In this document: piece after piece, positions 1-64,000 of the stretch
Layout: the number at the start of each line of letters is the position of its first letter
Position numbering within the stretch: the stretch's first letter is position 1
NCBI GenBank assembly: GCA_002686085.1
Contig: NZAC01000070.1
Location: forward strand, 1-64,000
Source: Roseibacillus sp.
Lineage (GTDB): Bacteria; Verrucomicrobiota; Verrucomicrobiia; Verrucomicrobiales; Akkermansiaceae
DNA length: 64,000 bases
Direction: 5' to 3'
The notes under the pieces: model-generated
What the model was told of the DNA's origin: nothing
The model's input: only the letters and a program-made list of their open reading frames with translations
Databases searched by the model: none
Translations under genes and position numbers: made by a program

Positions 1-1821
1 GGTCCCAAGATCTTCACGATCCCGGTGACGCACGCTCACACTCTGTGACTCTTCTTCGCGCGCGCCAGTGATGAGCATATAGGGTATGCGATCGAGCCTC
101 GCAAGACGAATCTTGGCCCCTACCTTGTCATCAGAGACATCGCTGGAAACTCTGACTCCAGCATCCTTAAGCCTTTGTGTAACCGTGTCCGCATAAGAAT
201 TATGCTTTTCAGAGATAGAGAGCACCCGGACCTGCTCAGGAGCGAGCCATACAGGAAACTTTCCCTCGAAATGCTCGATAAGAAGCCCTACGAAACGCTC
301 GAGCGAACCAAAAGGCGCCCGATGGATCATGACCGGCCGGTGTGGCTTGTTATCGGACCCTACGTAGTTGAGATCGAAACGCTCCGGCAAACTGTAATCG
401 ACCTGAACGGTGCCAAGCTGCCATTCCCGCCCGATAACGTCTTTAACCACAAAATCAATCTTGGGGCCGTAAAAGGCCGCTTCTCCGGGCTCTTCTGTAT
501 AATCTACCCCAAGGGTCTCAACCGCTTCGCGAAGAGCCTTCTCTGCCTTGTTCCAGTTTGCCGGATCTCCGACATATTTAGAGGAATCTGGGTCACGCAA
601 CGAGAGGCGCACCGCATATTCGTTCATCCCCAAGGTCGAAAGAACTGTCTTCACCAGACCAAGACATCCCTGGATTTCCTCACCTAACTGCTCCGACGTG
701 CAGAAGATGTGAGCATCATCCTGCGTAAAGCTGCGCACCCGCGTTAACCCTCCAAGCTCGCCCGATTGCTCCCAACGATAGACTGTTCCGAATTCCGCCA
801 AACGCACCGGGAGATCACGGTAGGAATGATGCTCGCTGGAATAAATTTTAATGTGATGAGGGCAGTTCATCGGATTTAAAAGAAATCCCTCGATTTCACC
901 GGTGGAAATAAAATCCAACAATTCGGAGCACTTGGTTCCTTCCTCTGCCAGGTGCTTGATGGCTTCCCGCTCCACAATGGGCGGAAATTGACTGTCCTCG
1001 TAATAGGGAAAATGCCCGGAAGTGCGGTAGAGATCGAGTTTCCCAATGTGTGGCGTAAAGACCTGATAGTATCCCTGCTTGTCCAATTCGCCAGTGATGA
1101 AGTCTTGAAGCTGACGCCGAATGATTCCACCCTTGGGCATCCAAAGGGGAAGTCCCTGCCCCACCGACTCGTCGAAGGCAAAGAGCCCCAGCTCACGGCC
1201 CAGACGGCGGTGATCACGTTTCTTGGCCTCTTCCAAGTGTTCTAAATGCTCTTCAAGGAGCGTTCGGTTCTTGAAGCAGGTGCCATAAACCCGTTGGAGT
1301 GATTGGCCGTTTTTATCCCCTTTGTAAAAGGCACTCGCCACCGACATGATCTTAAATGCCTTGCAATTCCCAGTACGCCCAACGTGCGGACCCGCACACA
1401 GATCCCAGAAATCACCGTTCTTATAGATCGAGATTTCCTCGCCTTCAGGAATGTCGTTAAGAAGGTCAACCTTGAAGACTGATTCAACATCCCGCTCAGC
1501 CACGGATGCAAGACGCCCCGACTTAGCTAGAGCCATCGCTTGTTCACGACTCACCACCATTCGCTCAAACGACGCGTTTTCCTTCACCACCTTCTTCATT
1601 TCGGCCTCGATTTCCTCATAGTCATCGGGCGTGATCCGGTGCTCTAGATCGAAATCATAATAGAAACCCCCTTCTACCGGTGGTCCGGAGGCAAACTGAG
1701 CCTCAGGCCAAATCCGCGAGATTGCGGTGGCAAGAACATGAGCACAGGAATGCCGAAGCCGATCCAAATCTGACATTTGGTGACGCTCCTCAAGGGTCTT
1801 TCGCTCTTTTTCTTCAGCCAT
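1..1821 (-). CDS. thrS: Threonyl-tRNA synthetase, 3' end cut by window edge
   Basis: Charges tRNA-Thr with threonine in the cytoplasm; the visible 607 codons cover almost the whole protein. The N2 editing domain starts at once, with its zinc-type HxxxH motif in RHSCAHVLA (about residues 23-31). The class II catalytic core follows, with MNCPHH, the DDAHIF motif (zinc His) and motif 3 around IHRAPFGSFERF, then the anticodon-binding domain, cut near its end. The usual N-terminal TGS domain (about 60 residues) is missing: only some 20 residues precede the editing domain. The start is uncertain. ATG 1821 has no clear Shine-Dalgarno, whereas the in-frame ATG at 1776 has AGGAG nine bases upstream. 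Neither start restores a TGS domain. It lies downstream of rpsD but behind that gene's terminator, so it is probably transcribed separately. Confidence 0.95.
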   Translation of the reverse strand, partial: MAEEKERKTLEERHQMSDLDRLRHSCAHVLATAISRIWPEAQFASGPPVEGGFYYDFDLEHRITPDDYEEIEAEMKKVVKENASFERMVVSREQAMALAKSGRLASVAERDVESVFKVDLLNDIPEGEEISIYKNGDFWDLCAGPHVGRTGNCKAFKIMSVASAFYKGDKNGQSLQRVYGTCFKNRTLLEEHLEHLEEAKKRDHRRLGRELGLFAFDESVGQGLPLWMPKGGIIRRQLQDFITGELDKQGYYQVFTPHIGKLDLYRTSGHFPYYEDSQFPPIVEREAIKHLAEEGTKCSELLDFISTGEIEGFLLNPMNCPHHIKIYSSEHHSYRDLPVRLAEFGTVYRWEQSGELGGLTRVRSFTQDDAHIFCTSEQLGEEIQGCLGLVKTVLSTLGMNEYAVRLSLRDPDSSKYVGDPANWNKAEKALREAVETLGVDYTEEPGEAAFYGPKIDFVVKDVIGREWQLGTVQVDYSLPERFDLNYVGSDNKPHRPVMIHRAPFGSLERFVGLLIEHFEGKFPVWLAPEQVRVLSISEKHNSYADTVTQRLKDAGVRVSSDVSDDKVGAKIRLARLDRIPYMLITGAREEESQSVSVRHRDREDLGT

Positions 1822-1831
1822 CGCTTTGAGT

Positions 1832-1888
1832 TTCAGTTTTCTGAACTGAAGTTGCAAGTTGAACTACGGGCTTGAAAAGCCGTGCCCG
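1832..1888 (-). promoter_or_regulatory. Two inverted repeats in the thrS leader
   Basis: Two dyads sit just upstream of the first thrS ATG. One is TTCAGTT-5 nt-AACTGAA (1832-1850), a perfect 7-bp stem that ends 10 nt before the start codon. The other is GGCTT-GAA-AAGCC (1869-1881), nested inside CGGGC...GCCCG (1867-1888). Stem-loops next to a ThrRS start codon act as translational operators in E. coli; whether these do so is inference. Confidence 0.35.
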
Positions 1889-1933
1889 AGATAGGATTTC
1901 GATACACAGAAAGCCCCCGGATTATTGCCGAAA

Positions 1934-1968
1934 TAAAAAAGGGCCCGCATTAACCACGAGGCCCTTTT
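1934..1968 (-). terminator. Rho-independent terminator of the rpsM-rpsK-rpsD operon
   Basis: Read on the minus strand, an AAAAGGGCC stem pairs with GGCCCTTTT across a loop of about 14 nt, and a run of T follows. It lies about 32 bp past the rpsD stop and separates the ribosomal operon from thrS. Confidence 0.8.
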
Positions 1969-2000
1969 GCGATCTCCTGGACCCAAGAACCCCGTTTGTA

Positions 2001-2612
2001 TTACCGCGAGTAAAGCTCGACGATAAGCTGCACGTTTACCAGCGGGTCGATATCTTCGACCTCCGGGAGGCGTGCAACGGAACCCTCCATGGTCTCACGA
2101 TCGAGGGATATCCATTCCTTGAGGGGTACTGCCTGGGTCAGATCCATCATCCGAAGACCCAACTGCTGGGACGAGGGCTTGGGCCCGACCTTGATCTTAT
2201 CTCCCGGCTTACATTGATAACTGGGAACATCCAGTTTCCTGCCGTTCACAAGAACATGCCCGTGTCCCACGAGCTGACGAGCAGCCTGTCGACTATTTCC
2301 AAAACCGAGGCGGAAACACACGTTATCAAGACGGGTTTCGAGCAATTGGAGCATGATGTCACCGGTGATACCCCGGCGCCGGGCGGCTTCCTCGTAACAA
2401 CGGCGAAACTGCTTTTCCAGAACGCCATATTGGAACTTAAGTTTCTGCTTTTCTCCAAGCGCGATCGCGTAGTCGGACTTTTTCCGGCGACCGGCCCTCA
2501 ATCCATGCTGCCCGGGCGGATAGTTACGACGCTCGAGAGCTCTGGAGGAGCCGAACAACGGCACCAAAAAGCGGCGGCTGATTCTGTCTTTTGGGCCTGT
2601 ATAGCGTGCCAT
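2001..2612 (-). CDS. rpsD: 30S ribosomal protein S4
   Basis: Primary 16S rRNA-binding protein of the small subunit and, in several bacteria, a translational repressor of its own operon. The 203 residues match the usual length. The N-terminal half starts MARYTGPK and carries the RRNYPPGQHG motif; the S4 RNA-binding domain (about residues 95-155) contains RLDNVCFRLGF and LVNGRKLDVPSY. No zinc-binding cysteine cluster is visible near the N-terminus, so this is the cysteine-free form. It is last in the rpsM-rpsK-rpsD operon, 36 bp after rpsK, and is followed by a terminator instead of the rpoA and rplQ genes found in many bacteria. Confidence 0.97.
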   Translation of the reverse strand: MARYTGPKDRISRRFLVPLFGSSRALERRNYPPGQHGLRAGRRKKSDYAIALGEKQKLKFQYGVLEKQFRRCYEEAARRRGITGDIMLQLLETRLDNVCFRLGFGNSRQAARQLVGHGHVLVNGRKLDVPSYQCKPGDKIKVGPKPSSQQLGLRMMDLTQAVPLKEWISLDRETMEGSVARLPEVEDIDPLVNVQLIVELYSR

Positions 2613-2648
2613 AAGAAGATAGTTTATTTATTTACGTCGCTGAATTGC

Positions 2649-3299
2649 CTAAACTCTGCGTGCCTTTTTCGGCCGGCATCCGTTGTGCGGGATAGGGGTC
2701 ACATCGTTAATGGCTGAAACATCAATTCCGAGAGCTTGAACCGCACGGACCGCAGATTCGCGTCCCGCTCCAGGTCCCTTTACCCTTACCTCAGCTTCCT
2801 TCAGGCCGTGACCCATGGCCTGGCGACAGGCATCCTGTGAAACCACTTGAGCGGCATAAGCAGTGCTTTTTCTGGAACCCTTGAAGCCCATCTTTCCAGC
2901 ACTGGACCACCCGATAGTGTTTCCAGTTTGATCCGTCACCGTTACCATTGTGTTGTTGAAGGTGGCCGCGACATGAATGATGCCCTTTGAAACATTCTTA
3001 CTCGACTTCGCCTTGTGGATCTTGACTGCATCGGCTGCTTCCTCGCCCATGATCTCAGCGAAGATATCCCTTTTCTCGTCTTTCTTCTGATCGTCTGGAA
3101 CACCCTCCTTCGACTCATCACCCTCTCCTTCAGCTTCCGCTTTTTCAGATTCTCCGGGCGCATCCTCTTGTTGCTGGTCTTCACCTGATTGAGGCGCGTC
3201 TATCGCAACTTCAGCGGCAGAGGCCTCTTCAGATACGGCGTTGTCCTTTTCCGGCTCAGTTTCCGGAGCCTCTGGTGTGTTGTTTTCTTCCTCAGCCAT
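2649..3299 (-). CDS. rpsK: 30S ribosomal protein S11 with a long acidic N-terminal extension
   Basis: Platform protein of the small subunit, which contacts the Shine-Dalgarno/anti-SD helix. The C-terminal 125 residues are a standard S11, with [35 protein letters not shown] and the terminal [16 protein letters not shown]. About 92 extra residues precede it; 33 of the first 90 are Asp or Glu, with many Ala, Pro, Gln and Ser, so the segment looks disordered. The start was placed at ATG 3299, since the further-upstream TTG at 3314 adds only five residues. Usual S11 length is about 129; this one is 216. The tail is in frame without a stop, so it is a real extension unless an internal start is used. 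It is the middle gene of the rpsM-rpsK-rpsD operon. Confidence 0.93.
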
Positions 3300-3337
3300 G
3301 GTGGGTTTCAACAAATTTTAATATTATGCGACAGTCC

Positions 3338-3706
3338 CTATTTCTTGCTGCTAACCGTCTTCTTTCGACCCTTCCTCGTGCGCGCGTTCGTTCTTGTCCG
3401 CTGTCCCCGAACCGGAAGGCCCCGCTTGTGACGTTGTCCGCGATAGCAATTGATGGAAGTAAGCCGCTTCAGCGCAGACTGCTTTTCACGCCGGAGATCG
3501 CCCTCAATTGCGATCCCTTGGCTTTGGATCACCTGAGCGATCTTCACCAGCTGGTCCTCTGACAGCTGACCCGTCCGCAGATTGCCGTCGACTCCAGCCT
3601 GCTCCAGAATCTTCAGAGAACTGGTGGCTCCGATTCCATATATATAACAGAGAGATGCTTCGATCCGCTTCTCGTTGGGTATTTCAATTCCAAAAATTCG
3701 TGCCAT
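3338..3706 (-). CDS. rpsM: 30S ribosomal protein S13
   Basis: Head protein of the small subunit that contacts the P-site tRNA and forms intersubunit bridges with the large subunit. The 122 residues match the family. MARIFGIEIPNEKRIEASL, the helix-two-turn-helix region with IYGIG, and the basic tail RGLPVRGQRTRTNARTRKG followed by KKTVSSKK are all present. It is the first gene of the operon, with rpsK 38 bp downstream, and has a plausible sigma70-type promoter upstream at 3761-3788. It is divergent from the moxR operon. Confidence 0.97.
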   Translation of the reverse strand: MARIFGIEIPNEKRIEASLCYIYGIGATSSLKILEQAGVDGNLRTGQLSEDQLVKIAQVIQSQGIAIEGDLRREKQSALKRLTSINCYRGQRHKRGLPVRGQRTRTNARTRKGRKKTVSSKK

Positions 3707-3760
3707 GTAGTGAAAAGGCGTTGTGGCCGCGTCATTGGCCCTGACGCGAAAGGGGCGAGC

Positions 3761-3788
3761 TATTTAGCAGAGTTGCCCATGCTGGCAA
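3761..3788 (-). promoter_or_regulatory. Candidate promoter of the rpsM operon
   Basis: On the minus strand TTGCCA (3788-3783) and TAAATA (3766-3761) are separated by 16 bp, about 55 bp before the rpsM start codon. The match to sigma70-type boxes is fair; there is no experimental support. Confidence 0.45.
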
Positions 3789-3821
3789 GCGGAAATCCTC
3801 AATTTTATAGGGTTCAAGACT

Positions 3822-3851
3822 CCCAGCTGGGATCCCCGCCGCCCAGCTGGG
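3822..3851. repeat. Two identical 10-bp palindromes, 20 bp apart
   Basis: The perfect palindrome CCCAGCTGGG occurs at 3822-3831 and again at 3842-3851, centre to centre 20 bp, about two helical turns. It lies in the divergent region between rpsM and moxR. It could be a tandem operator for a dimeric regulator, or a 10-bp hairpin with a 10-nt loop if transcribed. The rest of 3707-4004 shows nothing coding. Confidence 0.5.
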
Positions 3852-4004
3852 TGCCATTAAGCTCCGCTTGCACTTCCATAAAAGCTTAAATAGTCCTGAA
3901 ACTAACCCCTTTCTCCCCGAGAGACACCACCACTGGAATCCCCGCTAGACAAAATAACGGTGGCCGGTAGCGTCCTTCACCGTTACTCAACTAAAGCAAA
4001 CTTC

Positions 4005-5102
<1,098 letters not shown>

Positions 5103-5177
5103 GGACCCTCAGGACCATCCAAGGGGCCCATAACCCTCAATAATGAATACTCACAAATTCGAGAACTATCGCAGGTC

Positions 5178-6077
5178 TTGAAATACGACTTTCTAGATTC
5201 TGACGTCCTCTCTCGCCTTGGCGCTCTGCCAGTTGAGGCACGACTCGCAATGGTGGGCAACGTGGTTGGCAAGCATCGCTCGCCACATCGCGGGTCGTCG
5301 GTTGAGTTCGCAGAGTATCGCAAATACGTTCCCGGTGATGACACGCGAAGACTGGACTGGAAGGCATACGCCCGGAGCGATCGTCACTATATTAAGGAAT
5401 TTGAAGCGGATACCAACCTGCGCGCCTACTTTGTCGTCGATTGCAGCGGGTCGATGAAATACGCTTCCGGAGAGTTCGAATCCAAGATTCAATTCGCCCG
5501 CAGATTCGCCGCCACCATGGCCTACCTACTTGTTAACCAAGGTGATGCTGCGGGCCTTTCATGCTGCGATGAGACCATTCATCTGGAACTCCCACCCAGC
5601 AGGCGTCCTGCCCACCTTCAGAACTTTTTCGAAGTTCTCGGCACGCTCGAACCCAAGGGCGAAACCGGCTTGGTCGACGCCCTTCACACCGTCGCCGAAA
5701 AAATCGGCCAACGGGCACTCATTATCGTCCTCTCGGATCTCTTCTGCGATTCCCAGTCCTTTGCTGATGCTCTACAGCACCTGCGCTACCGGAAACATGA
5801 CGTGGCTGTTTTTCATCTCATGGATCCACAGGAAATTAACTTTGATTTCACGAGACCTCATCGTTTCGTCGACTTGGAAGACAGTACAACCGTCGTCGCC
5901 GAGCCTAATCTGATCGCTGACGAATATACCTCCGCAATCCGGGAGTTTCTGACGAATACTGAAGCAAGCTGCCATGACGTGCAGGCCGATTATCACCTCG
6001 TCACCTCGGATCAGGACTACGAAGAAGTACTCCGCGATTTCCTGACAAACCGTTTGCCGAAAAAAGGGAAAAAATGA
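5178..6077 (+). CDS. DUF58 (VWA-like) protein
   Basis: Partner of MoxR in bacterial MoxR-VWA systems; molecular role unsettled. The DUF58 signature is clear: HRSPHRGSSVEFAEYR and YVPGDDTRRLDWKAYARSD, then a metal-ion-dependent adhesion motif DCSGS (about residues 88-92). The only in-frame start that keeps the conserved N-terminus is TTG 5178. Oddly, a 12-codon ORF starting at ATG 5143 (MNTHKFENYRRS) ends in a TGA that overlaps this TTG, so either translation is coupled or a one-base change has shifted the true N-terminus out of frame. The stop overlaps the next gene's start (ATGA). Confidence 0.88.
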   Translation: MKYDFLDSDVLSRLGALPVEARLAMVGNVVGKHRSPHRGSSVEFAEYRKYVPGDDTRRLDWKAYARSDRHYIKEFEADTNLRAYFVVDCSGSMKYASGEFESKIQFARRFAATMAYLLVNQGDAAGLSCCDETIHLELPPSRRPAHLQNFFEVLGTLEPKGETGLVDALHTVAEKIGQRALIIVLSDLFCDSQSFADALQHLRYRKHDVAVFHLMDPQEINFDFTRPHRFVDLEDSTTVVAEPNLIADEYTSAIREFLTNTEASCHDVQADYHLVTSDQDYEEVLRDFLTNRLPKKGKK

Positions 6078-8068
6078 CCTTTCTCCAACAGGCTATGCTC
6101 TGGGGACTTTTCGCGGTCTCTATTCCGGTCATCATCCATCTGCTGAATCGCCGGAGATTTCGCACCGTGGAGTGGGGAGCGATGCAATTCCTGCTCAAAG
6201 CGACGAGGGATTCCCGAGGCAAGAAGCGCCTTAAGCATATTCTCATCCTTCTGATGCGCTCCCTTGCTGTGGCGGCTCTCGTCTTCGCTATCGCTCGACC
6301 ACTGGCGGGTGGATTTTTTGGCTGGGGGGGTGGACAAGTCGAAACCGTAGTCCTCATTCTGGATCGGTCCGCCAGCATGGAGCGCTCAGAAAAAGACATC
6401 CAAGTAACCAAGAGGAAGAGCGTTCTCACCAAGGTAGCTGACGCCATGAATGAACTAGGGGCCGCCCGTCTTGTCGTGATCGACAGTGCCACAGGGCAGC
6501 CGCAGGAGGTTCCCTCACCCGATGTCCTGCCCGAGCTCTCCTTTACCGCTCCAACCGACTCCGGAGCAGACATCCCCGGCATGCTTATTAACTCCCTTGA
6601 TTACCTCAAGGAAGCGAAGGCGGGACGCAGTGAGATCTGGGTCGCTTCAGACCTCCAGAGAGAAAACTGGGCCCCGGAGGACAGCCGTTGGGAGGCCTTT
6701 CGGGCCTCACTGAGCGAAGAGGACTTTCAGACCAAGGTCCGAATCCTTGCTCTCAATGGTCGCGAGCGAAATGATTTCTCCATCCGGGTCGTTTCTGCTC
6801 GTAGAGAGTCGGGAGAACTCGTTCTCGATCTGGAGCTGACGCGGGAGGAAGACACCGGGCCTACGACAGTCACAGTCAACGTGGATCATATGGGAGCGCG
6901 CTCTGGCAGCGAAGTGGCCTTTAACGGGCAGAGTCAATCTTTCAGGAAACGTATCGCGCTGACAGGGACATCCGGACAAGGCTATGGTTGGGTTTCCATC
7001 ACTGACAACGCCAATAAGAGAAACAATGTATCCTATTACGCCTACGGCGACGAAGCTCCTGCGCAATCCTACCTCATTGCCGAGAGCTCAACTGACGAAG
7101 AAACTCTCAAATCTCTTACCACCGCTCTGGCCCCGGGTTTTGCCAATCAACAAGTGATTACCCGAAGCCCAGAGCTTGCTTATCAGGTTAACTTTGAGGC
7201 CGCGTCTCTGATTGTCTGGAAGGCGCCAATCCCCCAGTCACCCGTATCCGACCAACTATTCGACTATGTGAAAAGCGGTGGAGTGGTTCTCTTTCTTCCT
7301 CCCTCTGAGGAATCAGAATCCTCATTTGCCGGCCTTTCATGGGGCGCTGTCAGGGAGGCCCCCGGCGAGAAGTATTTTATCGTTAAGGATTGGGAGCGTG
7401 GGGATGGAGCATTCCGAGATGCCTCTGACGGATCTCCTCTTCCAATAGACCGTATTCGCGCCATCAAGCGTCGCGAAATCAGCGGCGATTTCACCTCCCT
7501 TGCAAATTGGGTCAATGGCGAACCTCTTCTGGCTCGTCGCGTTATTGAGGCAGGCCAAGTGCTTTTTCTCTCTACCCTGCCTAGCTATACATGGTCCAAC
7601 CTTGAGCAGACCGCCCTGCATCTGGTGGCTCTACAACGCAGTCTGGAGCAAGGCAGTCGTCGAATCGGAGCCAGTTTTTTTGCGGTGGCAGGGGAAGAGT
7701 CTTCTCTCCCGGTCGGAGAGGAGATACGAACGCGGGTAGACTCCTATGAAGAAATTACTGACCCTGGTAATGCAGACTTTGAGGCCGGTGTCTACCGACT
7801 TGGCGAACGTCTGATTGCCGTGAATCGACCCCTGGGAGAGGACTCTCTCGAAGCGCTTACCGGCGCAGATTTGGGAAGCTCTCTTGCTGACACCGGCTAC
7901 AGCCTCCTTGAAGAGCAGGATGCGTCAGGAAACAACAGTCTCTCTCGACCGGTCTGGCGCTGGTTCCTGATCGCCATGCTCCTCTTTCTGATCCTGGAAG
8001 CGCTCCTCTGCCTTCAACCTCGCCGGCCCGTGACCAACAGTGCACCCTCACCCCAGCCTCTGACGTGA
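6074..8068 (+). CDS. BatA-like membrane protein with VWA domain
   Basis: Inner-membrane protein of the aerotolerance (Bat)-type family. The N-terminal BatA signature IPVIIHLLNRRRFRTVEWGA holds the first membrane helix (about residues 5-22); a second helix lies at about 57-77. A VWA domain follows with DRSAS at 97-101, then a long beta-rich periplasmic region, and a C-terminal helix (WRWFLIAMLLFLILEALLCL, about 635-655). The start overlaps the DUF58 stop and the stop overlaps the next GTG start, so the proteins are probably made in fixed ratio. The function of Bat systems is uncertain; a role in envelope stress or complex assembly is inferred from relatives. Confidence 0.87.
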   Translation: MTFLQQAMLWGLFAVSIPVIIHLLNRRRFRTVEWGAMQFLLKATRDSRGKKRLKHILILLMRSLAVAALVFAIARPLAGGFFGWGGGQVETVVLILDRSASMERSEKDIQVTKRKSVLTKVADAMNELGAARLVVIDSATGQPQEVPSPDVLPELSFTAPTDSGADIPGMLINSLDYLKEAKAGRSEIWVASDLQRENWAPEDSRWEAFRASLSEEDFQTKVRILALNGRERNDFSIRVVSARRESGELVLDLELTREEDTGPTTVTVNVDHMGARSGSEVAFNGQSQSFRKRIALTGTSGQGYGWVSITDNANKRNNVSYYAYGDEAPAQSYLIAESSTDEETLKSLTTALAPGFANQQVITRSPELAYQVNFEAASLIVWKAPIPQSPVSDQLFDYVKSGGVVLFLPPSEESESSFAGLSWGAVREAPGEKYFIVKDWERGDGAFRDASDGSPLPIDRIRAIKRREISGDFTSLANWVNGEPLLARRVIEAGQVLFLSTLPSYTWSNLEQTALHLVALQRSLEQGSRRIGASFFAVAGEESSLPVGEEIRTRVDSYEEITDPGNADFEAGVYRLGERLIAVNRPLGEDSLEALTGADLGSSLADTGYSLLEEQDASGNNSLSRPVWRWFLIAMLLFLILEALLCLQPRRPVTNSAPSPQPLT

Positions 8069-10311
8069 GTTTCAATATTGAAAACCTCTACTTCAGCGCA
8101 CCTCTTCCCATTTTTATAATGGGGCTGGTCGCCTGGCTGCTCATCCTCCTCCTTTGCATCGTCTCTCTCAAAAGAAGTGCGAGGCCAGGACGAACTGGCC
8201 TTCTGGAATTACTGCGTCTGCTCTGTGCAACCGTCACTGTGTTCTTCCTGTTCAACCCTGAGTGGAGAAAAACTATCGAACCAGTCAAACAACCTGAGAT
8301 CATCATTCTCCATGACGAATCAGGCTCCATGTCTACTGCAGATGCCCGACTACCAGGTCAAGAGGGCGGTGCCGGAGAAGTCGTCACTCGCAAGGAAGTC
8401 TCCGAAGCAATTCTCGCAACCGAATTCTGGAAACTTCTGGAAAAGGATGGGAAGCATCGGGTATCCGTCGAATCGTTTTCAAAAGCTCCGGATAGTGATG
8501 ACGGCGAGGCCATCTCCCTCGCCGTGACCGACATTTACTCCGCTCTCTCTGACCGGATCGAGGACCGCCCAGACCTTCGTGCCGTTATCATGATTGGGGA
8601 CGGCGACTGGAATGCCCGGGAAAAACCAGCGCCCGTCGCTGCCGCACAGAAAATGCGTCTGCAGGACATTCCTCTGTTCTCGGTAGTTACCGGCGCTCCT
8701 AAGCGTCTGCCAGATCTTGATCTCCTTGCCGTAAAGGCTCCGACATATGGCATCGTGGGAGAAAACGTCCAGATCCCGTTCACTATTGAATCCTCTCTGG
8801 ATCGCGATGTCCGGACTATCGTGCGAATTCGAGATCAGGCGGGAGTCGAGAAGACCAAGAACATAACGATCCCACGAGGAAGCACACACTACGATGCAAT
8901 CCTTTGGCGTCTGCAAAAGGAGGGTAGCTCTACGCTGGAACTCTCCATCCCCTTCGCCGATGGCGAGCTGGTAGAGAAAAACAACAGTCGGAGATTTAAC
9001 ATTGCAGGCCGCCCAGAATCCATTCGGGCTCTTATCATCGAGACCTTGCCCCGCTGGGAATATCGATTCATCCGTAATGCTCTTTCGAGAGATCCGGGTG
9101 TCGATGTAGATTGCCTTTTGCTCCATCCACAACTTGAGGAGGGAGACGGGCCGGACTACATCACAGCTTTCCCTGACAAACTTGAGGAGCTTCAGCAATA
9201 CGATGTAATTTTCATCGGAGATGTCGGCATCGGCGATGGAATGCTGACCGCAGAGCAAGCCGAATTACTCAAGGGACTAGTCGAAAACCAAGCCTCCGGC
9301 ATTGTCTTCATTCCGGGCTGGCAGGGCAATCAGTTCAGCCTGCTCGAGAATGAGCTGGGGGGGCTGATGCCTGTAGTGCTCGACGAAGCTCTCAAAAGTG
9401 GCCAGGAGGAAGCTACTGACTCTCCTCTCGCTCTGACCTCGGAAGGCCGAAGCTCACTTCTGACGATGCTTGGCGATACTGAAGAGGAAAACCCCACTAT
9501 CTGGCGAAGCCTTCCCGGCTTTTACTGGCATGCCCCTGTGGTCCGGGCCAAGAGTGGAACGGAAGTTCTCGCCGTGCACGCCAACCGGCGACACCCAAAA
9601 TACGGGCATCGCATACCACTCATTGTCACGAGTCGAGCCGGCAACGGAAAAGTATTATTCATGGGTATCGATTCCGCCTGGCGGTGGCGTCGGGGAGTCG
9701 AGGACCTCTACCATTACCGCTTCTGGGGCCAGGTAGCCCGATGGATGTCCTACCAGAGAAACATGGCAGCAGGTGAGCGAGTCCGGCTCTATTTTACCCC
9801 GGAACGTCCATTACCGGGTGAAAATGTAACCATCAATGCCAACGCCTTTCAGGAGAATGGAGCGCCCTTGGAAGAGGGATCAGTTCTAATTGACCTCACC
9901 GCCCCCGATGGGAGCGTCCGTAGGTTTGAGCTTGCCAAGGAAGACGGAACCTGGGGCTCATTTACAGGGCGGTTCAAGGTCACGATGCCAGGCGACTGGA
10001 TCATCGCTGCCCGTACCTCTGAAAGCGAAGAGGGCGCCGTAAAGACAAGAATCATTGCAGAGGGAGCTCAGATTGAAAAGACGGGGCACCCTGCGCGCCC
10101 CGACGTCCTTGCAGAACTCTCGCGTGTTTCCAGAGGGCGTGTTGTTGAGGCCTCCCAGCTGGAGATTCTTGCCCAGGAGATCTACGACCTTCCGGAACCC
10201 CGCCCACAGGTCATTCCGGAATCACAATGGGACAAGTGGTACGTTGCGGCCGGCCTCATGGGGCTCCTGGCGATCTTCTGGATCGGAAGAAAGCTTAACG
10301 GCACTTTTTAA
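8065..10311 (+). CDS. Membrane VWA protein with glutamine-amidotransferase-like region
   Basis: Last gene of the moxR operon, starting at a GTG that overlaps the previous stop. Two N-terminal membrane helices (about residues 14-35 and 48-65) are followed by a VWA domain with DESGS at 84-88 and a large extracytoplasmic part. A segment around DVIFIGDVGIGDGMLTAEQ with later GIVFIPGWQG resembles the class I GATase fold often found in these proteins, with no clear catalytic triad. Further on are Ig-like stretches (TPERPLPGENVTINANAF) and a C-terminal helix (about 727-743). The family is common in Planctomycetota and Verrucomicrobiota and has no assigned reaction. Its TAA overlaps the convergent ribF stop codon. 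Confidence 0.82.
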   Translation: MSFNIENLYFSAPLPIFIMGLVAWLLILLLCIVSLKRSARPGRTGLLELLRLLCATVTVFFLFNPEWRKTIEPVKQPEIIILHDESGSMSTADARLPGQEGGAGEVVTRKEVSEAILATEFWKLLEKDGKHRVSVESFSKAPDSDDGEAISLAVTDIYSALSDRIEDRPDLRAVIMIGDGDWNAREKPAPVAAAQKMRLQDIPLFSVVTGAPKRLPDLDLLAVKAPTYGIVGENVQIPFTIESSLDRDVRTIVRIRDQAGVEKTKNITIPRGSTHYDAILWRLQKEGSSTLELSIPFADGELVEKNNSRRFNIAGRPESIRALIIETLPRWEYRFIRNALSRDPGVDVDCLLLHPQLEEGDGPDYITAFPDKLEELQQYDVIFIGDVGIGDGMLTAEQAELLKGLVENQASGIVFIPGWQGNQFSLLENELGGLMPVVLDEALKSGQEEATDSPLALTSEGRSSLLTMLGDTEEENPTIWRSLPGFYWHAPVVRAKSGTEVLAVHANRRHPKYGHRIPLIVTSRAGNGKVLFMGIDSAWRWRRGVEDLYHYRFWGQVARWMSYQRNMAAGERVRLYFTPERPLPGENVTINANAFQENGAPLEEGSVLIDLTAPDGSVRRFELAKEDGTWGSFTGRFKVTMPGDWIIAARTSESEEGAVKTRIIAEGAQIEKTGHPARPDVLAELSRVSRGRVVEASQLEILAQEIYDLPEPRPQVIPESQWDKWYVAAGLMGLLAIFWIGRKLNGTF

Positions 10312-11285
10312 TCGCCCCTATTCTCGATGGGGCTATCGGGTTTGACTTCGGCCTTGTCTTCATCAAAGAGCCTTCTGACCTCCTTAAGATCCTGCTGAAT
10401 CTGCTTTTGCAGCTCGGCATGACCTTGGAACCTTTTTTCTCCACGGATCATCCGACCAAAGGTGATCTCGAGTTTCTCACCATAGAGGTTCCCCTCAAAA
10501 TCCAAAAGGTGCACTTCCAGCAGGCGCTGTGTTCCTCCAACCGTAGGTCTTATTCCTAGGTTTGCCACCGCTTCTCTCTCTCTACTTTCTCCCCCAATCC
10601 GGACCAGAACCGCGTACACTCCATCGGGTGGAAGCTGCTCCTCACCTACCAGAATATTCGCAGTGGGTGCTCCCAGCTGTCTGCCTACCTGCTCTCCAGC
10701 TACAACAGAACCCAGCATACTGTAGGAGCGGCCAAGCATCTCGCGCACAGAATTCAGATGCCCCTCCCGTAAGGCCCTTCTGAGACGTGTACTACTTATC
10801 CTCTCCCCTCGACATGTGACTGCAGCGATCTCCTCGACCTCGACATTGTAGCCCGAACTGCAGGAGCGAAGAAATGTCATCGTCCCTTCGCGCCCTTTCC
10901 CGAATTTCCAATCCTCTCCAGCCACTACCTGACGCAAGCCAGGCACTGACAGCAGATTCTGAGCAAAAGTCGCAGCAGTCTGCCTGGCCATATCTTCGTC
11001 AAAGCGTAAAACCAAGAGAACCTCTACGCCGAGGGCGGCGAGAAGACGCTCCTTTTGCTCTAGGGAAGAAAAAATTCGCCGTGGTGAATTCTCAGGGGAG
11101 AGCACCTGAATCGGGTGAGGCTCAAAGGTCAGCACTCCCGGCATTCCCCCACTGATCTCAGCACCTTTTACCGCAGCCTCAATCACCGCTTGATGCCCGA
11201 GATGGAGTCCATCGAAAACTCCCATTGCGAGGTGCAGGGGGTTCCCGACATTCGCAAGCTCAGCGATGGTCGAAAAACGAGTCAC
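10308..11285 (-). CDS. ribF: Bifunctional riboflavin kinase / FAD synthetase
   Basis: Makes FMN from riboflavin and ATP, then FAD from FMN and ATP. The N-terminal nucleotidyltransferase domain has GVFDGLHLGH (22-31) with the HxGH site, and ISSTR (163-167). The C-terminal kinase domain has the PTAN motif (207-210) and GVYAVLVRIGG. Length (325) is normal. It ends the nusA-infB-rbfA-nrnA-truB operon, 18 bp after truB, and is convergent with the VWA gene, sharing the overlapping stop region. A truB-ribF pairing is common in bacteria. Confidence 0.95.
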   Translation of the reverse strand: MTRFSTIAELANVGNPLHLAMGVFDGLHLGHQAVIEAAVKGAEISGGMPGVLTFEPHPIQVLSPENSPRRIFSSLEQKERLLAALGVEVLLVLRFDEDMARQTAATFAQNLLSVPGLRQVVAGEDWKFGKGREGTMTFLRSCSSGYNVEVEEIAAVTCRGERISSTRLRRALREGHLNSVREMLGRSYSMLGSVVAGEQVGRQLGAPTANILVGEEQLPPDGVYAVLVRIGGESREREAVANLGIRPTVGGTQRLLEVHLLDFEGNLYGEKLEITFGRMIRGEKRFQGHAELQKQIQQDLKEVRRLFDEDKAEVKPDSPIENRGD

Positions 11286-11303
11286 TCCTTTTTCTGAACG
11301 GCG

Positions 11304-12029
11304 TTAAGCCCCCCGCATCAGGGAGATTTCTGCGAGACTCACCATCGAATTGATTAGTTCGTCAGCGCCTCCGGACTTCAACGCTTCCACCCCGACCGCA
11401 CGCTCGAGAGTGAACTCCCCCGAACGAGTTCTTCGCAGAGCCGACAGATGACCTCCACAATCCAGAGTAGCACCAATATCATGCGCATAACTTCGCACGT
11501 AGAACCCCTTGGAGCAATTCACCGTAAAATCGATCTCTGGAAGTGACACTCTCGTCAGCTCATAATCAGTGACATACACGGGACGAGGGTCCCGCTTAAC
11601 CTCCTTGCCCTTCCGCGCCAGCTTATAAAGGGGAACTCCATCTTTTTTGATAGCTGATACCATGGGAGGGATCTGCTCAAAGTTCCCAGAATATTTTTCA
11701 AAGGCTGCCCGGATAACCTCATCGCCTAACGACCCGACCTCTCTTTCTTCAATAATCTCTCCTTCCGCATCCTGAGTTGTCGTGGTCGCTCCCAGCGTAA
11801 TTGTTCCGACATATTGCTTATCCTCGCTCATTAAGAGGTCCTGTATCTTCGTTGCGCGCCCAACCACCAGCATGAGGAGTCCAGTCGCCATGGGGTCTAG
11901 TGTCCCACAATGTCCAATTTTCTTGATCCCCATCGATCGCCGCGCGATCGCAACGACGTCATGAGAAGTCATCCCGGGATCCTTATCAACAAGGAGTACT
12001 CCACTCGGAATAGTATTAGGGTCATTCAT
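11304..12029 (-). CDS. truB: tRNA pseudouridine(55) synthase
   Basis: Converts U55 of the tRNA T-loop to pseudouridine. The catalytic aspartate is in GHCGTLDPMATG (Asp45), and the family motifs GVLLVDKDPGMTSHD, KQYVGTITLG and SKGFYVRSYAHDIG are present. Length is 241, with a short C-terminal region; no full PUA domain is visible, which is the case for many short TruB forms. The start codon lies inside the last codons of the upstream phosphoesterase gene (8-nt overlap), indicating translational coupling. Confidence 0.95.
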   Translation of the reverse strand: MNDPNTIPSGVLLVDKDPGMTSHDVVAIARRSMGIKKIGHCGTLDPMATGLLMLVVGRATKIQDLLMSEDKQYVGTITLGATTTTQDAEGEIIEEREVGSLGDEVIRAAFEKYSGNFEQIPPMVSAIKKDGVPLYKLARKGKEVKRDPRPVYVTDYELTRVSLPEIDFTVNCSKGFYVRSYAHDIGATLDCGGHLSALRRTRSGEFTLERAVGVEALKSGGADELINSMVSLAEISLMRGA

Positions 12030-13011
12030 ATTTTTTAGGGGGAAGAGCTTCTTGGGTCACCTCGAGAAAGCGTAAAACCGCCTCCTCTAGAGGGCCCTTG
12101 GTCTTAGCACCTGCCGCAAGGACATGGCCGCCTCCACCAAAGTGAGCGCATATGTCACACACGTTGACGGAAGGATTCTTAGAGCGTAACGAAAGCCTGA
12201 TTTTTCCATCATCCATTTCTTCAATGAATCCGCAGACCAGGACACCCTGAATCGCACGCAACACATCAATCAGCCCTTCACCATCACCAGCCTGCATCCC
12301 GATTCTTTTCTTGGTGTCGCACGACAGGGTCCACCAGGCAATCCTGCCGTCATCAGTTAACTTCATTGTCTCAAGAAGAGACCTCAGAAGCTCTACTCTT
12401 CGAAAGGGGTAGTCGTGATACAGACGTGATGTGAGAGCTGCCACGTCAAGGCCCTGCTCCACGAGATCGGCTGCCATTTTATGGGTGCGCCCGGATGTAT
12501 TGGAATACTGGAAAGAGCCCGTGTCTGTGGATAGCGCAACGTACAGAGCATCCCGGGCTCTATCCGGGAGTGGCCATTTGAGTTCCTTGATAATCGCATA
12601 AAGAATTTCTCCCGTTGCCGCCGACTTCTCATCAATCAACCAGTAATCACCATATTTCTCATTCGAAATATGGTGATCTATGTTCACCCAGACCTGCGCC
12701 CCTTCCAGCGAGTCGAGGCATCTCGCTCCCAGCCTCTCCCTGTTTGCTGTGTCCAGCGCGATGACCACCTCTGCCTCAAGTGGACCGGAGGGGCATTCGA
12801 TACCCTCAGAACCTCTCATAAAACGAAGGTTCTCCGGCATCGAATCCTCATTCAACCCTACTACAGTCTTTCCTAGCTCCTCAAGGACCGCCTTGAGCGC
12901 CACCACCGACCCAATCGCATCCCCATCGGGGCGCGTATGGCTCACAATCACGAAATTATCGTAGTTTGAGACAATCTCAGAGAGATGAGACGCTGTAATC
13001 GGTTGACCCAT
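12022..13011 (-). CDS. nrnA: DHH-family phosphoesterase (NrnA-like)
   Basis: Predicted oligoribonuclease / pAp phosphatase that recycles 2-5 nt RNA fragments. The DHH domain has SHTRPDGDAIGS (about 24-35), a DTAN motif (87-90) and IDHHISN with the DHH at 112-114; the DHHA1 domain holds FGGGGHVLAAG near residue 295. Length 329 matches NrnA. Its place between rbfA and truB is typical for NrnA-type genes in many phyla. The 223-bp gap to the rbfA stop shows no gene. The NrnA subfamily name rests on gene order and length; RecJ-like relatives are the alternative. Confidence 0.88.
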   Translation of the reverse strand: MGQPITASHLSEIVSNYDNFVIVSHTRPDGDAIGSVVALKAVLEELGKTVVGLNEDSMPENLRFMRGSEGIECPSGPLEAEVVIALDTANRERLGARCLDSLEGAQVWVNIDHHISNEKYGDYWLIDEKSAATGEILYAIIKELKWPLPDRARDALYVALSTDTGSFQYSNTSGRTHKMAADLVEQGLDVAALTSRLYHDYPFRRVELLRSLLETMKLTDDGRIAWWTLSCDTKKRIGMQAGDGEGLIDVLRAIQGVLVCGFIEEMDDGKIRLSLRSKNPSVNVCDICAHFGGGGHVLAAGAKTKGPLEEAVLRFLEVTQEALPPKKYE

Positions 13012-13234
13012 GAACGGTTGGAACGTGCGGCGGGAAGGCGGCGGATTGTCTACGGCGCCTGCTCGATCGCAAGCAAAACTGGGTTTCCTGCCAACCTAAT
13101 TATCTGCCAATTCTTTCTCAGCGGTTCGTGTCACAGGGCTGAAGGTCCGCTTTCTCTAGAGTAGTCCAAAAAGAAGAGTCTTCTCCAGCCAGAGGGCATC
13201 ATGGCCTCAGCATCAGCTGCCACGAAGGGGAATG

Positions 13235-13618
13235 TTATTCCTTAAATATGGCCTCGTCGTCGCCCTCCTTCAGGGGTGGCGCAACAGGCAGTTCAGCGAC
13301 TTCGTCGAGGAGATTGACAATATCAACCCCCCGAACGACCGAGTCATCTCCCACAAACCTTAGGACCGGCGTGTTTTTCAAAATCACCCTCTTCATGACG
13401 CGGCTCTGAATAGACCCTCTCTCCCCATTCAGTCGCTCGATAACCCTTTCCTCATGGCCGCCAAGAACACCCACATAAACCCTCGCATCCTTAAGGTCCT
13501 GCGAAACTTCAACCGAATTCACAGTCACCAGCGTCCCCTTCCACTCAAAATCTCGCTGTAAAACACTACTGATCTCGCGTTTGAGCAGCTCATTTACCCT
13601 GTCCATACGTCTCGACAT
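13235..13618 (-). CDS. rbfA: Ribosome-binding factor A
   Basis: KH-type factor that matures the 16S rRNA 5' end and the 30S subunit, important in cold. MSRRMDRVNELLKREISSVL, SVEVSQDLKDARVYVGVLG and the C-terminal TPVLRFVGDDSVVRGVDIVNLLDEV match the family. The start was set at ATG 13618, with GGTGG just upstream; a longer ORF reaching 13681 would run into infB and adds residues unlike RbfA. It follows infB by 46 bp in the classical nusA-infB-rbfA order. Confidence 0.93.
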   Translation of the reverse strand: MSRRMDRVNELLKREISSVLQRDFEWKGTLVTVNSVEVSQDLKDARVYVGVLGGHEERVIERLNGERGSIQSRVMKRVILKNTPVLRFVGDDSVVRGVDIVNLLDEVAELPVAPPLKEGDDEAIFKE

Positions 13619-13664
13619 AGCCACCGTATGCTTATTCCAATAATTCGCGACAGCACCACTCGAT

Positions 13665-15767
13665 CTAGAGCGTCTGATCAATCTTCTCCAGCTCGTAGCA
13701 CTCGATCACGTCACCCTCTTCATACTCATTAAACTCTCCCAGACGGATTCCACACTCAATGCCCTGCTTGACCTCCTCTACATCGTCTTGAATACGCCGC
13801 AGGGTGGACATCTTCCCGTCAAACACAGGAGTCCCGTCCCGCATTACGCGGGCATGCGCCGTCCGCGTCACCTTTCCATCAGCAACAAGACAACCTGCAG
13901 CGCGACCCCGCTTCACCTTGAAGACCTGCTTCACTTCTGCATGACCTATTACTTTTTCCCTGAGCTCCGGCTCTAACAAACCAAGCATCGTGTCCTTAAC
14001 TTGGTCGATGAGTTCGTATACAATAGAGTATAGTTTGACCTGAACTCCTTCTCTTTTGGCCGCTTTCACGGCATTACTCTCGACCTTGATATTAAATCCA
14101 AGGACCACCGCATCTGCACTGCTCGCTAAAAGAATATCGGACTCGCTTATCGAACCTGCTGCCGCATGGATGAAATTCACATCCACTTTGTCTGATTCAA
14201 CATCTCCGATCGCACCCCGGATTGCCTCGACTGACCCCTGGACATCGCATTTCAGAATAATCTTAAGCTCTACCTTTTGACCACCCTGCACGCGCGCGAG
14301 CATATCCTCCATACGGCTCTTCTTAGGTCGCTCGAGTCGGCTTTGCCTGAGCTCCAGCTGCCGCTCATCACTGAGCTTCTTGGCGGCTCGCTCGTTTTCC
14401 ATCGCAACGAGCTCATCGCCAACATTCGGCAGTTCCGCAAATCCGAGCACTTCTACCGGAGTAGCCGGACCAGCCTCCTTCACTTTCTCTCCCCGATCAT
14501 CGAGTAGCAACTTCACCTTGCCCGCGTAGGGACCGCATATAAACGGGGTTCCGACTCTCAAAGTACCGGCTTCGACCACAACGGTGGCTGTCGGCCCCTT
14601 CCCTGGCTGAATCTTAGCTTCGATAACGGCGGCCCGCGCATTTGCTTCGGGGTTGGCCTTGAGTTCCAGCACCTCAGCCTGCAAAGCCATAAGCTCGGCC
14701 AACTCATCCATTCCCTGTCCCGTGATCGCAGAAACTTCGACGACCTCTGTCTTGCCCCCAAGATCTGTAGACATGAGGTCATGCTCCATGAGCTGAGTTT
14801 TAACCCTCATTGGATCGGCCCCGGTAACATCACACTTGTTGATGGCGACAATGATGGTCTTTTCAGCAGCCTTGGCATGACTCATTGCCTCTTTTGTCTG
14901 GGGCATGATTCCATCATCCGCTGCCACGACAAGAACAACGATGTCGGTGACATCTGCCCCCCGGGCCCTCATTTCCGTAAAGATCGCATGCCCGGGCGTA
15001 TCAATAAAAGTAATGGGATGCCCTCCATGCTCAACCCGGTAGGCCCCGATGTGCTGCGTGATTCCGCCGGCCTCTCCATCTACGACTTTTGACTTACGCA
15101 GGTAGTCGAGAAGGGACGTCTTCCCGTGATCAACGTGTCCCATGAACGTGATGATCGGCGCCCTTAATTCAAGCTTCTCCGCTGGCTCATCCTCTTCAGG
15201 CTCAGGCTCCTCAATAACCTCCTCCACCTTGTGGACACCGCCCCCTTTCTCCCGCTTCTCTCTTTCAAAGACGAATCCGTGCTGCTCGCAAACTTTTTCT
15301 GCAATCTCGGGCTCGATTGCCTGATTGGGCGCAACGAAAACCTCCAAGGCGATGAGATCCTTCATGATCTCAAAAGGCTTCAGCCCCATCATCTCCGCCA
15401 GCACACTGACAATGATAGGCGGCTTGATGCTGATGGTATTTCCTTCAACAACTCCAGCATCATTCGCGACTTCCACCTCTTCCCCAGCACCATTCGGGTC
15501 GATCGGAGCCACAAAATCGCCATCCTCTTCCTCCACGAGCTTCGATATGCTCGGGAGTTGCTTCTTCCCCGATTTCTCTGTTTTCCTTACCGTTGTCTTT
15601 TTCTGCTCATCCTCGTCAAGGATGTCCAACGCTTCATCCTTCCTGTCCTGAACGGTCTTCTGCTCAGATGCCTGAGCCCGCTGCCTCTCACGGCGCGACG
15701 GTTTCTTGGGTCCATCGACCAAGTCGAGCACCTCCTTCTTTTTGTCGCTATCGCCGTTGTCTGGCAT
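13665..15767 (-). CDS. infB: Translation initiation factor IF-2
   Basis: GTPase that brings fMet-tRNA to the 30S subunit and promotes subunit joining. The GTPase has GHVDHGKT (210-217), DTPGH (256-260) and NKCD (310-313); domains II-IV follow, ending in a C-terminal fMet-tRNA-binding domain near GDVIECYEL. The first 110 residues are charged and low-complexity, and the IF2 N-terminal domain (about 115-160, [20 protein letters not shown]) follows. Length 700 is at the short end of the family because of the short N-terminal linker. It lies 32 bp after nusA. Confidence 0.96.
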
Positions 15768-15799
15768 GATGGTTCTGTGAATCTTACGTGTCCCCTGCT

Positions 15800-17191
15800 C
15801 TATTTTTCTTCTTCGGATTGGGCGAGAGGCTCGTCCGGATCAGCCGGGGGGACCGGATCCGCGGCCGGTGCACTTTCTGACGGCTCAGCAGCCTTTTGAT
15901 CTGCAGATTCAGCAGCCACCTCTCCAGCTGGAGCGCCACTCGCAGCTCGAGCTTTGGCCAGAATTTCCTGAGCCGCATCTTCGGTGGACTCTATGGACTG
16001 GGCGATGTAATCCGCTGGCATCTGCATGACCATGTCAGCTGAGACCCCTCCTGCACGATACAGTTTGTCTGCAACCTGAGGATCAACCCCAAGCTCATCA
16101 GCAAGTCCCGTAGCGGCATCGGTGACACGCGCCTCGAACTGCTCGTGCTGGCTTTCATCCTTCCGGACCTGCACGTCCCAATTCACCAACTTGGAGGTCA
16201 ACCGTGCATTCTGACCTCGACGGCCAATCGCCTTACTCAAATCCTCTTCGTCCACCGTGACATTGATCACCTTGTTTTCCTCATCGAGAGTAATCGAGCG
16301 AATCAAGGCAGGCTTGAGAGCATCGGTAACAAAAGCCTCCGGCTCGTCACTCCAGCGGATGATATCCACTTTTTCATTATTGAGCTCCCTCACGATATTC
16401 TTCACCCGTGCTCCTCGCAATCCGACGCAGGCGCCCACCGGATCAACCTTTTCGTCATGGCTAAACACGGCAACTTTGGTCCGGTATCCTGCCTCCCGTG
16501 CAATGCCGCGAATCTCAACAGTGTGGTCTGATATTTCGCTCACCTCTGCCTCAAAAAGGCGCCGCACAAAATTAGGATGACTCCGGGAGAGGATAATTTC
16601 CGGGCCTCTAAATTCGTTATCCACAGAAACGACGTAAGCCCTGATCCTGTCACCAACGTTATAGTCCTCAGTAGTCACCCTCTCCCGCGAAGGCATTCTA
16701 GCCTCGAACTTGCCGAGATCGATCATGACATCGTTCTTTTCGAAACGTCGCACCGACCCTCCGACGATGTCCCCAGCACGATCCTTGAACTCGTCATAAA
16801 TCATTTCCTTCTCCGCCTGACGCAGCTGCTGCATCATCGTCTGCTTCGCTCTCTGGACCGCAATCCTTCCGAAGTTTGGCGGAGTTACATTAAACTCCAG
16901 CGGATCGTCCAACCCTGCCTCTGGATGTTTTTTACGCGCAAGACCAACAGGGACCTCATTGAACTTATCCTGATGGTCGTCATCTGCCACTACCCGAAGG
17001 GTAGCAAAGATCCGGGTTTCTCCGTTTTTGGTGTCAACCTCTGCACGAAGTTCTTCAATATCCTCGGCTCCGGGCACCATACCTCGGTAGGCGGACAAGA
17101 AGGCGTTCTCAAGAGCTTCGACCACTTTCTCGCGTTCGATGCTCTTCTCCTTTTCGTAAAATTCTATGAGGGCAACGAGATCGTTTGTCAT
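15800..17191 (-). CDS. nusA: Transcription termination/antitermination factor NusA
   Basis: Binds RNA polymerase and modulates pausing, termination and antitermination. The N-terminal domain is residues 1-130, then come S1 (about 133-200, GGSVRRFEKNDVMIDLGKFEARMPSRE in part) and the KH domains (DPVGACVGLRGARVKNIVREL and LSKAIGRRGQNARLTSKL). An acidic Ala/Pro/Glu-rich tail closes the protein after one helix-hairpin-helix-like stretch. It is the first gene of the operon, with a good promoter upstream. The rimP gene, which precedes nusA in many bacteria, is not here. Confidence 0.96.
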   Translation of the reverse strand: MTNDLVALIEFYEKEKSIEREKVVEALENAFLSAYRGMVPGAEDIEELRAEVDTKNGETRIFATLRVVADDDHQDKFNEVPVGLARKKHPEAGLDDPLEFNVTPPNFGRIAVQRAKQTMMQQLRQAEKEMIYDEFKDRAGDIVGGSVRRFEKNDVMIDLGKFEARMPSRERVTTEDYNVGDRIRAYVVSVDNEFRGPEIILSRSHPNFVRRLFEAEVSEISDHTVEIRGIAREAGYRTKVAVFSHDEKVDPVGACVGLRGARVKNIVRELNNEKVDIIRWSDEPEAFVTDALKPALIRSITLDEENKVINVTVDEEDLSKAIGRRGQNARLTSKLVNWDVQVRKDESQHEQFEARVTDAATGLADELGVDPQVADKLYRAGGVSADMVMQMPADYIAQSIESTEDAAQEILAKARAASGAPAGEVAAESADQKAAEPSESAPAADPVPPADPDEPLAQSEEEK

Positions 17192-17281
17192 GATCCTCTA
17201 ATCGTTGTGGTCTGGAGACGCAAAAGAGCGGGTCTGTGGAACCCACTCCTCGAAAGCGTCAAGAGTTGTTCTGTTGGCGTG

Positions 17282-17310
17282 GCTATAGAGGCGCTCCCCC
17301 AACGAATCAA
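17282..17310 (-). promoter_or_regulatory. Candidate promoter of the nusA-infB operon
   Basis: On the minus strand TTGATT (17310-17305) and TATAGC (17287-17282) are 17 bp apart, about 90 bp before the nusA start. No gene fits between nusA and the DUF1080 gene, so the position suits a promoter for the six-gene operon. Confidence 0.5.
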
Positions 17311-17400
17311 GAGAAAACCGGCAGCCAGGGCACCGGTGAACTAACCTCTCCGCGGCTGAAAATCGGTGTTTCGACACTCAAGCAGGCTTTCCGCCCCAAA

Positions 17401-18078
17401 TTACTCGAGCAGCTTTCGCCACCGTAGTCCCCTCAGTTCCGCAGTGGTCTGCCAAGTGGACAACCCCAAAGGGGCGCACTTTTCAATATCACCAAACCTC
17501 AGGCCCAGCTTCCTGCCCTTAGTGACAACATCCACCAGCTCCTTTTTGCCAACCCAAGCTTTCAGGCTGTCCTTGCGAATTTCGAGGCGAATCTTATACC
17601 ACTCCTGATCCTTGAACGCTTGGTAACTCCCAGTTTCATTTTCGGATGCGTCCATCCCGTCCAGACTTGAAAAGCCTACCACCCCTCCCCCCCATCCCCC
17701 ACAGATGAAGGTCACACAGGTTTTCGGGTCCCGGACCGGCAAGGTAAGCCCGCAGAAAAAATCGACTCCCGAGGTCCGCCGGGCTTCCAACTCAAGCTCA
17801 TAGGGAGCTTCGGGCAGATTCTTCCCGGTAAAAACCACTCCCGAAAGCTCTGCTCCCTCTTCAATTGTGAGAGTCCCCTCATTCCACGTCGTGTCGCCTT
17901 CTCCTCCGAAGTTCAACGCCTTCCAGGGCCCCATGCCCTCTTTTGAAGGAGCTAGGGATACCCACTTTCTTTCGGCCTCAGCGTCCTTCGCCTCCACTTC
18001 CACTGTCTTTTGGTCTGCCCCCGACACCATGATTGATAAAAGAAACACCCCGACTCCGTTTCTAATAGATTGTGTCAT
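17401..18078 (-). CDS. Secreted DUF1080 (LamG-like) protein
   Basis: Exported protein of the DUF1080 / 3-keto-disaccharide hydrolase-like family, abundant in Planctomycetota and Verrucomicrobiota and often tied to sugar turnover. A signal peptide covers about residues 1-20 (MTQSIRNGVGVFLLSIMVSG). The concanavalin-like core shows the expected run of beta strands with APYELELEARRTSGVDFFCG, CGGWGGGVVGFSSLDG and WYKIRLEIRKDSLKAWVGKK, ending in LGLRFGDIEKCAPLGLSTWQTT. Substrate cannot be told. It stands alone, with no neighbour of obvious sugar function. Confidence 0.75.
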   Translation of the reverse strand: MTQSIRNGVGVFLLSIMVSGADQKTVEVEAKDAEAERKWVSLAPSKEGMGPWKALNFGGEGDTTWNEGTLTIEEGAELSGVVFTGKNLPEAPYELELEARRTSGVDFFCGLTLPVRDPKTCVTFICGGWGGGVVGFSSLDGMDASENETGSYQAFKDQEWYKIRLEIRKDSLKAWVGKKELVDVVTKGRKLGLRFGDIEKCAPLGLSTWQTTAELRGLRWRKLLE

Positions 18079-18204
18079 AGAACGACTATTTACCGTTCAC
18101 TTGATGACGACAAGCAAAGACACAGCTGAATTCATGGCAGGCGTGACTACGACCGCCTCTGAAGGTAGAAGGCAGCAGTCGGAGCATGAATTCCAATTTC
18201 AGTG

Positions 18205-18879
18205 ATGCTGATTCTCCTCGATTCTTCTTTCACCCTGATCAAGCCCTCTCAACCCGTTGGTCTCGTGTATGCACAATACCTCGAGGCAAGCACGAACCTT
18301 AATGTCGACCCGGCCACGATGGAGGCAGCCTTCCGAAGCTCCTTTGCACGAGCACCATCCCCCACTTACTCGTTTGAAAATTCTGGACATGACACCGAGG
18401 TAAGTTGGTGGCGCTCTCTGGTCCTTCAAATCTTTTCAGAAACCCTTCAAAAGAGCTCCCTTTCTGCGCCTGCCCCCGAACTTGAAGCCTGTTTCGATTC
18501 CCTTTTTAACCATTACGCCCAACCAACCTCTTGGGCACTCTACCCTGAGACCGTTTCTTTCCTGAAAGCGGCCTCCGAGATCGGAACCCTTGCAGTTGTC
18601 TCAAACTTCGACGATCGGCTAGCACCAATTCTGAACGGTCTTGGAATTGGGTCTTCTTTCAAAGACGTGATAACGTCGGCTGACGCTCTGGCACGCAAGC
18701 CTGATCAGAAGATCTTCGACTTTGCCCTCAAGAGACTGAACTTCCGAGCCGAGGAAACCTGTTTCTGCGGTGATTCCTATGAGGCCGACTATCTCGGGGC
18801 CTCTTCTGCAGGCATCCGCTCTTTCCACCTCAAGCGTCCCGCCAACACCTTGATCGACTTCCTTGAATTCTGCCGTTGA
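18205..18879 (+). CDS. HAD-superfamily hydrolase with altered motif I
   Basis: HAD-like phosphohydrolase of the HDHD3/REG-2 type. ATG 18205 was preferred to the GTG one codon upstream. Motif I reads LLDSSFTL: the nucleophile Asp6 is present, but the second Asp of DxDGT is Ser8, and Phe replaces Gly. Motif II is VVSNFDD, motif III is the Lys in ARKPDQKIF, and motif IV is CGDSYEADYLGASSAG. HDHD3 relatives also lack the second aspartate, so activity may be weak or unusual rather than absent. Substrate unknown. It is followed by about 250 bp without a recognisable gene. Confidence 0.78.
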   Translation: MLILLDSSFTLIKPSQPVGLVYAQYLEASTNLNVDPATMEAAFRSSFARAPSPTYSFENSGHDTEVSWWRSLVLQIFSETLQKSSLSAPAPELEACFDSLFNHYAQPTSWALYPETVSFLKAASEIGTLAVVSNFDDRLAPILNGLGIGSSFKDVITSADALARKPDQKIFDFALKRLNFRAEETCFCGDSYEADYLGASSAGIRSFHLKRPANTLIDFLEFCR

Positions 18880-19135
18880 TCAGGAGCTTTAACGAAGAGG
18901 ATCCGCAATTTCTGGACGCAGTCGAGCAACCAGCCAAATTCAACAGTTGGGGTAAGGACGATGGCAGCGGCCCCCACCGCCGCCACCGTCTGAAAAGGCA
19001 ACCCGCAAACCCATTATGCGAAGCTACCCGATGAGAGAAAAACGCAAAAGCATCAGACTCCACACATAATTCCAGTGACAGGGGCGTCACACCCAACTGC
19101 TAACGTAGCCGTAGAGCAACAAACGCCGCTGCACC

Positions 19136-20101
19136 CTAATCCAGCTCAATACCCTCGACCCTGACAAGATGCTGCAAAGCGTCCTCCATCGTTCGCCTCA
19201 CGTTTGCAGTAGCCCTGTGCAGAAAAGAGTGTAGCGCCGCATCCTTCGGATTTCGATCCTCACATTCGCTGCTGTATTTTTCAAACGCTGCAAGACCCTG
19301 AAGGAGGCCCGCAAGGTGCTGCGGACACTCGCATTCTACTGACGTGGAAACACGGGCAAACTTCAACAGTTGATCTGTGGTGTAGATCCGCTCGGGTATA
19401 TCCTCAGGCACGACAGGAGGATTCTCTGAGGCTGGAAAAAGCGATCCGAGCTGCGCTAACACCTCCCGCCGGATCTGGCGACTTTCCAATGGCGCAGAAA
19501 GCAGCTTGAGCCCGGGGATAGCTTTAGCGAGAGCGGTTGCAGTTTTAGAGGAGCTGAAGCGGTACAAAAGAATCGTTCGCGCTGCTCTGGTGCGGTTCAC
19601 CACTTCTCTTACGGACGCCACAGTTTCGGGGTGAAGGGTTTCCGCCTCGATAAAAAGAAGGTCGGCTGTCGGAGGCGCCTCTTGCTGAATTAATGCGGTG
19701 ACAGTGTCAAACCGACCTACGATCATTGAACCGAGCACCTCCTCTTCTGAAAGAGCAGTGGCTGCTGTTTCACCTGCTATGAGCAGACGACCCCGGCGCG
19801 ATGGGCTTACCGAGTCAGTCGAAACCATCGCGCCAGCCTCGTCATCCTCCGCGAGCTGTTTCTGGAGCTGTGGAAGTTCGAGGTTGGCGATATTGCGGAT
19901 GGAATGCCCCCTCTCGGTAAGTGATCGCAGTAAACCTAACCGCGTCACATCCTCCCCGCTGTAGAGCCTGCGGTTTGTTTCAGTCCGTCCGGGCTTCACC
20001 GCCCCATAGCGCTTTTCCCAGATCCGTATTGTGGGCGCGGCGAGTCCAGTCCTCTTCACAACTGCTCCAATCCCGTAAACCCCCTGATTTGAGTTCTTCA
20101 T
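19136..20101 (-). CDS. MerR-family regulator with LitR-like architecture, no B12 motif
   Basis: Transcription regulator. The MerR winged helix is at residues 8-75 (YGIGAVVKRTGLAAPTIRIW, then RYGAVKPGRTETNRRLYS). A degenerate Rossmann-like middle (about 103-220) resembles the cobalamin domain of CarH/LitR, but the DxHxxG cobalamin motif is absent. The C-terminal region has CECPQH (257-262) and AAFEKYSSECEDRNPKDAALH, a conserved block in this subgroup; the Cys-x-Cys-x-x-His pattern could sense redox or metal, which is inference. It is divergent from DUF2071, SDR and fasciclin genes, its likely targets. Confidence 0.8.
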   Translation of the reverse strand: MKNSNQGVYGIGAVVKRTGLAAPTIRIWEKRYGAVKPGRTETNRRLYSGEDVTRLGLLRSLTERGHSIRNIANLELPQLQKQLAEDDEAGAMVSTDSVSPSRRGRLLIAGETAATALSEEEVLGSMIVGRFDTVTALIQQEAPPTADLLFIEAETLHPETVASVREVVNRTRAARTILLYRFSSSKTATALAKAIPGLKLLSAPLESRQIRREVLAQLGSLFPASENPPVVPEDIPERIYTTDQLLKFARVSTSVECECPQHLAGLLQGLAAFEKYSSECEDRNPKDAALHSFLHRATANVRRTMEDALQHLVRVEGIELD

Positions 20102-20543
20102 AGCGGCTTTATCTTACCTGGACCGCGACAAATGTATACAAAAAATGAACGAAAAGAGCTAATCGTGAGCTTGATCGGAATTTGTGTTGCCAGTGTGTTG
20201 CTTCTGATTAAATTTTGAGTAGATTAATTGGCATCAAACATCTACAAATGAACAACGCAATCTCCCTAAATTCACACAATCCTCTCACAGGACGCTCAAC
20301 TCTCGCTGACCTTGGACGAAAAACCTCTGAGCAGGCAGCGTATTTGAATCTCTTAAGCGCCGTCCTCCAGAGGCCCACTCCTTGGGACTGTAACTCCGAC
20401 TCGCTCGGAAACGGAACTGCGGATTCGCCGTCTCTTCCCTCCTAAGCCTCGGTCGCCTTCGAAGCGAGGCTCAGTCGCCTCCGAATACACCCTCCTGCCC
20501 CTCTGTGAACGCTGTCGCAAGCCCAGACACCTTCAAGCCACGA
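20102..20543. other. Divergent regulatory region between the MerR gene and DUF2071
   Basis: About 440 bp with no convincing gene. It holds the dyad TGTATACA near the MerR start, a possible plus-strand promoter TTGCCA-16 bp-TAAATT around 20189-20216, and a TTG-initiated 76-codon ORF (20215-20445) of ordinary composition that I cannot tie to any family and regard as unlikely to be coding. Confidence 0.4.
20133..20140. promoter_or_regulatory. Candidate MerR operator TGTATACA
   Basis: A perfect 8-bp palindrome flanked by A-rich sequence lies 32 bp upstream of the MerR start codon, where an autoregulatory operator would sit. The same octamer also occurs once inside acs (around 47983), so the sequence alone is weak evidence. 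Confidence 0.3.
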
Positions 20544-21302
20544 ATGGCCTCCCGAGTGGAGTTCCGAACACCGGCTGCAGGAGACCGTCTTGCTGCGAGA
20601 GAGCGTCCCGCAAAGAGTGCAGTAATGCACCAAGCGTGGAAAAATCTGCTATTCCTTCATTGGGAAGTGTCAGCAGAACAATTACAACCCCTCCTTCCAC
20701 CCGGTCTTCACGTCGATACCTTTGAGGGGACAGCTTGGCTTGGTATCGTTCCATTCTTCATGAGGGGGGTACGACCCGCATTCCTCCCAAGTGTTCCGGG
20801 TCTTTCTAATTTCCTCGAGCTGAATGTCAGGACCTACGTCTATGATGCAAGTGGCACGCCCGGAGTGTGGTTTTTCTCTTTGGATGCCAACAATGGAATC
20901 GCGTGCTCCCTTGGCCGCAGGCTTTTCAACCTAAATTATCGCAATGCTAAAATCCAAGCTTCCGAGGGAGACTGGATTAATTTTCGAGCTACCCGAAACG
21001 GCTCCTCGGCCGACGCTACATTTCGCTATCGGAGCACGGGTTCGGGCCACATCGCCCAGTCGGGGAGCCTAGATTTTTTCCTGACCGAGAGATACGCGTT
21101 ATACTCCAGCTCCAAACACGGGTCCCAACTGTGGAGAGGAAGGGTCCATCACAGCCCCTACCAATTACACAACGCGGAGATAGAAAGTTATTCTAGTAAC
21201 CCTATCGCTTGGAACCGTCAGAGCCCGGTGTCGGGACCTCCTCACCATACGTGTTTCTCCCCTGGTGTAGAGGTAGAAATCTTTTCCTTACAGAGGGTCT
21301 GA
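20544..21302 (+). CDS. DUF2071 (YqjF-like) protein
   Basis: Member of the DUF2071 family, whose fold resembles acetoacetate decarboxylase; no reaction is established. VMHQAWKNLLFLHWEV, the PLLPPGLHVDTFEGTAWLGIVPF motif (read in two parts), ELNVRTYV and the GVWFFSLDANN motif are all present. ATG 20544 was chosen, because family members keep some 25-30 residues before the conserved VMHQ motif; a GTG at 20505 and an ATG at 20625 are alternatives. It is the first gene rightward of the MerR regulator, 30 bp before the SDR gene, so probably co-transcribed with it. Confidence 0.85.
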   Translation: MASRVEFRTPAAGDRLAARERPAKSAVMHQAWKNLLFLHWEVSAEQLQPLLPPGLHVDTFEGTAWLGIVPFFMRGVRPAFLPSVPGLSNFLELNVRTYVYDASGTPGVWFFSLDANNGIACSLGRRLFNLNYRNAKIQASEGDWINFRATRNGSSADATFRYRSTGSGHIAQSGSLDFFLTERYALYSSSKHGSQLWRGRVHHSPYQLHNAEIESYSSNPIAWNRQSPVSGPPHHTCFSPGVEVEIFSLQRV

Positions 21303-21332
21303 CTGGTCGCCTCTTTTTACACATTCTTGCCG

Positions 21333-22034
21333 ATGACCAAACGTATACTAATCGCTGGAGGAACTTCCGGAATAGGATCTGAGACCCTCACGCTGCTGAA
21401 GCAAGACGGCCATGAGATCTATTGCGCCTGTCGCTCTCCCGAGAAGCTCCCTGAGGATCCCCACGTTCACGGGCTATCATTTAACGCCGCCGACCCGTCC
21501 CAGGCTCTCGCTCTTCCCGAAACGCTCGATGGGTTCGTTTACTTTCCGGGCACTATCACGCTAAAGCCATTTGGCAGATTAACCGCCGAGGACTTTCTCC
21601 ACGATTTGCAGGTAAATTTGCTTGGAGCAGTCGGCCTCCTCCAAAAGGCTCTTCCTTCCCTCATCAAGGGCGAAAATGCCGCCGCAGTTTTTTTCTCGAC
21701 CGTTGCCGTCCAGACCGGCCTGCCCTTCCACGCCAGCATCTCGGCAGCGAAAGGGGCCGTAGAGGGTCTCACGCGTTCTCTCGCTGCAGAGCTGGCGCCT
21801 CGGGTCCGAGTAAATTGTATCGCCCCCTCACTCACCGACACCACGCTCGCAGCGTCCTTGGTGAGCAGCGACGAGAAGAGGGCTAGCTCCGCCAAGAGGC
21901 ATCCCCTGAATAGAATCGGGGATCCAAAAGAGATTGCCGGGCTGGTGCAATTTCTTCTCGGGGACCAATCCCTCTTTATGACCGGAAACGTCATCAAGGC
22001 AGACGGAGGGCTCTCCTCTTTGAAACTGTTTTAG
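21333..22034 (+). CDS. Short-chain dehydrogenase-like protein lacking the catalytic Tyr
   Basis: Rossmann-fold SDR. The cofactor motif is GGTSGIG (9-15), and the C-terminal part has [13 protein letters not shown] and [20 protein letters not shown]. At the active site the YxxxK motif reads ISAAK (136-140): the lysine is kept, but isoleucine sits in the tyrosine place, so ordinary ketoreductase chemistry is doubtful. ATG 21333 was preferred to a TTG two codons upstream. It sits between DUF2071 and fasciclin genes, downstream of the MerR regulator; similar SDRs occur in light- or singlet-oxygen-responsive clusters of Proteobacteria (from memory). Confidence 0.85.
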
Positions 22035-22134
22035 ACACGCGCGTTGCGGAGGAGGTAGCTCCGCGCTTCGCGCGCAAAGATCACCTGAAATTAGCACAAA
22101 CAAACAACAGACAATCCCACAACAAACGAAATAT

Positions 22135-22893
22135 ATGAAACTACTAACAACATCACTAATTGGAATGCTCGCTTTTGCCCAGATCGCATCTGCGGAGAAA
22201 AGTGCAAAAAAGGACATCGTTGATACGGCCGTAGCAGCTGGCTCCTTTAATACCCTCGCAGCGGCCCTCAAGGCGGGCGGCCTCGTCGACGCTCTGAAGG
22301 GGGACGGTCCTTTCACTGTCTTTGCCCCAACCGACGAAGCTTTCGCAAAGTTGCCGAAAGGCACGGTGGAAACACTCCTGAAGCCCGAGAACAAAGACAA
22401 GCTCGTAGACATTCTTACCTACCACGTCATCAGCGGCAAGGTGGCGTCCAAGAAAGCCGTCAAGCTTGATACCGCCAAGGCGCTGAACAAAAAATCCATC
22501 AGCCTTGAGGTGAAGGATGGGTCTCTCTACCTGAACTCTTCAAAGGTCGTTAAGGCCGACATTAAGTGTTCAAACGGCATTATCCACGTGATTGATTCCG
22601 TCCTGATTCCTTCTGCTGGTGAAAAGACAGGCAAGAACGTGACCGAAGACCTTATGGCTGCTGCCATCGAAAAAGGTGTGAAGCTGTTCAATCACGGGCA
22701 ACACGGCGCCTGTGCTGATGTCTATGAGGTGGCTGCTCTCGCAGGACTGAAAATGGACAGCAAAGAGCTGAGCTCCGACACGAAGGCTGTTCTTATGACC
22801 GCTCTGAAGGCGAGCCAGAACAGTCAGTGCGACACCACCCGTGCTTGGACCATGCGCAGAGCTCTGGATCGCGTCATGGCATCCACGAAGTAA
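22135..22893 (+). CDS. Secreted fasciclin-domain protein with C-terminal extra domain
   Basis: Exported, probably periplasmic. The signal peptide is [20 protein letters not shown]. One FAS1 domain spans about residues 25-160, with its H1 motif [17 protein letters not shown] and H2 region YHVISGKV. The last 90 residues form a second unit with [19 protein letters not shown] and a Cys further on in [19 protein letters not shown], seen in other fasciclin proteins of this kind, function unknown. The leader before the ATG is A/C-rich and has no Shine-Dalgarno. It is followed by a strong terminator. The MerR neighbourhood suggests a stress response. Confidence 0.88.
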
Positions 22894-22911
22894 AACCAAG
22901 TAAAACCTTAT

Positions 22912-22959
22912 TGAGGGGGGCGGCGTTGCAACACCAGTGCAGCGCCTCCCCTCTTTTTT
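22912..22959 (+). terminator. Rho-independent terminator after the fasciclin gene
   Basis: A GC-rich stem (GAGGGGGGCGGCGTTGC against GCAGCGCCTCCCCTC) with a loop near ACACCAGT is followed by eight T. It closes the DUF2071-SDR-fasciclin group. From there to 23105 I see nothing coding. Confidence 0.75.
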
Positions 22960-23105
22960 TACGGGGAAGCGACGATCTTCACCCCCAACCAGAAGCCTGC
23001 TGGTCTTGTTACCAGAAGCCCAGCACGAGAGTGCGAAAGGGTTTCGTAGCCTCAAGTTAAGTGTCGATCGCGGTATAGAACACCCCCCGGACTAGGGAGA
23101 AGAAG

Positions 23106-23178
23106 TACGGAGACTGGGACTCGAACCCAGGACCAATTGGTTAAAAGCCAACTGCTCTACCAACTGAGCTATCTCCGC
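23106..23178 (-). tRNA. tRNA-Lys (anticodon TTT)
   Basis: The cloverleaf reads on the minus strand: acceptor GCGGAGA/TCTCCGT, D-arm AGCTCAGTTGGTAGAGC, anticodon loop CTTTTAA giving TTT, T-arm with GGTTCGAGTCC. The 1:72 pair is G-U instead of G-C, and CCA is not encoded. It stands alone between the fasciclin terminator and the DUF1015 gene. Confidence 0.95.
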
Positions 23179-23300
23179 TTTTTTTACCCGCTTGGGAGGC
23201 GCGGAAAATGGGGTTCTTCCGGGCCTGTGACAAGGGAATTTTTATCCGGAAGCAAGGAATCCAGCGTCGAGCGGTCCAACCTACCCTCCAGCATGGCCCC

Positions 23301-24542
23301 CTACCCGAGGAGAGCCATTACTAGACCACTACGAATCTTGGGCTGAAACCACGTAGACTTCGGGGGCATGATCCGGTTTTGACGGCAAACCTCAATAAAC
23401 TGATCAATCGTAACCGGAGCGAGGGTCACAGCCAAATCATGACGCCCCGCGTCGACCTCAGACTTCAGATAGCCCGCGTCCCGATTTCCTCCAACGAACG
23501 TCAGCTCTTTCGCACGAGGGTCCTCAATTCCCAGAATACCGGCAAATATATGGCGTTGAACGATATCAGAATCGATTGCCTGAGCCGCGTTCGAGGCGTC
23601 ATACGCTCCCGATCGTGGCGTGAGCTTTAGCCAGCCTCCATCTATATACACTCCGATGTCATGAACCCTCCCGGGTTGGTAGATCGAGGCCTCCAGCCTC
23701 TCTATGTCGAAGGCCTCGGACAACCCGTTTGTCAAAGTGTCCAAAGTAATCCCAGGAGCTGTGACAAGTCGGTTGTAGGGCGCCAGCCCCATGGTGTGCG
23801 CAGGAAAAAATACAGTGAGGAACCCTCCAGTCCCCCGCATCGCAGCCGCTGCGCTTCGATGGTTACCATCAGCAACATACGCATGCGGCTCAGCTGCGAG
23901 CACCTCACGGAGAGAATCTATTTCAACGGAATCTGTAACCATCCAGATCCGATGCGCGCTTCCATCCTCATTATCGAGAGCCTCAAAGTCACAGGGTCTC
24001 TGCTCGGTATAGCTTTTCAACCTGCCGAGAAACTTACCATCTCGGTCATCGACAGAAAGATTCACCGTTCCAATGATCGCGCTTGTAGCCTCAATTAGAT
24101 CTGCGCGCCCCTTGGCCTTCTCCTCTCGAATCCCCTCATTACGGATAATGACACCTTCGGGTGTCTGGTCCGTCCGTATATCATCCGTAGGAGCCATGCC
24201 TCCCAACCCAATCTGGCGAACCCCTGGACGCTCAGGATCCGCTATCTCGTAAAGGAAAAGAGCATTTTCTACTACCCTGGTCGAATCGCTTTCTACCATC
24301 TGCGCCATTTTCACTGCCCCGTCCTCTAGCGCCTCGGGAGATCCGTCCTTAAGGATTTCGTCAGCACTCACCGCATTACAGTGCGGCATGGTCACACGCA
24401 GAACACTCTCTGGCTGCACCTGTAAAAGCTCCCAGATCTCGCGATCGCTCTGAAACTCATCATAATTTGGACTGCAAAGTCGCTGGGCGGCACCTGAGTC
24501 AACAGGAACAAGGCAACGGCGGATCGGGTTAATATTAACCAT
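23301..24542 (-). CDS. DUF1015 family protein
   Basis: Conserved cytoplasmic protein of the DUF1015 family, found widely in anaerobes and in Verrucomicrobiota; reaction unknown. Recognised by AHAYVADGNHRSAAA near the middle and the C-terminal MPPKSTWFQPKIRSGLV, both family hallmarks. Another hallmark, an SPNYDEF segment, is near residue 27. Start at ATG 24542 (MVNINPIRR), since the upstream TTG adds only three residues. Length about 413 is usual. It lies 100 bp from the next gene, nitroreductase, on the same strand and may be in an operon with it. Confidence 0.88.
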   Translation of the reverse strand: MVNINPIRRCLVPVDSGAAQRLCSPNYDEFQSDREIWELLQVQPESVLRVTMPHCNAVSADEILKDGSPEALEDGAVKMAQMVESDSTRVVENALFLYEIADPERPGVRQIGLGGMAPTDDIRTDQTPEGVIIRNEGIREEKAKGRADLIEATSAIIGTVNLSVDDRDGKFLGRLKSYTEQRPCDFEALDNEDGSAHRIWMVTDSVEIDSLREVLAAEPHAYVADGNHRSAAAAMRGTGGFLTVFFPAHTMGLAPYNRLVTAPGITLDTLTNGLSEAFDIERLEASIYQPGRVHDIGVYIDGGWLKLTPRSGAYDASNAAQAIDSDIVQRHIFAGILGIEDPRAKELTFVGGNRDAGYLKSEVDAGRHDLAVTLAPVTIDQFIEVCRQNRIMPPKSTWFQPKIRSGLVMALLG

Positions 24543-24644
24543 GGTTCTCAAATTTCACGGAACCCTGCGAGGCAGCCCATGAGCCGTCAATTCTTTCTTC
24601 CTATCGATATTTTCACCAACCCAAGCCTCACCCGCTTCCAGCGG

Positions 24645-25205
24645 CTACGGCAGATAGAATCGTATTTCGTCCAACGCCTTCTTTTTCGTCCGAGGAACTT
24701 CCTCAGGGTAACCAACCTTGACGAAACCAATTACCCTTTCCTCATGCTCTGAGACACCTAGAGCGTCATACACTACCGGATCCCGCGTGATTGCCCCAGT
24801 AGTCCACTGTGCCCCGACGCCTCGAGACCAGAGAGAAAGAACAAGATTATGAAGAGCGCAAACAGTTGCGGCATAGTCCTCCTCCTCTCTGAAGGGATCA
24901 TCTGGCGACTTTCTCGAACTAACCGCTATCAGCTCTGGCGGTTCCAGAATCTTCCGTCTGGCCTTCTCAAAGAGGTTTGATGTCGCTTCCGGATTCTTGA
25001 GTCTCACAATCTGGTCCACACCAGGGATGAGCTGCAATCTGGTCGCCTCCCCCATAAGATAGAACTTCCATGGATGAGTATGCTTGTGACACGGCGCATG
25101 CCGAGCTGCCTCGAAGGCTTCCTCAAGAATATTCCTATCCACAGGATGATCCCTGAATGAGAAAATCGAGCGCCGGGAGATCAAGGTCTCCTGCGCGGAG
25201 TTCAT
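24645..25205 (-). CDS. Nitroreductase-family protein
   Basis: FMN-dependent NAD(P)H oxidoreductase fold, probably cytoplasmic. ISRRSIFSFRD near the N-terminus and AARHAPCHKHTHPWKFYL (the FMN-binding ARxAPxxxNxxPW-type motif) are seen, with the C-terminal helices around GVGAQWTTGAI. ATG 25205 was preferred to upstream starts because AAGGG lies six bases before it. 187 residues is normal. The substrate is unknown; dehydrogenases of the BluB type would need other residues, so I keep the general name. Confidence 0.88.
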   Translation of the reverse strand: MNSAQETLISRRSIFSFRDHPVDRNILEEAFEAARHAPCHKHTHPWKFYLMGEATRLQLIPGVDQIVRLKNPEATSNLFEKARRKILEPPELIAVSSRKSPDDPFREEEDYAATVCALHNLVLSLWSRGVGAQWTTGAITRDPVVYDALGVSEHEERVIGFVKVGYPEEVPRTKKKALDEIRFYLP

Positions 25206-25561
25206 TGGCTGCCCTTCAGTGAAGCTCATGCTCGGTAACACCACGGGACAAGGCCCTCTCTGTCCAGAGCTTTCCCCCGCCCGTCCCCCAGCTCCAATTA
25301 ACCCACATGCGGTAACATGACCCTGCCTTGAGCTACCAGAATACCGGTTAGAACGCCTGAATCGCCGTTATAACCGCTTTTCCCAGAGGCATAAATTTAG
25401 TGAGCGTTTGCGAGAATAAACTCCCCTTTGTCGACGTTTAAAGAGGAGACACACTTTTCAAAGTGAACGGCTGCCGGGTAGCTTTTATGGGTTTTTGCTG
25501 CCCGCGGCCGTTCACCTTTTTCTCGCGAGAGTCCATCTGTCCTGTAAGGCTCTCCCAACAG
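25206..25561. other. Divergent intergenic region with a long hairpin
   Basis: About 355 bp between the divergent nitroreductase and the secreted protein genes. At 25463-25515 the sequence GTGAACGGC ... GCCGTTCAC forms a perfect 9-bp outer stem, continued by an imperfect inner stem (GCCGGGTAGC against GCTGCCCGC) around a 14-nt T-rich loop. CTTTTTCTC follows directly, so it looks like a rho-independent terminator or attenuator about 45 bp before the downstream start codon. The rest shows nothing coding. Confidence 0.5.
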
Positions 25562-26362
25562 ATGAAGCAACTACTCATCCTATGCCTCCTATCTCTCCAT
25601 GCTCAAGCGCACGGACAGGAGACCTCCCCCATACAACTACCTCCAGCACCTACCGATCCGACTCAGCCCCTGTCTAGATCACAGGACGATCAAAAAAAGA
25701 GTAGCGGGACAAAGAAACCAGGCTTCGACCCCATCGATAAGATTGAGAAAAGCCTCGAGGCACGCCGGAAGCAGATTGCAGAGGCACGCAAGAAAGCGCG
25801 GGATCGGGCCCGAGCACAGCGGGAAGCCCAAAAACCTGAGGAACCCGCACTTATCCTTCCCTCAAACAGCTCCCCGAAGAAAGACCTGTCCGGCGATTGG
25901 ATTTCACAGGAAGAAAACCTCAAAGAGACTCTCGTCAGGCAATTTCAGAAAACAGTGGGTAAGGACGCAAGTTTCAAGCTCGGTAAGATTACCGGCAAAT
26001 ACACCGTCTCCGTGAGTCCGGACCTCACCAAGCTCACCGCCGCGTGGGAGAAATGGAAAATGGATAGCACGACAACCCGCGGAGAGCGCTCGGTAACTCT
26101 TTCTGTATCGGTAGATGGAACTCAGGAATACGAGATCCTCCAGATTGTCGACGGAAAGAACCCCAAAATGCGGAAGATCGAGATCAAACTTATAGAGGAT
26201 AAGACTACTTCACAGAGCTTCTTCGAAGGCACTAAAATGCGAACTAAGGTAGACCTCCCTACCCTGATCAGCGGGCACTGGGCTCTTCATGAGCAAACCT
26301 TTTACCTTCAGGGGTCCGGTCAGGAAACGGCATGGAAATTCATCCCTCATCCAGCGAAATGA
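25562..26362 (+). CDS. Secreted hypothetical protein, unrecognised
   Basis: I do not recognise the family. ATG 25562 gives a clear signal peptide (MKQLLILCLLSLHAQAHGQ). A low-complexity region of prolines and a highly basic helix (KKPGFDPIDKIEKSLEAR, then RKKARDRARAQREAQK) follows at about 45-105. The C-terminal 150 residues look like a compact beta-rich domain (WISQEENLKETLV, KITGKYTVSVSPDLTKLTA, ISGHWALHEQTFYL), reminiscent of lipocalin-like extracytoplasmic folds, without enough for a name. It converges with the ABC transporter gene 22 bp away. Confidence 0.7.
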   Translation: MKQLLILCLLSLHAQAHGQETSPIQLPPAPTDPTQPLSRSQDDQKKSSGTKKPGFDPIDKIEKSLEARRKQIAEARKKARDRARAQREAQKPEEPALILPSNSSPKKDLSGDWISQEENLKETLVRQFQKTVGKDASFKLGKITGKYTVSVSPDLTKLTAAWEKWKMDSTTTRGERSVTLSVSVDGTQEYEILQIVDGKNPKMRKIEIKLIEDKTTSQSFFEGTKMRTKVDLPTLISGHWALHEQTFYLQGSGQETAWKFIPHPAK

Positions 26363-26384
26363 TGCTGGGTTTTTCTGGTCCCTT

Positions 26385-28205
26385 CTAGAGGAACTGCGTC
26401 TCAGCAAGAAGCCGGTAGGTTCCTCCGGCATCGATCAGTTCGCCGTGTGTCCCAGTCTCCACAATTCTGCCACCTTGGAGAACATGAATACGGTCAGCGT
26501 CTCTCACCGTGCCTAGACGGTGCGCTATGATAAGACTCGTCCTGCCTTTCATGAGTTCATCCAGCGCCTCCTGAACGAGCCGTTCACTCTCTGAGTCGAG
26601 TGAGCTCGTGGCCTCGTCCAGCAGGAGAATCTTTGGGTCAGCAAGAATCGCACGGGCAATCGCAATTCGTTGACGCTGACCCCCGCTAAGCTTGACTCCC
26701 CGTGGACCAACCATGGTGTTATAACCTTCGGGAAACTCGGTGATGAACTCGTGAGCATGAGCCTTCCGCGCGGCCTCCTCAACCTGTTCTTGGCTGGCAT
26801 CCCAGCTACCATACCTGATGTTTTCTCCCACGGACCCTCCAAAAAGCAGCACATCCTGTGGCACCAGTGCCATCGCACCGCGCAGAGCAGCAAGGGGCAG
26901 CTCGGCCGCTGGGTCTCCGTCTATTAAAACCGCTCCATCCTGCGGCTCGTAGAAACGTAGCAGGAGAGAAAATAGAGTGGACTTACCAGCGCCACTTGAG
27001 CCAACGAAGGCGATACGCTCTCCGTTCTCCACCTTGAAGGAAACCCCGTCGAGCACCACCTTCTCGGGACGGGAAGGATAGGCAAAACTGAGGTTCTGCG
27101 CCTCAACTGTTCCCAACACTTCAAATGGAACGTCACCAGTCCCTTCTTCCTCGGGATCCTCCGCCATGATTTCGCGCAGCCGCTCAGTCGCTCCGTTGGC
27201 TTTCTGGATCTGACTTACGATCTCGGGGAACGCCCCGAGAGACGCTCCTACAAAAACACTGAAAAGGATAAACGCCGTAAATTCAAATGGGGTGATTTCT
27301 TCTCGCACCAGCATTCCCGCTCCAAACCAGGCTACTACTGAGATGCTGCCGAGGAGGACAAAGATAATAAACGAAACGAACAGAGCCCGAACCCGGGCTC
27401 CCCGGTTCACAACCAAAAGGTAATCCTCCAGAGCGTCACTATAACGGCGCCTTTCATGGGATTCGTTACTGTAGGCCTTGAGTTCTGCAATCCCCTGAGT
27501 GCTCTCTTCGAGCACAACGCCACTGGCTGCCAGACTATCCTGGGCTTGATTGGAATACGCGCGAACCCGGCGCCCGAATAATGCAACCGCAAGAATCACC
27601 ACCGGAATCATGGCCAGCATGAAAAGAGAAAGCTTCCAGCTCATGACGAAAATGAAGATCAGCCCTCCGACCAGAATCACCGACTGTCGCGCTAGCTGAG
27701 GCACCGTAGTGAGTAACGTCTCTCTTAACACCGCAAGATCTGCCGAGACCCTGTTGCTTAATTCTCCCGCCCGGTGCCCCTGGAAAAACTCGAGGGGAAG
27801 CCGTACCAGACGACTGAAAACATCCACCCGGATATCATTGAGGGCACTTTCACCTGCCTTGATAAATCCGCGCACTCTCCAATAGGCGATAAATGCCTGC
27901 AGAGCGAGAATTGCGAGAAGCGTGATAACAGTCTGATTGATATTCGAGCGGATGACAGAGACATCCGGAGAGGCCGTTGAGTTCAGCATCTCGAGGGGAG
28001 ATCCAGTCGGACTGCCAATGAGCTTGCTGAGATAGTAGGGAAAAGCCAGGGAAAGACCCGCAGTCACGAACAAGGCAATCAATGAGGGGACGAAAACCGT
28101 TCGGTAGCGATTCAAATACCCATAGAAAGCCAGCGCAGGGACACGCCTACGTGAACCCTCCTTCCCGGCATTCTTCTCTGAGCGCATGCCCGGATGGGAC
28201 ACCAT
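26385..28205 (-). CDS. ABC exporter half-transporter (MsbA-like)
   Basis: Homodimeric-type exporter with a membrane and an ATPase domain in one chain. Six helices spread over about residues 30-330 (with VLLGSISVVAWFGAGMLV near 290). The nucleotide-binding domain has Walker A GSSGAGKST (402-410), the signature LSGGQRQR (506-513), Walker B LLLDEA (527-532) and the switch His in IIAHRLG. Length 606 matches MsbA/BmrA-type exporters. The cargo is unknown; lipid or drug export is possible. It is followed downstream by convergent genes; upstream, its neighbour is a secreted protease on the same strand. Confidence 0.92.
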   Translation of the reverse strand: MVSHPGMRSEKNAGKEGSRRRVPALAFYGYLNRYRTVFVPSLIALFVTAGLSLAFPYYLSKLIGSPTGSPLEMLNSTASPDVSVIRSNINQTVITLLAILALQAFIAYWRVRGFIKAGESALNDIRVDVFSRLVRLPLEFFQGHRAGELSNRVSADLAVLRETLLTTVPQLARQSVILVGGLIFIFVMSWKLSLFMLAMIPVVILAVALFGRRVRAYSNQAQDSLAASGVVLEESTQGIAELKAYSNESHERRRYSDALEDYLLVVNRGARVRALFVSFIIFVLLGSISVVAWFGAGMLVREEITPFEFTAFILFSVFVGASLGAFPEIVSQIQKANGATERLREIMAEDPEEEGTGDVPFEVLGTVEAQNLSFAYPSRPEKVVLDGVSFKVENGERIAFVGSSGAGKSTLFSLLLRFYEPQDGAVLIDGDPAAELPLAALRGAMALVPQDVLLFGGSVGENIRYGSWDASQEQVEEAARKAHAHEFITEFPEGYNTMVGPRGVKLSGGQRQRIAIARAILADPKILLLDEATSSLDSESERLVQEALDELMKGRTSLIIAHRLGTVRDADRIHVLQGGRIVETGTHGELIDAGGTYRLLAETQFL

Positions 28206-28269
28206 GGCAGGCTGAGTGGCAAGCCTCCGAGCACGTCGTTCTAATCTTAAGGCAGGCTTCTAGTGAGAT

Positions 28270-29637
28270 TCATCTCTCCGCTTCTTGGGCCAGGTTTTCT
28301 TCCCCAAGGGTCACCTTAAGCCGGTAAAACATCAGATTCTGATTCGGATGATTCAGTTCAAAGTCCACAATCTGCACCCCCTCAGAAAGAGCAAGGTTCT
28401 GCTCTACCTTTCTCAGGCCACTGACCCTCTGGAACTCCTTGGCCTTCAGGTCGGGAGCTCCCTGAATTTCCCAGCTCAAACCGCGCTCAGGAGCATCCAG
28501 TCGAACCCTGATCCTGAAGCGAAGGTCGCCTCCACTGCCTTCAACCAAGAACGGGATTCCCAGATCCTCCGGGGAAATAGGGTTGAGCCCCGAAAAGTAT
28601 TCCAGCAAATCGGGCCTGCCATCTGATTCCGTATCCTTACCTCCTGCCTCGATTCCAAATTCCCTTAACCATTCATCAAAACGTTCTGAAGGGGTCTTGG
28701 CCTGACCATCAATCGCCGGCTGAATCACCGCTTGGATTGCCGGAGCGCTTCTACTGATCCGGCTTGCGAAGGATCGGCTCTCATCAAGGTCATTGACCGC
28801 ACTCACCAAAGTCCAGTCCTCACAGGAGCTATCATCCCGACCAATATAAAAACCGGCTCCGTCAAACAAAGAGGCCAAAAACTCCGAACCATCCTCACAG
28901 ATCGCATTCGTGTCATAAGTTGAATCAGCTCCAAAGAGAATGCCTGCCAGCTTCCAGTCACCTCCCTTACGAATAAAGACTCCCCCGCCGGAATCTCCAA
29001 AAGTCGCCTGGCACTCGTCACGCCCAAGGACATCATCAAAATCGGTGACCAGCATCGGACCCCTCACACCGGCCTCGGAGAACCCATCGACAGTATTCCT
29101 TCCCCAGCGGGCACGCTGATCTTCGGGCGCCCAAGTCCCCCCTCGCCTCTGACCGAACCGCCTTACCTCCTCCCCCCGGGAACGGCCCCGCCCCATCATC
29201 ACGACCTCCCTTCCTGCCTCATCAGACGTCGTATACAGTTCCGCGTAGGCAGGGAACTCCCCAAAAACCTCGAAAATTCTCAAGTCTGTTCCTGGAATAT
29301 CCAGAGACCCGTTACCTTCATTAAAATTGGGATTAATAAAATACACACGATCAGCCTCCTCACCTGTAAACCACGATCTCTGGATAAAGGTTTCCGAACC
29401 CTTCCCAAGGTGAACTGCTGTAATGAAGTGGCTGGGAGAAATCACCGTTCCAAGAAACTCCTTATACTCACCCTGATAGCACCAGCCCGCCCCCTCGTAG
29501 AGGCCCGTCGGAGCCGTCTCCCGGTGATAGCTTGGATCGCCAGTTTCGAAGAACACAATACCATGAAGTTGGCAAACCCCCAAAAGGAGCGTGAACCCTG
29601 CAGCGAGTACAATCGAAAGTTCCTTGGTCGGCTGCAT
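28270..29637 (-). CDS. Secreted trypsin-like serine protease with verrucomicrobial C-terminal module
   Basis: Extracytoplasmic endopeptidase. A signal peptide ends near residue 26. The chymotrypsin-fold triad is visible as His76 (FITAVHLG), Asp118 (GTDLRIF) and Ser216 (FGDSGGGVF). A long basic insertion (GRGRSRGEEVRRFGQRRGG) lies between the Asp and Ser halves. After the protease domain comes DTESDGRPDLLEYFSGLNP (about 338-356), the module common at the ends of secreted Verrucomicrobiota proteins, and a beta-rich tail. It is separated from dxr by 130 bp. Confidence 0.88.
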   Translation of the reverse strand: MQPTKELSIVLAAGFTLLLGVCQLHGIVFFETGDPSYHRETAPTGLYEGAGWCYQGEYKEFLGTVISPSHFITAVHLGKGSETFIQRSWFTGEEADRVYFINPNFNEGNGSLDIPGTDLRIFEVFGEFPAYAELYTTSDEAGREVVMMGRGRSRGEEVRRFGQRRGGTWAPEDQRARWGRNTVDGFSEAGVRGPMLVTDFDDVLGRDECQATFGDSGGGVFIRKGGDWKLAGILFGADSTYDTNAICEDGSEFLASLFDGAGFYIGRDDSSCEDWTLVSAVNDLDESRSFASRISRSAPAIQAVIQPAIDGQAKTPSERFDEWLREFGIEAGGKDTESDGRPDLLEYFSGLNPISPEDLGIPFLVEGSGGDLRFRIRVRLDAPERGLSWEIQGAPDLKAKEFQRVSGLRKVEQNLALSEGVQIVDFELNHPNQNLMFYRLKVTLGEENLAQEAER

Positions 29638-29766
29638 GACTAGAATTTGAGTGATCGGCTTCAGGACTACCCCACGACAATAGGCATCCCTGATTCTACA
29701 CCAGATGAAGCGATTCTTCCACCTGGAACCGCACTACTCTTGCCTTGGAATCTACCCAGCCTCTCT

Positions 29767-30936
29767 TCAGAGGCTCGATTGGGCCATCTGGCGCGCCTCA
29801 TTATCTGCCTCTATCAGAGCCTCCAAGGATGGGCTCTGCACGACCGAATGCTGCCCCATGACCTCCTCGACGAGACCCCAGATTTTCGGGAATGGTATGA
29901 CCTCATTAAGAAAGGCCTCTACAGCTACTTCATTCGCAGCATTCATTACCGCAGGCAGCGTCCCACAAACCGTCCCCGCCTCCCGCGCAAGCCGTAAGGC
30001 GGGAAAAACCTCCTCACGGGGCGCTTCAAAATCCAGACGAGCCAGGGCTGCAAAGTCGAGAGGCGCAAGCGAATGAGCAGTACGATGCGGCCAGGTCACT
30101 GCATACTGAATAGGAAAACACATATCTGTTGTGCTAACTTGAGCCAGTACGCTGCCATCAACAAATTCAACCATAGAATGCACGATACTCTGAGGGTGAA
30201 CCACGACCTCAACCCGGTCCATACCCACCCCAAACAGCCATCGAGCCTCAATCATCTCGAGCCCTTTGTTGAACATCGTCGCAGAATCGATGGAGATCTT
30301 CCGGCCCATCTCCCAGGTGGGATGCTTGAGCGCCTGCTCCGGAGTGACCTGATCTAGGACATCAGGACTCGCCCTACGAAATGGCCCCCCCGACGCAGTG
30401 AGCAAAAGACGACGCACTGCCTCAGCTCCAGCAGCATTTCCCTCAAGACATTGGAAAATGGCATTATGCTCGCTATCCACCGGAAGAACATTCACCCCTG
30501 CCTCCGCTGCGGCGGACATCACAATCTCGCCAGCCATGACAAGAATTTCCTTACTCGCGACAGCAAGATCTTTACCTGCCGCGATTGCGTCGAGAGCCGG
30601 TTGAAGCCCAGCCGTTCCCACGATTGAGATCAGAACCATATCTGCCTCGGGCAGACAGGCTAGCTCTCTGAGCCCTTGCTCTCCAACATACACCTCACTC
30701 CCCGAAGGAGCAGAGGCTAACACCGTCTCGCGCTGTGTTTCATCTGCAATCGAGAGATACTTCACACCGAACTCCCGGGCCTGCGCACCGAGAGCCTCTC
30801 CCTGCGAGCCCGCGGCGAGCCCAACAACTTCCATATAATCCGGAATCTCGCGCGCGACTTTAAGAGCACTCGTGCCTATAGATCCCGTGGAACCGAGGAT
30901 AACAACTTTCTTGGGTTTGACGGCCTTGGTTTCCAT
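29767..30936 (-). CDS. dxr: 1-deoxy-D-xylulose 5-phosphate reductoisomerase
   Basis: Second step of the MEP isoprenoid pathway: NADPH-dependent conversion of DXP to MEP. The nucleotide-binding motif GSTGSIGTSAL (15-25), ASKE (127-130) and the metal/substrate motif PVDSEHNAIF (152-161) are seen, as are the flexible-loop region and ISIDSATMFNKGLEMIEA with its conserved MNKG-type lysine and glutamate. Length 389 is normal. It follows cdsA by 28 bp, a common pairing (cdsA-dxr) in which phospholipid and isoprenoid synthesis share an operon. Confidence 0.96.
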   Translation of the reverse strand: METKAVKPKKVVILGSTGSIGTSALKVAREIPDYMEVVGLAAGSQGEALGAQAREFGVKYLSIADETQRETVLASAPSGSEVYVGEQGLRELACLPEADMVLISIVGTAGLQPALDAIAAGKDLAVASKEILVMAGEIVMSAAAEAGVNVLPVDSEHNAIFQCLEGNAAGAEAVRRLLLTASGGPFRRASPDVLDQVTPEQALKHPTWEMGRKISIDSATMFNKGLEMIEARWLFGVGMDRVEVVVHPQSIVHSMVEFVDGSVLAQVSTTDMCFPIQYAVTWPHRTAHSLAPLDFAALARLDFEAPREEVFPALRLAREAGTVCGTLPAVMNAANEVAVEAFLNEVIPFPKIWGLVEEVMGQHSVVQSPSLEALIEADNEARQMAQSSL

Positions 30937-30964
30937 GATGTCAGGAGTAGAGCTACAATCTCCC

Positions 30965-31861
30965 CTACAAACTTTGCAGATACAGATAGAAGAATGCAGC
31001 AGGGAGCGCGAAGCAGAGACTGTCTATCAAATCAAGAATGCCCCCAATACCCGGCAAGATCTGGCCAGAGTCCTTAACCTGCAGACTACGCTTGAGAATA
31101 GACTCGGCCAAGTCACCTACCATCGCAGCGATCGCAACAACGAGACCCAATCCAAGAATATGGGGCCAAGCCAGCCACGAAAGCCCCTCGCCACTCAGAG
31201 CGTGAATGGCGAACGCCCCTCCTACCGCAAAGAAAAGAGAGCCAATGTATCCTTCCCATGACTTGGCTGGGCTGATGTGGGGAATGGCTTTATGCCTGCC
31301 AATCAGAGTCCCGACAAGGTAAGCCCCCATATCGGTAAACTTTGCGACCACCACGACGAGAAGGATTAGCCAGAATCCTGAGGTTACCTCCGGGGGGTAG
31401 AGAACCAGCCGAATGATAAATCCACCAAACAGCACTGGGACATAAACAAAACCCAGAAGCGCAAGGCTGACCGCTTTTACCGAAGAATCCCCCTCGATAG
31501 GAAAGCGCAATCGCAAGCAGAAGGAGCCCATGGTGACCAGCAGCACCCCGGCAACTTCAGGAAGAAAACCATCGATCTCGAAGGAACCCCGGGAGCCAAG
31601 GGCTTGAGATAGAATATACAGGAGAAATCCTGCACACACGATAAACCCCCAATAGCGGCACTCCCGTCCGGACGCTTCCCGGGTCAATGCAAGGAACTCG
31701 AAACTACCAACCAGGGTAAAGACAGCCACCATGACACCCATCAGCCACAATTTACCGCTGGCAAAAACAAAAGCCACGAAGCCCCAGAGAAGAATCGTGC
31801 TTAGCAGCCGCGCCCGGAAGGATGCAGCGCGCGAGGAGCCATTACTGGTTGCGGACACCAT
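30965..31861 (-). CDS. cdsA: Phosphatidate cytidylyltransferase
   Basis: Makes CDP-diacylglycerol from phosphatidate and CTP in the inner membrane. Eight or so hydrophobic helices fill the first 230 residues. The C-terminal signature is KRSLQVKDSGQILPGIGGI then LDLIDSL: the metal-binding KDSG and D..D are kept, while the more common PGHGG..DR is PGIGG..DL, seen in some non-proteobacterial CdsA. Start ATG 31861 lies directly next to a 19-bp dyad. The usual upstream uppS gene is absent; dxr is downstream. Confidence 0.9.
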   Translation of the reverse strand: MVSATSNGSSRAASFRARLLSTILLWGFVAFVFASGKLWLMGVMVAVFTLVGSFEFLALTREASGRECRYWGFIVCAGFLLYILSQALGSRGSFEIDGFLPEVAGVLLVTMGSFCLRLRFPIEGDSSVKAVSLALLGFVYVPVLFGGFIIRLVLYPPEVTSGFWLILLVVVVAKFTDMGAYLVGTLIGRHKAIPHISPAKSWEGYIGSLFFAVGGAFAIHALSGEGLSWLAWPHILGLGLVVAIAAMVGDLAESILKRSLQVKDSGQILPGIGGILDLIDSLCFALPAAFFYLYLQSL

Positions 31862-31880
31862 GGTTTGATGGCATCAAACC
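31862..31880. promoter_or_regulatory. 19-bp perfect dyad abutting the cdsA start codon
   Basis: GGTTTGATG-G-CATCAAACC is a perfect 9-bp inverted repeat around one central base. It ends exactly where the cdsA ATG begins. In the mRNA it would fold into a hairpin with little or no loop, and as DNA it would suit a dimeric repressor. No Shine-Dalgarno can fit in it. Function not known. Confidence 0.5.
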
Positions 31881-32010
31881 GCCTCGCTCTGGCCCGCGCA
31901 ATGCCAAAACCCCGGGACTGGCTAGATCTCAAAAATAATGCGCAACTATGGTTCGAATTGCCAGTTTCATAATGCAGCACGGAAAATCCCGTGAACCAAT
32001 CGAATAGAAA

Positions 32011-32454
32011 ATGAAAAAGACACTCCAAACATGCACAGTGATTCTCGGCCTTATGGCGGCAGGATCAATGACCTCCATCGCTGAAGAGGAAACCGACAGA
32101 AAGAAACCTCCACGCGCCGAGCGCAGTGAGCGAGGCGAGGGCGAAGGCGAACGCCGTGGCCAGCGCCGCGGTGGACCTCGTCAGATTCCAAAGGAAATGC
32201 TTGAGAAGTTTGACAAGAACGGCGATGGAAAACTTGACGAAGACGAGCGCAAGGAAGCCATACGTGCTCGCAGGGCGGAATTCATCAAGAAGTATGACAA
32301 GGATGGAGATGGTGAGCTCAATGAAGAGGAGCGCAAGGAAGCGATGAAGGGTCGTCGCGGTGGCAGGCCTCAAGGGCGCCGTCCAGAAGGTGGTCGTCCC
32401 GAAGGTGGCCGCCCAGGTGGTAAGAAGCCAGGCGGCAAGAAGCCGGATGCTTGA
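32011..32454 (+). CDS. Secreted EF-hand protein with Gly-Arg-Pro tail
   Basis: Small exported calcium-binding-type protein. The signal peptide spans about residues 1-24. Two canonical EF-hand loops are DKNGDGKLDEDE and DKDGDGELNEEE (about 68-79 and 94-105), with Asp at positions 1, 3 and 5 and an acid at 12. A basic, acid-mixed linker and a C-terminal run of Gly-Gly-Arg-Pro repeats surround them. Such proteins are common in Planctomycetota and Verrucomicrobiota, role unknown. It is followed by a strong terminator. Confidence 0.88.
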   Translation: MKKTLQTCTVILGLMAAGSMTSIAEEETDRKKPPRAERSERGEGEGERRGQRRGGPRQIPKEMLEKFDKNGDGKLDEDERKEAIRARRAEFIKKYDKDGDGELNEEERKEAMKGRRGGRPQGRRPEGGRPEGGRPGGKKPGGKKPDA

Positions 32455-32486
32455 GCACCAACATCTTGATATCCTCTAAAACCATC

Positions 32487-32515
32487 AAGCCGGGAGAACC
32501 TCTCCCGGCTTTTTC
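32487..32515 (+). terminator. Rho-independent terminator after the EF-hand gene
   Basis: AAGCCGGGAGA-ACC-TCTCCCGGCTT is a perfect 11-bp stem with a 3-nt loop, followed by TTT. Confidence 0.9.
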
Positions 32516-32593
32516 ATTGTACGGGCAGGCCCTCTGGGCTGCCACCCCTGCAACGGCTTAAGGTCTGCGCGCACCGACTAGAGGCACAAAAGA

Positions 32594-33400
32594 TCACTCA
32601 TACCGGGCCTTCTGACTCAGCAACTGTGAGACAGTCACAAACTTGAATCCCTTGGCGAGGAGCCCATCCAAGGTTGCAGGCATTGCCGCCACAGTGGGAG
32701 CATGCAGGTCATGAGCCAGGACAATGGAACCGTTCGTTGTCTTGGTAAGAATCCGGTTCTTCACGACGCTGACACCAGGCCGCTGCCAGTCACGCGGGTC
32801 TACTGCCCACATGATTGTCGGGTAGCCGAACCGGTTCATGATCAGCTCGCGCTGACGCTGATAAATGGCCCCATAGGGTGGACGCATGGTTCTGGGCTGA
32901 ACACCAGTTGCATTCACAATGGAAACCCGAGCTCTTGCCATTTCTGACAAGACCTGCGCATCACTGAGCTTCTTTAGATTACGGTGAGTGTAAGTATGAT
33001 TCCCAATCTCGTGCCCTTCAGCTACAATACGGCGGGTCAGATGGGGATAATTATCCACGTTCTTCCCAATGACATAAAACGTTGCCTTGATATTGCGCTG
33101 TCGCAGGATATCCAGAAGACGAGGGGTGTTACTTGCATGTGGCCCGTCATCAAAAGTCATCGCGATATAAGGCTGATGCCCCAGCCCGCGGGAGTGAGTA
33201 ATGCCGATGGACTTGGGAAATTGCGAGGACAGGCTGAGGGTAGGATTTCTCGCCGAAGGCCATGCCTGATAAGGCGATCGGTAGCCGGTGTTTGCCATCG
33301 TCGAAGGTTTTTCCCCCTCTGAATCAATGGAGGAACAGCTGCTTGAAAAACAGACGACCAGCGCAAGTGCAGGGGCAAGGATCAAAAGTCGAAGACGCAT
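32594..33400 (-). CDS. Polysaccharide deacetylase (NodB-type), putative lipoprotein
   Basis: Metal-dependent N-deacetylase acting on peptidoglycan or another glycan in the periplasm. All NodB motifs are present: TFDDGP (82-87), the metal histidines in GNHTYTH (135 and 139), RPPYGA, the aspartate/tryptophan motif AVDPRDW and the terminal IVLAHDLHA. The N-terminus (MRLRLLILAPALALVVCFSSSC) suggests a lipoprotein signal with Cys17 or Cys22 as acceptor. Length 268 is normal. It converges with the EF-hand gene across its terminator. Confidence 0.92.
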   Translation of the reverse strand: MRLRLLILAPALALVVCFSSSCSSIDSEGEKPSTMANTGYRSPYQAWPSARNPTLSLSSQFPKSIGITHSRGLGHQPYIAMTFDDGPHASNTPRLLDILRQRNIKATFYVIGKNVDNYPHLTRRIVAEGHEIGNHTYTHRNLKKLSDAQVLSEMARARVSIVNATGVQPRTMRPPYGAIYQRQRELIMNRFGYPTIMWAVDPRDWQRPGVSVVKNRILTKTTNGSIVLAHDLHAPTVAAMPATLDGLLAKGFKFVTVSQLLSQKARYE

Positions 33401-33481
33401 GAGAATTCAGCTCAGTGAAAACTTTTCTGAAGGCCGGTATCCTTACCTTTTGAGCCGTCTGCTGTCACGCCTTAGTTCCCG

Positions 33482-34381
33482 TTACTCCCCAAGCCCTCGT
33501 TTCACAAAAGGCGTTAAAATAGGGCGCAACCTCTCGAAGGTTTCGTCAGGCCAGAGTTCCCGGCTGGTAATCACCGCTGAGTCGAGCGCCCGATGTTCAG
33601 GCCAGTTCGCCTGATCGGGTATGAGCGGAATCGCCCGCCCGACAATCCGCTGGGCCATAACCGAATTGGCATGCAGATGACTTAACACCGTATCAACATT
33701 AACCTCTTCATCTCTCCAGCAGTCGTAGTCGGTAACCATACAAAGGGTTGCCAGGGCCATCTCGGCTTCCCGCGCAAGCTTGGCCTCGGGGAGATTGGTC
33801 ATCCCTATGACATCAAATCCCAATTGTCGATTGGCATTACTTTCTGCGCGGGTTGAGAACGCAGGCCCCTCCATATTCACATAAGTTCCGCCGTTGAAGA
33901 CTTCAAGGTCTGACTCCTCCTGAGAGGCCTTGGCGAGGATCTCCCGAAGCGCACCACTGACGGGCTCCCCGAAGGAAATGTGTGCGGCGATCCCACACCC
34001 GAAAAATGTATGCTCCTCCCGACGGGTGGTCCGATCGTAATACTGGTCGGGAATCACCAGAGAACGCGGAGCATACTTTTCCCTGAGGCTGCCCACCGCC
34101 GTGACACAAATGACCCACCGAACCCCGAGCGAACGAAGCGCCCAGATATTCGCCCTGTGGTTGATTTCATGTGGAAGGAGGCGATGTCCCTTACCATGCC
34201 TTGGCAGAAACCACACCTGCCTCCCTGCTACCTTCCCTCCAACCAATGGATCAGAGGGCTGCCCGAAGGGGGTCTCCACTGTCTGCTCTTCACTCTGCAC
34301 GAATCCGTCCATCTCATAGAGTCCGCTTCCGCCGATGACTCCGATTGCGGGCACCTTCCGGCTATCCTGCTCCTGCTGCAT
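33482..34381 (-). CDS. mtnP: S-methyl-5'-thioadenosine phosphorylase
   Basis: Phosphorolysis of methylthioadenosine to adenine and methylthioribose-1-phosphate, in methionine salvage and polyamine by-product removal. IGGSGLY near the N-terminus is the phosphate-binding motif; RHGKGHRLLPHEINHRAN and NGGTYVNMEGPAFSTRAES follow, then MTNLPEAKLAREAE. Length 299 fits the family; the MT/NxPEA context favours MTA phosphorylase, though a purine nucleoside phosphorylase specificity cannot be excluded. It is 80 bp upstream of the deacetylase in the same direction. Confidence 0.92.
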   Translation of the reverse strand: MQQEQDSRKVPAIGVIGGSGLYEMDGFVQSEEQTVETPFGQPSDPLVGGKVAGRQVWFLPRHGKGHRLLPHEINHRANIWALRSLGVRWVICVTAVGSLREKYAPRSLVIPDQYYDRTTRREEHTFFGCGIAAHISFGEPVSGALREILAKASQEESDLEVFNGGTYVNMEGPAFSTRAESNANRQLGFDVIGMTNLPEAKLAREAEMALATLCMVTDYDCWRDEEVNVDTVLSHLHANSVMAQRIVGRAIPLIPDQANWPEHRALDSAVITSRELWPDETFERLRPILTPFVKRGLGE

Positions 34382-34489
34382 GAGGATTTCCTACCACCCG
34401 GCGGGGTCATCAGGCGAGCCGTCGCCGCAATAAACTTTCCCGGCAAGAAACGACTACCACTTTTATCTCAAAAGTAATGGAATGACTAA

Positions 34490-35263
34490 ATGCTAAGGTT
34501 TCCTGTCCGTGGACGCTGTCTCCTGTTTTGCGTGAAACTCAGAGCCCTCTTGCCGGGAGTTCTTCTCATGATCAGTCCAGACCGGCTTCATTCCGGACAG
34601 AATGCCATGTTCAGCCCTCCTTCCTCGAAGCGTTCCCGTGACGCTATCGAGCGAGTCCGACCGAGACTATCCACTAAGTTGGCGGTGCGTGGGATGCGCT
34701 TCGGCAACCCAGTATTTATCCGGATCCTTAAAGAAGAGGGCCTGCTGGAACTGTTCGTCAGGGAATCCCGGAAAAGAACCTTCAAACTCTTCAAAACCTA
34801 CCCGATCGCAGCAATGTCAGGTGATCTTGGCCCTAAGGAGCGCGAAGGAGATCTTCAAGCACCCGAAGGGTTTTATTACGTTACCCCGCGGCAGATGAAT
34901 CCTCACAGCCGGTTTCACCTTTCCTTCAATCTCGGCTACCCTAACGCCTACGACCGACACCATGACAGAACCGGGAGTCATCTGATGATTCATGGTAACC
35001 GGGTCTCAATCGGGTGCTTCGCGATGACCGATCCGGGGATCGAGGAAATCTACTCCCTCTGCCATGCAGCCCTCGCCGAAGGTCAGCCATTTTTTCGGGT
35101 TCATTGCTTTCCTTTTCGTATGACCACTCAGCGCCTCGCAAGGGAACGATCCAACAAATGGTCCCCCTTCTGGAACAACCTCCAGGAAGGCTATGACTAT
35201 TTTGAGCGCATCAAGACTCCCCCGGATGTTCATGTTGCCAATGGCAAATACACCTTCAGGTAA
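34490..35263 (+). CDS. L,D-transpeptidase (YafK/YkuD type)
   Basis: Cross-links peptidoglycan or anchors proteins to it in the periplasm. The YkuD core ends in the catalytic motif MIHGNRVSIGCFAM, with His168 and Cys176. An N-terminal hydrophobic segment (about residues 10-28, with a basic start) looks like a signal anchor. The sequence resembles E. coli YafK/DpaA, which can act as an amidase freeing Lpp from peptidoglycan, so the direction of the reaction is open. It converges with the GNAT gene, only 4 bp apart. Confidence 0.88.
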   Translation: MLRFPVRGRCLLFCVKLRALLPGVLLMISPDRLHSGQNAMFSPPSSKRSRDAIERVRPRLSTKLAVRGMRFGNPVFIRILKEEGLLELFVRESRKRTFKLFKTYPIAAMSGDLGPKEREGDLQAPEGFYYVTPRQMNPHSRFHLSFNLGYPNAYDRHHDRTGSHLMIHGNRVSIGCFAMTDPGIEEIYSLCHAALAEGQPFFRVHCFPFRMTTQRLARERSNKWSPFWNNLQEGYDYFERIKTPPDVHVANGKYTFR

Positions 35264-35267
35264 CCAC

Positions 35268-36179
35268 TCAGCTGGTCTCCGGCATGAACGTCGGCATTGT
35301 GATCCCGCTGGGAGGCGTAACCACTCCTGTCGTCTGGGCGACGTGCAACTCGCAATTCCTCGCACCCCACTGATACAAAGAAGAAACGAGGTTGGTCGAC
35401 CGCGCCGGCACAAGGAAAACCGGCTGATGCCCGTCCATGCCCACCAGCTGTGCGTGAATAAGAGCGAGCGCTGCTGTTTCGCTACGCATCACTCCGGGCC
35501 CAAGCATAGTACTTCCGGGATGGCTGACGGAGCCTAGAAAGCCATCAATGCTCTTATTCGGGCCCTCGAGCACAAGTGTCTTCCAGATCTTCTGGTCATT
35601 CCTGATAAAGAATTGAAAATCCTTTGTTCGCCGAATTCCACTCACTTCCTCTTCTAAGTCCACCATTGCCTCAATATCTTCTGCCGAGGCCTCCCTGATT
35701 CTCTCTCCTCCCTCCGGAGTCTCCGGCAACACCTTTCCAGAGGGAATATACATATCCTGATAAAGCTCCCCGGGAGTAAATCCTGCCCGTGTGTAAAGAG
35801 AGAACGAATCAAGGTTCATGCAACTCGAGACCAGCCGTACTGGAAGATTACCGGCTCGGCGCACAACTTCGGCAAGCAATGTAGCCGCGACCCCCCGGCC
35901 GGTATGATCCGGGTGAGCATTCATGATTCCCAATGAAACATGGGTTTCCCGGGGATGATAAAAACACGATCCCATCATGCTCCCGTCCTCATCCTCTGCC
36001 ACGAGACAGCAGTGCGGATCGAGAGCCTCATATACCTCCGGGAAAATCAAGCATCCGGAGGAATCGTCTTCATCAAATATCGAACGATTTAGATTCGATT
36101 GATACCACGCGTTGGTTGAGGAGTGTATCATCATGGCGACTTGCTCCCACTCATTGCGGTTTAACTCTCTGACCCTCAT
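35268..36179 (-). CDS. Protein with GNAT acetyltransferase domain and second degenerate GNAT
   Basis: The N-terminal half has an acetyl-CoA-binding motif (PDHTGRGVAATLLAEVVRRAG, about 90-110) and the following SCMNLDSFSLYTRAGF, typical of GNAT. A second, more divergent half (about residues 160-300) begins with a similar IREASAEDIEAMVDLE pattern, consistent with a tandem GNAT. Length 303 is about twice a single GNAT. Substrate unknown. It stands alone between the transpeptidase and the DUF6607 gene. Confidence 0.75.
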   Translation of the reverse strand: MRVRELNRNEWEQVAMMIHSSTNAWYQSNLNRSIFDEDDSSGCLIFPEVYEALDPHCCLVAEDEDGSMMGSCFYHPRETHVSLGIMNAHPDHTGRGVAATLLAEVVRRAGNLPVRLVSSCMNLDSFSLYTRAGFTPGELYQDMYIPSGKVLPETPEGGERIREASAEDIEAMVDLEEEVSGIRRTKDFQFFIRNDQKIWKTLVLEGPNKSIDGFLGSVSHPGSTMLGPGVMRSETAALALIHAQLVGMDGHQPVFLVPARSTNLVSSLYQWGARNCELHVAQTTGVVTPPSGITMPTFMPETS

Positions 36180-36376
36180 CGGGAAGGTTGTAGCCCAATC
36201 CTACCCGAAGGACAAAACCGCAATTGCAGCGAGATCCCGCTGTTAGCAGGTTCCCTTGTAAAGAAGTCGAGAGGAGCTTCCTATCCAGGCATCTCAGGCG
36301 CTCCCGACAATTCAGCGTCAATTCACAATCAATACATGGCTTGCCCGCCGCTCAAGCGCGCATACAATTAGTGTGT

Positions 36377-37300
36377 ATGAAGAGACTCATGATAGTCCTC
36401 ACCGGAGTTCTCGCTCTTGGGCTCGTGGCCACAAGCAAGGCTGCCGAAGCGAATAGCTTTGAGAAAGATCGCAAGGCCATTCTCGCCATGTCTGGCAAAT
36501 TCGATGTCGAATTCACCTTCAAGGAAACCGTCCCACTCGTTGCAGGCTACGAACTGAAAGAGCCCTACCGGGCTGATGCCCTCGAAATCGTCAAGGTTGT
36601 CGAAGATCATGAAAACCTCATCGTCCTTCAGCACATTCTCCTCGCCGAGGTCGGCCCGGTCATGCAGGTCGTAAAGCACTGGGGGCAGGTATGGAAATAC
36701 GAGGACCCAGTCATGGTGGAATATCAAGGCGACCGCACCTGGAAGAAACGCACCTTGGCAGCATCAGAGATCAAGGGCACATGGACTCAATTGGTGACCC
36801 AAGTTGACGACAGCCCACGATATGAGAGCTGGGGCAAATGGACCCATGAGGGGAACCGCAGCGCATGGACAAGCCAGGACACCTCCCGACCACTTCCCAG
36901 GAGGGAATACACCAAGCGGAGCGATTACGATATTCTGCGCGCCGTGAACCGCCACGTCATTACTCCCGAAGGATGGGTGCATGAACAGGAAAACAGGAAG
37001 TGGATCAAAGCAGAGAACAGGTTCCTTTGCCATGAGACCGGGCTCAACATCTACCGCCGCTACGATCAGGAGGATTTCAGCAAGGCCGAGAAATACTGGG
37101 AAGCCACCAAGGACTTCTGGCAGGAGGTCAGGACAGAATGGCGCCAAGTCCTCCGGGAAGATGAAACCATTTCATACAAGAAGGAAGTCGAAGGAAGCTC
37201 TTTGATCCGCTCGACTTTCTCCATGGCGCAAAAGGTCCAGAAGGGGGAAGCCCTGGAGAAGGATGCGGTGAGGAATCTTGTTGAGGGCTTCACAGAATAA
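36377..37300 (+). CDS. Secreted DUF6607 family protein
   Basis: Exported protein of unknown function. ATG 36377 gives a clean signal peptide (MKRLMIVLTGVLALGLVATSKA). The family features are FDVEFTFKETVPLVAGYELK near the start, NLIVLQHILLA, and VVKHWGQVWKYEDP, with YESWGKWTHEG further on. The upstream GTG extension to 36224 was not used. Relatives in marine bacteria often lie near heme or TonB genes (from memory), but nothing of the sort is here. Confidence 0.78.
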   Translation: MKRLMIVLTGVLALGLVATSKAAEANSFEKDRKAILAMSGKFDVEFTFKETVPLVAGYELKEPYRADALEIVKVVEDHENLIVLQHILLAEVGPVMQVVKHWGQVWKYEDPVMVEYQGDRTWKKRTLAASEIKGTWTQLVTQVDDSPRYESWGKWTHEGNRSAWTSQDTSRPLPRREYTKRSDYDILRAVNRHVITPEGWVHEQENRKWIKAENRFLCHETGLNIYRRYDQEDFSKAEKYWEATKDFWQEVRTEWRQVLREDETISYKKEVEGSSLIRSTFSMAQKVQKGEALEKDAVRNLVEGFTE

Positions 37301-37447
37301 CTCTGTTCTGCTCGTCCTGAGCAATGCTCTCCCTTGCATGTTGTCTCTTCTACCGGCAGAGCAGCTCGCTCCTAGAGTCTTTGACAACGAAAAGTTGTAG
37401 CACCCCCTTTCCTCGCGGCGTGGCGCAACGTTCATCCCCTCCTTGTA

Positions 37448-40072
37448 TTAAGGACGCCTCGTAATCTGAAGGCGGATAAAGCGTTTTACCGCTTCTTCCA
37501 CTCGAACAGAGTCGGCGAATGTCACTTTCTGGGTAGCACCATTGGCAGTCTCACTTGAGACCGCTCCCCCATTCAATCCGACAGGATCTCCCCCTCCTAG
37601 GATCTCCCCGATAGCGATCCAGTCTCCATCTAGAGAATCTGCAGCCTGAACACGATAATCAATATCCGCCCGATTAATTAGTCTGTTAAAGGTCAGAGTA
37701 AGACGTAAACCATCGGCATTTCCAGCCGGTGATCCAATTCCCAGCACTGGAGCCAGATCTGTATCACGACTCTTTGGGTTACCTCCCAGTGCATATTCCA
37801 ATAGTGTCGGAAGGCCATCCGAGTCCCCGTCAGCACCCCACCCTGAAATCGAAGTGTCGCTTAATTCCTCTGCAGTGAAGTTTTCCGCCAGCCAAGTCTG
37901 AACCGTGGAACCCCCAGTTACGGGCGTGTAGGTAAGGTGAATAGCACTGTCACCCTCTTCGAAAGTTACCGCGAATACTCCCTCCGTCCCACCGCTAAAG
38001 CCATCCCTCCGTATTATAAATTCATCCCCTGTAAATCCATTCACTCCATCCGTTGTCTCCACAATCTTCCACGAGTATTCCTGCGTCGGAGAAAACCCTG
38101 CCGTGGGACCGCTCTCTCCGGACGCTGTCAGCGAACGAATGTTAATGACGAAAGGGGTCTCTGGAGTCGCAGAGAGCCCAAGCACTCCGTCTATCGAGAT
38201 AAGATCCCAGCCAATCCCCGGCCCCGCCCCTGAATCCATAATCTCTATCTCACACGCTCCGCCTGCGTCCCAATTCTGACTGCTACTCACCAGTGTTCCT
38301 ACACCTATCCCGGGGGCAATCAGCCCTCCTTCAGTAACTTCTATACCACCACCGAAAACTCCTGATCCTCTCGCGACCGCTCGCCCTGCCGTATCCGACT
38401 CCAGGACAACCTCCCCGCTGATCCTTGTCCCAAGCGCGAGCTCGAGAACTCCCCCACGCACAAAAGTCGTGTTCTCGTAGGTTTTGTCAGCTCCGGAAAA
38501 TCGGACAGTTCCCTCCGCTCCGTCTGGATTAATCTCCATCGTGAGAGACGCATCCCCACCCGAGATATTCCCTGAAAAGTTCACCAGGTCCGAAACCCCC
38601 TCTGCGAAGAGCTTAGTCTCCGCGGAATCTGGGCGTAAGGTCACCGCTCCACTAAACTCGGCAGCTTCCGCACCTGTCCCGCGAGCGCCCAAGCGCTTAT
38701 CGAAGATTCCCGCCGCAAAAGCGATATCACGCGCAATCTCATGATCCCCCTCGATGATGAGACGAGCGGGAGTCGTAATCCCCCCAAAAACTCCGCTGTC
38801 CGCCCCCACTGCCACATCGGAACTAGCGTTCCCCAAGGTTCCTGGAGAGTCCACAGGGGCCGGGCCTGCCAGCACCAGATCTCCTCGCAGGACCGACGCG
38901 CTACTCGTAAACTGATTGACCCCTTCAATCCGAAGCTCTCCCCCAGTGCAACCAATGCCACCACTCACAGAACCAAAGGAGTTATCCCCCCTCAGGATCA
39001 TGACACCTTCTCCTTCCTTACGGAGCCCAGAAGCACCTGAAATGGCTCCCTCGATAACCACCTCTCCTCCTTCAATCTCAAACAGATTGTAGGCACACAT
39101 CTCGAATTCACCCTCGATGGTATAGGTTCCGGTTGAGCTTGGTCGCGTGAAAAGTCCCGTATTCGAAACGAACGTAGAAGTATTCTCAATCGTGACATCG
39201 CTTGACGTGTCAAACACGCATTCTCCAACAGTCTGGCTGGAAGACATCGCGATTCTCACATCTCCATCATTCGCAAAGCGAACATTACCAAAGTCCTGCG
39301 ATGGAGAACCCTCCGCCCAGTTCGTAGCGTTACTCCAGTTTGCACTCCCAATACCCTCCCAGGTACGCGCCTCGGGAACTACCAACGCATAATCAGCTGA
39401 CGTATCCAACGACACCTCCTGAAGGCTCATGCTGGACCCGCTCGCTCTCCATATAATCCGGTAGGAACTTACGTTCCTCCCCCTGAGGTCCCACTGGAGA
39501 GCATTACGATTCCCTGAACCTCCAAACCCTGAGGTATCACTCTCATATTCCCGAATATATTCGTCAGGATTCAGAATGACTTCTGTTCCGCCATCGTCGT
39601 AGGCGAGTGCGATGCTGCTAAAATCTACCAGATTACCTGCTGTCTGAAACTGAAAGACTACAGTCCCGACTGGGAATGGAGTTTCATCTTCTAAAACAAA
39701 AGATGTGGGCCCTCGAAAACTGTAAATGTTCCCCGTAATGGTCGGGGCAATGATAAAGGCAATTCCCGGGACTGTCTGAGTGATCGTCGGATTCTGAGCA
39801 TGCCAGAAGGCCGAGGGGTCAAGAGGACTCGCTCCGGGAGGCGGCGTAAACCCAAGGACCGATGCTGAATCATAGATGCCATTGGGAGCCGCAAAATCTG
39901 GATAGTTCGGGCTCGTGTTCGCTGCGTAAAAGATATCCCATCCTGAATACTCAGTGTCCGGATTATCTGCGAAGGAAGGCAATAGATAATTCGTGTAGAG
40001 AAGCTCCCCGCTGGCGCTGGAAGCAATCAGTAGAAGGGCCGCTATAGGCACCCAGCGATATTGTTTAATCAT
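37448..40072 (-). CDS. Large secreted beta-strand-repeat protein
   Basis: Exported surface-type protein, 874 residues. A signal peptide ends near 23 (IAALLLIASSASG). The middle (about 235-660) is rich in Gly, Ser, Glu and Thr in short strands with GEGVMILRGDNSFGSVSGGI and GVLELALGTRISGEVVLE, typical of autotransporter-associated beta-helix repeats, but there is no C-terminal beta barrel. The end has DGDSDGLPTLLEYALGGNP (about 755-775), the same module as in the protease at 28270-29637, and a beta-rich tail. It follows the pseudopilin gene by 12 bp, so the two are probably co-transcribed. Confidence 0.82.
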   Translation of the reverse strand: MIKQYRWVPIAALLLIASSASGELLYTNYLLPSFADNPDTEYSGWDIFYAANTSPNYPDFAAPNGIYDSASVLGFTPPPGASPLDPSAFWHAQNPTITQTVPGIAFIIAPTITGNIYSFRGPTSFVLEDETPFPVGTVVFQFQTAGNLVDFSSIALAYDDGGTEVILNPDEYIREYESDTSGFGGSGNRNALQWDLRGRNVSSYRIIWRASGSSMSLQEVSLDTSADYALVVPEARTWEGIGSANWSNATNWAEGSPSQDFGNVRFANDGDVRIAMSSSQTVGECVFDTSSDVTIENTSTFVSNTGLFTRPSSTGTYTIEGEFEMCAYNLFEIEGGEVVIEGAISGASGLRKEGEGVMILRGDNSFGSVSGGIGCTGGELRIEGVNQFTSSASVLRGDLVLAGPAPVDSPGTLGNASSDVAVGADSGVFGGITTPARLIIEGDHEIARDIAFAAGIFDKRLGARGTGAEAAEFSGAVTLRPDSAETKLFAEGVSDLVNFSGNISGGDASLTMEINPDGAEGTVRFSGADKTYENTTFVRGGVLELALGTRISGEVVLESDTAGRAVARGSGVFGGGIEVTEGGLIAPGIGVGTLVSSSQNWDAGGACEIEIMDSGAGPGIGWDLISIDGVLGLSATPETPFVINIRSLTASGESGPTAGFSPTQEYSWKIVETTDGVNGFTGDEFIIRRDGFSGGTEGVFAVTFEEGDSAIHLTYTPVTGGSTVQTWLAENFTAEELSDTSISGWGADGDSDGLPTLLEYALGGNPKSRDTDLAPVLGIGSPAGNADGLRLTLTFNRLINRADIDYRVQAADSLDGDWIAIGEILGGGDPVGLNGGAVSSETANGATQKVTFADSVRVEEAVKRFIRLQITRRP

Positions 40073-40084
40073 AATTATCGGGAG

Positions 40085-40885
40085 TTAAAGCCGCCCACGC
40101 CTCGAGCGGCGAATCTTGTAATCTGAATCGTTATTCATCGCAGCCTTTACGCTCCAGAGCCGCATGTCGCGCATCTCTTCCACATCGAGAGAGCGGATGC
40201 TCCCATCAAGAAAAGAGGCAACCACTTTTCTTCCATGCCGCGCATCGAGGTGACCATAGTCATTGGGGTTCGCTCCTAGCTCCCAGGTATCGGGCGCCCA
40301 CATCCGGGTGGTAAGAAAGGGTGGGGTAAGAGTGTTATACCCGTTGATGGTATCACCGTTATCCCGGAAGGACGCCGCCGTCGCAAAAACAATAATCGAT
40401 TCCGAAGCTTGCTCGGTCCTCGTCACACACTCAGCACGATGCGAGACACTCCCATCTGCCTGAACATCCCCTCCCACAAAGTAATGATTGATTCCAAAAG
40501 CGGGGTAGAGGCTGACAAGATAATCGTTTGATGAATCAATCTGCTTCCTGACTTCTCCCACTAAAGCCACCTCATGTATGGTAGCTCCCATCTCACGGGC
40601 GAGCCGGAAGGGGTAGCGATTCGCAGTCGGCCCAGCAACCACTCGACCATTTTTTAAGGTAACCTCGTCAACTCGTCGATCATACCCTGGGAGATATCGT
40701 CCATTGCCATCAGCCGCAGTCGCCTGAAACCCGGTGGTTAAGTCCCGGGCGAGAGACATATCCTGTGCTTTCCCGGCTGCTTTAAATCCCTGGGATACTC
40801 CAACAAAGATCAATCCGGATAACACCGCTAGGATACTGATTACGATCAGCAGCTCCAGAATTGTGAATGCTCGATGGTGACCCAA
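40085..40885 (-). CDS. Type II secretion-like pseudopilin, H-X9-DG type
   Basis: Prepilin-like protein. The N-terminus RA-FTILELLIVISILAVLSGL is a prepilin peptidase site followed by the hydrophobic helix, with the conserved glutamate at the fifth position after the cut. The H-X9-DG motif near the C-terminus reads HGRKVVASFLDG. These proteins are abundant in Verrucomicrobiota and Planctomycetota. The mature body (266 residues total) is larger than a standard GspG. It lies upstream of the beta-strand-repeat gene and downstream of a terminator. Confidence 0.88.
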   Translation of the reverse strand: MGHHRAFTILELLIVISILAVLSGLIFVGVSQGFKAAGKAQDMSLARDLTTGFQATAADGNGRYLPGYDRRVDEVTLKNGRVVAGPTANRYPFRLAREMGATIHEVALVGEVRKQIDSSNDYLVSLYPAFGINHYFVGGDVQADGSVSHRAECVTRTEQASESIIVFATAASFRDNGDTINGYNTLTPPFLTTRMWAPDTWELGANPNDYGHLDARHGRKVVASFLDGSIRSLDVEEMRDMRLWSVKAAMNNDSDYKIRRSRRGRL

Positions 40886-40924
40886 GGCTCAAGATGTCTG
40901 AGAGTTTGTAACCTTCTGTTGAAG

Positions 40925-40956
40925 AAAAAAGCGGCTCTGGCGAATGCCAGAGCCGC
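40925..40956 (-). terminator. Rho-independent terminator of the PEP-CTERM gene
   Basis: Perfect 11-bp stem GCGGCTCTGGC/GCCAGAGCCGC with a 4-nt loop (ATTC on this strand), followed by TTTTTT on the minus strand. A TCTTTT run on the other side makes it partly bidirectional. Confidence 0.9.
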
Positions 40957-41011
40957 TCTTTTGAAAGGAAATTAGGGCGACGCTGATCATCCGCCCGTTC
41001 CAACGGGCTTT

Positions 41012-41704
41012 CTACTTGCGACGCCGACGCAGAACAAACAAGCCAGCCGCACTCAGAGCGAGCAGACCACTAGTTGGCTCAGGAACAACCGCAGTGTCCG
41101 AGGAAAACCCTGTTTCTGACCAGTAAGTATCGACCTCAAAGTTTCCAAAAGAAACGAACGAAAATGGACCAGTGACCATATTCACCGAATACTCTTCAGC
41201 ATTTCCGGGAATTTCATATCTGGCAAGGAACTGAGCCCCACCGGCAGCATTGGGTCCCTGAACCACACCCGGAAGAATACCATTGATGGGTGTAAACCCG
41301 AGGGTCGTTCCAAAGTCTCCAAAGAGAGTCTGTCCCTGAAGGATGATAGTGGTGAAACCCGTTCCAACAACTCCATTAGTTCCAAACGTGATGGTCTCAT
41401 TCACTGATCCCTGACCAGAATAGAAATTCAGAGAATTGCTGATGTGATCTTCGTTGTTGTTGGTAGTCCAGAATCCGGATCCAACCTCCGCGGCGCGATT
41501 CGTAATCACGCCGGAAGCACCTCCCGGTTCGGCCCACGTATCCCACTGCGCGGTCGTTGAATTGGGCCCTCCACGTGTGTCAGGGGCCACCGTGCCGAAG
41601 GCACTGGAAATATCAATCGTTACGGCCAAGCTGGCCGCAGGAAACGCTACCACCGCCCCGGCGAGGACAGGAAGAAGCGAGCGTTTGCAGAAAGTGCTTT
41701 TCAT
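41012..41704 (-). CDS. PEP-CTERM protein
   Basis: Exported protein anchored or sorted by the exosortase system. ATG 41704 gives a signal peptide (MKSTFCKRSLLPVLAGAVVAFPAASLA); an upstream start would add 39 unrelated residues. The tail VVPEPTSGLLALSAAGLFVL-RRRRK is a textbook PEP-CTERM: a PEP motif, a hydrophobic helix and a basic end. The body (about 30-205) is Gly/Thr/Asn-rich and beta-like, with no enzyme motif. No exosortase gene is in the window, so it must be elsewhere. It is followed by the terminator at 40925. Confidence 0.92.
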   Translation of the reverse strand: MKSTFCKRSLLPVLAGAVVAFPAASLAVTIDISSAFGTVAPDTRGGPNSTTAQWDTWAEPGGASGVITNRAAEVGSGFWTTNNNEDHISNSLNFYSGQGSVNETITFGTNGVVGTGFTTIILQGQTLFGDFGTTLGFTPINGILPGVVQGPNAAGGAQFLARYEIPGNAEEYSVNMVTGPFSFVSFGNFEVDTYWSETGFSSDTAVVPEPTSGLLALSAAGLFVLRRRRK

Positions 41705-41935
41705 CGTGGGGATGCTACTAGGGAGGACAAGTGCCGTCTTGTGGCACCTTGTTCTTTCTTTAGCGCAAAATTGACGCCGCAATGCCCGAACGGGACTCCC
41801 CAGTGGAAACCTTTCCCTCATTCTGTCAATGGGCCGTTGACGAAGAACAATTGAACGCTAACACGCCAAGCGAATTTCGACAGTGCACCCGGATGCACGA
41901 CGAGTGAACTCTTTACCTTCTCAGCGAAGCAAGGA

Positions 41936-42027
<92 letters not shown>

Positions 42028-42116
42028 GCTGAGGGCGCATACCTAAGGTCCCTTTCTTGGTCCTGTAAAGGGGAGATTCTACAGACTCCAACCCCGCAAA
42101 CTCGATTTAAGCCCGA

Positions 42117-43124
42117 ATGCCTTGTGTCCAGACCATTCAGCATCGAGGGTTTGCAGTGCTTTACCGCTTCCTGATTCTGTTAATTTTTCCTGTTTCGCTC
42201 CTCGCACAGAGGCCCGGAGAGACGCCCGTGGGAGCGTGGCCAAGATCCTTCAAGGCAAAACCGGTCAATCTCAGGATTAACGATAAAACCGAAGACGGAT
42301 CTCTGGTCGTGGAAAGCCCCCATTTCCGGATGGTGGCAGAAACCAGAATCGGACGCCAAGATCTTACCCGGTTTGCGAGGGTAGTGGAGTCTGTTCCTCA
42401 ACTCATAAAGTCTCATCCGTTGCGCCTCTGGAACTCTCCCCGAAAAAGCATTACTGACATCATTCTTTGCAAGGACGAGACCAGTTTCGTGAAAGCTGGT
42501 GGCGACGAAGGAGCGGTAGGATGGTGGGACGGCCACAAGGAGCGGGTCCTCATTCGCTCAGACTATTTTCTGGCTCCTCCCCAGACTGAAAACTCAAGAC
42601 TTCAGGCGCAGCCCGACGAAGGTCTACTCGTCCATGAGCTCGTCCATGCGAGCATGTCTGCAAGTCTTTGGCGCCTTCCCCCCTGGTTTACCGAAGGGAT
42701 CGCAGAATACTTTTCCGTATGCCACCAGGGAGGCGGATGGTATTTGTTCAGGGACCTCGATAGCCTTATCCGGAATCATCTGCGCCGTGCAATAAGCAGG
42801 AACAAGGTAGGAGAACATTTCCACCTTGTTCCAGTTCCCTCGATTCTCGCCCTTAGCCATCAGGACTGGATCAAAGTCTCACAGAGCCAACCGGGCGGGA
42901 ATGCCTACCTGCCCTACGCCACAGCCCTTCTGCTGGTTCACTATCATCTTCACGGTGGAGCAGAGCGCCGGGCAAAGACCTCCGCCCATCTTGCAAAAAT
43001 TCAGGGCCTCTCTCCTCGGAACAAAATGCCTGCCTTTCCAACTGAGGACCCGGGCTTCATTCAGAAACGCCTCGTCAATTACTGGTCTTCCCGAGGTCTC
43101 CAGCTGGTCTTCAGGGCACAGTAG
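42117..43124 (+). CDS. Secreted zinc metallopeptidase-like protein (gluzincin)
   Basis: Probable extracytoplasmic peptidase of the MA (gluzincin) clan. Its N-terminus has a hydrophobic stretch (about 15-30, LYRFLILLIFPVSLLA) serving as signal peptide. HELVH (173-177) is the zinc motif, and a glutamate in PPWFTEGIAEYF (about 188-199) provides the third ligand. The catalytic region resembles the DUF1570-like peptidases of Planctomycetota and Verrucomicrobiota. Substrate unknown. It converges with folD, 13 bp away. Confidence 0.83.
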   Translation: MPCVQTIQHRGFAVLYRFLILLIFPVSLLAQRPGETPVGAWPRSFKAKPVNLRINDKTEDGSLVVESPHFRMVAETRIGRQDLTRFARVVESVPQLIKSHPLRLWNSPRKSITDIILCKDETSFVKAGGDEGAVGWWDGHKERVLIRSDYFLAPPQTENSRLQAQPDEGLLVHELVHASMSASLWRLPPWFTEGIAEYFSVCHQGGGWYLFRDLDSLIRNHLRRAISRNKVGEHFHLVPVPSILALSHQDWIKVSQSQPGGNAYLPYATALLLVHYHLHGGAERRAKTSAHLAKIQGLSPRNKMPAFPTEDPGFIQKRLVNYWSSRGLQLVFRAQ

Positions 43125-43137
43125 ACAAGAATACGGC

Positions 43138-44025
43138 TCACCCCACCACTCCCGGACCTCCGGAAGATCGGGCTGCCTTGATCGTATTGCTCATGAGCAT
43201 AGCAATCGTCATCGGCCCCACTCCACCTGGCACCGGCGTGATAGCACGACACTTGGGGGCTACTTCCTCGTAGGCCACGTCCCCAACGAGCCTGTAGCCT
43301 CTTTTCCGAGACGAGTCCTCTAAGCGGTTGATCCCAACATCAATGACGACCGCCCCCTCTTTTACGAAATCTGCGGTCACGAATTCAGGGCTGCCGATGG
43401 CTGGAATCAGGATATCCGCCTCCCGACAGACCTGGGCAAGTTCCTTGGTTCGTGAATGCGCCACCGTAACGGTGGCGTTGATTCCCCTGCCCATGAGAAG
43501 AAGGGCCATGGGCTTGCCCACGATCATGCTGCGTCCGATCACTACCGCGTTAGCACCACTGGTTTCAATCCCCGCCCTTTCAAGCAGATGGATACATCCC
43601 TGAGGAGTGCAGGGGACAAACCCACTGTCGTCTTCCATGACGAGCTTGCCAACATTGACAGGATGAAACCCGTCCACATCCTTGTCCGGATCGATCAGCC
43701 GGATGATCTCTTCTTCATTGATATGGGGCGGCGGTGGGGACTGCACGAGGATCCCATGGATTGAAGGATCCGCATTGAGCCCGGCAACCACCTCAAGCAC
43801 CTCCTTCTGGCTTGTTTCTTCCGGCAACTCAATCCGTCTCGAGTAAATTCCCAGATCCGCACAGGTTTTCACCTTGGACCCGACGTAGACATGAGAGGCA
43901 GGGTCCTTTCCGACGATAACTACCGCCAAGCCCGGGGTCACTCCCCGGGCCTCCAGGTCCTGCACTTGTTCCCGGCACTCTGCAAGGGCATCAGCCGCTA
44001 TCTCTTTCCCGTTCAGAATGGTCAT
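43138..44025 (-). CDS. folD: Methylenetetrahydrofolate dehydrogenase / cyclohydrolase
   Basis: One-carbon metabolism: oxidises 5,10-methylene-THF to 10-formyl-THF via methenyl-THF. [17 protein letters not shown] with the catalytic Lys of the YxxxK motif, [26 protein letters not shown], the PCTPQGC segment, NADP-binding [17 protein letters not shown] and the closing [15 protein letters not shown] are all present. The usual first Pro-Leu pair in GILVQLPLPxH is replaced by SPPPP. Length 295 is normal. It overlaps the end of the DUF374 gene by four bases (ATGA). Confidence 0.95.
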
Positions 44026-44708
44026 TTATTTGGCAAATCTAGGTCATCTGCTCCACTGCGCATCAAATTCTCAACCTCAATGCGTTTGGCTTCAAAGGCA
44101 TCGTCATCCATCTGCCGCGGCACATCAAGCAGCTCGTCAAAAATGATGGTCAGTTTACTAAAGGGAAGGGGTAAAACGAAGCGGTCCCACGTCTTGAACC
44201 GAAACGCAGATCCGAAGTGGATGTGGACGGCCATCACCGGGGATCCCGTCATCTGAGCCAGCTTGATCAGGCCTGGACTCAATTGATACCTTGGCCCACG
44301 CGGTCCATCCGGGGTCACACATATATCCAGACCACGCCCCACCGCCCGTACCATTTCCCTCAATGCTGCTGAGCCCCGCCGGGAACTTGACCCTCGGACC
44401 GCCTCGAGACCCATCACTTTTGCCACCGCCGCCAGCCCCGCTCCGTCGTGGCTGGCACTGGTCAGGACGGCCCCTTTCCGCCAACCAAAGACACGACGGC
44501 GTGCCATCAGCGTTCCCGCGATCCGGTTATGCCAGAGACACCACAATAGCGGCTTCTCATGCTTTCCCCGGTCGGTGAGTCCGCAGTGATCCACAACCTT
44601 GATGCGAAGCGTCACCGCGTATAACCGCAAGAGCCACCCCAGCAGCGCGCCGAGACCGCGCATTTTAAAGCTGGTTCGAATCTCACGGCCCTGCTGCTTA
44701 TGCTTCAT
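44022..44708 (-). CDS. DUF374 / lysophospholipid acyltransferase-like protein
   Basis: Membrane-associated acyltransferase-like protein of the DUF374 family, a relative of lauroyl (LpxL-type) and PlsC-type enzymes. [31 protein letters not shown] and the [20 protein letters not shown] region are family hallmarks; the usual SxHxDG active site reads SASHDG. A short hydrophobic stretch (about 17-36) precedes the catalytic domain. Start ATG 44708, since the GTG one codon upstream is less likely. Some such proteins act on lipid A; that is not established here. Confidence 0.88.
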
Positions 44709-45016
44709 CACTCGAACCGTATCCCATCGCGGTATTCAATCTGGATTTGCAGCCTCGCCTCAAGGAGAGTCCTCCCTGCGCATGATTCTGCCTTAAATTC
44801 CCTCGTTTCAAGCATCTCCCTGTGAATCCTGCGCGGAACCCCATCAGATTGACACCTCGCAATTCAAAAGACCCCCGGGACATCTTGCAAGACTGATGAA
44901 AGACTGAGGCAGACTCCATTTCTGTTCATCCTCTTCTCAGATCCACCTCCAATCATCCCACGAGCCTTATTTTCTCGTTTAAACCTTTGGAGCATCATGA
45001 TTTCTTTCAGACAGAA
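44709..45016. other. Intergenic region with no recognised gene
   Basis: About 305 bp between the divergent DUF374 and iscU-like genes. A TTGACA (44849-44854) is present, but no matching -10 box follows it at the usual distance. Nothing else is seen. Confidence 0.4.
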
Positions 45017-45490
45017 ATGAGCAATTTCGAGGACAAAGCTCGTGAGGCCATGGCCAACCCCCGGAACGTGGGTGAGATGGAAGATGCTGATAGCGTAGGC
45101 ACGGCAGGCTCGGCAGATTGTGGGGACATGTTGCGGATGTGGCTGAAGTTCACGGAGAAAGATGGCAAGAAGGTTATCGACCGGGCCTCCTTCCAATCCT
45201 TCGGATGTCAAACCGCGATCGCTGTAGCCTCAATGGCAACCGAGCTCCTGAAGGGCAAATCCGTTGAAGATGCCCGCAAACTTTCCCCTGATGACCTGAC
45301 CGGAGATCTCGGGCCGCTGCCTCCGATGAAAATTCATTGTGGCCAACTCGTCGAAGGCGCTCTTCACAACGCTCTCGGCGAGAACCGCGAGCAGCAAGAC
45401 GAGGCCACCACACCTACCCTCGCCCAATCGATTTCCAGCCAACAGCAGGGCAATATTAAGATCGTCCCACTTGAAGGTGATCAGGAATAG
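45017..45490 (+). CDS. NifU/IscU-like iron-sulfur cluster scaffold
   Basis: Scaffold on which Fe-S clusters are built. The three ligand cysteines are in SADCGDML (Cys35), FGCQTAIA (Cys64) and IHCGQLVEGAL (Cys108), with the NAxxVGxxG-type segment near ADSVGTAGSADCG. ATG 45017 was chosen: the upstream TTG at 44987 adds ten residues unlike the family. A Gln-rich C-terminal tail of about 40 residues ends the protein. It is followed after 27 bp by sufT. No sulfurase (IscS or SufS) and no SufBCD are in the window. Confidence 0.9.
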   Translation: MSNFEDKAREAMANPRNVGEMEDADSVGTAGSADCGDMLRMWLKFTEKDGKKVIDRASFQSFGCQTAIAVASMATELLKGKSVEDARKLSPDDLTGDLGPLPPMKIHCGQLVEGALHNALGENREQQDEATTPTLAQSISSQQQGNIKIVPLEGDQE

Positions 45491-45517
45491 TCATAGAACC
45501 CGCCACATCCGTCTCCC

Positions 45518-46063
45518 ATGAACCAGGAAATCCCTCTTACCCGCGATGTCGATGCCATTCAGATTCCCTCTGGTGATACCATTTCTCTCCCTGCTGGAAC
45601 GCCAGTCGTGATCACCCAGAGCCTCGGGGGTACCTATACGGTGGCCACCTCGGCCGGACTCGCCAGAATCTCTTCGAACGATGCAGATGCCCTTGGCATC
45701 GATCAGGCGGCCAATCAGGAAAAGGCTCAGAAGGACGAGGAAATGAAATCCGCTCCCTTGATGGAGCAGATCTGGCATCAGCTTAAACAGGTCTATGACC
45801 CGGAAATTCCGGTAGATATTGTCAACCTGGGACTGGTCTACGATTGCACGGTGGACGACGAGGAAGATAAAAAGGTCGTGAACGTCAAGATGACTCTGAC
45901 GGCGCCTGGTTGCGGCATGGGCCCCGCTATTGCTGCCGACGCTCAAGCACGCATCATGACGGTTGAGGAGATTGAAGATGCCCGGGTTGAGCTCGTATGG
46001 GATCCGCCCTGGAACCAGGATATGATCACGGAGGAAGGTAAGATGAAGCTCGGAATGATCTAA
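45518..46063 (+). CDS. sufT: Fe-S cluster assembly factor SufT
   Basis: SufT-type protein with an N-terminal unit (residues 1-60) unique to the family and a C-terminal MIP18/DUF59 domain. The latter has YDPEIPVDIVNLGLVY (93-108) and the cysteine in LTAPGCGMGP (Cys132). It helps mature Fe-S proteins, as part of SUF-type systems. Its pairing with the NifU/IscU-like gene supports the assignment. It is followed by 90 bp and then the small basic protein gene. Confidence 0.92.
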   Translation: MNQEIPLTRDVDAIQIPSGDTISLPAGTPVVITQSLGGTYTVATSAGLARISSNDADALGIDQAANQEKAQKDEEMKSAPLMEQIWHQLKQVYDPEIPVDIVNLGLVYDCTVDDEEDKKVVNVKMTLTAPGCGMGPAIAADAQARIMTVEEIEDARVELVWDPPWNQDMITEEGKMKLGMI

Positions 46064-46154
46064 TTCGCAGGCTGTTGAGGCCCAATTGGACTTCCCCCTT
46101 GCCAAATTTGGGAATTCAAACTAGCGTCCCGCCCCCCACTCAGGGTTTGATTCC

Positions 46155-46310
46155 ATGTCCAAGCATAACAGCCTTAAAACCAGCGGTGGATCCACCGGCA
46201 ATCGCTCCGTCCTGAAACGCTTCGAGCGCGTCAAGATTCTCAAGGAGCGCGGGCAGTGGAAAGAGGGACAAAGCCCGGTGGGCCTGCCCAAGACCAAGTC
46301 TGAGGGCTAG
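46155..46310 (+). CDS. Small basic protein of the Chlamydiae/Verrucomicrobia type
   Basis: A 51-residue, strongly basic protein, with the sequence features SKHNSLKTSGGSTGNRSVL and KRFERVKILKERGQWKEG followed by GLPKTK. This matches, from memory, the family TIGR04137 of Chlamydiae and Verrucomicrobia, linked to ribosome or rRNA. It is too short for common ORF cutoffs. ATG 46155 to TAG is an exact 52-codon frame. The next gene is a pseudouridine synthase of the RsuA family, which fits a ribosome-related role. A hairpin lies 41 bp downstream. Confidence 0.88.
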   Translation: MSKHNSLKTSGGSTGNRSVLKRFERVKILKERGQWKEGQSPVGLPKTKSEG

Positions 46311-46350
46311 GAACCTCGCCTTGCTCTCTCTTCAGATTGTAGTTTTTGAA

Positions 46351-46380
46351 AAGGGCGGGACCGGAAGGTTCCGCCTTATC
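46351..46380 (+). terminator. Hairpin after the small basic protein gene
   Basis: An 11-bp stem with one bulge, AAGGGCGGGACC against GGTTCCGCCTT, with a GGAA loop, followed by a weak T content (ATCTG). It may be a terminator, or part of the leader of the next gene, whose ATG is 18 bp further on. Confidence 0.4.
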
Positions 46381-46397
46381 TGTCACAAAGTCGTCTC

Positions 46398-47114
46398 ATG
46401 CTTGAGGGCACTCGCCTGAACAAGTTCCTTGCCTCCTGCGGATTAGGATCACGCCGCGCGTGCGACGCACTGGTCCAACGTGGTGGCGTTACTCTTAACG
46501 GAGAGGCCTGCACTAACCCAGCCACCCGCATACAGGAGGGCGACATCCTACGGGTCGAAGGCAAAAGAGTTTCTCCGAAGAAAACCACAACGATCCTCCT
46601 GAAAAAACCACGGGGGTATGTGTGCTCGAAACACGATGAGCTGGAAAGAGCAACGATCTATGAACTGCTGCCCCCAAAGTTTTCCCATTTGAACCACGTT
46701 GGCCGACTTGACCGGGATTCGGAAGGCCTTTTGGTTCTGACCAATGACGGGGACCTCGCTAACCGCCTGACCCATCCAAGTAACAAGGTTGAGAAGGAAT
46801 ATCGTGTTACTCTGACAAGCTCAATCGATTACCCGATCCTGAAGAAGCTCGTAGCAGGAGTTCAAACCCCGGAGGGATATGCCCGGGCAAAATCTATCAA
46901 AAGGCTGTCCCCACGCCGCGTCTCCATCATACTGGAAACCGGCCTGAAGCGACAGATCCGCGAAATGTTCAAAACTCTTGGATATGAGGTCGAGAAGCTT
47001 TTCCGGATAAGAATTGGCCGTCTTACCGACCCAGAGCTGCGCCCCGGCCGTTGGCGACATCTTGAGCACCACGAGATCGAGCTGCTCAGCCTTGATCCTC
47101 CGGCCGAGGCCTGA
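46398..47114 (+). CDS. Pseudouridine synthase, RsuA/RluB family
   Basis: Modifies a uridine in rRNA. An S4 RNA-binding domain opens the protein (LNKFLASCGLGSRRACDALV, about 6-60). The catalytic domain has the active-site aspartate in GRLDRDSEGLLVLTNDGDLA and the later KEYRVTL and GLKRQIREMFKTLGYEVEKL regions. Length 238 fits RluB/RluE/RsuA-type enzymes. The target (16S U516 or 23S) cannot be told. It follows the small basic protein gene. Confidence 0.93.
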   Translation: MLEGTRLNKFLASCGLGSRRACDALVQRGGVTLNGEACTNPATRIQEGDILRVEGKRVSPKKTTTILLKKPRGYVCSKHDELERATIYELLPPKFSHLNHVGRLDRDSEGLLVLTNDGDLANRLTHPSNKVEKEYRVTLTSSIDYPILKKLVAGVQTPEGYARAKSIKRLSPRRVSIILETGLKRQIREMFKTLGYEVEKLFRIRIGRLTDPELRPGRWRHLEHHEIELLSLDPPAEA

Positions 47115-47187
47115 TCCAGCTCCCTGCCTTGCAACTGGTCATCCTGTTGGTTAAACACCTCTGGACGGCAACTTTCAAGTCAGGCAC

Positions 47188-49137
47188 ATGAGTAAGAAGA
47201 TTGAGAGCCACCTCTCCGAAAACCGCGTTTTCAAACCCTCCCGGGAATTCTCGAAGAAGGCCCGAATCTCCAGCATGGCCCAGTATAGGCGGATGTATCG
47301 GGAATCGATCGAAAAGCCGGCCTCTTTCTGGGCCCGCGAAGCCAAAGAGCTCCACTGGCAGAAGCGCTGGAAAAAGGTCCTCGATTGGAATCCTCCATTC
47401 GCTAAGTGGTTCACCGGAGCGCGCCTCAATGTTGCCGAAAATTGCGTGGACCGTCACCTTACTAACGGCCGCAAAAACAAGGCTGCTATCATCTGGGAAG
47501 GTGAACCGGGAGACCAAAGAGTTCTCACGTACCACCAGCTTCATCAGGAGGTGTGCCGCTTTGCCAATGTCCTCGAGGCCAATGGAGTCAAGGCGAAGGA
47601 TCGGGTCCTGATCTATATGCCCATGGTTCCTGAAGCCGCGATTGCCATGTTGGCCTGCGCCCGGATCGGCGCTGTTCACTCCGTGGTATTCGGGGGCTTC
47701 TCCGCTGAATCTATCGTAGATCGTCTGGAAGACTCTGGCGCCACTGCCGTAGTTACCGCCGATGGAGGGTACCGACGCGGTAAGATCGTCGAACTCAAGA
47801 AGAGCGTCGATGAAGCACTCCAGAAATACAAAGGGGTCAAGCGCTGTATCGTCTACCAGAGAACCGGAGAAAAGATAAACATGCGGCGAGGAAGGGATGT
47901 CTGGTGGCACAAGGAAGCCGAAAAAGTATCACCTTCTCACACCCCAAAGGGGTTCGACAGCGAACACCCTCTCTTTATCTTGTATACATCGGGATCGACC
48001 GGCAAACCGAAGGGAATTCTGCATTCCAGTGGGGGATATCTGGTCGGAAGTTATACTTCCTGTAAATATATCTTCGATATGCAGGATGACGACGTCTACT
48101 GGTGCACTGCAGACGTTGGATGGATCACCGGACACTCCTATATAGTCTTCGGACCTCTCGCCAACGGGGTAACGCAGGTCATGTATGAGGGAGCTCCGAA
48201 CCACCCGGATTTCGGTCGTTTCTGGAATATTATCGAGAAATATGGCGTCACCACATTCTACACCGCACCCACAGCGATAAGAGCCTTTATCAAGGCAGGG
48301 GACAAGTTTCCTGACCGCCACGATCTTTCCTCCCTGCGTCTTCTGGGAACGGTTGGAGAACCCATCAACCCTGAGGCTTGGATGTGGTACTATGAAAAAA
48401 TCGGATCGAAGCGCTGTCCAATAGTTGACACATGGTGGCAGACCGAGACCGGATCCATAATGATATCACCACTCCCCGGCTGCACCCCAACCAAGCCGGG
48501 CACAGCCACTCTTCCCTTCTTCGGCGTAGACGCTGCAATTCTTGATGAAGAGGGCAATGAGTGCGGCCCTGATGAGGGCGGACGACTGGTCATTCGTAAG
48601 CCGTGGCCTTCCATGCTCCGGACAATTTACGGTGACAGGAGCCGCTACCGTAAAACCTACTGGAACGACTTTAAGGGGATATACACCGCTGGAGACGGGG
48701 CCCGGACCGATAAGGATGGGAACTTCTGGATTGTGGGAAGACTCGACGACGTTCTGAATGTATCTGGTCATCGACTCGGAACGGCCGAGGTGGAAAGCGC
48801 TCTCGTATCCCATCCAGATGTTGCGGAAGCTGCAGTAGTGGGGCGCCCTCACGAGATCAAGGGCCAGGGAGTCGTTGCTTTCGTAACGCTTAAGGAGGGA
48901 GTTCGTGCCGCAAAAACAACCGAGAAGACTCTTAAGGGACATGTCGCCAAAGCTATCGGAGCGATCGCTCGCCCAGACGAAATTCACCTCACCCCGGCCT
49001 TGCCTAAAACGCGCTCCGGAAAAATTATGCGTCGTATTCTCAAGGAGCTGGTCGCCACTGGTGGAGTGACAGGAAATATTACTACCCTCGAAGATTTCAG
49101 CGTAGTGAGCAACCTGCAGAAAAACCTCAAGAAGTAG
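47188..49137 (+). CDS. acs: Acetyl-CoA synthetase
   Basis: AMP-forming activation of acetate to acetyl-CoA. The P-loop [11 protein letters not shown] (266-276), the WWQTETGS motif, [20 protein letters not shown] in part and the C-terminal [11 protein letters not shown] with the acetylatable lysine are all seen. 649 residues is the usual length. No promoter was recognised. A GC hairpin without a T-run lies about 20 bp after the stop. Confidence 0.97.
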
Positions 49138-49191
49138 CCCCCTCTCTCCATTGCATGGGGCATCCCTGCCCCCTGTGAGTATTGGAAAACA

Positions 49192-50076
49192 ATGACCCAG
49201 TCTCGCTACTTCATCTGGCGCATCGCGCAGACGTTCGGTATCTCGATGCGGAGGCGCCACGCAACCCAAGCAGCAACAGAATTCCATCTTTTCCGGGAAG
49301 CGGAAGAGGTTCTTGGCCAGCTTACCTGGGCAGAGACAGAGCACGTCGAAGAACTTTCCGCAGAATACTGGAACCTGCGGCGCTTGTCCATGAAGCACAA
49401 GGAACTCGTCAGCGAAATCGAAGTCGCTAATGAAGACCTGCAAAAGTCACAGGATCAACGGGAAGAATTGCTTGGGATGGTCGTTGACAGCACCAAGTCC
49501 CTTGTCGAGGAGAGGGACAAAATGAAAGAGTCCGGTGAGCGGCTACGGTCTGAACATGAGGTTGTCATATCCGAGGCCAGATCAATTCGAAGGCAGCATG
49601 AGGGCATCAAGGCCAAGCTCGAAGTTCTCATTGCGGAAGGGTCCGGGGACACTCCAGAAATAGCTGCCTCAAAAAAAGAGCTTCTCCACCTTAAGAACAA
49701 GTTCAAGAGTCTGCGGGAGCGCCGCGATGCGGTCCTCACCGAAATCGAGGCTGCTGAAAACTCCCTCAAGGATCTTGAAATCCAGATCGAAACCAAGCGC
49801 ACTTCAATTCGCGGAGAGACCCTCGGCAGCTATCAAAATCTAGGCAAGGCGAATCGTGACTTGTCTCACAATCGCTTGGAACTGAACTCACTGGAGGGCC
49901 AAATGAACGGTTTCTTCGCGGAAATCGGTCGTTATATTCTGGCGAGATACCGCGAACCCGCCCTTGCTGAGGTCGCTTCTAGGCATCACGGGCTCATCAA
50001 GCAGATATCTGCACTTGGTCTCTCTATCCGACTCAACAGAAGACTCGCGGGCGAAAAAGATGACCTCTCTGTCTGA
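49192..50076 (+). CDS. Coiled-coil protein, unrecognised
   Basis: I do not recognise this protein. It has no signal peptide or membrane helix. The first 55 residues are basic; about residues 58-215 are strongly charged and heptad-like, consistent with a long coiled coil. A C-terminal globular stretch (about 230-294) contains RYILARYREPALAEVAS and ISALGLSIRLNRRLAG. It could be cytoskeletal, chromosome-associated or an adaptor. It lies 54 bp after acs on the same strand, with mpl convergent 67 bp away, and is probably a separate gene. Confidence 0.7.
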   Translation: MTQSRYFIWRIAQTFGISMRRRHATQAATEFHLFREAEEVLGQLTWAETEHVEELSAEYWNLRRLSMKHKELVSEIEVANEDLQKSQDQREELLGMVVDSTKSLVEERDKMKESGERLRSEHEVVISEARSIRRQHEGIKAKLEVLIAEGSGDTPEIAASKKELLHLKNKFKSLRERRDAVLTEIEAAENSLKDLEIQIETKRTSIRGETLGSYQNLGKANRDLSHNRLELNSLEGQMNGFFAEIGRYILARYREPALAEVASRHHGLIKQISALGLSIRLNRRLAGEKDDLSV

Positions 50077-50143
50077 AACAGGGTCGAGAGTGTCGCCTGC
50101 AACCTCTCCCGTGACCTCAAGACGACCCTCCGGTCTTGTTCCT

Positions 50144-51538
50144 CTAATGTCTCTCTCCCAGCGTTGAGAGCAGGATTTCATGTAGCCCGCCGAATCCTCC
50201 ATTGCTGAGCACCGCGACAACGTCGTCCTGTTCGGCGTGCATCGCAACATACCTCGCAATCTCACCCACACTGGGAATATAAGCTGCCTCCCCACCTAGA
50301 GATACTACATCCCGAACAAGCTGCTCTGGATCAAGCCTTTCATCCTCCGCAAATTTACCCGGATCGGCGATGGCTGGCACAACCGCGCGATCAGCGCCTG
50401 CCAATGCCTCCGCAAGCTCCTTCTGGAAAATATTGCGCCTGGTCGTATTGGACCGGGGCTCGAATATGGCCCAAATCCGGGAATCCGGATACTGCTGCCG
50501 GAAGGCTTTGATGGCGAGCCTGATAGCTGTCGGGTGGTGAGCAAAATCATCGATTACCCTCACTCCCCGAACCTCCCCACGTAGCTGCTGGCGGCGAGCA
50601 ATTCCCTTGAAGCTCGTAAAAGCTTTTCGGATTTGATCCGGCCTCAAACCGGCGAATATCCCCCCTGCTACTGCCATCGCCGCATTACGGACATTAAATT
50701 CTCCTACCATGGGGATGAAGTAGTCTTCCCCAGCAAGATGAAAACTGCTTCCCTCTGTTTGATAGACAGGATTCTCGATCCTCCATTCACAGCCCTCGCT
50801 CATGCCTATGGTCCGCACTGGACAAGGCGATTTCTCGGCCACATCGATCACGTTAGGGTCGTCTCCATTGACGACGGCCAAGCCTCCCCCGGGCACAATG
50901 TTGAGAAGCCTTCGGAAGCTCAGCTTGATCTCTTCAAGGGACCCATAAATATCCGCATGATCGAATTCAATATTATTGATCACTGCAAGCTCCGGAAGGT
51001 AATGAAGAAACTTTGATCGCTTGTCAAAAAACGCAGTGTCGTATTCGTCACCCTCCAGCACGTTAAATTCAGAATCTGTAAAAGAGGCCCCCTGACCAAG
51101 ATTGGCAGGAATTCCCCCTATCATGTACCCCGGGTCACGGTCTCCTTCTTTAAGTACCCACGCAAGCATGGCCGCGGTTGTCGTCTTGCCGTGTGTGCCT
51201 GCCACCACAAAATTCCGTTTTCCCCTCAGAAACTGCTCCTTCAGCACCTCTGGCAGGCTTTGGTAAAGAAGTCTCCGGTTCAGGACCTCTTCGGCTTCCT
51301 CATTACCCCGGCTGATTGTATTCCCAATCACAATCACGTCTGCGCTTTGAGGCACATTTGAGGCTCGGTAACCCTCAAAGATCTCCACTCCACTGTTCTC
51401 AAGGAAGGTCGACATGGGCGGATAAACCTTCTCATCCGATCCCGTCACTTTAGCTCCTCTGGCCTTCATGGCAGAGGCGACGGCCCCCATTGCTGTGCCG
51501 CAAACGCCAATGAAATGATAGTGCTCTCTATCAGCCAT
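50144..51538 (-). CDS. mpl: UDP-MurNAc:L-alanyl-gamma-D-glutamyl-meso-DAP ligase
   Basis: Murein recycling: joins the released tripeptide to UDP-MurNAc, bypassing de novo MurC-MurE. The ATP motif GTHGKTTT (about 113-120), GVCGTAMGAVASAMKARG near the N-terminus, NNIEFDHADIY, the AHHPTA motif, and the Mpl-typical EPRSNTTRR are present. The last two favour Mpl over MurC. Length 464 is normal. No other recycling gene (ampG, nagZ, ampD) is in the window. Confidence 0.95.
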   Translation of the reverse strand: MADREHYHFIGVCGTAMGAVASAMKARGAKVTGSDEKVYPPMSTFLENSGVEIFEGYRASNVPQSADVIVIGNTISRGNEEAEEVLNRRLLYQSLPEVLKEQFLRGKRNFVVAGTHGKTTTAAMLAWVLKEGDRDPGYMIGGIPANLGQGASFTDSEFNVLEGDEYDTAFFDKRSKFLHYLPELAVINNIEFDHADIYGSLEEIKLSFRRLLNIVPGGGLAVVNGDDPNVIDVAEKSPCPVRTIGMSEGCEWRIENPVYQTEGSSFHLAGEDYFIPMVGEFNVRNAAMAVAGGIFAGLRPDQIRKAFTSFKGIARRQQLRGEVRGVRVIDDFAHHPTAIRLAIKAFRQQYPDSRIWAIFEPRSNTTRRNIFQKELAEALAGADRAVVPAIADPGKFAEDERLDPEQLVRDVVSLGGEAAYIPSVGEIARYVAMHAEQDDVVAVLSNGGFGGLHEILLSTLGERH

Positions 51539-51600
51539 CTTTCAGCAATGAGTCTCTGCTCGCATGATGTTTATACCGACGTTGCAGATATTAAAGCAGG

Positions 51601-52482
51601 TTAAAACCCGGGCGCAGCAACGGTAGCATTGTCCCTTTCTTCCCTCCGACGCTCCATAATTCGGTCTGCTGTCTCACTCACCATTCCCTCAAGAAGATTC
51701 CGAAGGTGGCTTCCCTTACGATAGTCCGCAGGGGCGATGTGTTTCACCCGGTCAGCATAAGTGCACAACTGATAGCACTTCTGGAAACTTCGCCCGCTTG
51801 TATCTTGCGCATTATAAACAGCAATGGAATGTCCTCCATTCCTCTTCATAACTGTAAAGCAGGGAACGTCAGTCGGCCCATCCCCTATGTAGATCATGTT
51901 TTCAAAAGGAATCGGTCGCAACTCAGGTGGCATGTGATCATTCACATCATCCCCATGCTTCAGCATTCCCTTGTTGATTCTAAACAGAAACTGAGTCTTC
52001 GTGGTATGGGAGACTGTCCGCTTTGGAAAGCTGATCTTCCCCTCATGATCTTCCCCGAACTCACAGCCGAATATCGCAGTCATATGTTTCGCCAGACTGC
52101 TGCCCTCAAGCAGAGCCCGGAGACCCGAAGAAATAATGAAATGTTCCACTTTCACTCCTACCGCATGATGCTCGGGTCGCAGGACAACTGACCGGATTTC
52201 ATCGAAGAGCTCAGGCACACCCGGATAATAGGTCAGTCCGCGCCCCAACTCCACAAGCCGGGCATTGGTCACCCCGTCCATCTGCAGATAATCGAGAAGG
52301 CACTTCATATACGCCAATTCGCCGTCCCATTGGTTTTCTTTCACGAGCGAGTTACACCGGCTCCAGAACTGCGCGGGATCGATGCCAAACTCTGGGAAGA
52401 GCACCTCATCCTGCATGTAGCTGGGGCTCAGGGTCTGATCGTAATCATAGATCAGGGCTATGGTGCTTTGGGGAACCGCCAT
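51601..52482 (-). CDS. HAD-superfamily phosphatase, PSP-like
   Basis: Cytoplasmic HAD phosphatase of 293 residues. Motif I is YDYDQTLSP (DxDQT), motif II is the serine in FIISSGLRALL, motif III lies near FPKRTVSHTTKTQFL and motif IV is YIGDGPTDVPCF. A long cap precedes motif II. It resembles phosphoserine phosphatase-like proteins of unknown substrate, and is not SerB by length. It follows mpl by 62 bp and lies divergent from lptD. Confidence 0.85.
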   Translation of the reverse strand: MAVPQSTIALIYDYDQTLSPSYMQDEVLFPEFGIDPAQFWSRCNSLVKENQWDGELAYMKCLLDYLQMDGVTNARLVELGRGLTYYPGVPELFDEIRSVVLRPEHHAVGVKVEHFIISSGLRALLEGSSLAKHMTAIFGCEFGEDHEGKISFPKRTVSHTTKTQFLFRINKGMLKHGDDVNDHMPPELRPIPFENMIYIGDGPTDVPCFTVMKRNGGHSIAVYNAQDTSGRSFQKCYQLCTYADRVKHIAPADYRKGSHLRNLLEGMVSETADRIMERRREERDNATVAAPGF

Positions 52483-52685
52483 GACATGAGGTTGTAGAAC
52501 AGAATGCAGCGCAGAAGTAACGAAACAAGGACAACTTCAGCCGAACCCAATGGGGAGTGCCTATTGTTTGAATTGCCCCCCACAGGGAGGGGTTCTCCCA
52601 ATGGCACGCCTGACTCGAGTGCACCCGGAGACCAACCGAAGATAGCATCTGCGATTCCAAGGCACCCGGCTTTTCTCCAGAAGAC

Positions 52686-52745
52686 AGGAGGAGGTAACCA
52701 ATGCGCTTCCCCTGCCGTAATCAGTCCATTTCCAAGACAATTTGA
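52686..52745 (+). other. Candidate 14-codon leader ORF upstream of lptD
   Basis: A strong Shine-Dalgarno AGGAGGAGGT (52686-52695) precedes ATG 52701, which opens a 14-codon frame ending in TGA at 52745, in another frame than lptD. Such a strong site is unusual in this window. It may be a leader peptide or a chance purine run. The rest of 52483-52762 holds nothing else recognisable. Confidence 0.3.
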
Positions 52746-52762
52746 TTGTTTCAAGCCGTCTA

Positions 52763-55207
52763 ATGAGAGTCCATCAAACCATGCCCTCGCGTCATGGGAC
52801 AGGCTGGAGCCAGCAAAACACCAATCTTCTGCCGACGCGGATGGTTACCCTCCTTTCCTGTAGCCTTCTGGCGGCCTCCTCCCCGTCTAGCATTTCTCAA
52901 GAGATTGATCCACCCCCGTCAGGAGCTGAATTGTTCTCGATCCCGGGGGGAAACAGCCGAGAGAAGCCTCCCGAGCCCCTTGGAGCAGCCCCCTCCATTC
53001 CTCAAAATTTTCGGGTGACTGGCGAAAACTATAAAACCCGGTGGGACGCTCCCGGCGGGCGCATTTTCTATGAAGGAAACATGCAGTGTCGCACTGACGA
53101 TGGAATCCAGCTTTTTGCGGACCGCATTGTGATCGACCTGAAGAATAAGGTCGTCAGATTTTCTGGAAACGTAACGATTTATCAGGGCTCTATACTCCAG
53201 CGCGGAAAGGCCGCGTCCTTCTGGTATGAGGAGGAGAGATTGGAGGGCGACGGACTTCGAGTGGGTATGGACCCAATGCTTCTCGAGGCAGACAAATTCC
53301 GGATGGTCGAGAGAAACGGACGCACCGTATTTCTCGGTGAGGACGCAGGTGTCACTACTCACGACGTTGAAGATCCGGACTTCTGGCTTAGAGCTGCCAA
53401 AACGACCGTGATTCCGGGAGACAAGGTCATTTTCCGTGATGTCAAACTCTACGCGGGGGATAAGCCTGTGTTCTGGCTTCCCTACCTCTCCCAGACCCTG
53501 GACGTGGGCCTCGGCTACCGATTCGTGCCGGGCGCCCGCTCCCATTGGGGACCTTACCTTCTTAATCGCTATGGCTTCATGCTGGGTGGGGATAAGGACC
53601 ATGTGACCGGAGAGAACGACAACGCCTGGCTACTATCACAATGGCACCTCGACATACTATCGAAACGGGGAATAGGAACTGGCCTGGACCTCACTGATAC
53701 CCGAATGGAAGAAAATCCGAACCTCGGGTGGCTTAAACTTTATCACATTCATGATTTTGACCCGACTTTGGACCGCAGTGGGATTCCACGTGATAAAGTC
53801 ACAGAGAATCGCTTCAGGGCACAGCTGCGTCATCGGCTTGAACTTGGGAACCTCGTCACGGGAGGGAACAGCTACCTCGACGCAGACCTCACCTACCTGA
53901 GCGACCGATTTTACCTTGAGGATTATGACTCGGAGGCGTTTCTGATAGAGCCAACCCCGGACAACATTCTCGCTTTCACGCACCAGAGGGGCCGGAATCT
54001 CATGACGCTCTGGGGCAGGGTCCGGCCAAATCCCTTCTACCAGACTGATACTCGCCTCCCCGAGTTTGCTCTCGACCAAATCCGTCAGCCCTTTCTCGAC
54101 TCTCCGTTACTCCACGAGGGGCAATTTATCGCCGGACTCTACAATGAAGTGCTACCCGACTTCACACGTCGCGAGCTCACTGCGGAGGCAACGACTCTTG
54201 ATCCCGGTGACCCTCGGAGCGACGAGATCACTACCATCCTTGCCGAGCGCGGCTACACTCGCTTCCACCTCTGGCAGGAAGCATCCCTGCCAATGAGCCT
54301 TGATAGCCGTATCAATCTGGTTCCTCGAGCCGGCTTGGGCACTACGGTTTACAGCAGCGTTGACGGTCTCGGCGAAAGCGAGAAGCGGAGACACCTTTAC
54401 CTCGGAATTGATGCCTCTGCGAAATTTTCTCAGCATTTCCCGGAAGTTCAGAGCAAAACACTTGGCCTCGATAACCTCCTCCACGTCATCCAACCCTACA
54501 TAGGAGCCTCATGGATCGCCACTGACGAATTGGACTCGAGTTTCCCCCGAATTGATCGTCTCACTGCGAGTACGCGCCCGCGCCCTCTCGGAGTTGGTCG
54601 CTTTACTGCCATTGATGACCTCGCAGACTGGACCATCCTGCGCCTTGGGGTCCGAAATCAATTCCTCACAAGAAGAGACGGTGGATCTCATGAATGGTTG
54701 TCCATCAACTCCTACCTCGACTGGTTTCAGGAAGACCCGGAATTTGATCGCGAATTCTCAAACCTTTACAATGAGATCTACTTTCATCCGGTTCCCTGGC
54801 TTGAGATGGGACTTGAGACCCAATTCCCACTGCTAAGCAAAGTCGGTGACTTTACCGAGATCGTCGGTTCCTTTCGCTACATGCCCAGTGAAAATCTTGA
54901 GCTAACGCTGAGGCACCGCTTTCTAAATGACCACCCTATATTACAGGACTCAATCCGCTTTGAGTATGGAGCCTTCAATAGATTCAACGAGAAATGGAGT
55001 GCCGGATTCAAGCACCGGTGGGAATTTGATGACAAGGTTCTCGAGTATCAGCAATATTCTGTCCATCGCACCTTCGACAATTGGGTTGTCTCGCTCGGCC
55101 TGTTCCACCGTGATAACCGATATGAAGACGAATTCGGCGCCCTGATCGGACTAACTCTCCGCGAGTTCCCATCGATAAGCCTGCCTCTCAGGGCGGGAAT
55201 CGAATAA
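52763..55207 (+). CDS. lptD: LPS assembly outer-membrane protein LptD-like
   Basis: Outer-membrane gate of LPS export. A signal-like segment (LLSCSLLAASSPSS) is near the start, then an OstA/LptA-type jellyroll repeat region (about 75-240, with GGRIFYEGNMQCRTDDGIQL and NKVVRFSGNVTIYQGSILQ), followed by a large beta barrel of alternating aromatic strands to the end (ISLPLRAGIE). The four cysteines of E. coli LptD are not obvious. Starts at 52763, 52781 and 52841 are all possible; the last gives only a short n-region. Its context with kdsA, an LptA-like protein and lptB supports the name. Confidence 0.85.
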   Translation: MRVHQTMPSRHGTGWSQQNTNLLPTRMVTLLSCSLLAASSPSSISQEIDPPPSGAELFSIPGGNSREKPPEPLGAAPSIPQNFRVTGENYKTRWDAPGGRIFYEGNMQCRTDDGIQLFADRIVIDLKNKVVRFSGNVTIYQGSILQRGKAASFWYEEERLEGDGLRVGMDPMLLEADKFRMVERNGRTVFLGEDAGVTTHDVEDPDFWLRAAKTTVIPGDKVIFRDVKLYAGDKPVFWLPYLSQTLDVGLGYRFVPGARSHWGPYLLNRYGFMLGGDKDHVTGENDNAWLLSQWHLDILSKRGIGTGLDLTDTRMEENPNLGWLKLYHIHDFDPTLDRSGIPRDKVTENRFRAQLRHRLELGNLVTGGNSYLDADLTYLSDRFYLEDYDSEAFLIEPTPDNILAFTHQRGRNLMTLWGRVRPNPFYQTDTRLPEFALDQIRQPFLDSPLLHEGQFIAGLYNEVLPDFTRRELTAEATTLDPGDPRSDEITTILAERGYTRFHLWQEASLPMSLDSRINLVPRAGLGTTVYSSVDGLGESEKRRHLYLGIDASAKFSQHFPEVQSKTLGLDNLLHVIQPYIGASWIATDELDSSFPRIDRLTASTRPRPLGVGRFTAIDDLADWTILRLGVRNQFLTRRDGGSHEWLSINSYLDWFQEDPEFDREFSNLYNEIYFHPVPWLEMGLETQFPLLSKVGDFTEIVGSFRYMPSENLELTLRHRFLNDHPILQDSIRFEYGAFNRFNEKWSAGFKHRWEFDDKVLEYQQYSVHRTFDNWVVSLGLFHRDNRYEDEFGALIGLTLREFPSISLPLRAGIE

Positions 55208-55235
55208 GGTCCCCAGTCGAAACCTCAGAGCTCCT

Positions 55236-55733
55236 CTAGAGGGTGCCAGGAACAGGATTCACTTGCGAGGAGCCATTGCCTTCCTCAGCGCTCTCTGGCA
55301 CGAGGGGGGGCAACTCGTTCCTTTCAACAGCCTTACTCCGGTAGAGCGGAAAGATCGTCCTGATCTCCTTGAGAATTGCAAACGCTCTTTCCTGCTTTCT
55401 GTCACGGTAAAGCACCCGGATCCGACTCCCGATCCTCTCTTCCTTCACAATCAGCTTTTTCCTCATATGAGCCATGGCCTCTGCTTCCGAAGCCATTCCC
55501 CAGTCATCGACAAGATTCAGGCTGGCTATCACTTTTTTCAAGATCGCTTCACTTTCCAGGAGCTTCTCTTCATTCAACACGACTGACTGCATACTCATCC
55601 CATCCACCTTCTCCACCTTGTAGGACAGCAATGCCACCCGGTCCTTATTAAAGAACATCCACCCAAGAACCCCACCTCCCGACAACCCGAGAACAAAAAC
55701 CACCGTGATGACGGCTAGCACAGGTCTGGACAT
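55236..55733 (-). CDS. Short Wzz-like membrane protein
   Basis: A membrane helix at about residues 5-26 (MSRPVLAVITVVFVLGLSG...) is followed by a periplasmic part with LLESEAILKKVIASLNLVDDWGMASEAEA and SRIRVLYRDRKQERAFAILKEI, the pattern of the Wzz/chain-length domain. There is only one N-terminal helix, the second helix and the C-terminal tail of Wzz are missing, and the tail (ELPPLVPESAEEGNGSS) is loose. ATG 55733 was preferred to an upstream TTG. Function in polysaccharide export is inference. Confidence 0.65.
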   Translation of the reverse strand: MSRPVLAVITVVFVLGLSGGGVLGWMFFNKDRVALLSYKVEKVDGMSMQSVVLNEEKLLESEAILKKVIASLNLVDDWGMASEAEAMAHMRKKLIVKEERIGSRIRVLYRDRKQERAFAILKEIRTIFPLYRSKAVERNELPPLVPESAEEGNGSSQVNPVPGTL

Positions 55734-55867
55734 GGCCCCTTCTAGCAAATCACCTTCCCTCGCCAAGGGAATTTGCTAAACCTGTGCAATCGGCGGGTAT
55801 CCGGCAGAGATACCCGTTGACCTTCTTCTCGCGGGCAGCAACAACCTCCGACACCCACGCAAGCAGC

Positions 55868-58402
55868 ATGCAATTTCCAGCAACCAACGCTTCCCTCCAG
55901 ACTCTTTCATGCGGCCTTCCCGTCATCATGCAGGTGGATTCTAACGCTCCGGTAGTATCCGCTCAGTGCTGGATCTCAACCGGCAGCCAGCACGAGAACC
56001 AATTTGTTGGAAGTGGAATCTCACATCTCCTCGAACACATGGTCTTCAAGGGCACTACCTCTTTCACCGGAGCGGAACTGGCCACCGAGGTGAATGCCAA
56101 AGGAGGGCAATGGAACGCCTATACCTCCTTCGACAGAACCGTATACTATATTGATGGTCCCAGCGTGTCCTGCGATACCTTTGTCCGTGTTCTCTTCGAA
56201 CTAGTCTTCCAGCCCCGTTTTCCAGTAGATGACTTCGAAACAGAGAAGGATGTCATAAGGCGGGAAATCGACATGGGCAAAGACGATCCCGACTCGGTAG
56301 CGAGTGAGCTGCTCTTTCGAACATTTTTCCAGCATGACCCCCGGCGACATCCCGTAATCGGGCACCGCAGCTATTTTGATGCTCTGACCTATGAGGATAT
56401 GGTGGGGTATCATCGCGGGCGATACTGCCCCTCTAACTGTTGTTTTGTTTTATCGGGTGATTTTGATCCCGCTAAGGCTTTTGCCTCTCTCGAAGAAATG
56501 AGCGGGGCTCTACCGTTTAAACCACTACAACAGACTATTGTACCCGGCGAACCACGCCAGATTGGACAGCGCGAGGCACGGATGCCGTTTCAGATCCCGG
56601 TGAGCAAAACGACCCTCGCCTGGAAGACTCCGGGACTCGATCACCCTGACTCTCCCGCTCTTGAATTACTCGCTGGCGTCCTTGGAGGAGGCCGCTCATC
56701 ACACCTCTATCGACGGTTTCACGAAAAAGAGGGCATCGCCCATCATCTGGGGGCATGGGCATGGAGCCCGGTCACCGGTCCAGGCATGTTCAGCATTTCT
56801 GCGGAAGTCGATTTTGAAAAGCGTGACCAACTCGAGAAAGCTGTTCTCGAGGACCTTACCCCCAACCCCGGCAGCCAACTCCAATCCGCACTGGATAAAG
56901 CCCGGCGGCAGGTATTTGCACAGCAGTTCAAAACCTTGGGGACGGCCTCAGGGCGAGCCACTGACCTGGCCTCAAACTGGCACGAGGCACGGAACCTCAA
57001 TTTCACCCGCGACTACTTGGTCAACCTCGACCAAGTTACCCCTGAAGATCTGCACCGAGTCTCCCAGCACTATCTCTCCCCGGATCAGGCTACCATCACC
57101 TCACTGGATCCGGAAAGAACATCGCCAGTTATCAGCACGGTTCGATCGGCTGGGCAACAGTCCGAGATCACAACACACGTGCTGGAGAACGGCCTTACTC
57201 TTCTTCTCAGGCCAGATCCGCGAGTTCCCACAGTGAGTTTTCAGGGCGTATTCAATACGGGACGGCATGCCGAAAATCCGGAGAATTGCGGCATCAATAT
57301 CCTGCATGCCTCCCTCCTGACAAAGGGTACCCAAAACCACTCGGAGGGAGAATTTGCCGATAGAACAGAATCGCTGGGCGCCAATATTCGCGCCAGCGCC
57401 GGCAATAATACCAGTATCATCTCCTCCTTCTGTCTCCAGCCGGATCTGTTGACAGTTCTTGGCCTGAGCGGAGAAGCTCTCTGCTCGCCTGCCTTTAAAG
57501 AAGGCCCCATTGGAAGAGAAAAGGAGATTCAGCGGGCAGATCTCCTTGAAAGCCTCCAGGACCCTTTAAAGACCTCCTTCCGACTCCTCCGCGAAAATCT
57601 ATTTGGTTACCGGGACTATGGGTTGCCTCGTCTCGGGACGGAGGAATCCATCGACAATATCGATCGAGAAATGCTGGAGAGGCACCACCAACAGTTCATG
57701 ACTCCCCATAATGGCGTGCTTGCGGTCTTCGGAGATATCGACCCTGAAGCAACAATAGAATGGTGCAACCAAGCCTTCGCCGATCTCCCCCAGGGACGAA
57801 AGCACGACGCACCTGAAGCCGAACTACCTGAACCGATCTCCACAGAAATAACCCATTACCTGGACAAGGAGCAAACCGTCATTGCGATCGGATATCCGGG
57901 AGCACATATCACCTCCGGAGACATTCCAGCCCTCGAGGTGATTCATGAATATTGCTCAAATATGGCCGGTCCACTTTTTACCAGGATGCGGGAAGAGCTG
58001 GGCCTCGCATATTACGTGAATGCCACGCAGTTTCTCGGTTTGGGCAAAGGCCTGTTCGCTTTTTATGTCGGCACCTCTCCAGACAAGGCGACCCTCGCCC
58101 GGAAGGAGCTTCTCGCTCAGATTGAAAAACTTACTCAGGAAGGCATCCCTGACGCGGCACTGGCTCATGCGAAGACCAGCGTCCTCGCTGGAGATGCCCT
58201 CGAGAACCAGAGTAACCACTCCATGGCTCAGATGTGCGCTCTGAATACTCTTTTCGGCCTTGGGCCCCTTCATCACCTTGCCCATGCCGAAAAAATTCAG
58301 TCCCTGAGTCGCGAAGATGTGATCAATACGGCTCAAAAATACTTTGGCCGGAAGCCGGTAGTTGTGAGCGTGGGTCCGGCAACCAAATCGGATCAGGTCT
58401 AA
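55868..58402 (+). CDS. M16-family zinc peptidase, two tandem domains
   Basis: Pitrilysin-type metallopeptidase made of two M16 halves (844 residues). The first has the inverted zinc motif HLLEH (53-57) with Glu further on in FETEKDVIRREI; the second half, from about residue 445, has NILHASLLTKGT in the place of the motif and is probably inactive. A C-terminal LAYYVNATQFLGLGKG pairs with the first in the clam-shell. ATG 55868 was chosen over a GTG further up. The lptD-kdsA neighbourhood suggests envelope quality control, but that is inference. Confidence 0.9.
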   Translation: MQFPATNASLQTLSCGLPVIMQVDSNAPVVSAQCWISTGSQHENQFVGSGISHLLEHMVFKGTTSFTGAELATEVNAKGGQWNAYTSFDRTVYYIDGPSVSCDTFVRVLFELVFQPRFPVDDFETEKDVIRREIDMGKDDPDSVASELLFRTFFQHDPRRHPVIGHRSYFDALTYEDMVGYHRGRYCPSNCCFVLSGDFDPAKAFASLEEMSGALPFKPLQQTIVPGEPRQIGQREARMPFQIPVSKTTLAWKTPGLDHPDSPALELLAGVLGGGRSSHLYRRFHEKEGIAHHLGAWAWSPVTGPGMFSISAEVDFEKRDQLEKAVLEDLTPNPGSQLQSALDKARRQVFAQQFKTLGTASGRATDLASNWHEARNLNFTRDYLVNLDQVTPEDLHRVSQHYLSPDQATITSLDPERTSPVISTVRSAGQQSEITTHVLENGLTLLLRPDPRVPTVSFQGVFNTGRHAENPENCGINILHASLLTKGTQNHSEGEFADRTESLGANIRASAGNNTSIISSFCLQPDLLTVLGLSGEALCSPAFKEGPIGREKEIQRADLLESLQDPLKTSFRLLRENLFGYRDYGLPRLGTEESIDNIDREMLERHHQQFMTPHNGVLAVFGDIDPEATIEWCNQAFADLPQGRKHDAPEAELPEPISTEITHYLDKEQTVIAIGYPGAHITSGDIPALEVIHEYCSNMAGPLFTRMREELGLAYYVNATQFLGLGKGLFAFYVGTSPDKATLARKELLAQIEKLTQEGIPDAALAHAKTSVLAGDALENQSNHSMAQMCALNTLFGLGPLHHLAHAEKIQSLSREDVINTAQKYFGRKPVVVSVGPATKSDQV

Positions 58403-58484
58403 AAGAAGCTTCTCAGGGGACCATGTCTCTTCGGTAACAACTCGCATTCGGGGACATAAAAGGTAAACATCCTTGCCATCCGGT

Positions 58485-58760
58485 ATGGAAAATGACCAAC
58501 GCTTCGCTGATTTCGTGATCCTGCAAGCTCAGAATGCAGGGATGTTCCTCGGGAAAGTTCCAAACCCAGTCAGTGGGACGTTGGAGGTTAACGCTAAGGC
58601 GGCTCGCTCCGTGCTCGATTCGCTTGAGATGCTGGAGCTGAAAACAACTGGCAATAGAACTCCGCAAGAGGACAAATTACTTCAAACTGCCTTACTCAAC
58701 ATCCGGACTCTCTATTCCGAGGTCGAGACGCAGGAGAGCAATGATCCCAACCAGCCTTAG
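58485..58760 (+). CDS. DUF1844 protein
   Basis: Small cytoplasmic protein (91 residues) of the DUF1844 family, with FADFVILQAQNAGMFLGKVPNP and AARSVLDSLEMLELKTTGNRTPQE. The family is often found next to kdsA or fatty-acid genes; role unknown. ATG 58485 (MENDQRF) was preferred to a TTG four codons upstream. 82 bp separate it from the M16 gene and 63 bp from kdsA, so the two may be in one operon. Confidence 0.82.
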   Translation: MENDQRFADFVILQAQNAGMFLGKVPNPVSGTLEVNAKAARSVLDSLEMLELKTTGNRTPQEDKLLQTALLNIRTLYSEVETQESNDPNQP

Positions 58761-58823
58761 CGGACAAAAAATCCCGGGATTGAATCGAAAGCCTCTTTAC
58801 GACATTCTGCAGACCCCATACTT

Positions 58824-59642
58824 ATGGTAAACTCCTTCAAAATACAGAATGTTGAAGTTGGTGGCGGGACTCCATTCTTCATCCTTGGGCCCTGTGGTCT
58901 CGAAAACGAGGAATTCGCCTGGGACATGGCGCAGAGCTTAAAGAGGATCTGCGAGAGACTGGATCTTTCTTTTATTTTCAAGGCTTCCTACGATAAGGCC
59001 AACCGAACATCTGTTGATTCCTTCAGAGGGCCGGGCGTCGAAGCTGGGTGTCGCATCCTTGGGGCCATCGGGAAGGAGTTGGGCATTCCTGTGACAACCG
59101 ACATTCATACCGCTGCAGAGGCGGAGATTGCCGCAGAGTGTATTGATCTCCTGCAAGTTCCTGCCTTTCTTTGTCGGCAAACAGATATCCTCGAAGCCTG
59201 CGCTGCAACAGGACGAGTGGTAAATGTGAAAAAGGGCCAGTTTCTTGCTCCAGCCGACTGCGTCAACATCGCTGAGAAATTGAAGTCTTTTGGCTGCGAC
59301 AAATTTCTTATCACAGAGCGTGGAACGACATTCGGTTACAATAATCTTGTAGCCGATATGCGCTCTCTTTACTGGATCCGCGAGGAGGGAATTCCAGTTA
59401 TTTTTGATGCTACTCACTCTGTGCAACGCCCTGGCGGCATGGGAGCCACCACGGGCGGTGATGGAGAACTGGCACCAGTTCTCGCCCGCGCGGCAATAGC
59501 CACTGGAGTCGATGGAATCTTCATGGAAACGCACCGTAAACCCACGCAGGCGCTTTCAGACGGACCCAATCAGGTGCCCCTCGAGCAGATCGAAAGTGTC
59601 CTGCTTTCTCTTCTCAAGATTCATGGCGCGCTCAATGCATGA
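58824..59642 (+). CDS. kdsA: 3-deoxy-D-manno-octulosonate 8-phosphate synthase
   Basis: Condenses arabinose 5-phosphate and PEP to Kdo-8-P, the first committed step to Kdo, the LPS core sugar. FILGPCGLEN, FKASYDKANRTS with the Lys/Arg active-site residues, the GTTFGYNNLVADMRSL segment and FDATHSVQRPGG, ending in METHRKP, are clear. The metal-dependent class would have a Cys at FILGPC; here that cysteine is present. Length 272 is usual. Its stop overlaps the start of the next gene (ATGA). Confidence 0.95.
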   Translation: MVNSFKIQNVEVGGGTPFFILGPCGLENEEFAWDMAQSLKRICERLDLSFIFKASYDKANRTSVDSFRGPGVEAGCRILGAIGKELGIPVTTDIHTAAEAEIAAECIDLLQVPAFLCRQTDILEACAATGRVVNVKKGQFLAPADCVNIAEKLKSFGCDKFLITERGTTFGYNNLVADMRSLYWIREEGIPVIFDATHSVQRPGGMGATTGGDGELAPVLARAAIATGVDGIFMETHRKPTQALSDGPNQVPLEQIESVLLSLLKIHGALNA

Positions 59643-62044
59643 GAAGACTAGCAAAGGCGAACCATAATCGGGGGTTCATGCGTTCCCCTTTTCTTTTTCT
59701 GGCAGCCCTTTTACTGGGGGTGGGCAGCCATCATGCCTCCGCCCAAGGGGTTCTCGGGGCCAAAACCCAGGAGCTTCCCTATGAGAAGCTTGGCCCCATG
59801 ATGAACAACCTTCCCGCGGGAAGCATGCTGCGGGAAGTCCGCATTCCAATCTTCGATAAGAGGCTTGAGCGAATGGCCCTTCTTCAGTCCAGCTTTCTCA
59901 AGGTTATCACCAAGCGAGATTTGGTCGCGGAGAACATCACGCTTCGCTACTTCCAGGATGACTCCATTCTACTACGGATGAAAATGAAATCCGCGGACTT
60001 TTCGCTTACAACCGGAGTACTTAAGGCACATCAGGCGGTCAACCTCGACACTGAGAACTTAAAAGGCTTGGGCACAGGTGGGGTATTCCATCTTGAGTCC
60101 CGTTCCGGTTTTATTCGCGGACCCGCGCTAACCCGACTCACCTCGGAAAGTTTAAAGCGGCCCGATCGGGAAAACGAACCGGACTCTATCGAACGCTCCT
60201 CACCGGCCGAACTTAGTGCACTGGCAACCGCCTTCACCGGACCCGAAGGCCTCACGGGGGGAGAGCGCCGCATTATCGACAGCCTTCTGGAGTCACGGAC
60301 GAAGTCTGTCATAGCCAATCGTGCTCCAACACGAAACTTTATGACACAAAGTCGCCAGTTCATTGGTCGAGCTGAAACCGACCTGCGTAGCTTTTCCAAG
60401 ATCGTCGAGATTCCTGAAGCAAGACTCCTTGGAGCGGAGCCAAATTCTCCACCTGAACCGCTCCTTCCAGAATTAAAACATGGAGAACTCATAATCACTG
60501 CGGAAGGTGGCATCTTCCTCAATCCGCAGCGCGGTCACATCTCCTATCTTCGCAATATCCACATCCATGACCCACGCTTTACCCTTTCAGGAGGAGGACA
60601 CCTCAAGGTCTTCTTTCCTCCTCAGGAACTCACCAAGGCCATCAAGGAGGCGAATCAACAACCTGCCGCAGGTGAGACAGATCCGGAACGAGGCGAAGGC
60701 GAAGCGCAGAGAAAAACCTTTTCCGAACTCGTAGATCCATATCTCTTTGTGGTTTCAGGCGGAGTCCGGTTAGAACTCGATGATCCTTCCGGGATAAACT
60801 CTCCACTGGTAGCTACCGGCGAAACTGTCGTAATTGATCGACGCACCGGGGATATCGTCCTTCAAGGAGGAACTCCCTCTATAAAGCGGGGGTTAGACTC
60901 GCTTACTGCGATGGACCCAGACCTCTATCTCAGGATCTACGAAAACGGAGACATCTATGCGGAGGAGGGGCCATGGACAACGATTGGCAATCTTGCTCAA
61001 GATAGTACGCTGCCGGAAAACATCCCCTCTCCCACTGACAATGCCTCTGCAGAAGGAGAGAACTCTGAAACGTTGGTGACAGTCTCCTGTCATGGCGGCC
61101 TCTACCTTGACGCAAGCGAAGGAGAGATTGTCTACCTGAAGGACATTCAGGTTGTTCATCCAAAATTCCGGGTTGAGGCCGAGGATGAGATGAAGGTTTT
61201 CCTCGGGAAAAGATCAGGGAAAACCTCTGGCGCGGAGGCCTTCTCGGACATTGAATATATCGTGGCCAGCGGTAGCGTTCGATTGGTTCAGCAGGACCCA
61301 GACGAAGGAGGCGATCCTGTTAGGGCAACAGCCGAACATATCATTGTTGATGTAAAGGGAGCCAATATGCTTTTGGAGGGGGGAGCTCCTTTCCTAGGAA
61401 TTGGCGATAACTTCCTTCGCGCCGGCACACCGGATCTCTACATGCGTATTTACCAAAACGGCAGCCTCTTCGCAGAGCCAGGACCATGGACGACAACCGG
61501 AAACCTCTCAAACTCGGATAGAGAGGAAGAAGAGGCGGAGAATCAGACGGAATATATTACCGTAACATGCGAGGGAGGACTCTCTTTCGATGCACTCAAG
61601 GGACAAATCATGTACTTCGGTGAAATTGTCGCGGAGGAACCTCGATTTCGTCTCCGTTGTGATAAGAACATGCGTATCACTCTGAGCCAGAGAGACGGGC
61701 CTAATGACAGATCCGCTGAAGGCCCGGAGGCCTTCTCGGAAGTTGACAAGATTGTTGCACTTGGAAATGTCATGATATCACGGATCCCTGAGATTGGCGC
61801 CCAGCCAGTGGTCGCAAGATCTGCGGCCGTAACCTACGAGGCCTCCAGCGGAACTCTCGCGCTCCGCGGTGGACGACCGGCCATTCGTCAGGGCAGGAGC
61901 TATTTCGAAGCACAGGAAGATGGCCTTTATATCCTCTTCTATCCTAATGGGAGCTTTGAACTCTCCCGCGGAGCATGGGAACAATTCTTTGATCTTCAGG
62001 ATAAAAAATTTGAGAAACTTCGCCAGCGAGCAAATGATCGATAA
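59639..62044 (+). CDS. Three-module OstA/LptA-like periplasmic protein
   Basis: 801 residues, probably periplasmic, LPS-transport related. A signal peptide lies around 14-36 (FLFLAALLLGVGSHHASA), so ATG 59678 is an alternative start. An N-terminal unit (about 62-160: LREVRIPIFDKRLERMA, NITLRYFQ) may be LptC-like. Three tandem modules follow, about 281-452, 478-623 and 637-783. Each opens with a GG-strand (GGIFLNPQRGHISYL, GGLYLDASEGEIVYL, GGLSFDALKGQIMYF) and ends with an aromatic strand (YLRIYENGDIYAEEGPW, YMRIYQNGSLFAEPGPW, YILFYPNGSFELSRGAW). Position between kdsA and lptB, as for lptC-lptA in Proteobacteria, suggests a pre-joined LptA bridge. Function is inferred. Confidence 0.75.
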   Translation: MRRLAKANHNRGFMRSPFLFLAALLLGVGSHHASAQGVLGAKTQELPYEKLGPMMNNLPAGSMLREVRIPIFDKRLERMALLQSSFLKVITKRDLVAENITLRYFQDDSILLRMKMKSADFSLTTGVLKAHQAVNLDTENLKGLGTGGVFHLESRSGFIRGPALTRLTSESLKRPDRENEPDSIERSSPAELSALATAFTGPEGLTGGERRIIDSLLESRTKSVIANRAPTRNFMTQSRQFIGRAETDLRSFSKIVEIPEARLLGAEPNSPPEPLLPELKHGELIITAEGGIFLNPQRGHISYLRNIHIHDPRFTLSGGGHLKVFFPPQELTKAIKEANQQPAAGETDPERGEGEAQRKTFSELVDPYLFVVSGGVRLELDDPSGINSPLVATGETVVIDRRTGDIVLQGGTPSIKRGLDSLTAMDPDLYLRIYENGDIYAEEGPWTTIGNLAQDSTLPENIPSPTDNASAEGENSETLVTVSCHGGLYLDASEGEIVYLKDIQVVHPKFRVEAEDEMKVFLGKRSGKTSGAEAFSDIEYIVASGSVRLVQQDPDEGGDPVRATAEHIIVDVKGANMLLEGGAPFLGIGDNFLRAGTPDLYMRIYQNGSLFAEPGPWTTTGNLSNSDREEEEAENQTEYITVTCEGGLSFDALKGQIMYFGEIVAEEPRFRLRCDKNMRITLSQRDGPNDRSAEGPEAFSEVDKIVALGNVMISRIPEIGAQPVVARSAAVTYEASSGTLALRGGRPAIRQGRSYFEAQEDGLYILFYPNGSFELSRGAWEQFFDLQDKKFEKLRQRANDR

Positions 62045-62055
62045 TCCGACGCGAC

Positions 62056-62838
62056 GTGGAACATGAATCCAACCATACTGCGGTGACGCCTGAATCCTCC
62101 GAAACAGGCAACCACGTTCTGCAAGCTGAAGGCCTCCGTAAAGTCTACAGTGGCCGCCCCGTGGTGGAGAGCGTCAGCCTCACTGTTTCACCCGGCGAGG
62201 TAGTTGGTCTCCTTGGCCCGAACGGAGCTGGCAAGACTACCACGTTCTACATGATCGCCGGCCTCGTCCCTCCGGATGCCGGCCAGGTTCGGATGAGAGA
62301 TCGTATTGTGACACGAATGCCAATGCATAAGCGTGCCCGCCACGGACTCGGCTATCTTCCTCAGGAGGAATCCATATTCCGAAAGCTCAGCGTAGAACAG
62401 AACCTCCTTGCTGTTCTCGAAACCAGACGCGACCTCAGCCGGAAAGAGCGCCGGGAGCGCTGCGAGGAACTACTCGAGCAATTCGGCATTACTGAGGTCC
62501 GTAGCGCCTCCGCACTTACTCTCTCCGGTGGCGAAAAAAGGCGCCTCTCCATAGCGCGGTCCCTCTGCACGGATCCCAGCCTCTTGATGCTGGACGAACC
62601 GTTCAGTGGTGTCGACCCCATAGCGGTTCTCGACATCCAGGAAATCATCCAGAAGCTGCGCAGTGATTATGGAATTTCCCTGCTAATTACCGATCATAAT
62701 GTCCGGGAGACCCTTCAGATCGTAGATCGAGCTTATCTCCTCCTAGAGGGGCGTGTGGTCCTTGAGGGGGCTTCCGAAAAACTCGCTGATGACCCTGTTG
62801 CCCGGCGTCATTACCTCGGCGAAAACTTTTCCATGTAG
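62056..62838 (+). CDS. lptB: LPS export ABC transporter ATPase LptB
   Basis: Powers extraction of LPS from the inner membrane with LptFG. Walker A GPNGAGKTT (54-62), GYLPQEESIFRKLSVEQNL (the LptB-typical Q-loop region), signature LSGGEKRR (155-162), Walker B LLMLDEPFSGVDPIAV and the H-loop ITDHNVRETLQI are all there. It starts at a GTG, 11 bp after the OstA-like gene, with an N-terminal extension of about 20 residues. LptF and LptG are not in the window. Confidence 0.93.
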   Translation: MEHESNHTAVTPESSETGNHVLQAEGLRKVYSGRPVVESVSLTVSPGEVVGLLGPNGAGKTTTFYMIAGLVPPDAGQVRMRDRIVTRMPMHKRARHGLGYLPQEESIFRKLSVEQNLLAVLETRRDLSRKERRERCEELLEQFGITEVRSASALTLSGGEKRRLSIARSLCTDPSLLMLDEPFSGVDPIAVLDIQEIIQKLRSDYGISLLITDHNVRETLQIVDRAYLLLEGRVVLEGASEKLADDPVARRHYLGENFSM

Positions 62839-63140
62839 GCCTCCGCAAAGTCTCGGAATAAAGCCAGGGGGTGAGAGCAGAAGGATTCAGGCCCGTCCAG
62901 AACCGCGATGGGGACGCAAAGCTCTGAACGGCTTCCTCTGCGAACGCATTCACACGGAGGTAAAAAGCAGTCCAAATAGCGTTTTGTGAACTACCCTGAG
63001 CGATCAGATACCTGATTTCCCCTCCCCCATGAGCGGGCTTAGCTCTCTCCACATTGCAATTTAAAGCGGGAAATCGTGAGTTCCCTCCTGATTTTTAAAA
63101 ATGAGATGTAGAATTCTGTTGGAGGTATTAGCCTGTCGGC
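62839..63140. other. Intergenic region between lptB and hprK
   Basis: About 300 bp without a gene. GGGACGCAAAGC at 62911-62922 equals the most conserved 3' half of the cyclic-di-GMP-I (GEMM) riboswitch, and TTCAG/CTGAA could close a stem around it, but the matching 5' GGCAAAC half is absent. GGAGG at 63121-63125 lies 15 bp from the hprK ATG, too far for a normal Shine-Dalgarno. Confidence 0.35.
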
Positions 63141-64000
63141 ATGGCATCCCGGGTGAAAAAGATCACCTCTATCAGCGTTCGGCGTTTTTATGAACGCCAC
63201 CACGACGCCCTCAAGCTCGGCTTGGTAGGTGAATCAGAAACAGGATTCGAGAGAGCCATCCGCGAACCAGCTCCCAACCGTCCGGGACTGGCACTTGCTG
63301 GGTTCTTCACATATTTCGCCAACAAACGAATTCAGGTAGTCGGCAACTCAGAAGCCTCATATCTTAAGAAACTGGCTCCCGACGTGCGTTCCAAACGCTT
63401 TCGTCAACTTTGTGAAAAGCGGATTCCATGCATTGTCACTTCGAGAAATCATGTCCTACCCGATGACCTTCTGGCTATCGCCGCGGAATACGAACTCACC
63501 ATTTTCCGGACACCGATGGTGACCATGCAGTTCCTGAATATGGCCTCTATCCTTCTTGAGCAGGAATTTTCTGAATCAATCTCCATGCATGGCTGTATGG
63601 TCGACTACCGTGGAGTTGGCATCCTGATTATTGGAAGTAGTGGTTCTGGTAAGAGTGAGACTGCGATTGGACTTCTCGAACGCGGAGGCGCTCTCGTAGC
63701 TGATGATATGGTGCGGTTTCAGCGTCATGGCGACGAGCTCATTGCTTCCTGCCCCGATTTAGCGAGAGGATACCTCGAGATGCGTGGTATCGGCATTATC
63801 AATGCTGCCAACCTTTTCGGACTTTCCGCCATTCGCCCCGAAAAACGCCTCGATCTCGTTGTCACGCTCAAGGGAGAAAGCGATCTGAACAAGGTGGACC
63901 GGGTCGGACTGCACCGTGAAGGACACGAGATTCTCGGGCAATCCGTTCCCCATGTTGAAATTCCCGTTGCAGCCGGCAGAGATACTGCCCGTCTTGTCGC
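63141..64000 (+). CDS. hprK: HPr kinase/phosphorylase, 3' end cut by window edge
   Basis: Phosphorylates and dephosphorylates a serine of HPr-type proteins in response to ATP and phosphate; links carbon state to regulation. The N-terminal domain fills the first 130 residues. The catalytic domain has HGCMVDYRGVGILIIG, the Walker A GSSGSGKSE (165-173), LVADDMVRF and the signature EMRGIGIINAANLFG. Translation runs to the window end at about residue 286, where the gene would end soon after. In Proteobacteria the gene follows lptB-rpoN-hpf-ptsN; here it follows lptB directly and no ptsH is visible. Start ATG 63141. Confidence 0.92.
   Translation, partial: MASRVKKITSISVRRFYERHHDALKLGLVGESETGFERAIREPAPNRPGLALAGFFTYFANKRIQVVGNSEASYLKKLAPDVRSKRFRQLCEKRIPCIVTSRNHVLPDDLLAIAAEYELTIFRTPMVTMQFLNMASILLEQEFSESISMHGCMVDYRGVGILIIGSSGSGKSETAIGLLERGGALVADDMVRFQRHGDELIASCPDLARGYLEMRGIGIINAANLFGLSAIRPEKRLDLVVTLKGESDLNKVDRVGLHREGHEILGQSVPHVEIPVAAGRDTARLV

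Follow-up and report, generated by a model that had tools for sequence, protein, structure and literature searches.

A gene for the PVC signature small basic protein (TIGR04137) in Roseibacillus sp. and the plausible association of its product with the ribosome

Background

A small protein shared by the PVC bacteria is reportedly described in Lagkouvardos 2014 as a PVC signature, with unspecific binding of DNA and RNA. The chlamydial counterpart, CT421.2, was listed as chlamydial in 2006 (PMC1403754), was attributed to the whole PVC group by a reviewer in 2008 (PMC2474590), and was designated a signature protein of the PVC group by Gupta 2012 (PMC3444138), as far as the accessible portions of these papers go. 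The published description of CT421.2, likewise available in part, gives a length of about 53 amino acids in chlamydiae, with a 2-residue insert, and a greater length in planctomycetes; the available text of PMC7203096 terms the signature protein a small RNA-binding protein. The family, in print since 2006-2014, belongs to a small set of markers that join the PVC bacteria. Literature searches on PVC ribosome structure, uL30 loss, and the chlamydial ybeY operon returned no functional paper on the gene, which is no proof that none exists.

Here we describe the member of this family found in Roseibacillus sp., a verrucomicrobial genome, in a window of 64,000 nucleotides (i.e., the whole stretch of DNA that was analyzed), and compare it with relatives in three phyla. 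CT421.2 and the family in the window have the same distribution, and we equate them by the published description and the chlamydial loci rather than by the CT421.2 sequence itself. In agreement with that description, the 8 proteins that we classed as chlamydial measured 51 to 53 amino acids and the 31 classed as planctomycetal measured 53 to 117 (median, 74), and most chlamydial rows displayed from our alignment A2 had a 2-amino-acid insert.

Results and Discussion

The gene and its family. The earlier note had placed a 51-residue basic protein at 46155-46310 of the forward strand, and reading of the open reading frame (ORF) bore this out. The product is MSKHNSLKTSGGSTGNRSVLKRFERVKILKERGQWKEGQSPVGLPKTKSEG, with 51 residues, a mass of 5.6 kDa, a pI of 10.75, and a net charge of +8. 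One start is possible for this ORF, because the 10 codons that separate it from an in-frame TAG, 11 codons upstream, include no ATG, GTG, or TTG. The proposed membership in TIGR04137 ("small basic protein"; Chlam_Ver_rRNA, an NCBIfam hypoth_equivalog) was confirmed by an HMM search, which gave 87.6 bits (E value, 3.4e-25) against a curated cut-off of 50 bits and aligned residues 1 to 49 of 51 with profile positions 1 to 49 of 50; this full-length match is far beyond chance, and the product is like the family in both size and basic character. It differs from the usual member in having S18 in place of N and the motif QSPVG close to the C terminus, variants that are partly common to the relatives L022, L023, and L025. 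Pfam held no model for the product, and TIGR04137 matched once in the genome of the window.

Third codon positions were the most variable in all five pairwise comparisons with relatives, with 21 to 24 synonymous and 9 or 10 nonsynonymous codon differences from L022, L023, and L025, which belong to the same family, and with 16 synonymous and 18 or 19 nonsynonymous differences from the more distant L013 and L018. A scan for promoters gave no candidate site (mean in shuffled sequences, 1.0). We regard it as confirmed that 46155-46310 is a real gene and an ordinary member of an already known family. The features discussed here are collected in Table 1.

Table 1. Features of the window and of one chlamydial locus (L072)
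Feature	Position	Strand	Basis
SufT-like Fe-S assembly gene, upstream	45518..46063	+	TIGR03406, 223.5 bits
TIGR04137/PVC signature small basic protein gene	46155..46310	+	51 aa, TIGR04137 match, codon pattern
Conserved core, codons 17-25 (R-S-V-L-K-R-F-E-R)	46203..46229	+	Alignment A2
Sole predicted secondary-structure element (alpha helix), codons 22-32	46218..46250	+	AlphaFold2 on A2
RsuA/RluB/RluF-family rRNA pseudouridine synthase gene (S4 domain + PseudoU_synth_2)	46398..47114	+	TIGR00093, PF00849, PF01479
57-aa basic ORF, upstream of signature gene	L072:3493-3663	-	ORF reading

Distribution across the PVC phyla. The family was found in 584 of the 601 PVC genomes sampled, and 581 of the 584 had one match each. 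TIGR04137 itself detected it in 283 of 288 Verrucomicrobiota genomes, and a profile from A2 detected it in 190 of 195 Planctomycetota genomes (the phylum draw of G290) and in 111 of 118 Chlamydiota genomes (the phylum draw of G288); a completeness of at least 90% was requested for these draws, those of the Planctomycetota and Chlamydiota displaying no values. The positive genomes include some of 0.9 to 1.2 Mb. Verrucomicrobiota is understood here in a broad sense, as the draw for this phylum includes proteins identical to ones from records titled Opitutia and Lentisphaerae (L019 and L101; L029 and L108). Two matches each were seen in G087, G391, and G409, and the gene of G087 is possibly split, since its best match was weak (E value, 2.4e-14). 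Among the 17 genomes with no family match, 7 were chlamydial, and for these 7 the adjacent 57-amino-acid ORF described below was lacking as well, which suggests missing contigs.

The codons of the conserved core were also used for a scan of a genome collection, which gave at least 116 stretches. Among the matches listed, all 116 stretches fell in ORFs that matched the A1 profile (E value, ≤1e-3), which had been built without them. TIGR04137 scored above its cut-off on all seven scan loci to which it was applied (four planctomycetal, two chlamydial, and one lentisphaeral). Outside the PVC group, TIGR04137 matched none of 14 control genomes, plasmid records held no family match, and none of 40 pattern matches in viral contigs was confirmed as a relative. 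At least two of the scan matches listed stood under non-PVC titles, namely, L037 (Klebsiella pneumoniae) and L052 (Proteobacteria); in both, the gene lies beside an RsuA-family gene, and the records are probably mislabeled metagenome bins. A further record, L072, is titled Verrucomicrobia and looks chlamydial by its signature protein and gene order.

For comparison, uL29 was present in all 59 Verrucomicrobiota genomes searched for it, and uS5 in all 39. The near-universal and mostly single-match presence of the small basic protein in three PVC phyla resembles the distribution of a ribosomal protein. The earlier note had called the protein phylum-specific, which is the wrong rank: since the TIGR04137 family is found across Verrucomicrobiota, Planctomycetota, and Chlamydiota, it is, as published, a family of the PVC group rather than of one phylum. 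The note's statement that the family is known from Chlamydiae and Verrucomicrobia was correct for both groups and incomplete, as the Planctomycetes carry the family too.

Gene neighborhoods in Verrucomicrobiota and Planctomycetota. An rRNA pseudouridine synthase gene had been predicted downstream, and indeed one begins 87 nucleotides after the signature gene. Its product matched TIGR00093 with 143.3 bits (cut-off, 109.3), and the RluF, RsuA, and RluB models stayed under their own cut-offs. We compared 111 loci with flanks of 1.5 to about 4 kb, of which 31 came from genome searches and 80 from the scan with its at least 116 stretches. The 80 scan loci (41 Verrucomicrobiota, 31 Planctomycetota, and 8 Chlamydiota) were grouped mostly by record title; before the neighbors were seen, L043 (titled "bacterium") and L072 were placed in Chlamydiota, L044 (also "bacterium") in Planctomycetota, and L037, L052, and L058 (titled "uncultured bacterium") in Verrucomicrobiota by protein sequence. 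Together with L001 to L031, the 41 scan loci make up 72 Verrucomicrobiota loci.

A same-strand downstream RsuA-family homologue was present in 28 of these 72 loci, including the window; of the 67 loci that had 500 or more nucleotides of downstream sequence, 27 showed it. It lay within 200 nucleotides in 26 of the 28. The other 44 loci had no pseudouridine synthase neighbor, 4 of them with less than 500 nucleotides downstream. Such a neighbor was found in none of the 31 Planctomycetota loci, 28 of which had at least 500 nucleotides downstream, and in none of the 8 Chlamydiota scan loci. The largest neighbor clusters in Planctomycetota were, by eye, aminotransferase-like (8 loci) and GH3-like (7 loci), followed by a protein that no NCBIfam model matched (6 loci), and the planctomycetal gene context gives no support for a ribosomal reading. 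Among the 22 largest neighbor clusters, few of which were identified, no ribosomal-protein operon was recognized near the gene.

The other neighbors in the window were considered as partners and set aside, as SufT, NifU, and the downstream Acs were not found again within the short flanks (1.5 to about 4 kb) of the other 110 loci; the upstream SufT-like gene is probably unrelated to the signature gene.

The chlamydial cluster. In all 18 chlamydial loci searched by tblastn, the signature gene is followed by a same-strand ybeY homologue; these loci comprise 8 from the scan and 10 from the phylum draw and represent 17 genomes (L157 and L088 are from the same genome). On one locus the assignment was confirmed by TIGR00043 (rRNA maturation RNase; 106.3 bits). 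A ybeY homologue was also present at one Verrucomicrobiota locus, L107, more than 5 kb from the signature gene.

Besides, a basic ORF of 57 amino acids was found in 110 of the 118 Chlamydiota genomes, in every case upstream of the signature gene and on the same strand, with a gap of 2 to 133 nucleotides (median, 20). It had no match in NCBIfam, Pfam, or the PDB. In about 20 genomes the match was weak (E values down to 5e-4) and is credible because of its position. The 7 chlamydial genomes without the signature gene are also without this ORF, and in G518 the signature gene is present and the ORF was not matched. We tentatively consider it possible, though somewhat doubtful, that the signature protein is a genuine and so far unseen PVC ribosomal protein whose gene in Chlamydiota forms one cluster with those of another small basic ribosomal protein (the one of 57 amino acids) and of the rRNA nuclease YbeY.

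These neighbors also raise the idea that the signature protein is a cofactor of rRNA processing, a partner of YbeY or of the pseudouridine synthase that departs ahead of ribosome maturation, an idea that overlaps with the assembly-factor half of the explanation preferred below. The same-strand linkage to ybeY (18 of 18 chlamydial loci) and to the RsuA family (28 of 72 Verrucomicrobiota loci) would fit it; however, the linked enzyme differs by phylum, and the Planctomycetota loci read show linkage to neither, so that a fixed enzyme partner is unlikely, and we regard such a processing role as rather unlikely.

Conserved core and predicted structure. In alignment A2, which has 52 rows (51 distinct, as L039 was entered twice), M1, R17, V19, L20, R22, E24, R25, and K46 are invariant across three phyla. 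AlphaFold2 with the 52 rows of A2 predicted a single helix (residues 22 to 32), no strands, and an otherwise extended chain, with a mean pLDDT of 79.7 and a pTM of 0.51; with 28 rows, the helix comprised residues 19 to 32 (pLDDT, 69.8; pTM, 0.45). A Foldseek comparison of the model with the PDB gave 12 matches (best E value, 4.5), none of them credible and none of them uL30. When the PDB was searched by sequence, neither the protein nor A1 had a match, and A2 had one chance match (E value, 0.88) and no homologous chain.

A basic sequence with a mostly extended predicted chain might also belong to a housekeeping protein that binds nucleic acids in general and has no specific place at the ribosome. 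The unspecific binding of DNA and RNA said to be reported in Lagkouvardos 2014 would accord with this, as would the lysine-rich tails of many Planctomycetota members. On the other hand, the recurrent neighbors are rRNA-maturation genes, and the strict conservation of eight positions throughout three phyla points to a specific partner, which makes a general binder quite improbable.

The absence of uL30. The ribosomal protein uL30 has a mixed alpha-beta fold, and its gene, rpmD, normally sits between rpsE and rplO. The uL30 model TIGR01308 matched none of the 288 Verrucomicrobiota, 118 Chlamydiota, and 195 Planctomycetota genomes (0 of 601 in all), in genome draws whose sizes and handles equal those behind the family count of 584 of 601, and it was positive in 10 of the 14 control genomes. 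That small ribosomal proteins can be detected in Verrucomicrobiota is shown by uL29, with 59 of 59 genomes. TIGR01308 had no match in the genome of the window or in the 30 genomes from which titled loci came, part of which also belong to the phylum draws. In 30 of 30 Verrucomicrobiota loci (L164 to L193), rplO starts 0 to 78 nucleotides after rpsE, which is too short for rpmD; here rplO was recognized with an L15 profile built from six ORFs matching TIGR01071 (NCBIfam), a strict L15 motif alone finding 9 of 30. These 30 junctions speak for the phylum, as the ribosomal-protein contig of the window's own genome ends at L18.

Two other ORFs of that genome, assigned by eye on contig C51, have unusual ends: a uS3-like ORF (L162:3982-4935, minus strand) carries long Gly/Arg/Pro-rich C-terminal repeats (GGRGPGGPGG...), and a uL22-like ORF (L162:4817-5464) ends in an acidic tail.

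The available text of PMC7203096 credits Lagkouvardos 2014 with the idea that the signature protein replaces L30 and has an L30-like fold, and that of PMC8204192 names RpmD as a protein not identified in a verrucomicrobial endosymbiont of tiny size. An absence of uL30 in Epsilonproteobacteria, given in the available part of PMC10039652, was not used as evidence, since uS2 and uS4 are also listed there as absent. A structural substitute for the missing uL30 would be a special case of a ribosomal protein. Indeed, the two proteins are of similar length, uL30 was not found in PVC genomes carrying the signature protein (0 of 601 as against 584 of 601 genomes), and the rpmD slot is closed in all 30 Verrucomicrobiota loci. 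Nevertheless, the 51-amino-acid product has no TIGR01308 match at an E value of ≤1, its model of moderate confidence consists of one short helix without strands, uL30 is not among its Foldseek matches, and its gene is located outside the uL30 slot. Furthermore, the control Synechococcus elongatus is matched by neither TIGR04137 nor TIGR01308, so that a genome without uL30 does not necessarily carry the signature protein. Taken together, we regard the replacement of uL30 as highly unlikely.

Putative function and implications. Short length, basic charge, and an extended chain are common among small ribosomal proteins. Because different rRNA-maturation enzymes are linked to the gene in two phyla and its distribution is like that of a ribosomal protein, we favor, over the other explanations, a ribosomal protein or late assembly factor that binds rRNA. 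On these grounds, this short, basic, and mostly extended protein is probably a binder of rRNA, either as a lineage-specific ribosomal protein or as a late factor of ribosome assembly, an explanation that overlaps with both uL30 replacement and a role in rRNA processing. The signature protein would bind rRNA in the cell and would be part of the ribosome or act on it; an association with the ribosome is plausible.

Species of Chlamydiota, Verrucomicrobiota, and Planctomycetota are among those whose ribosomes are wanted solved, according to the available part of PMC10039652 (2023). If the signature protein and the chlamydial 57-amino-acid product are both ribosomal, PVC ribosomes would carry lineage-specific proteins that are absent from the solved ribosomes in the PDB copy searched. 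If the signature protein is ribosomal, it would define a PVC-specific ribosome, and human pathogens are among the PVC bacteria.
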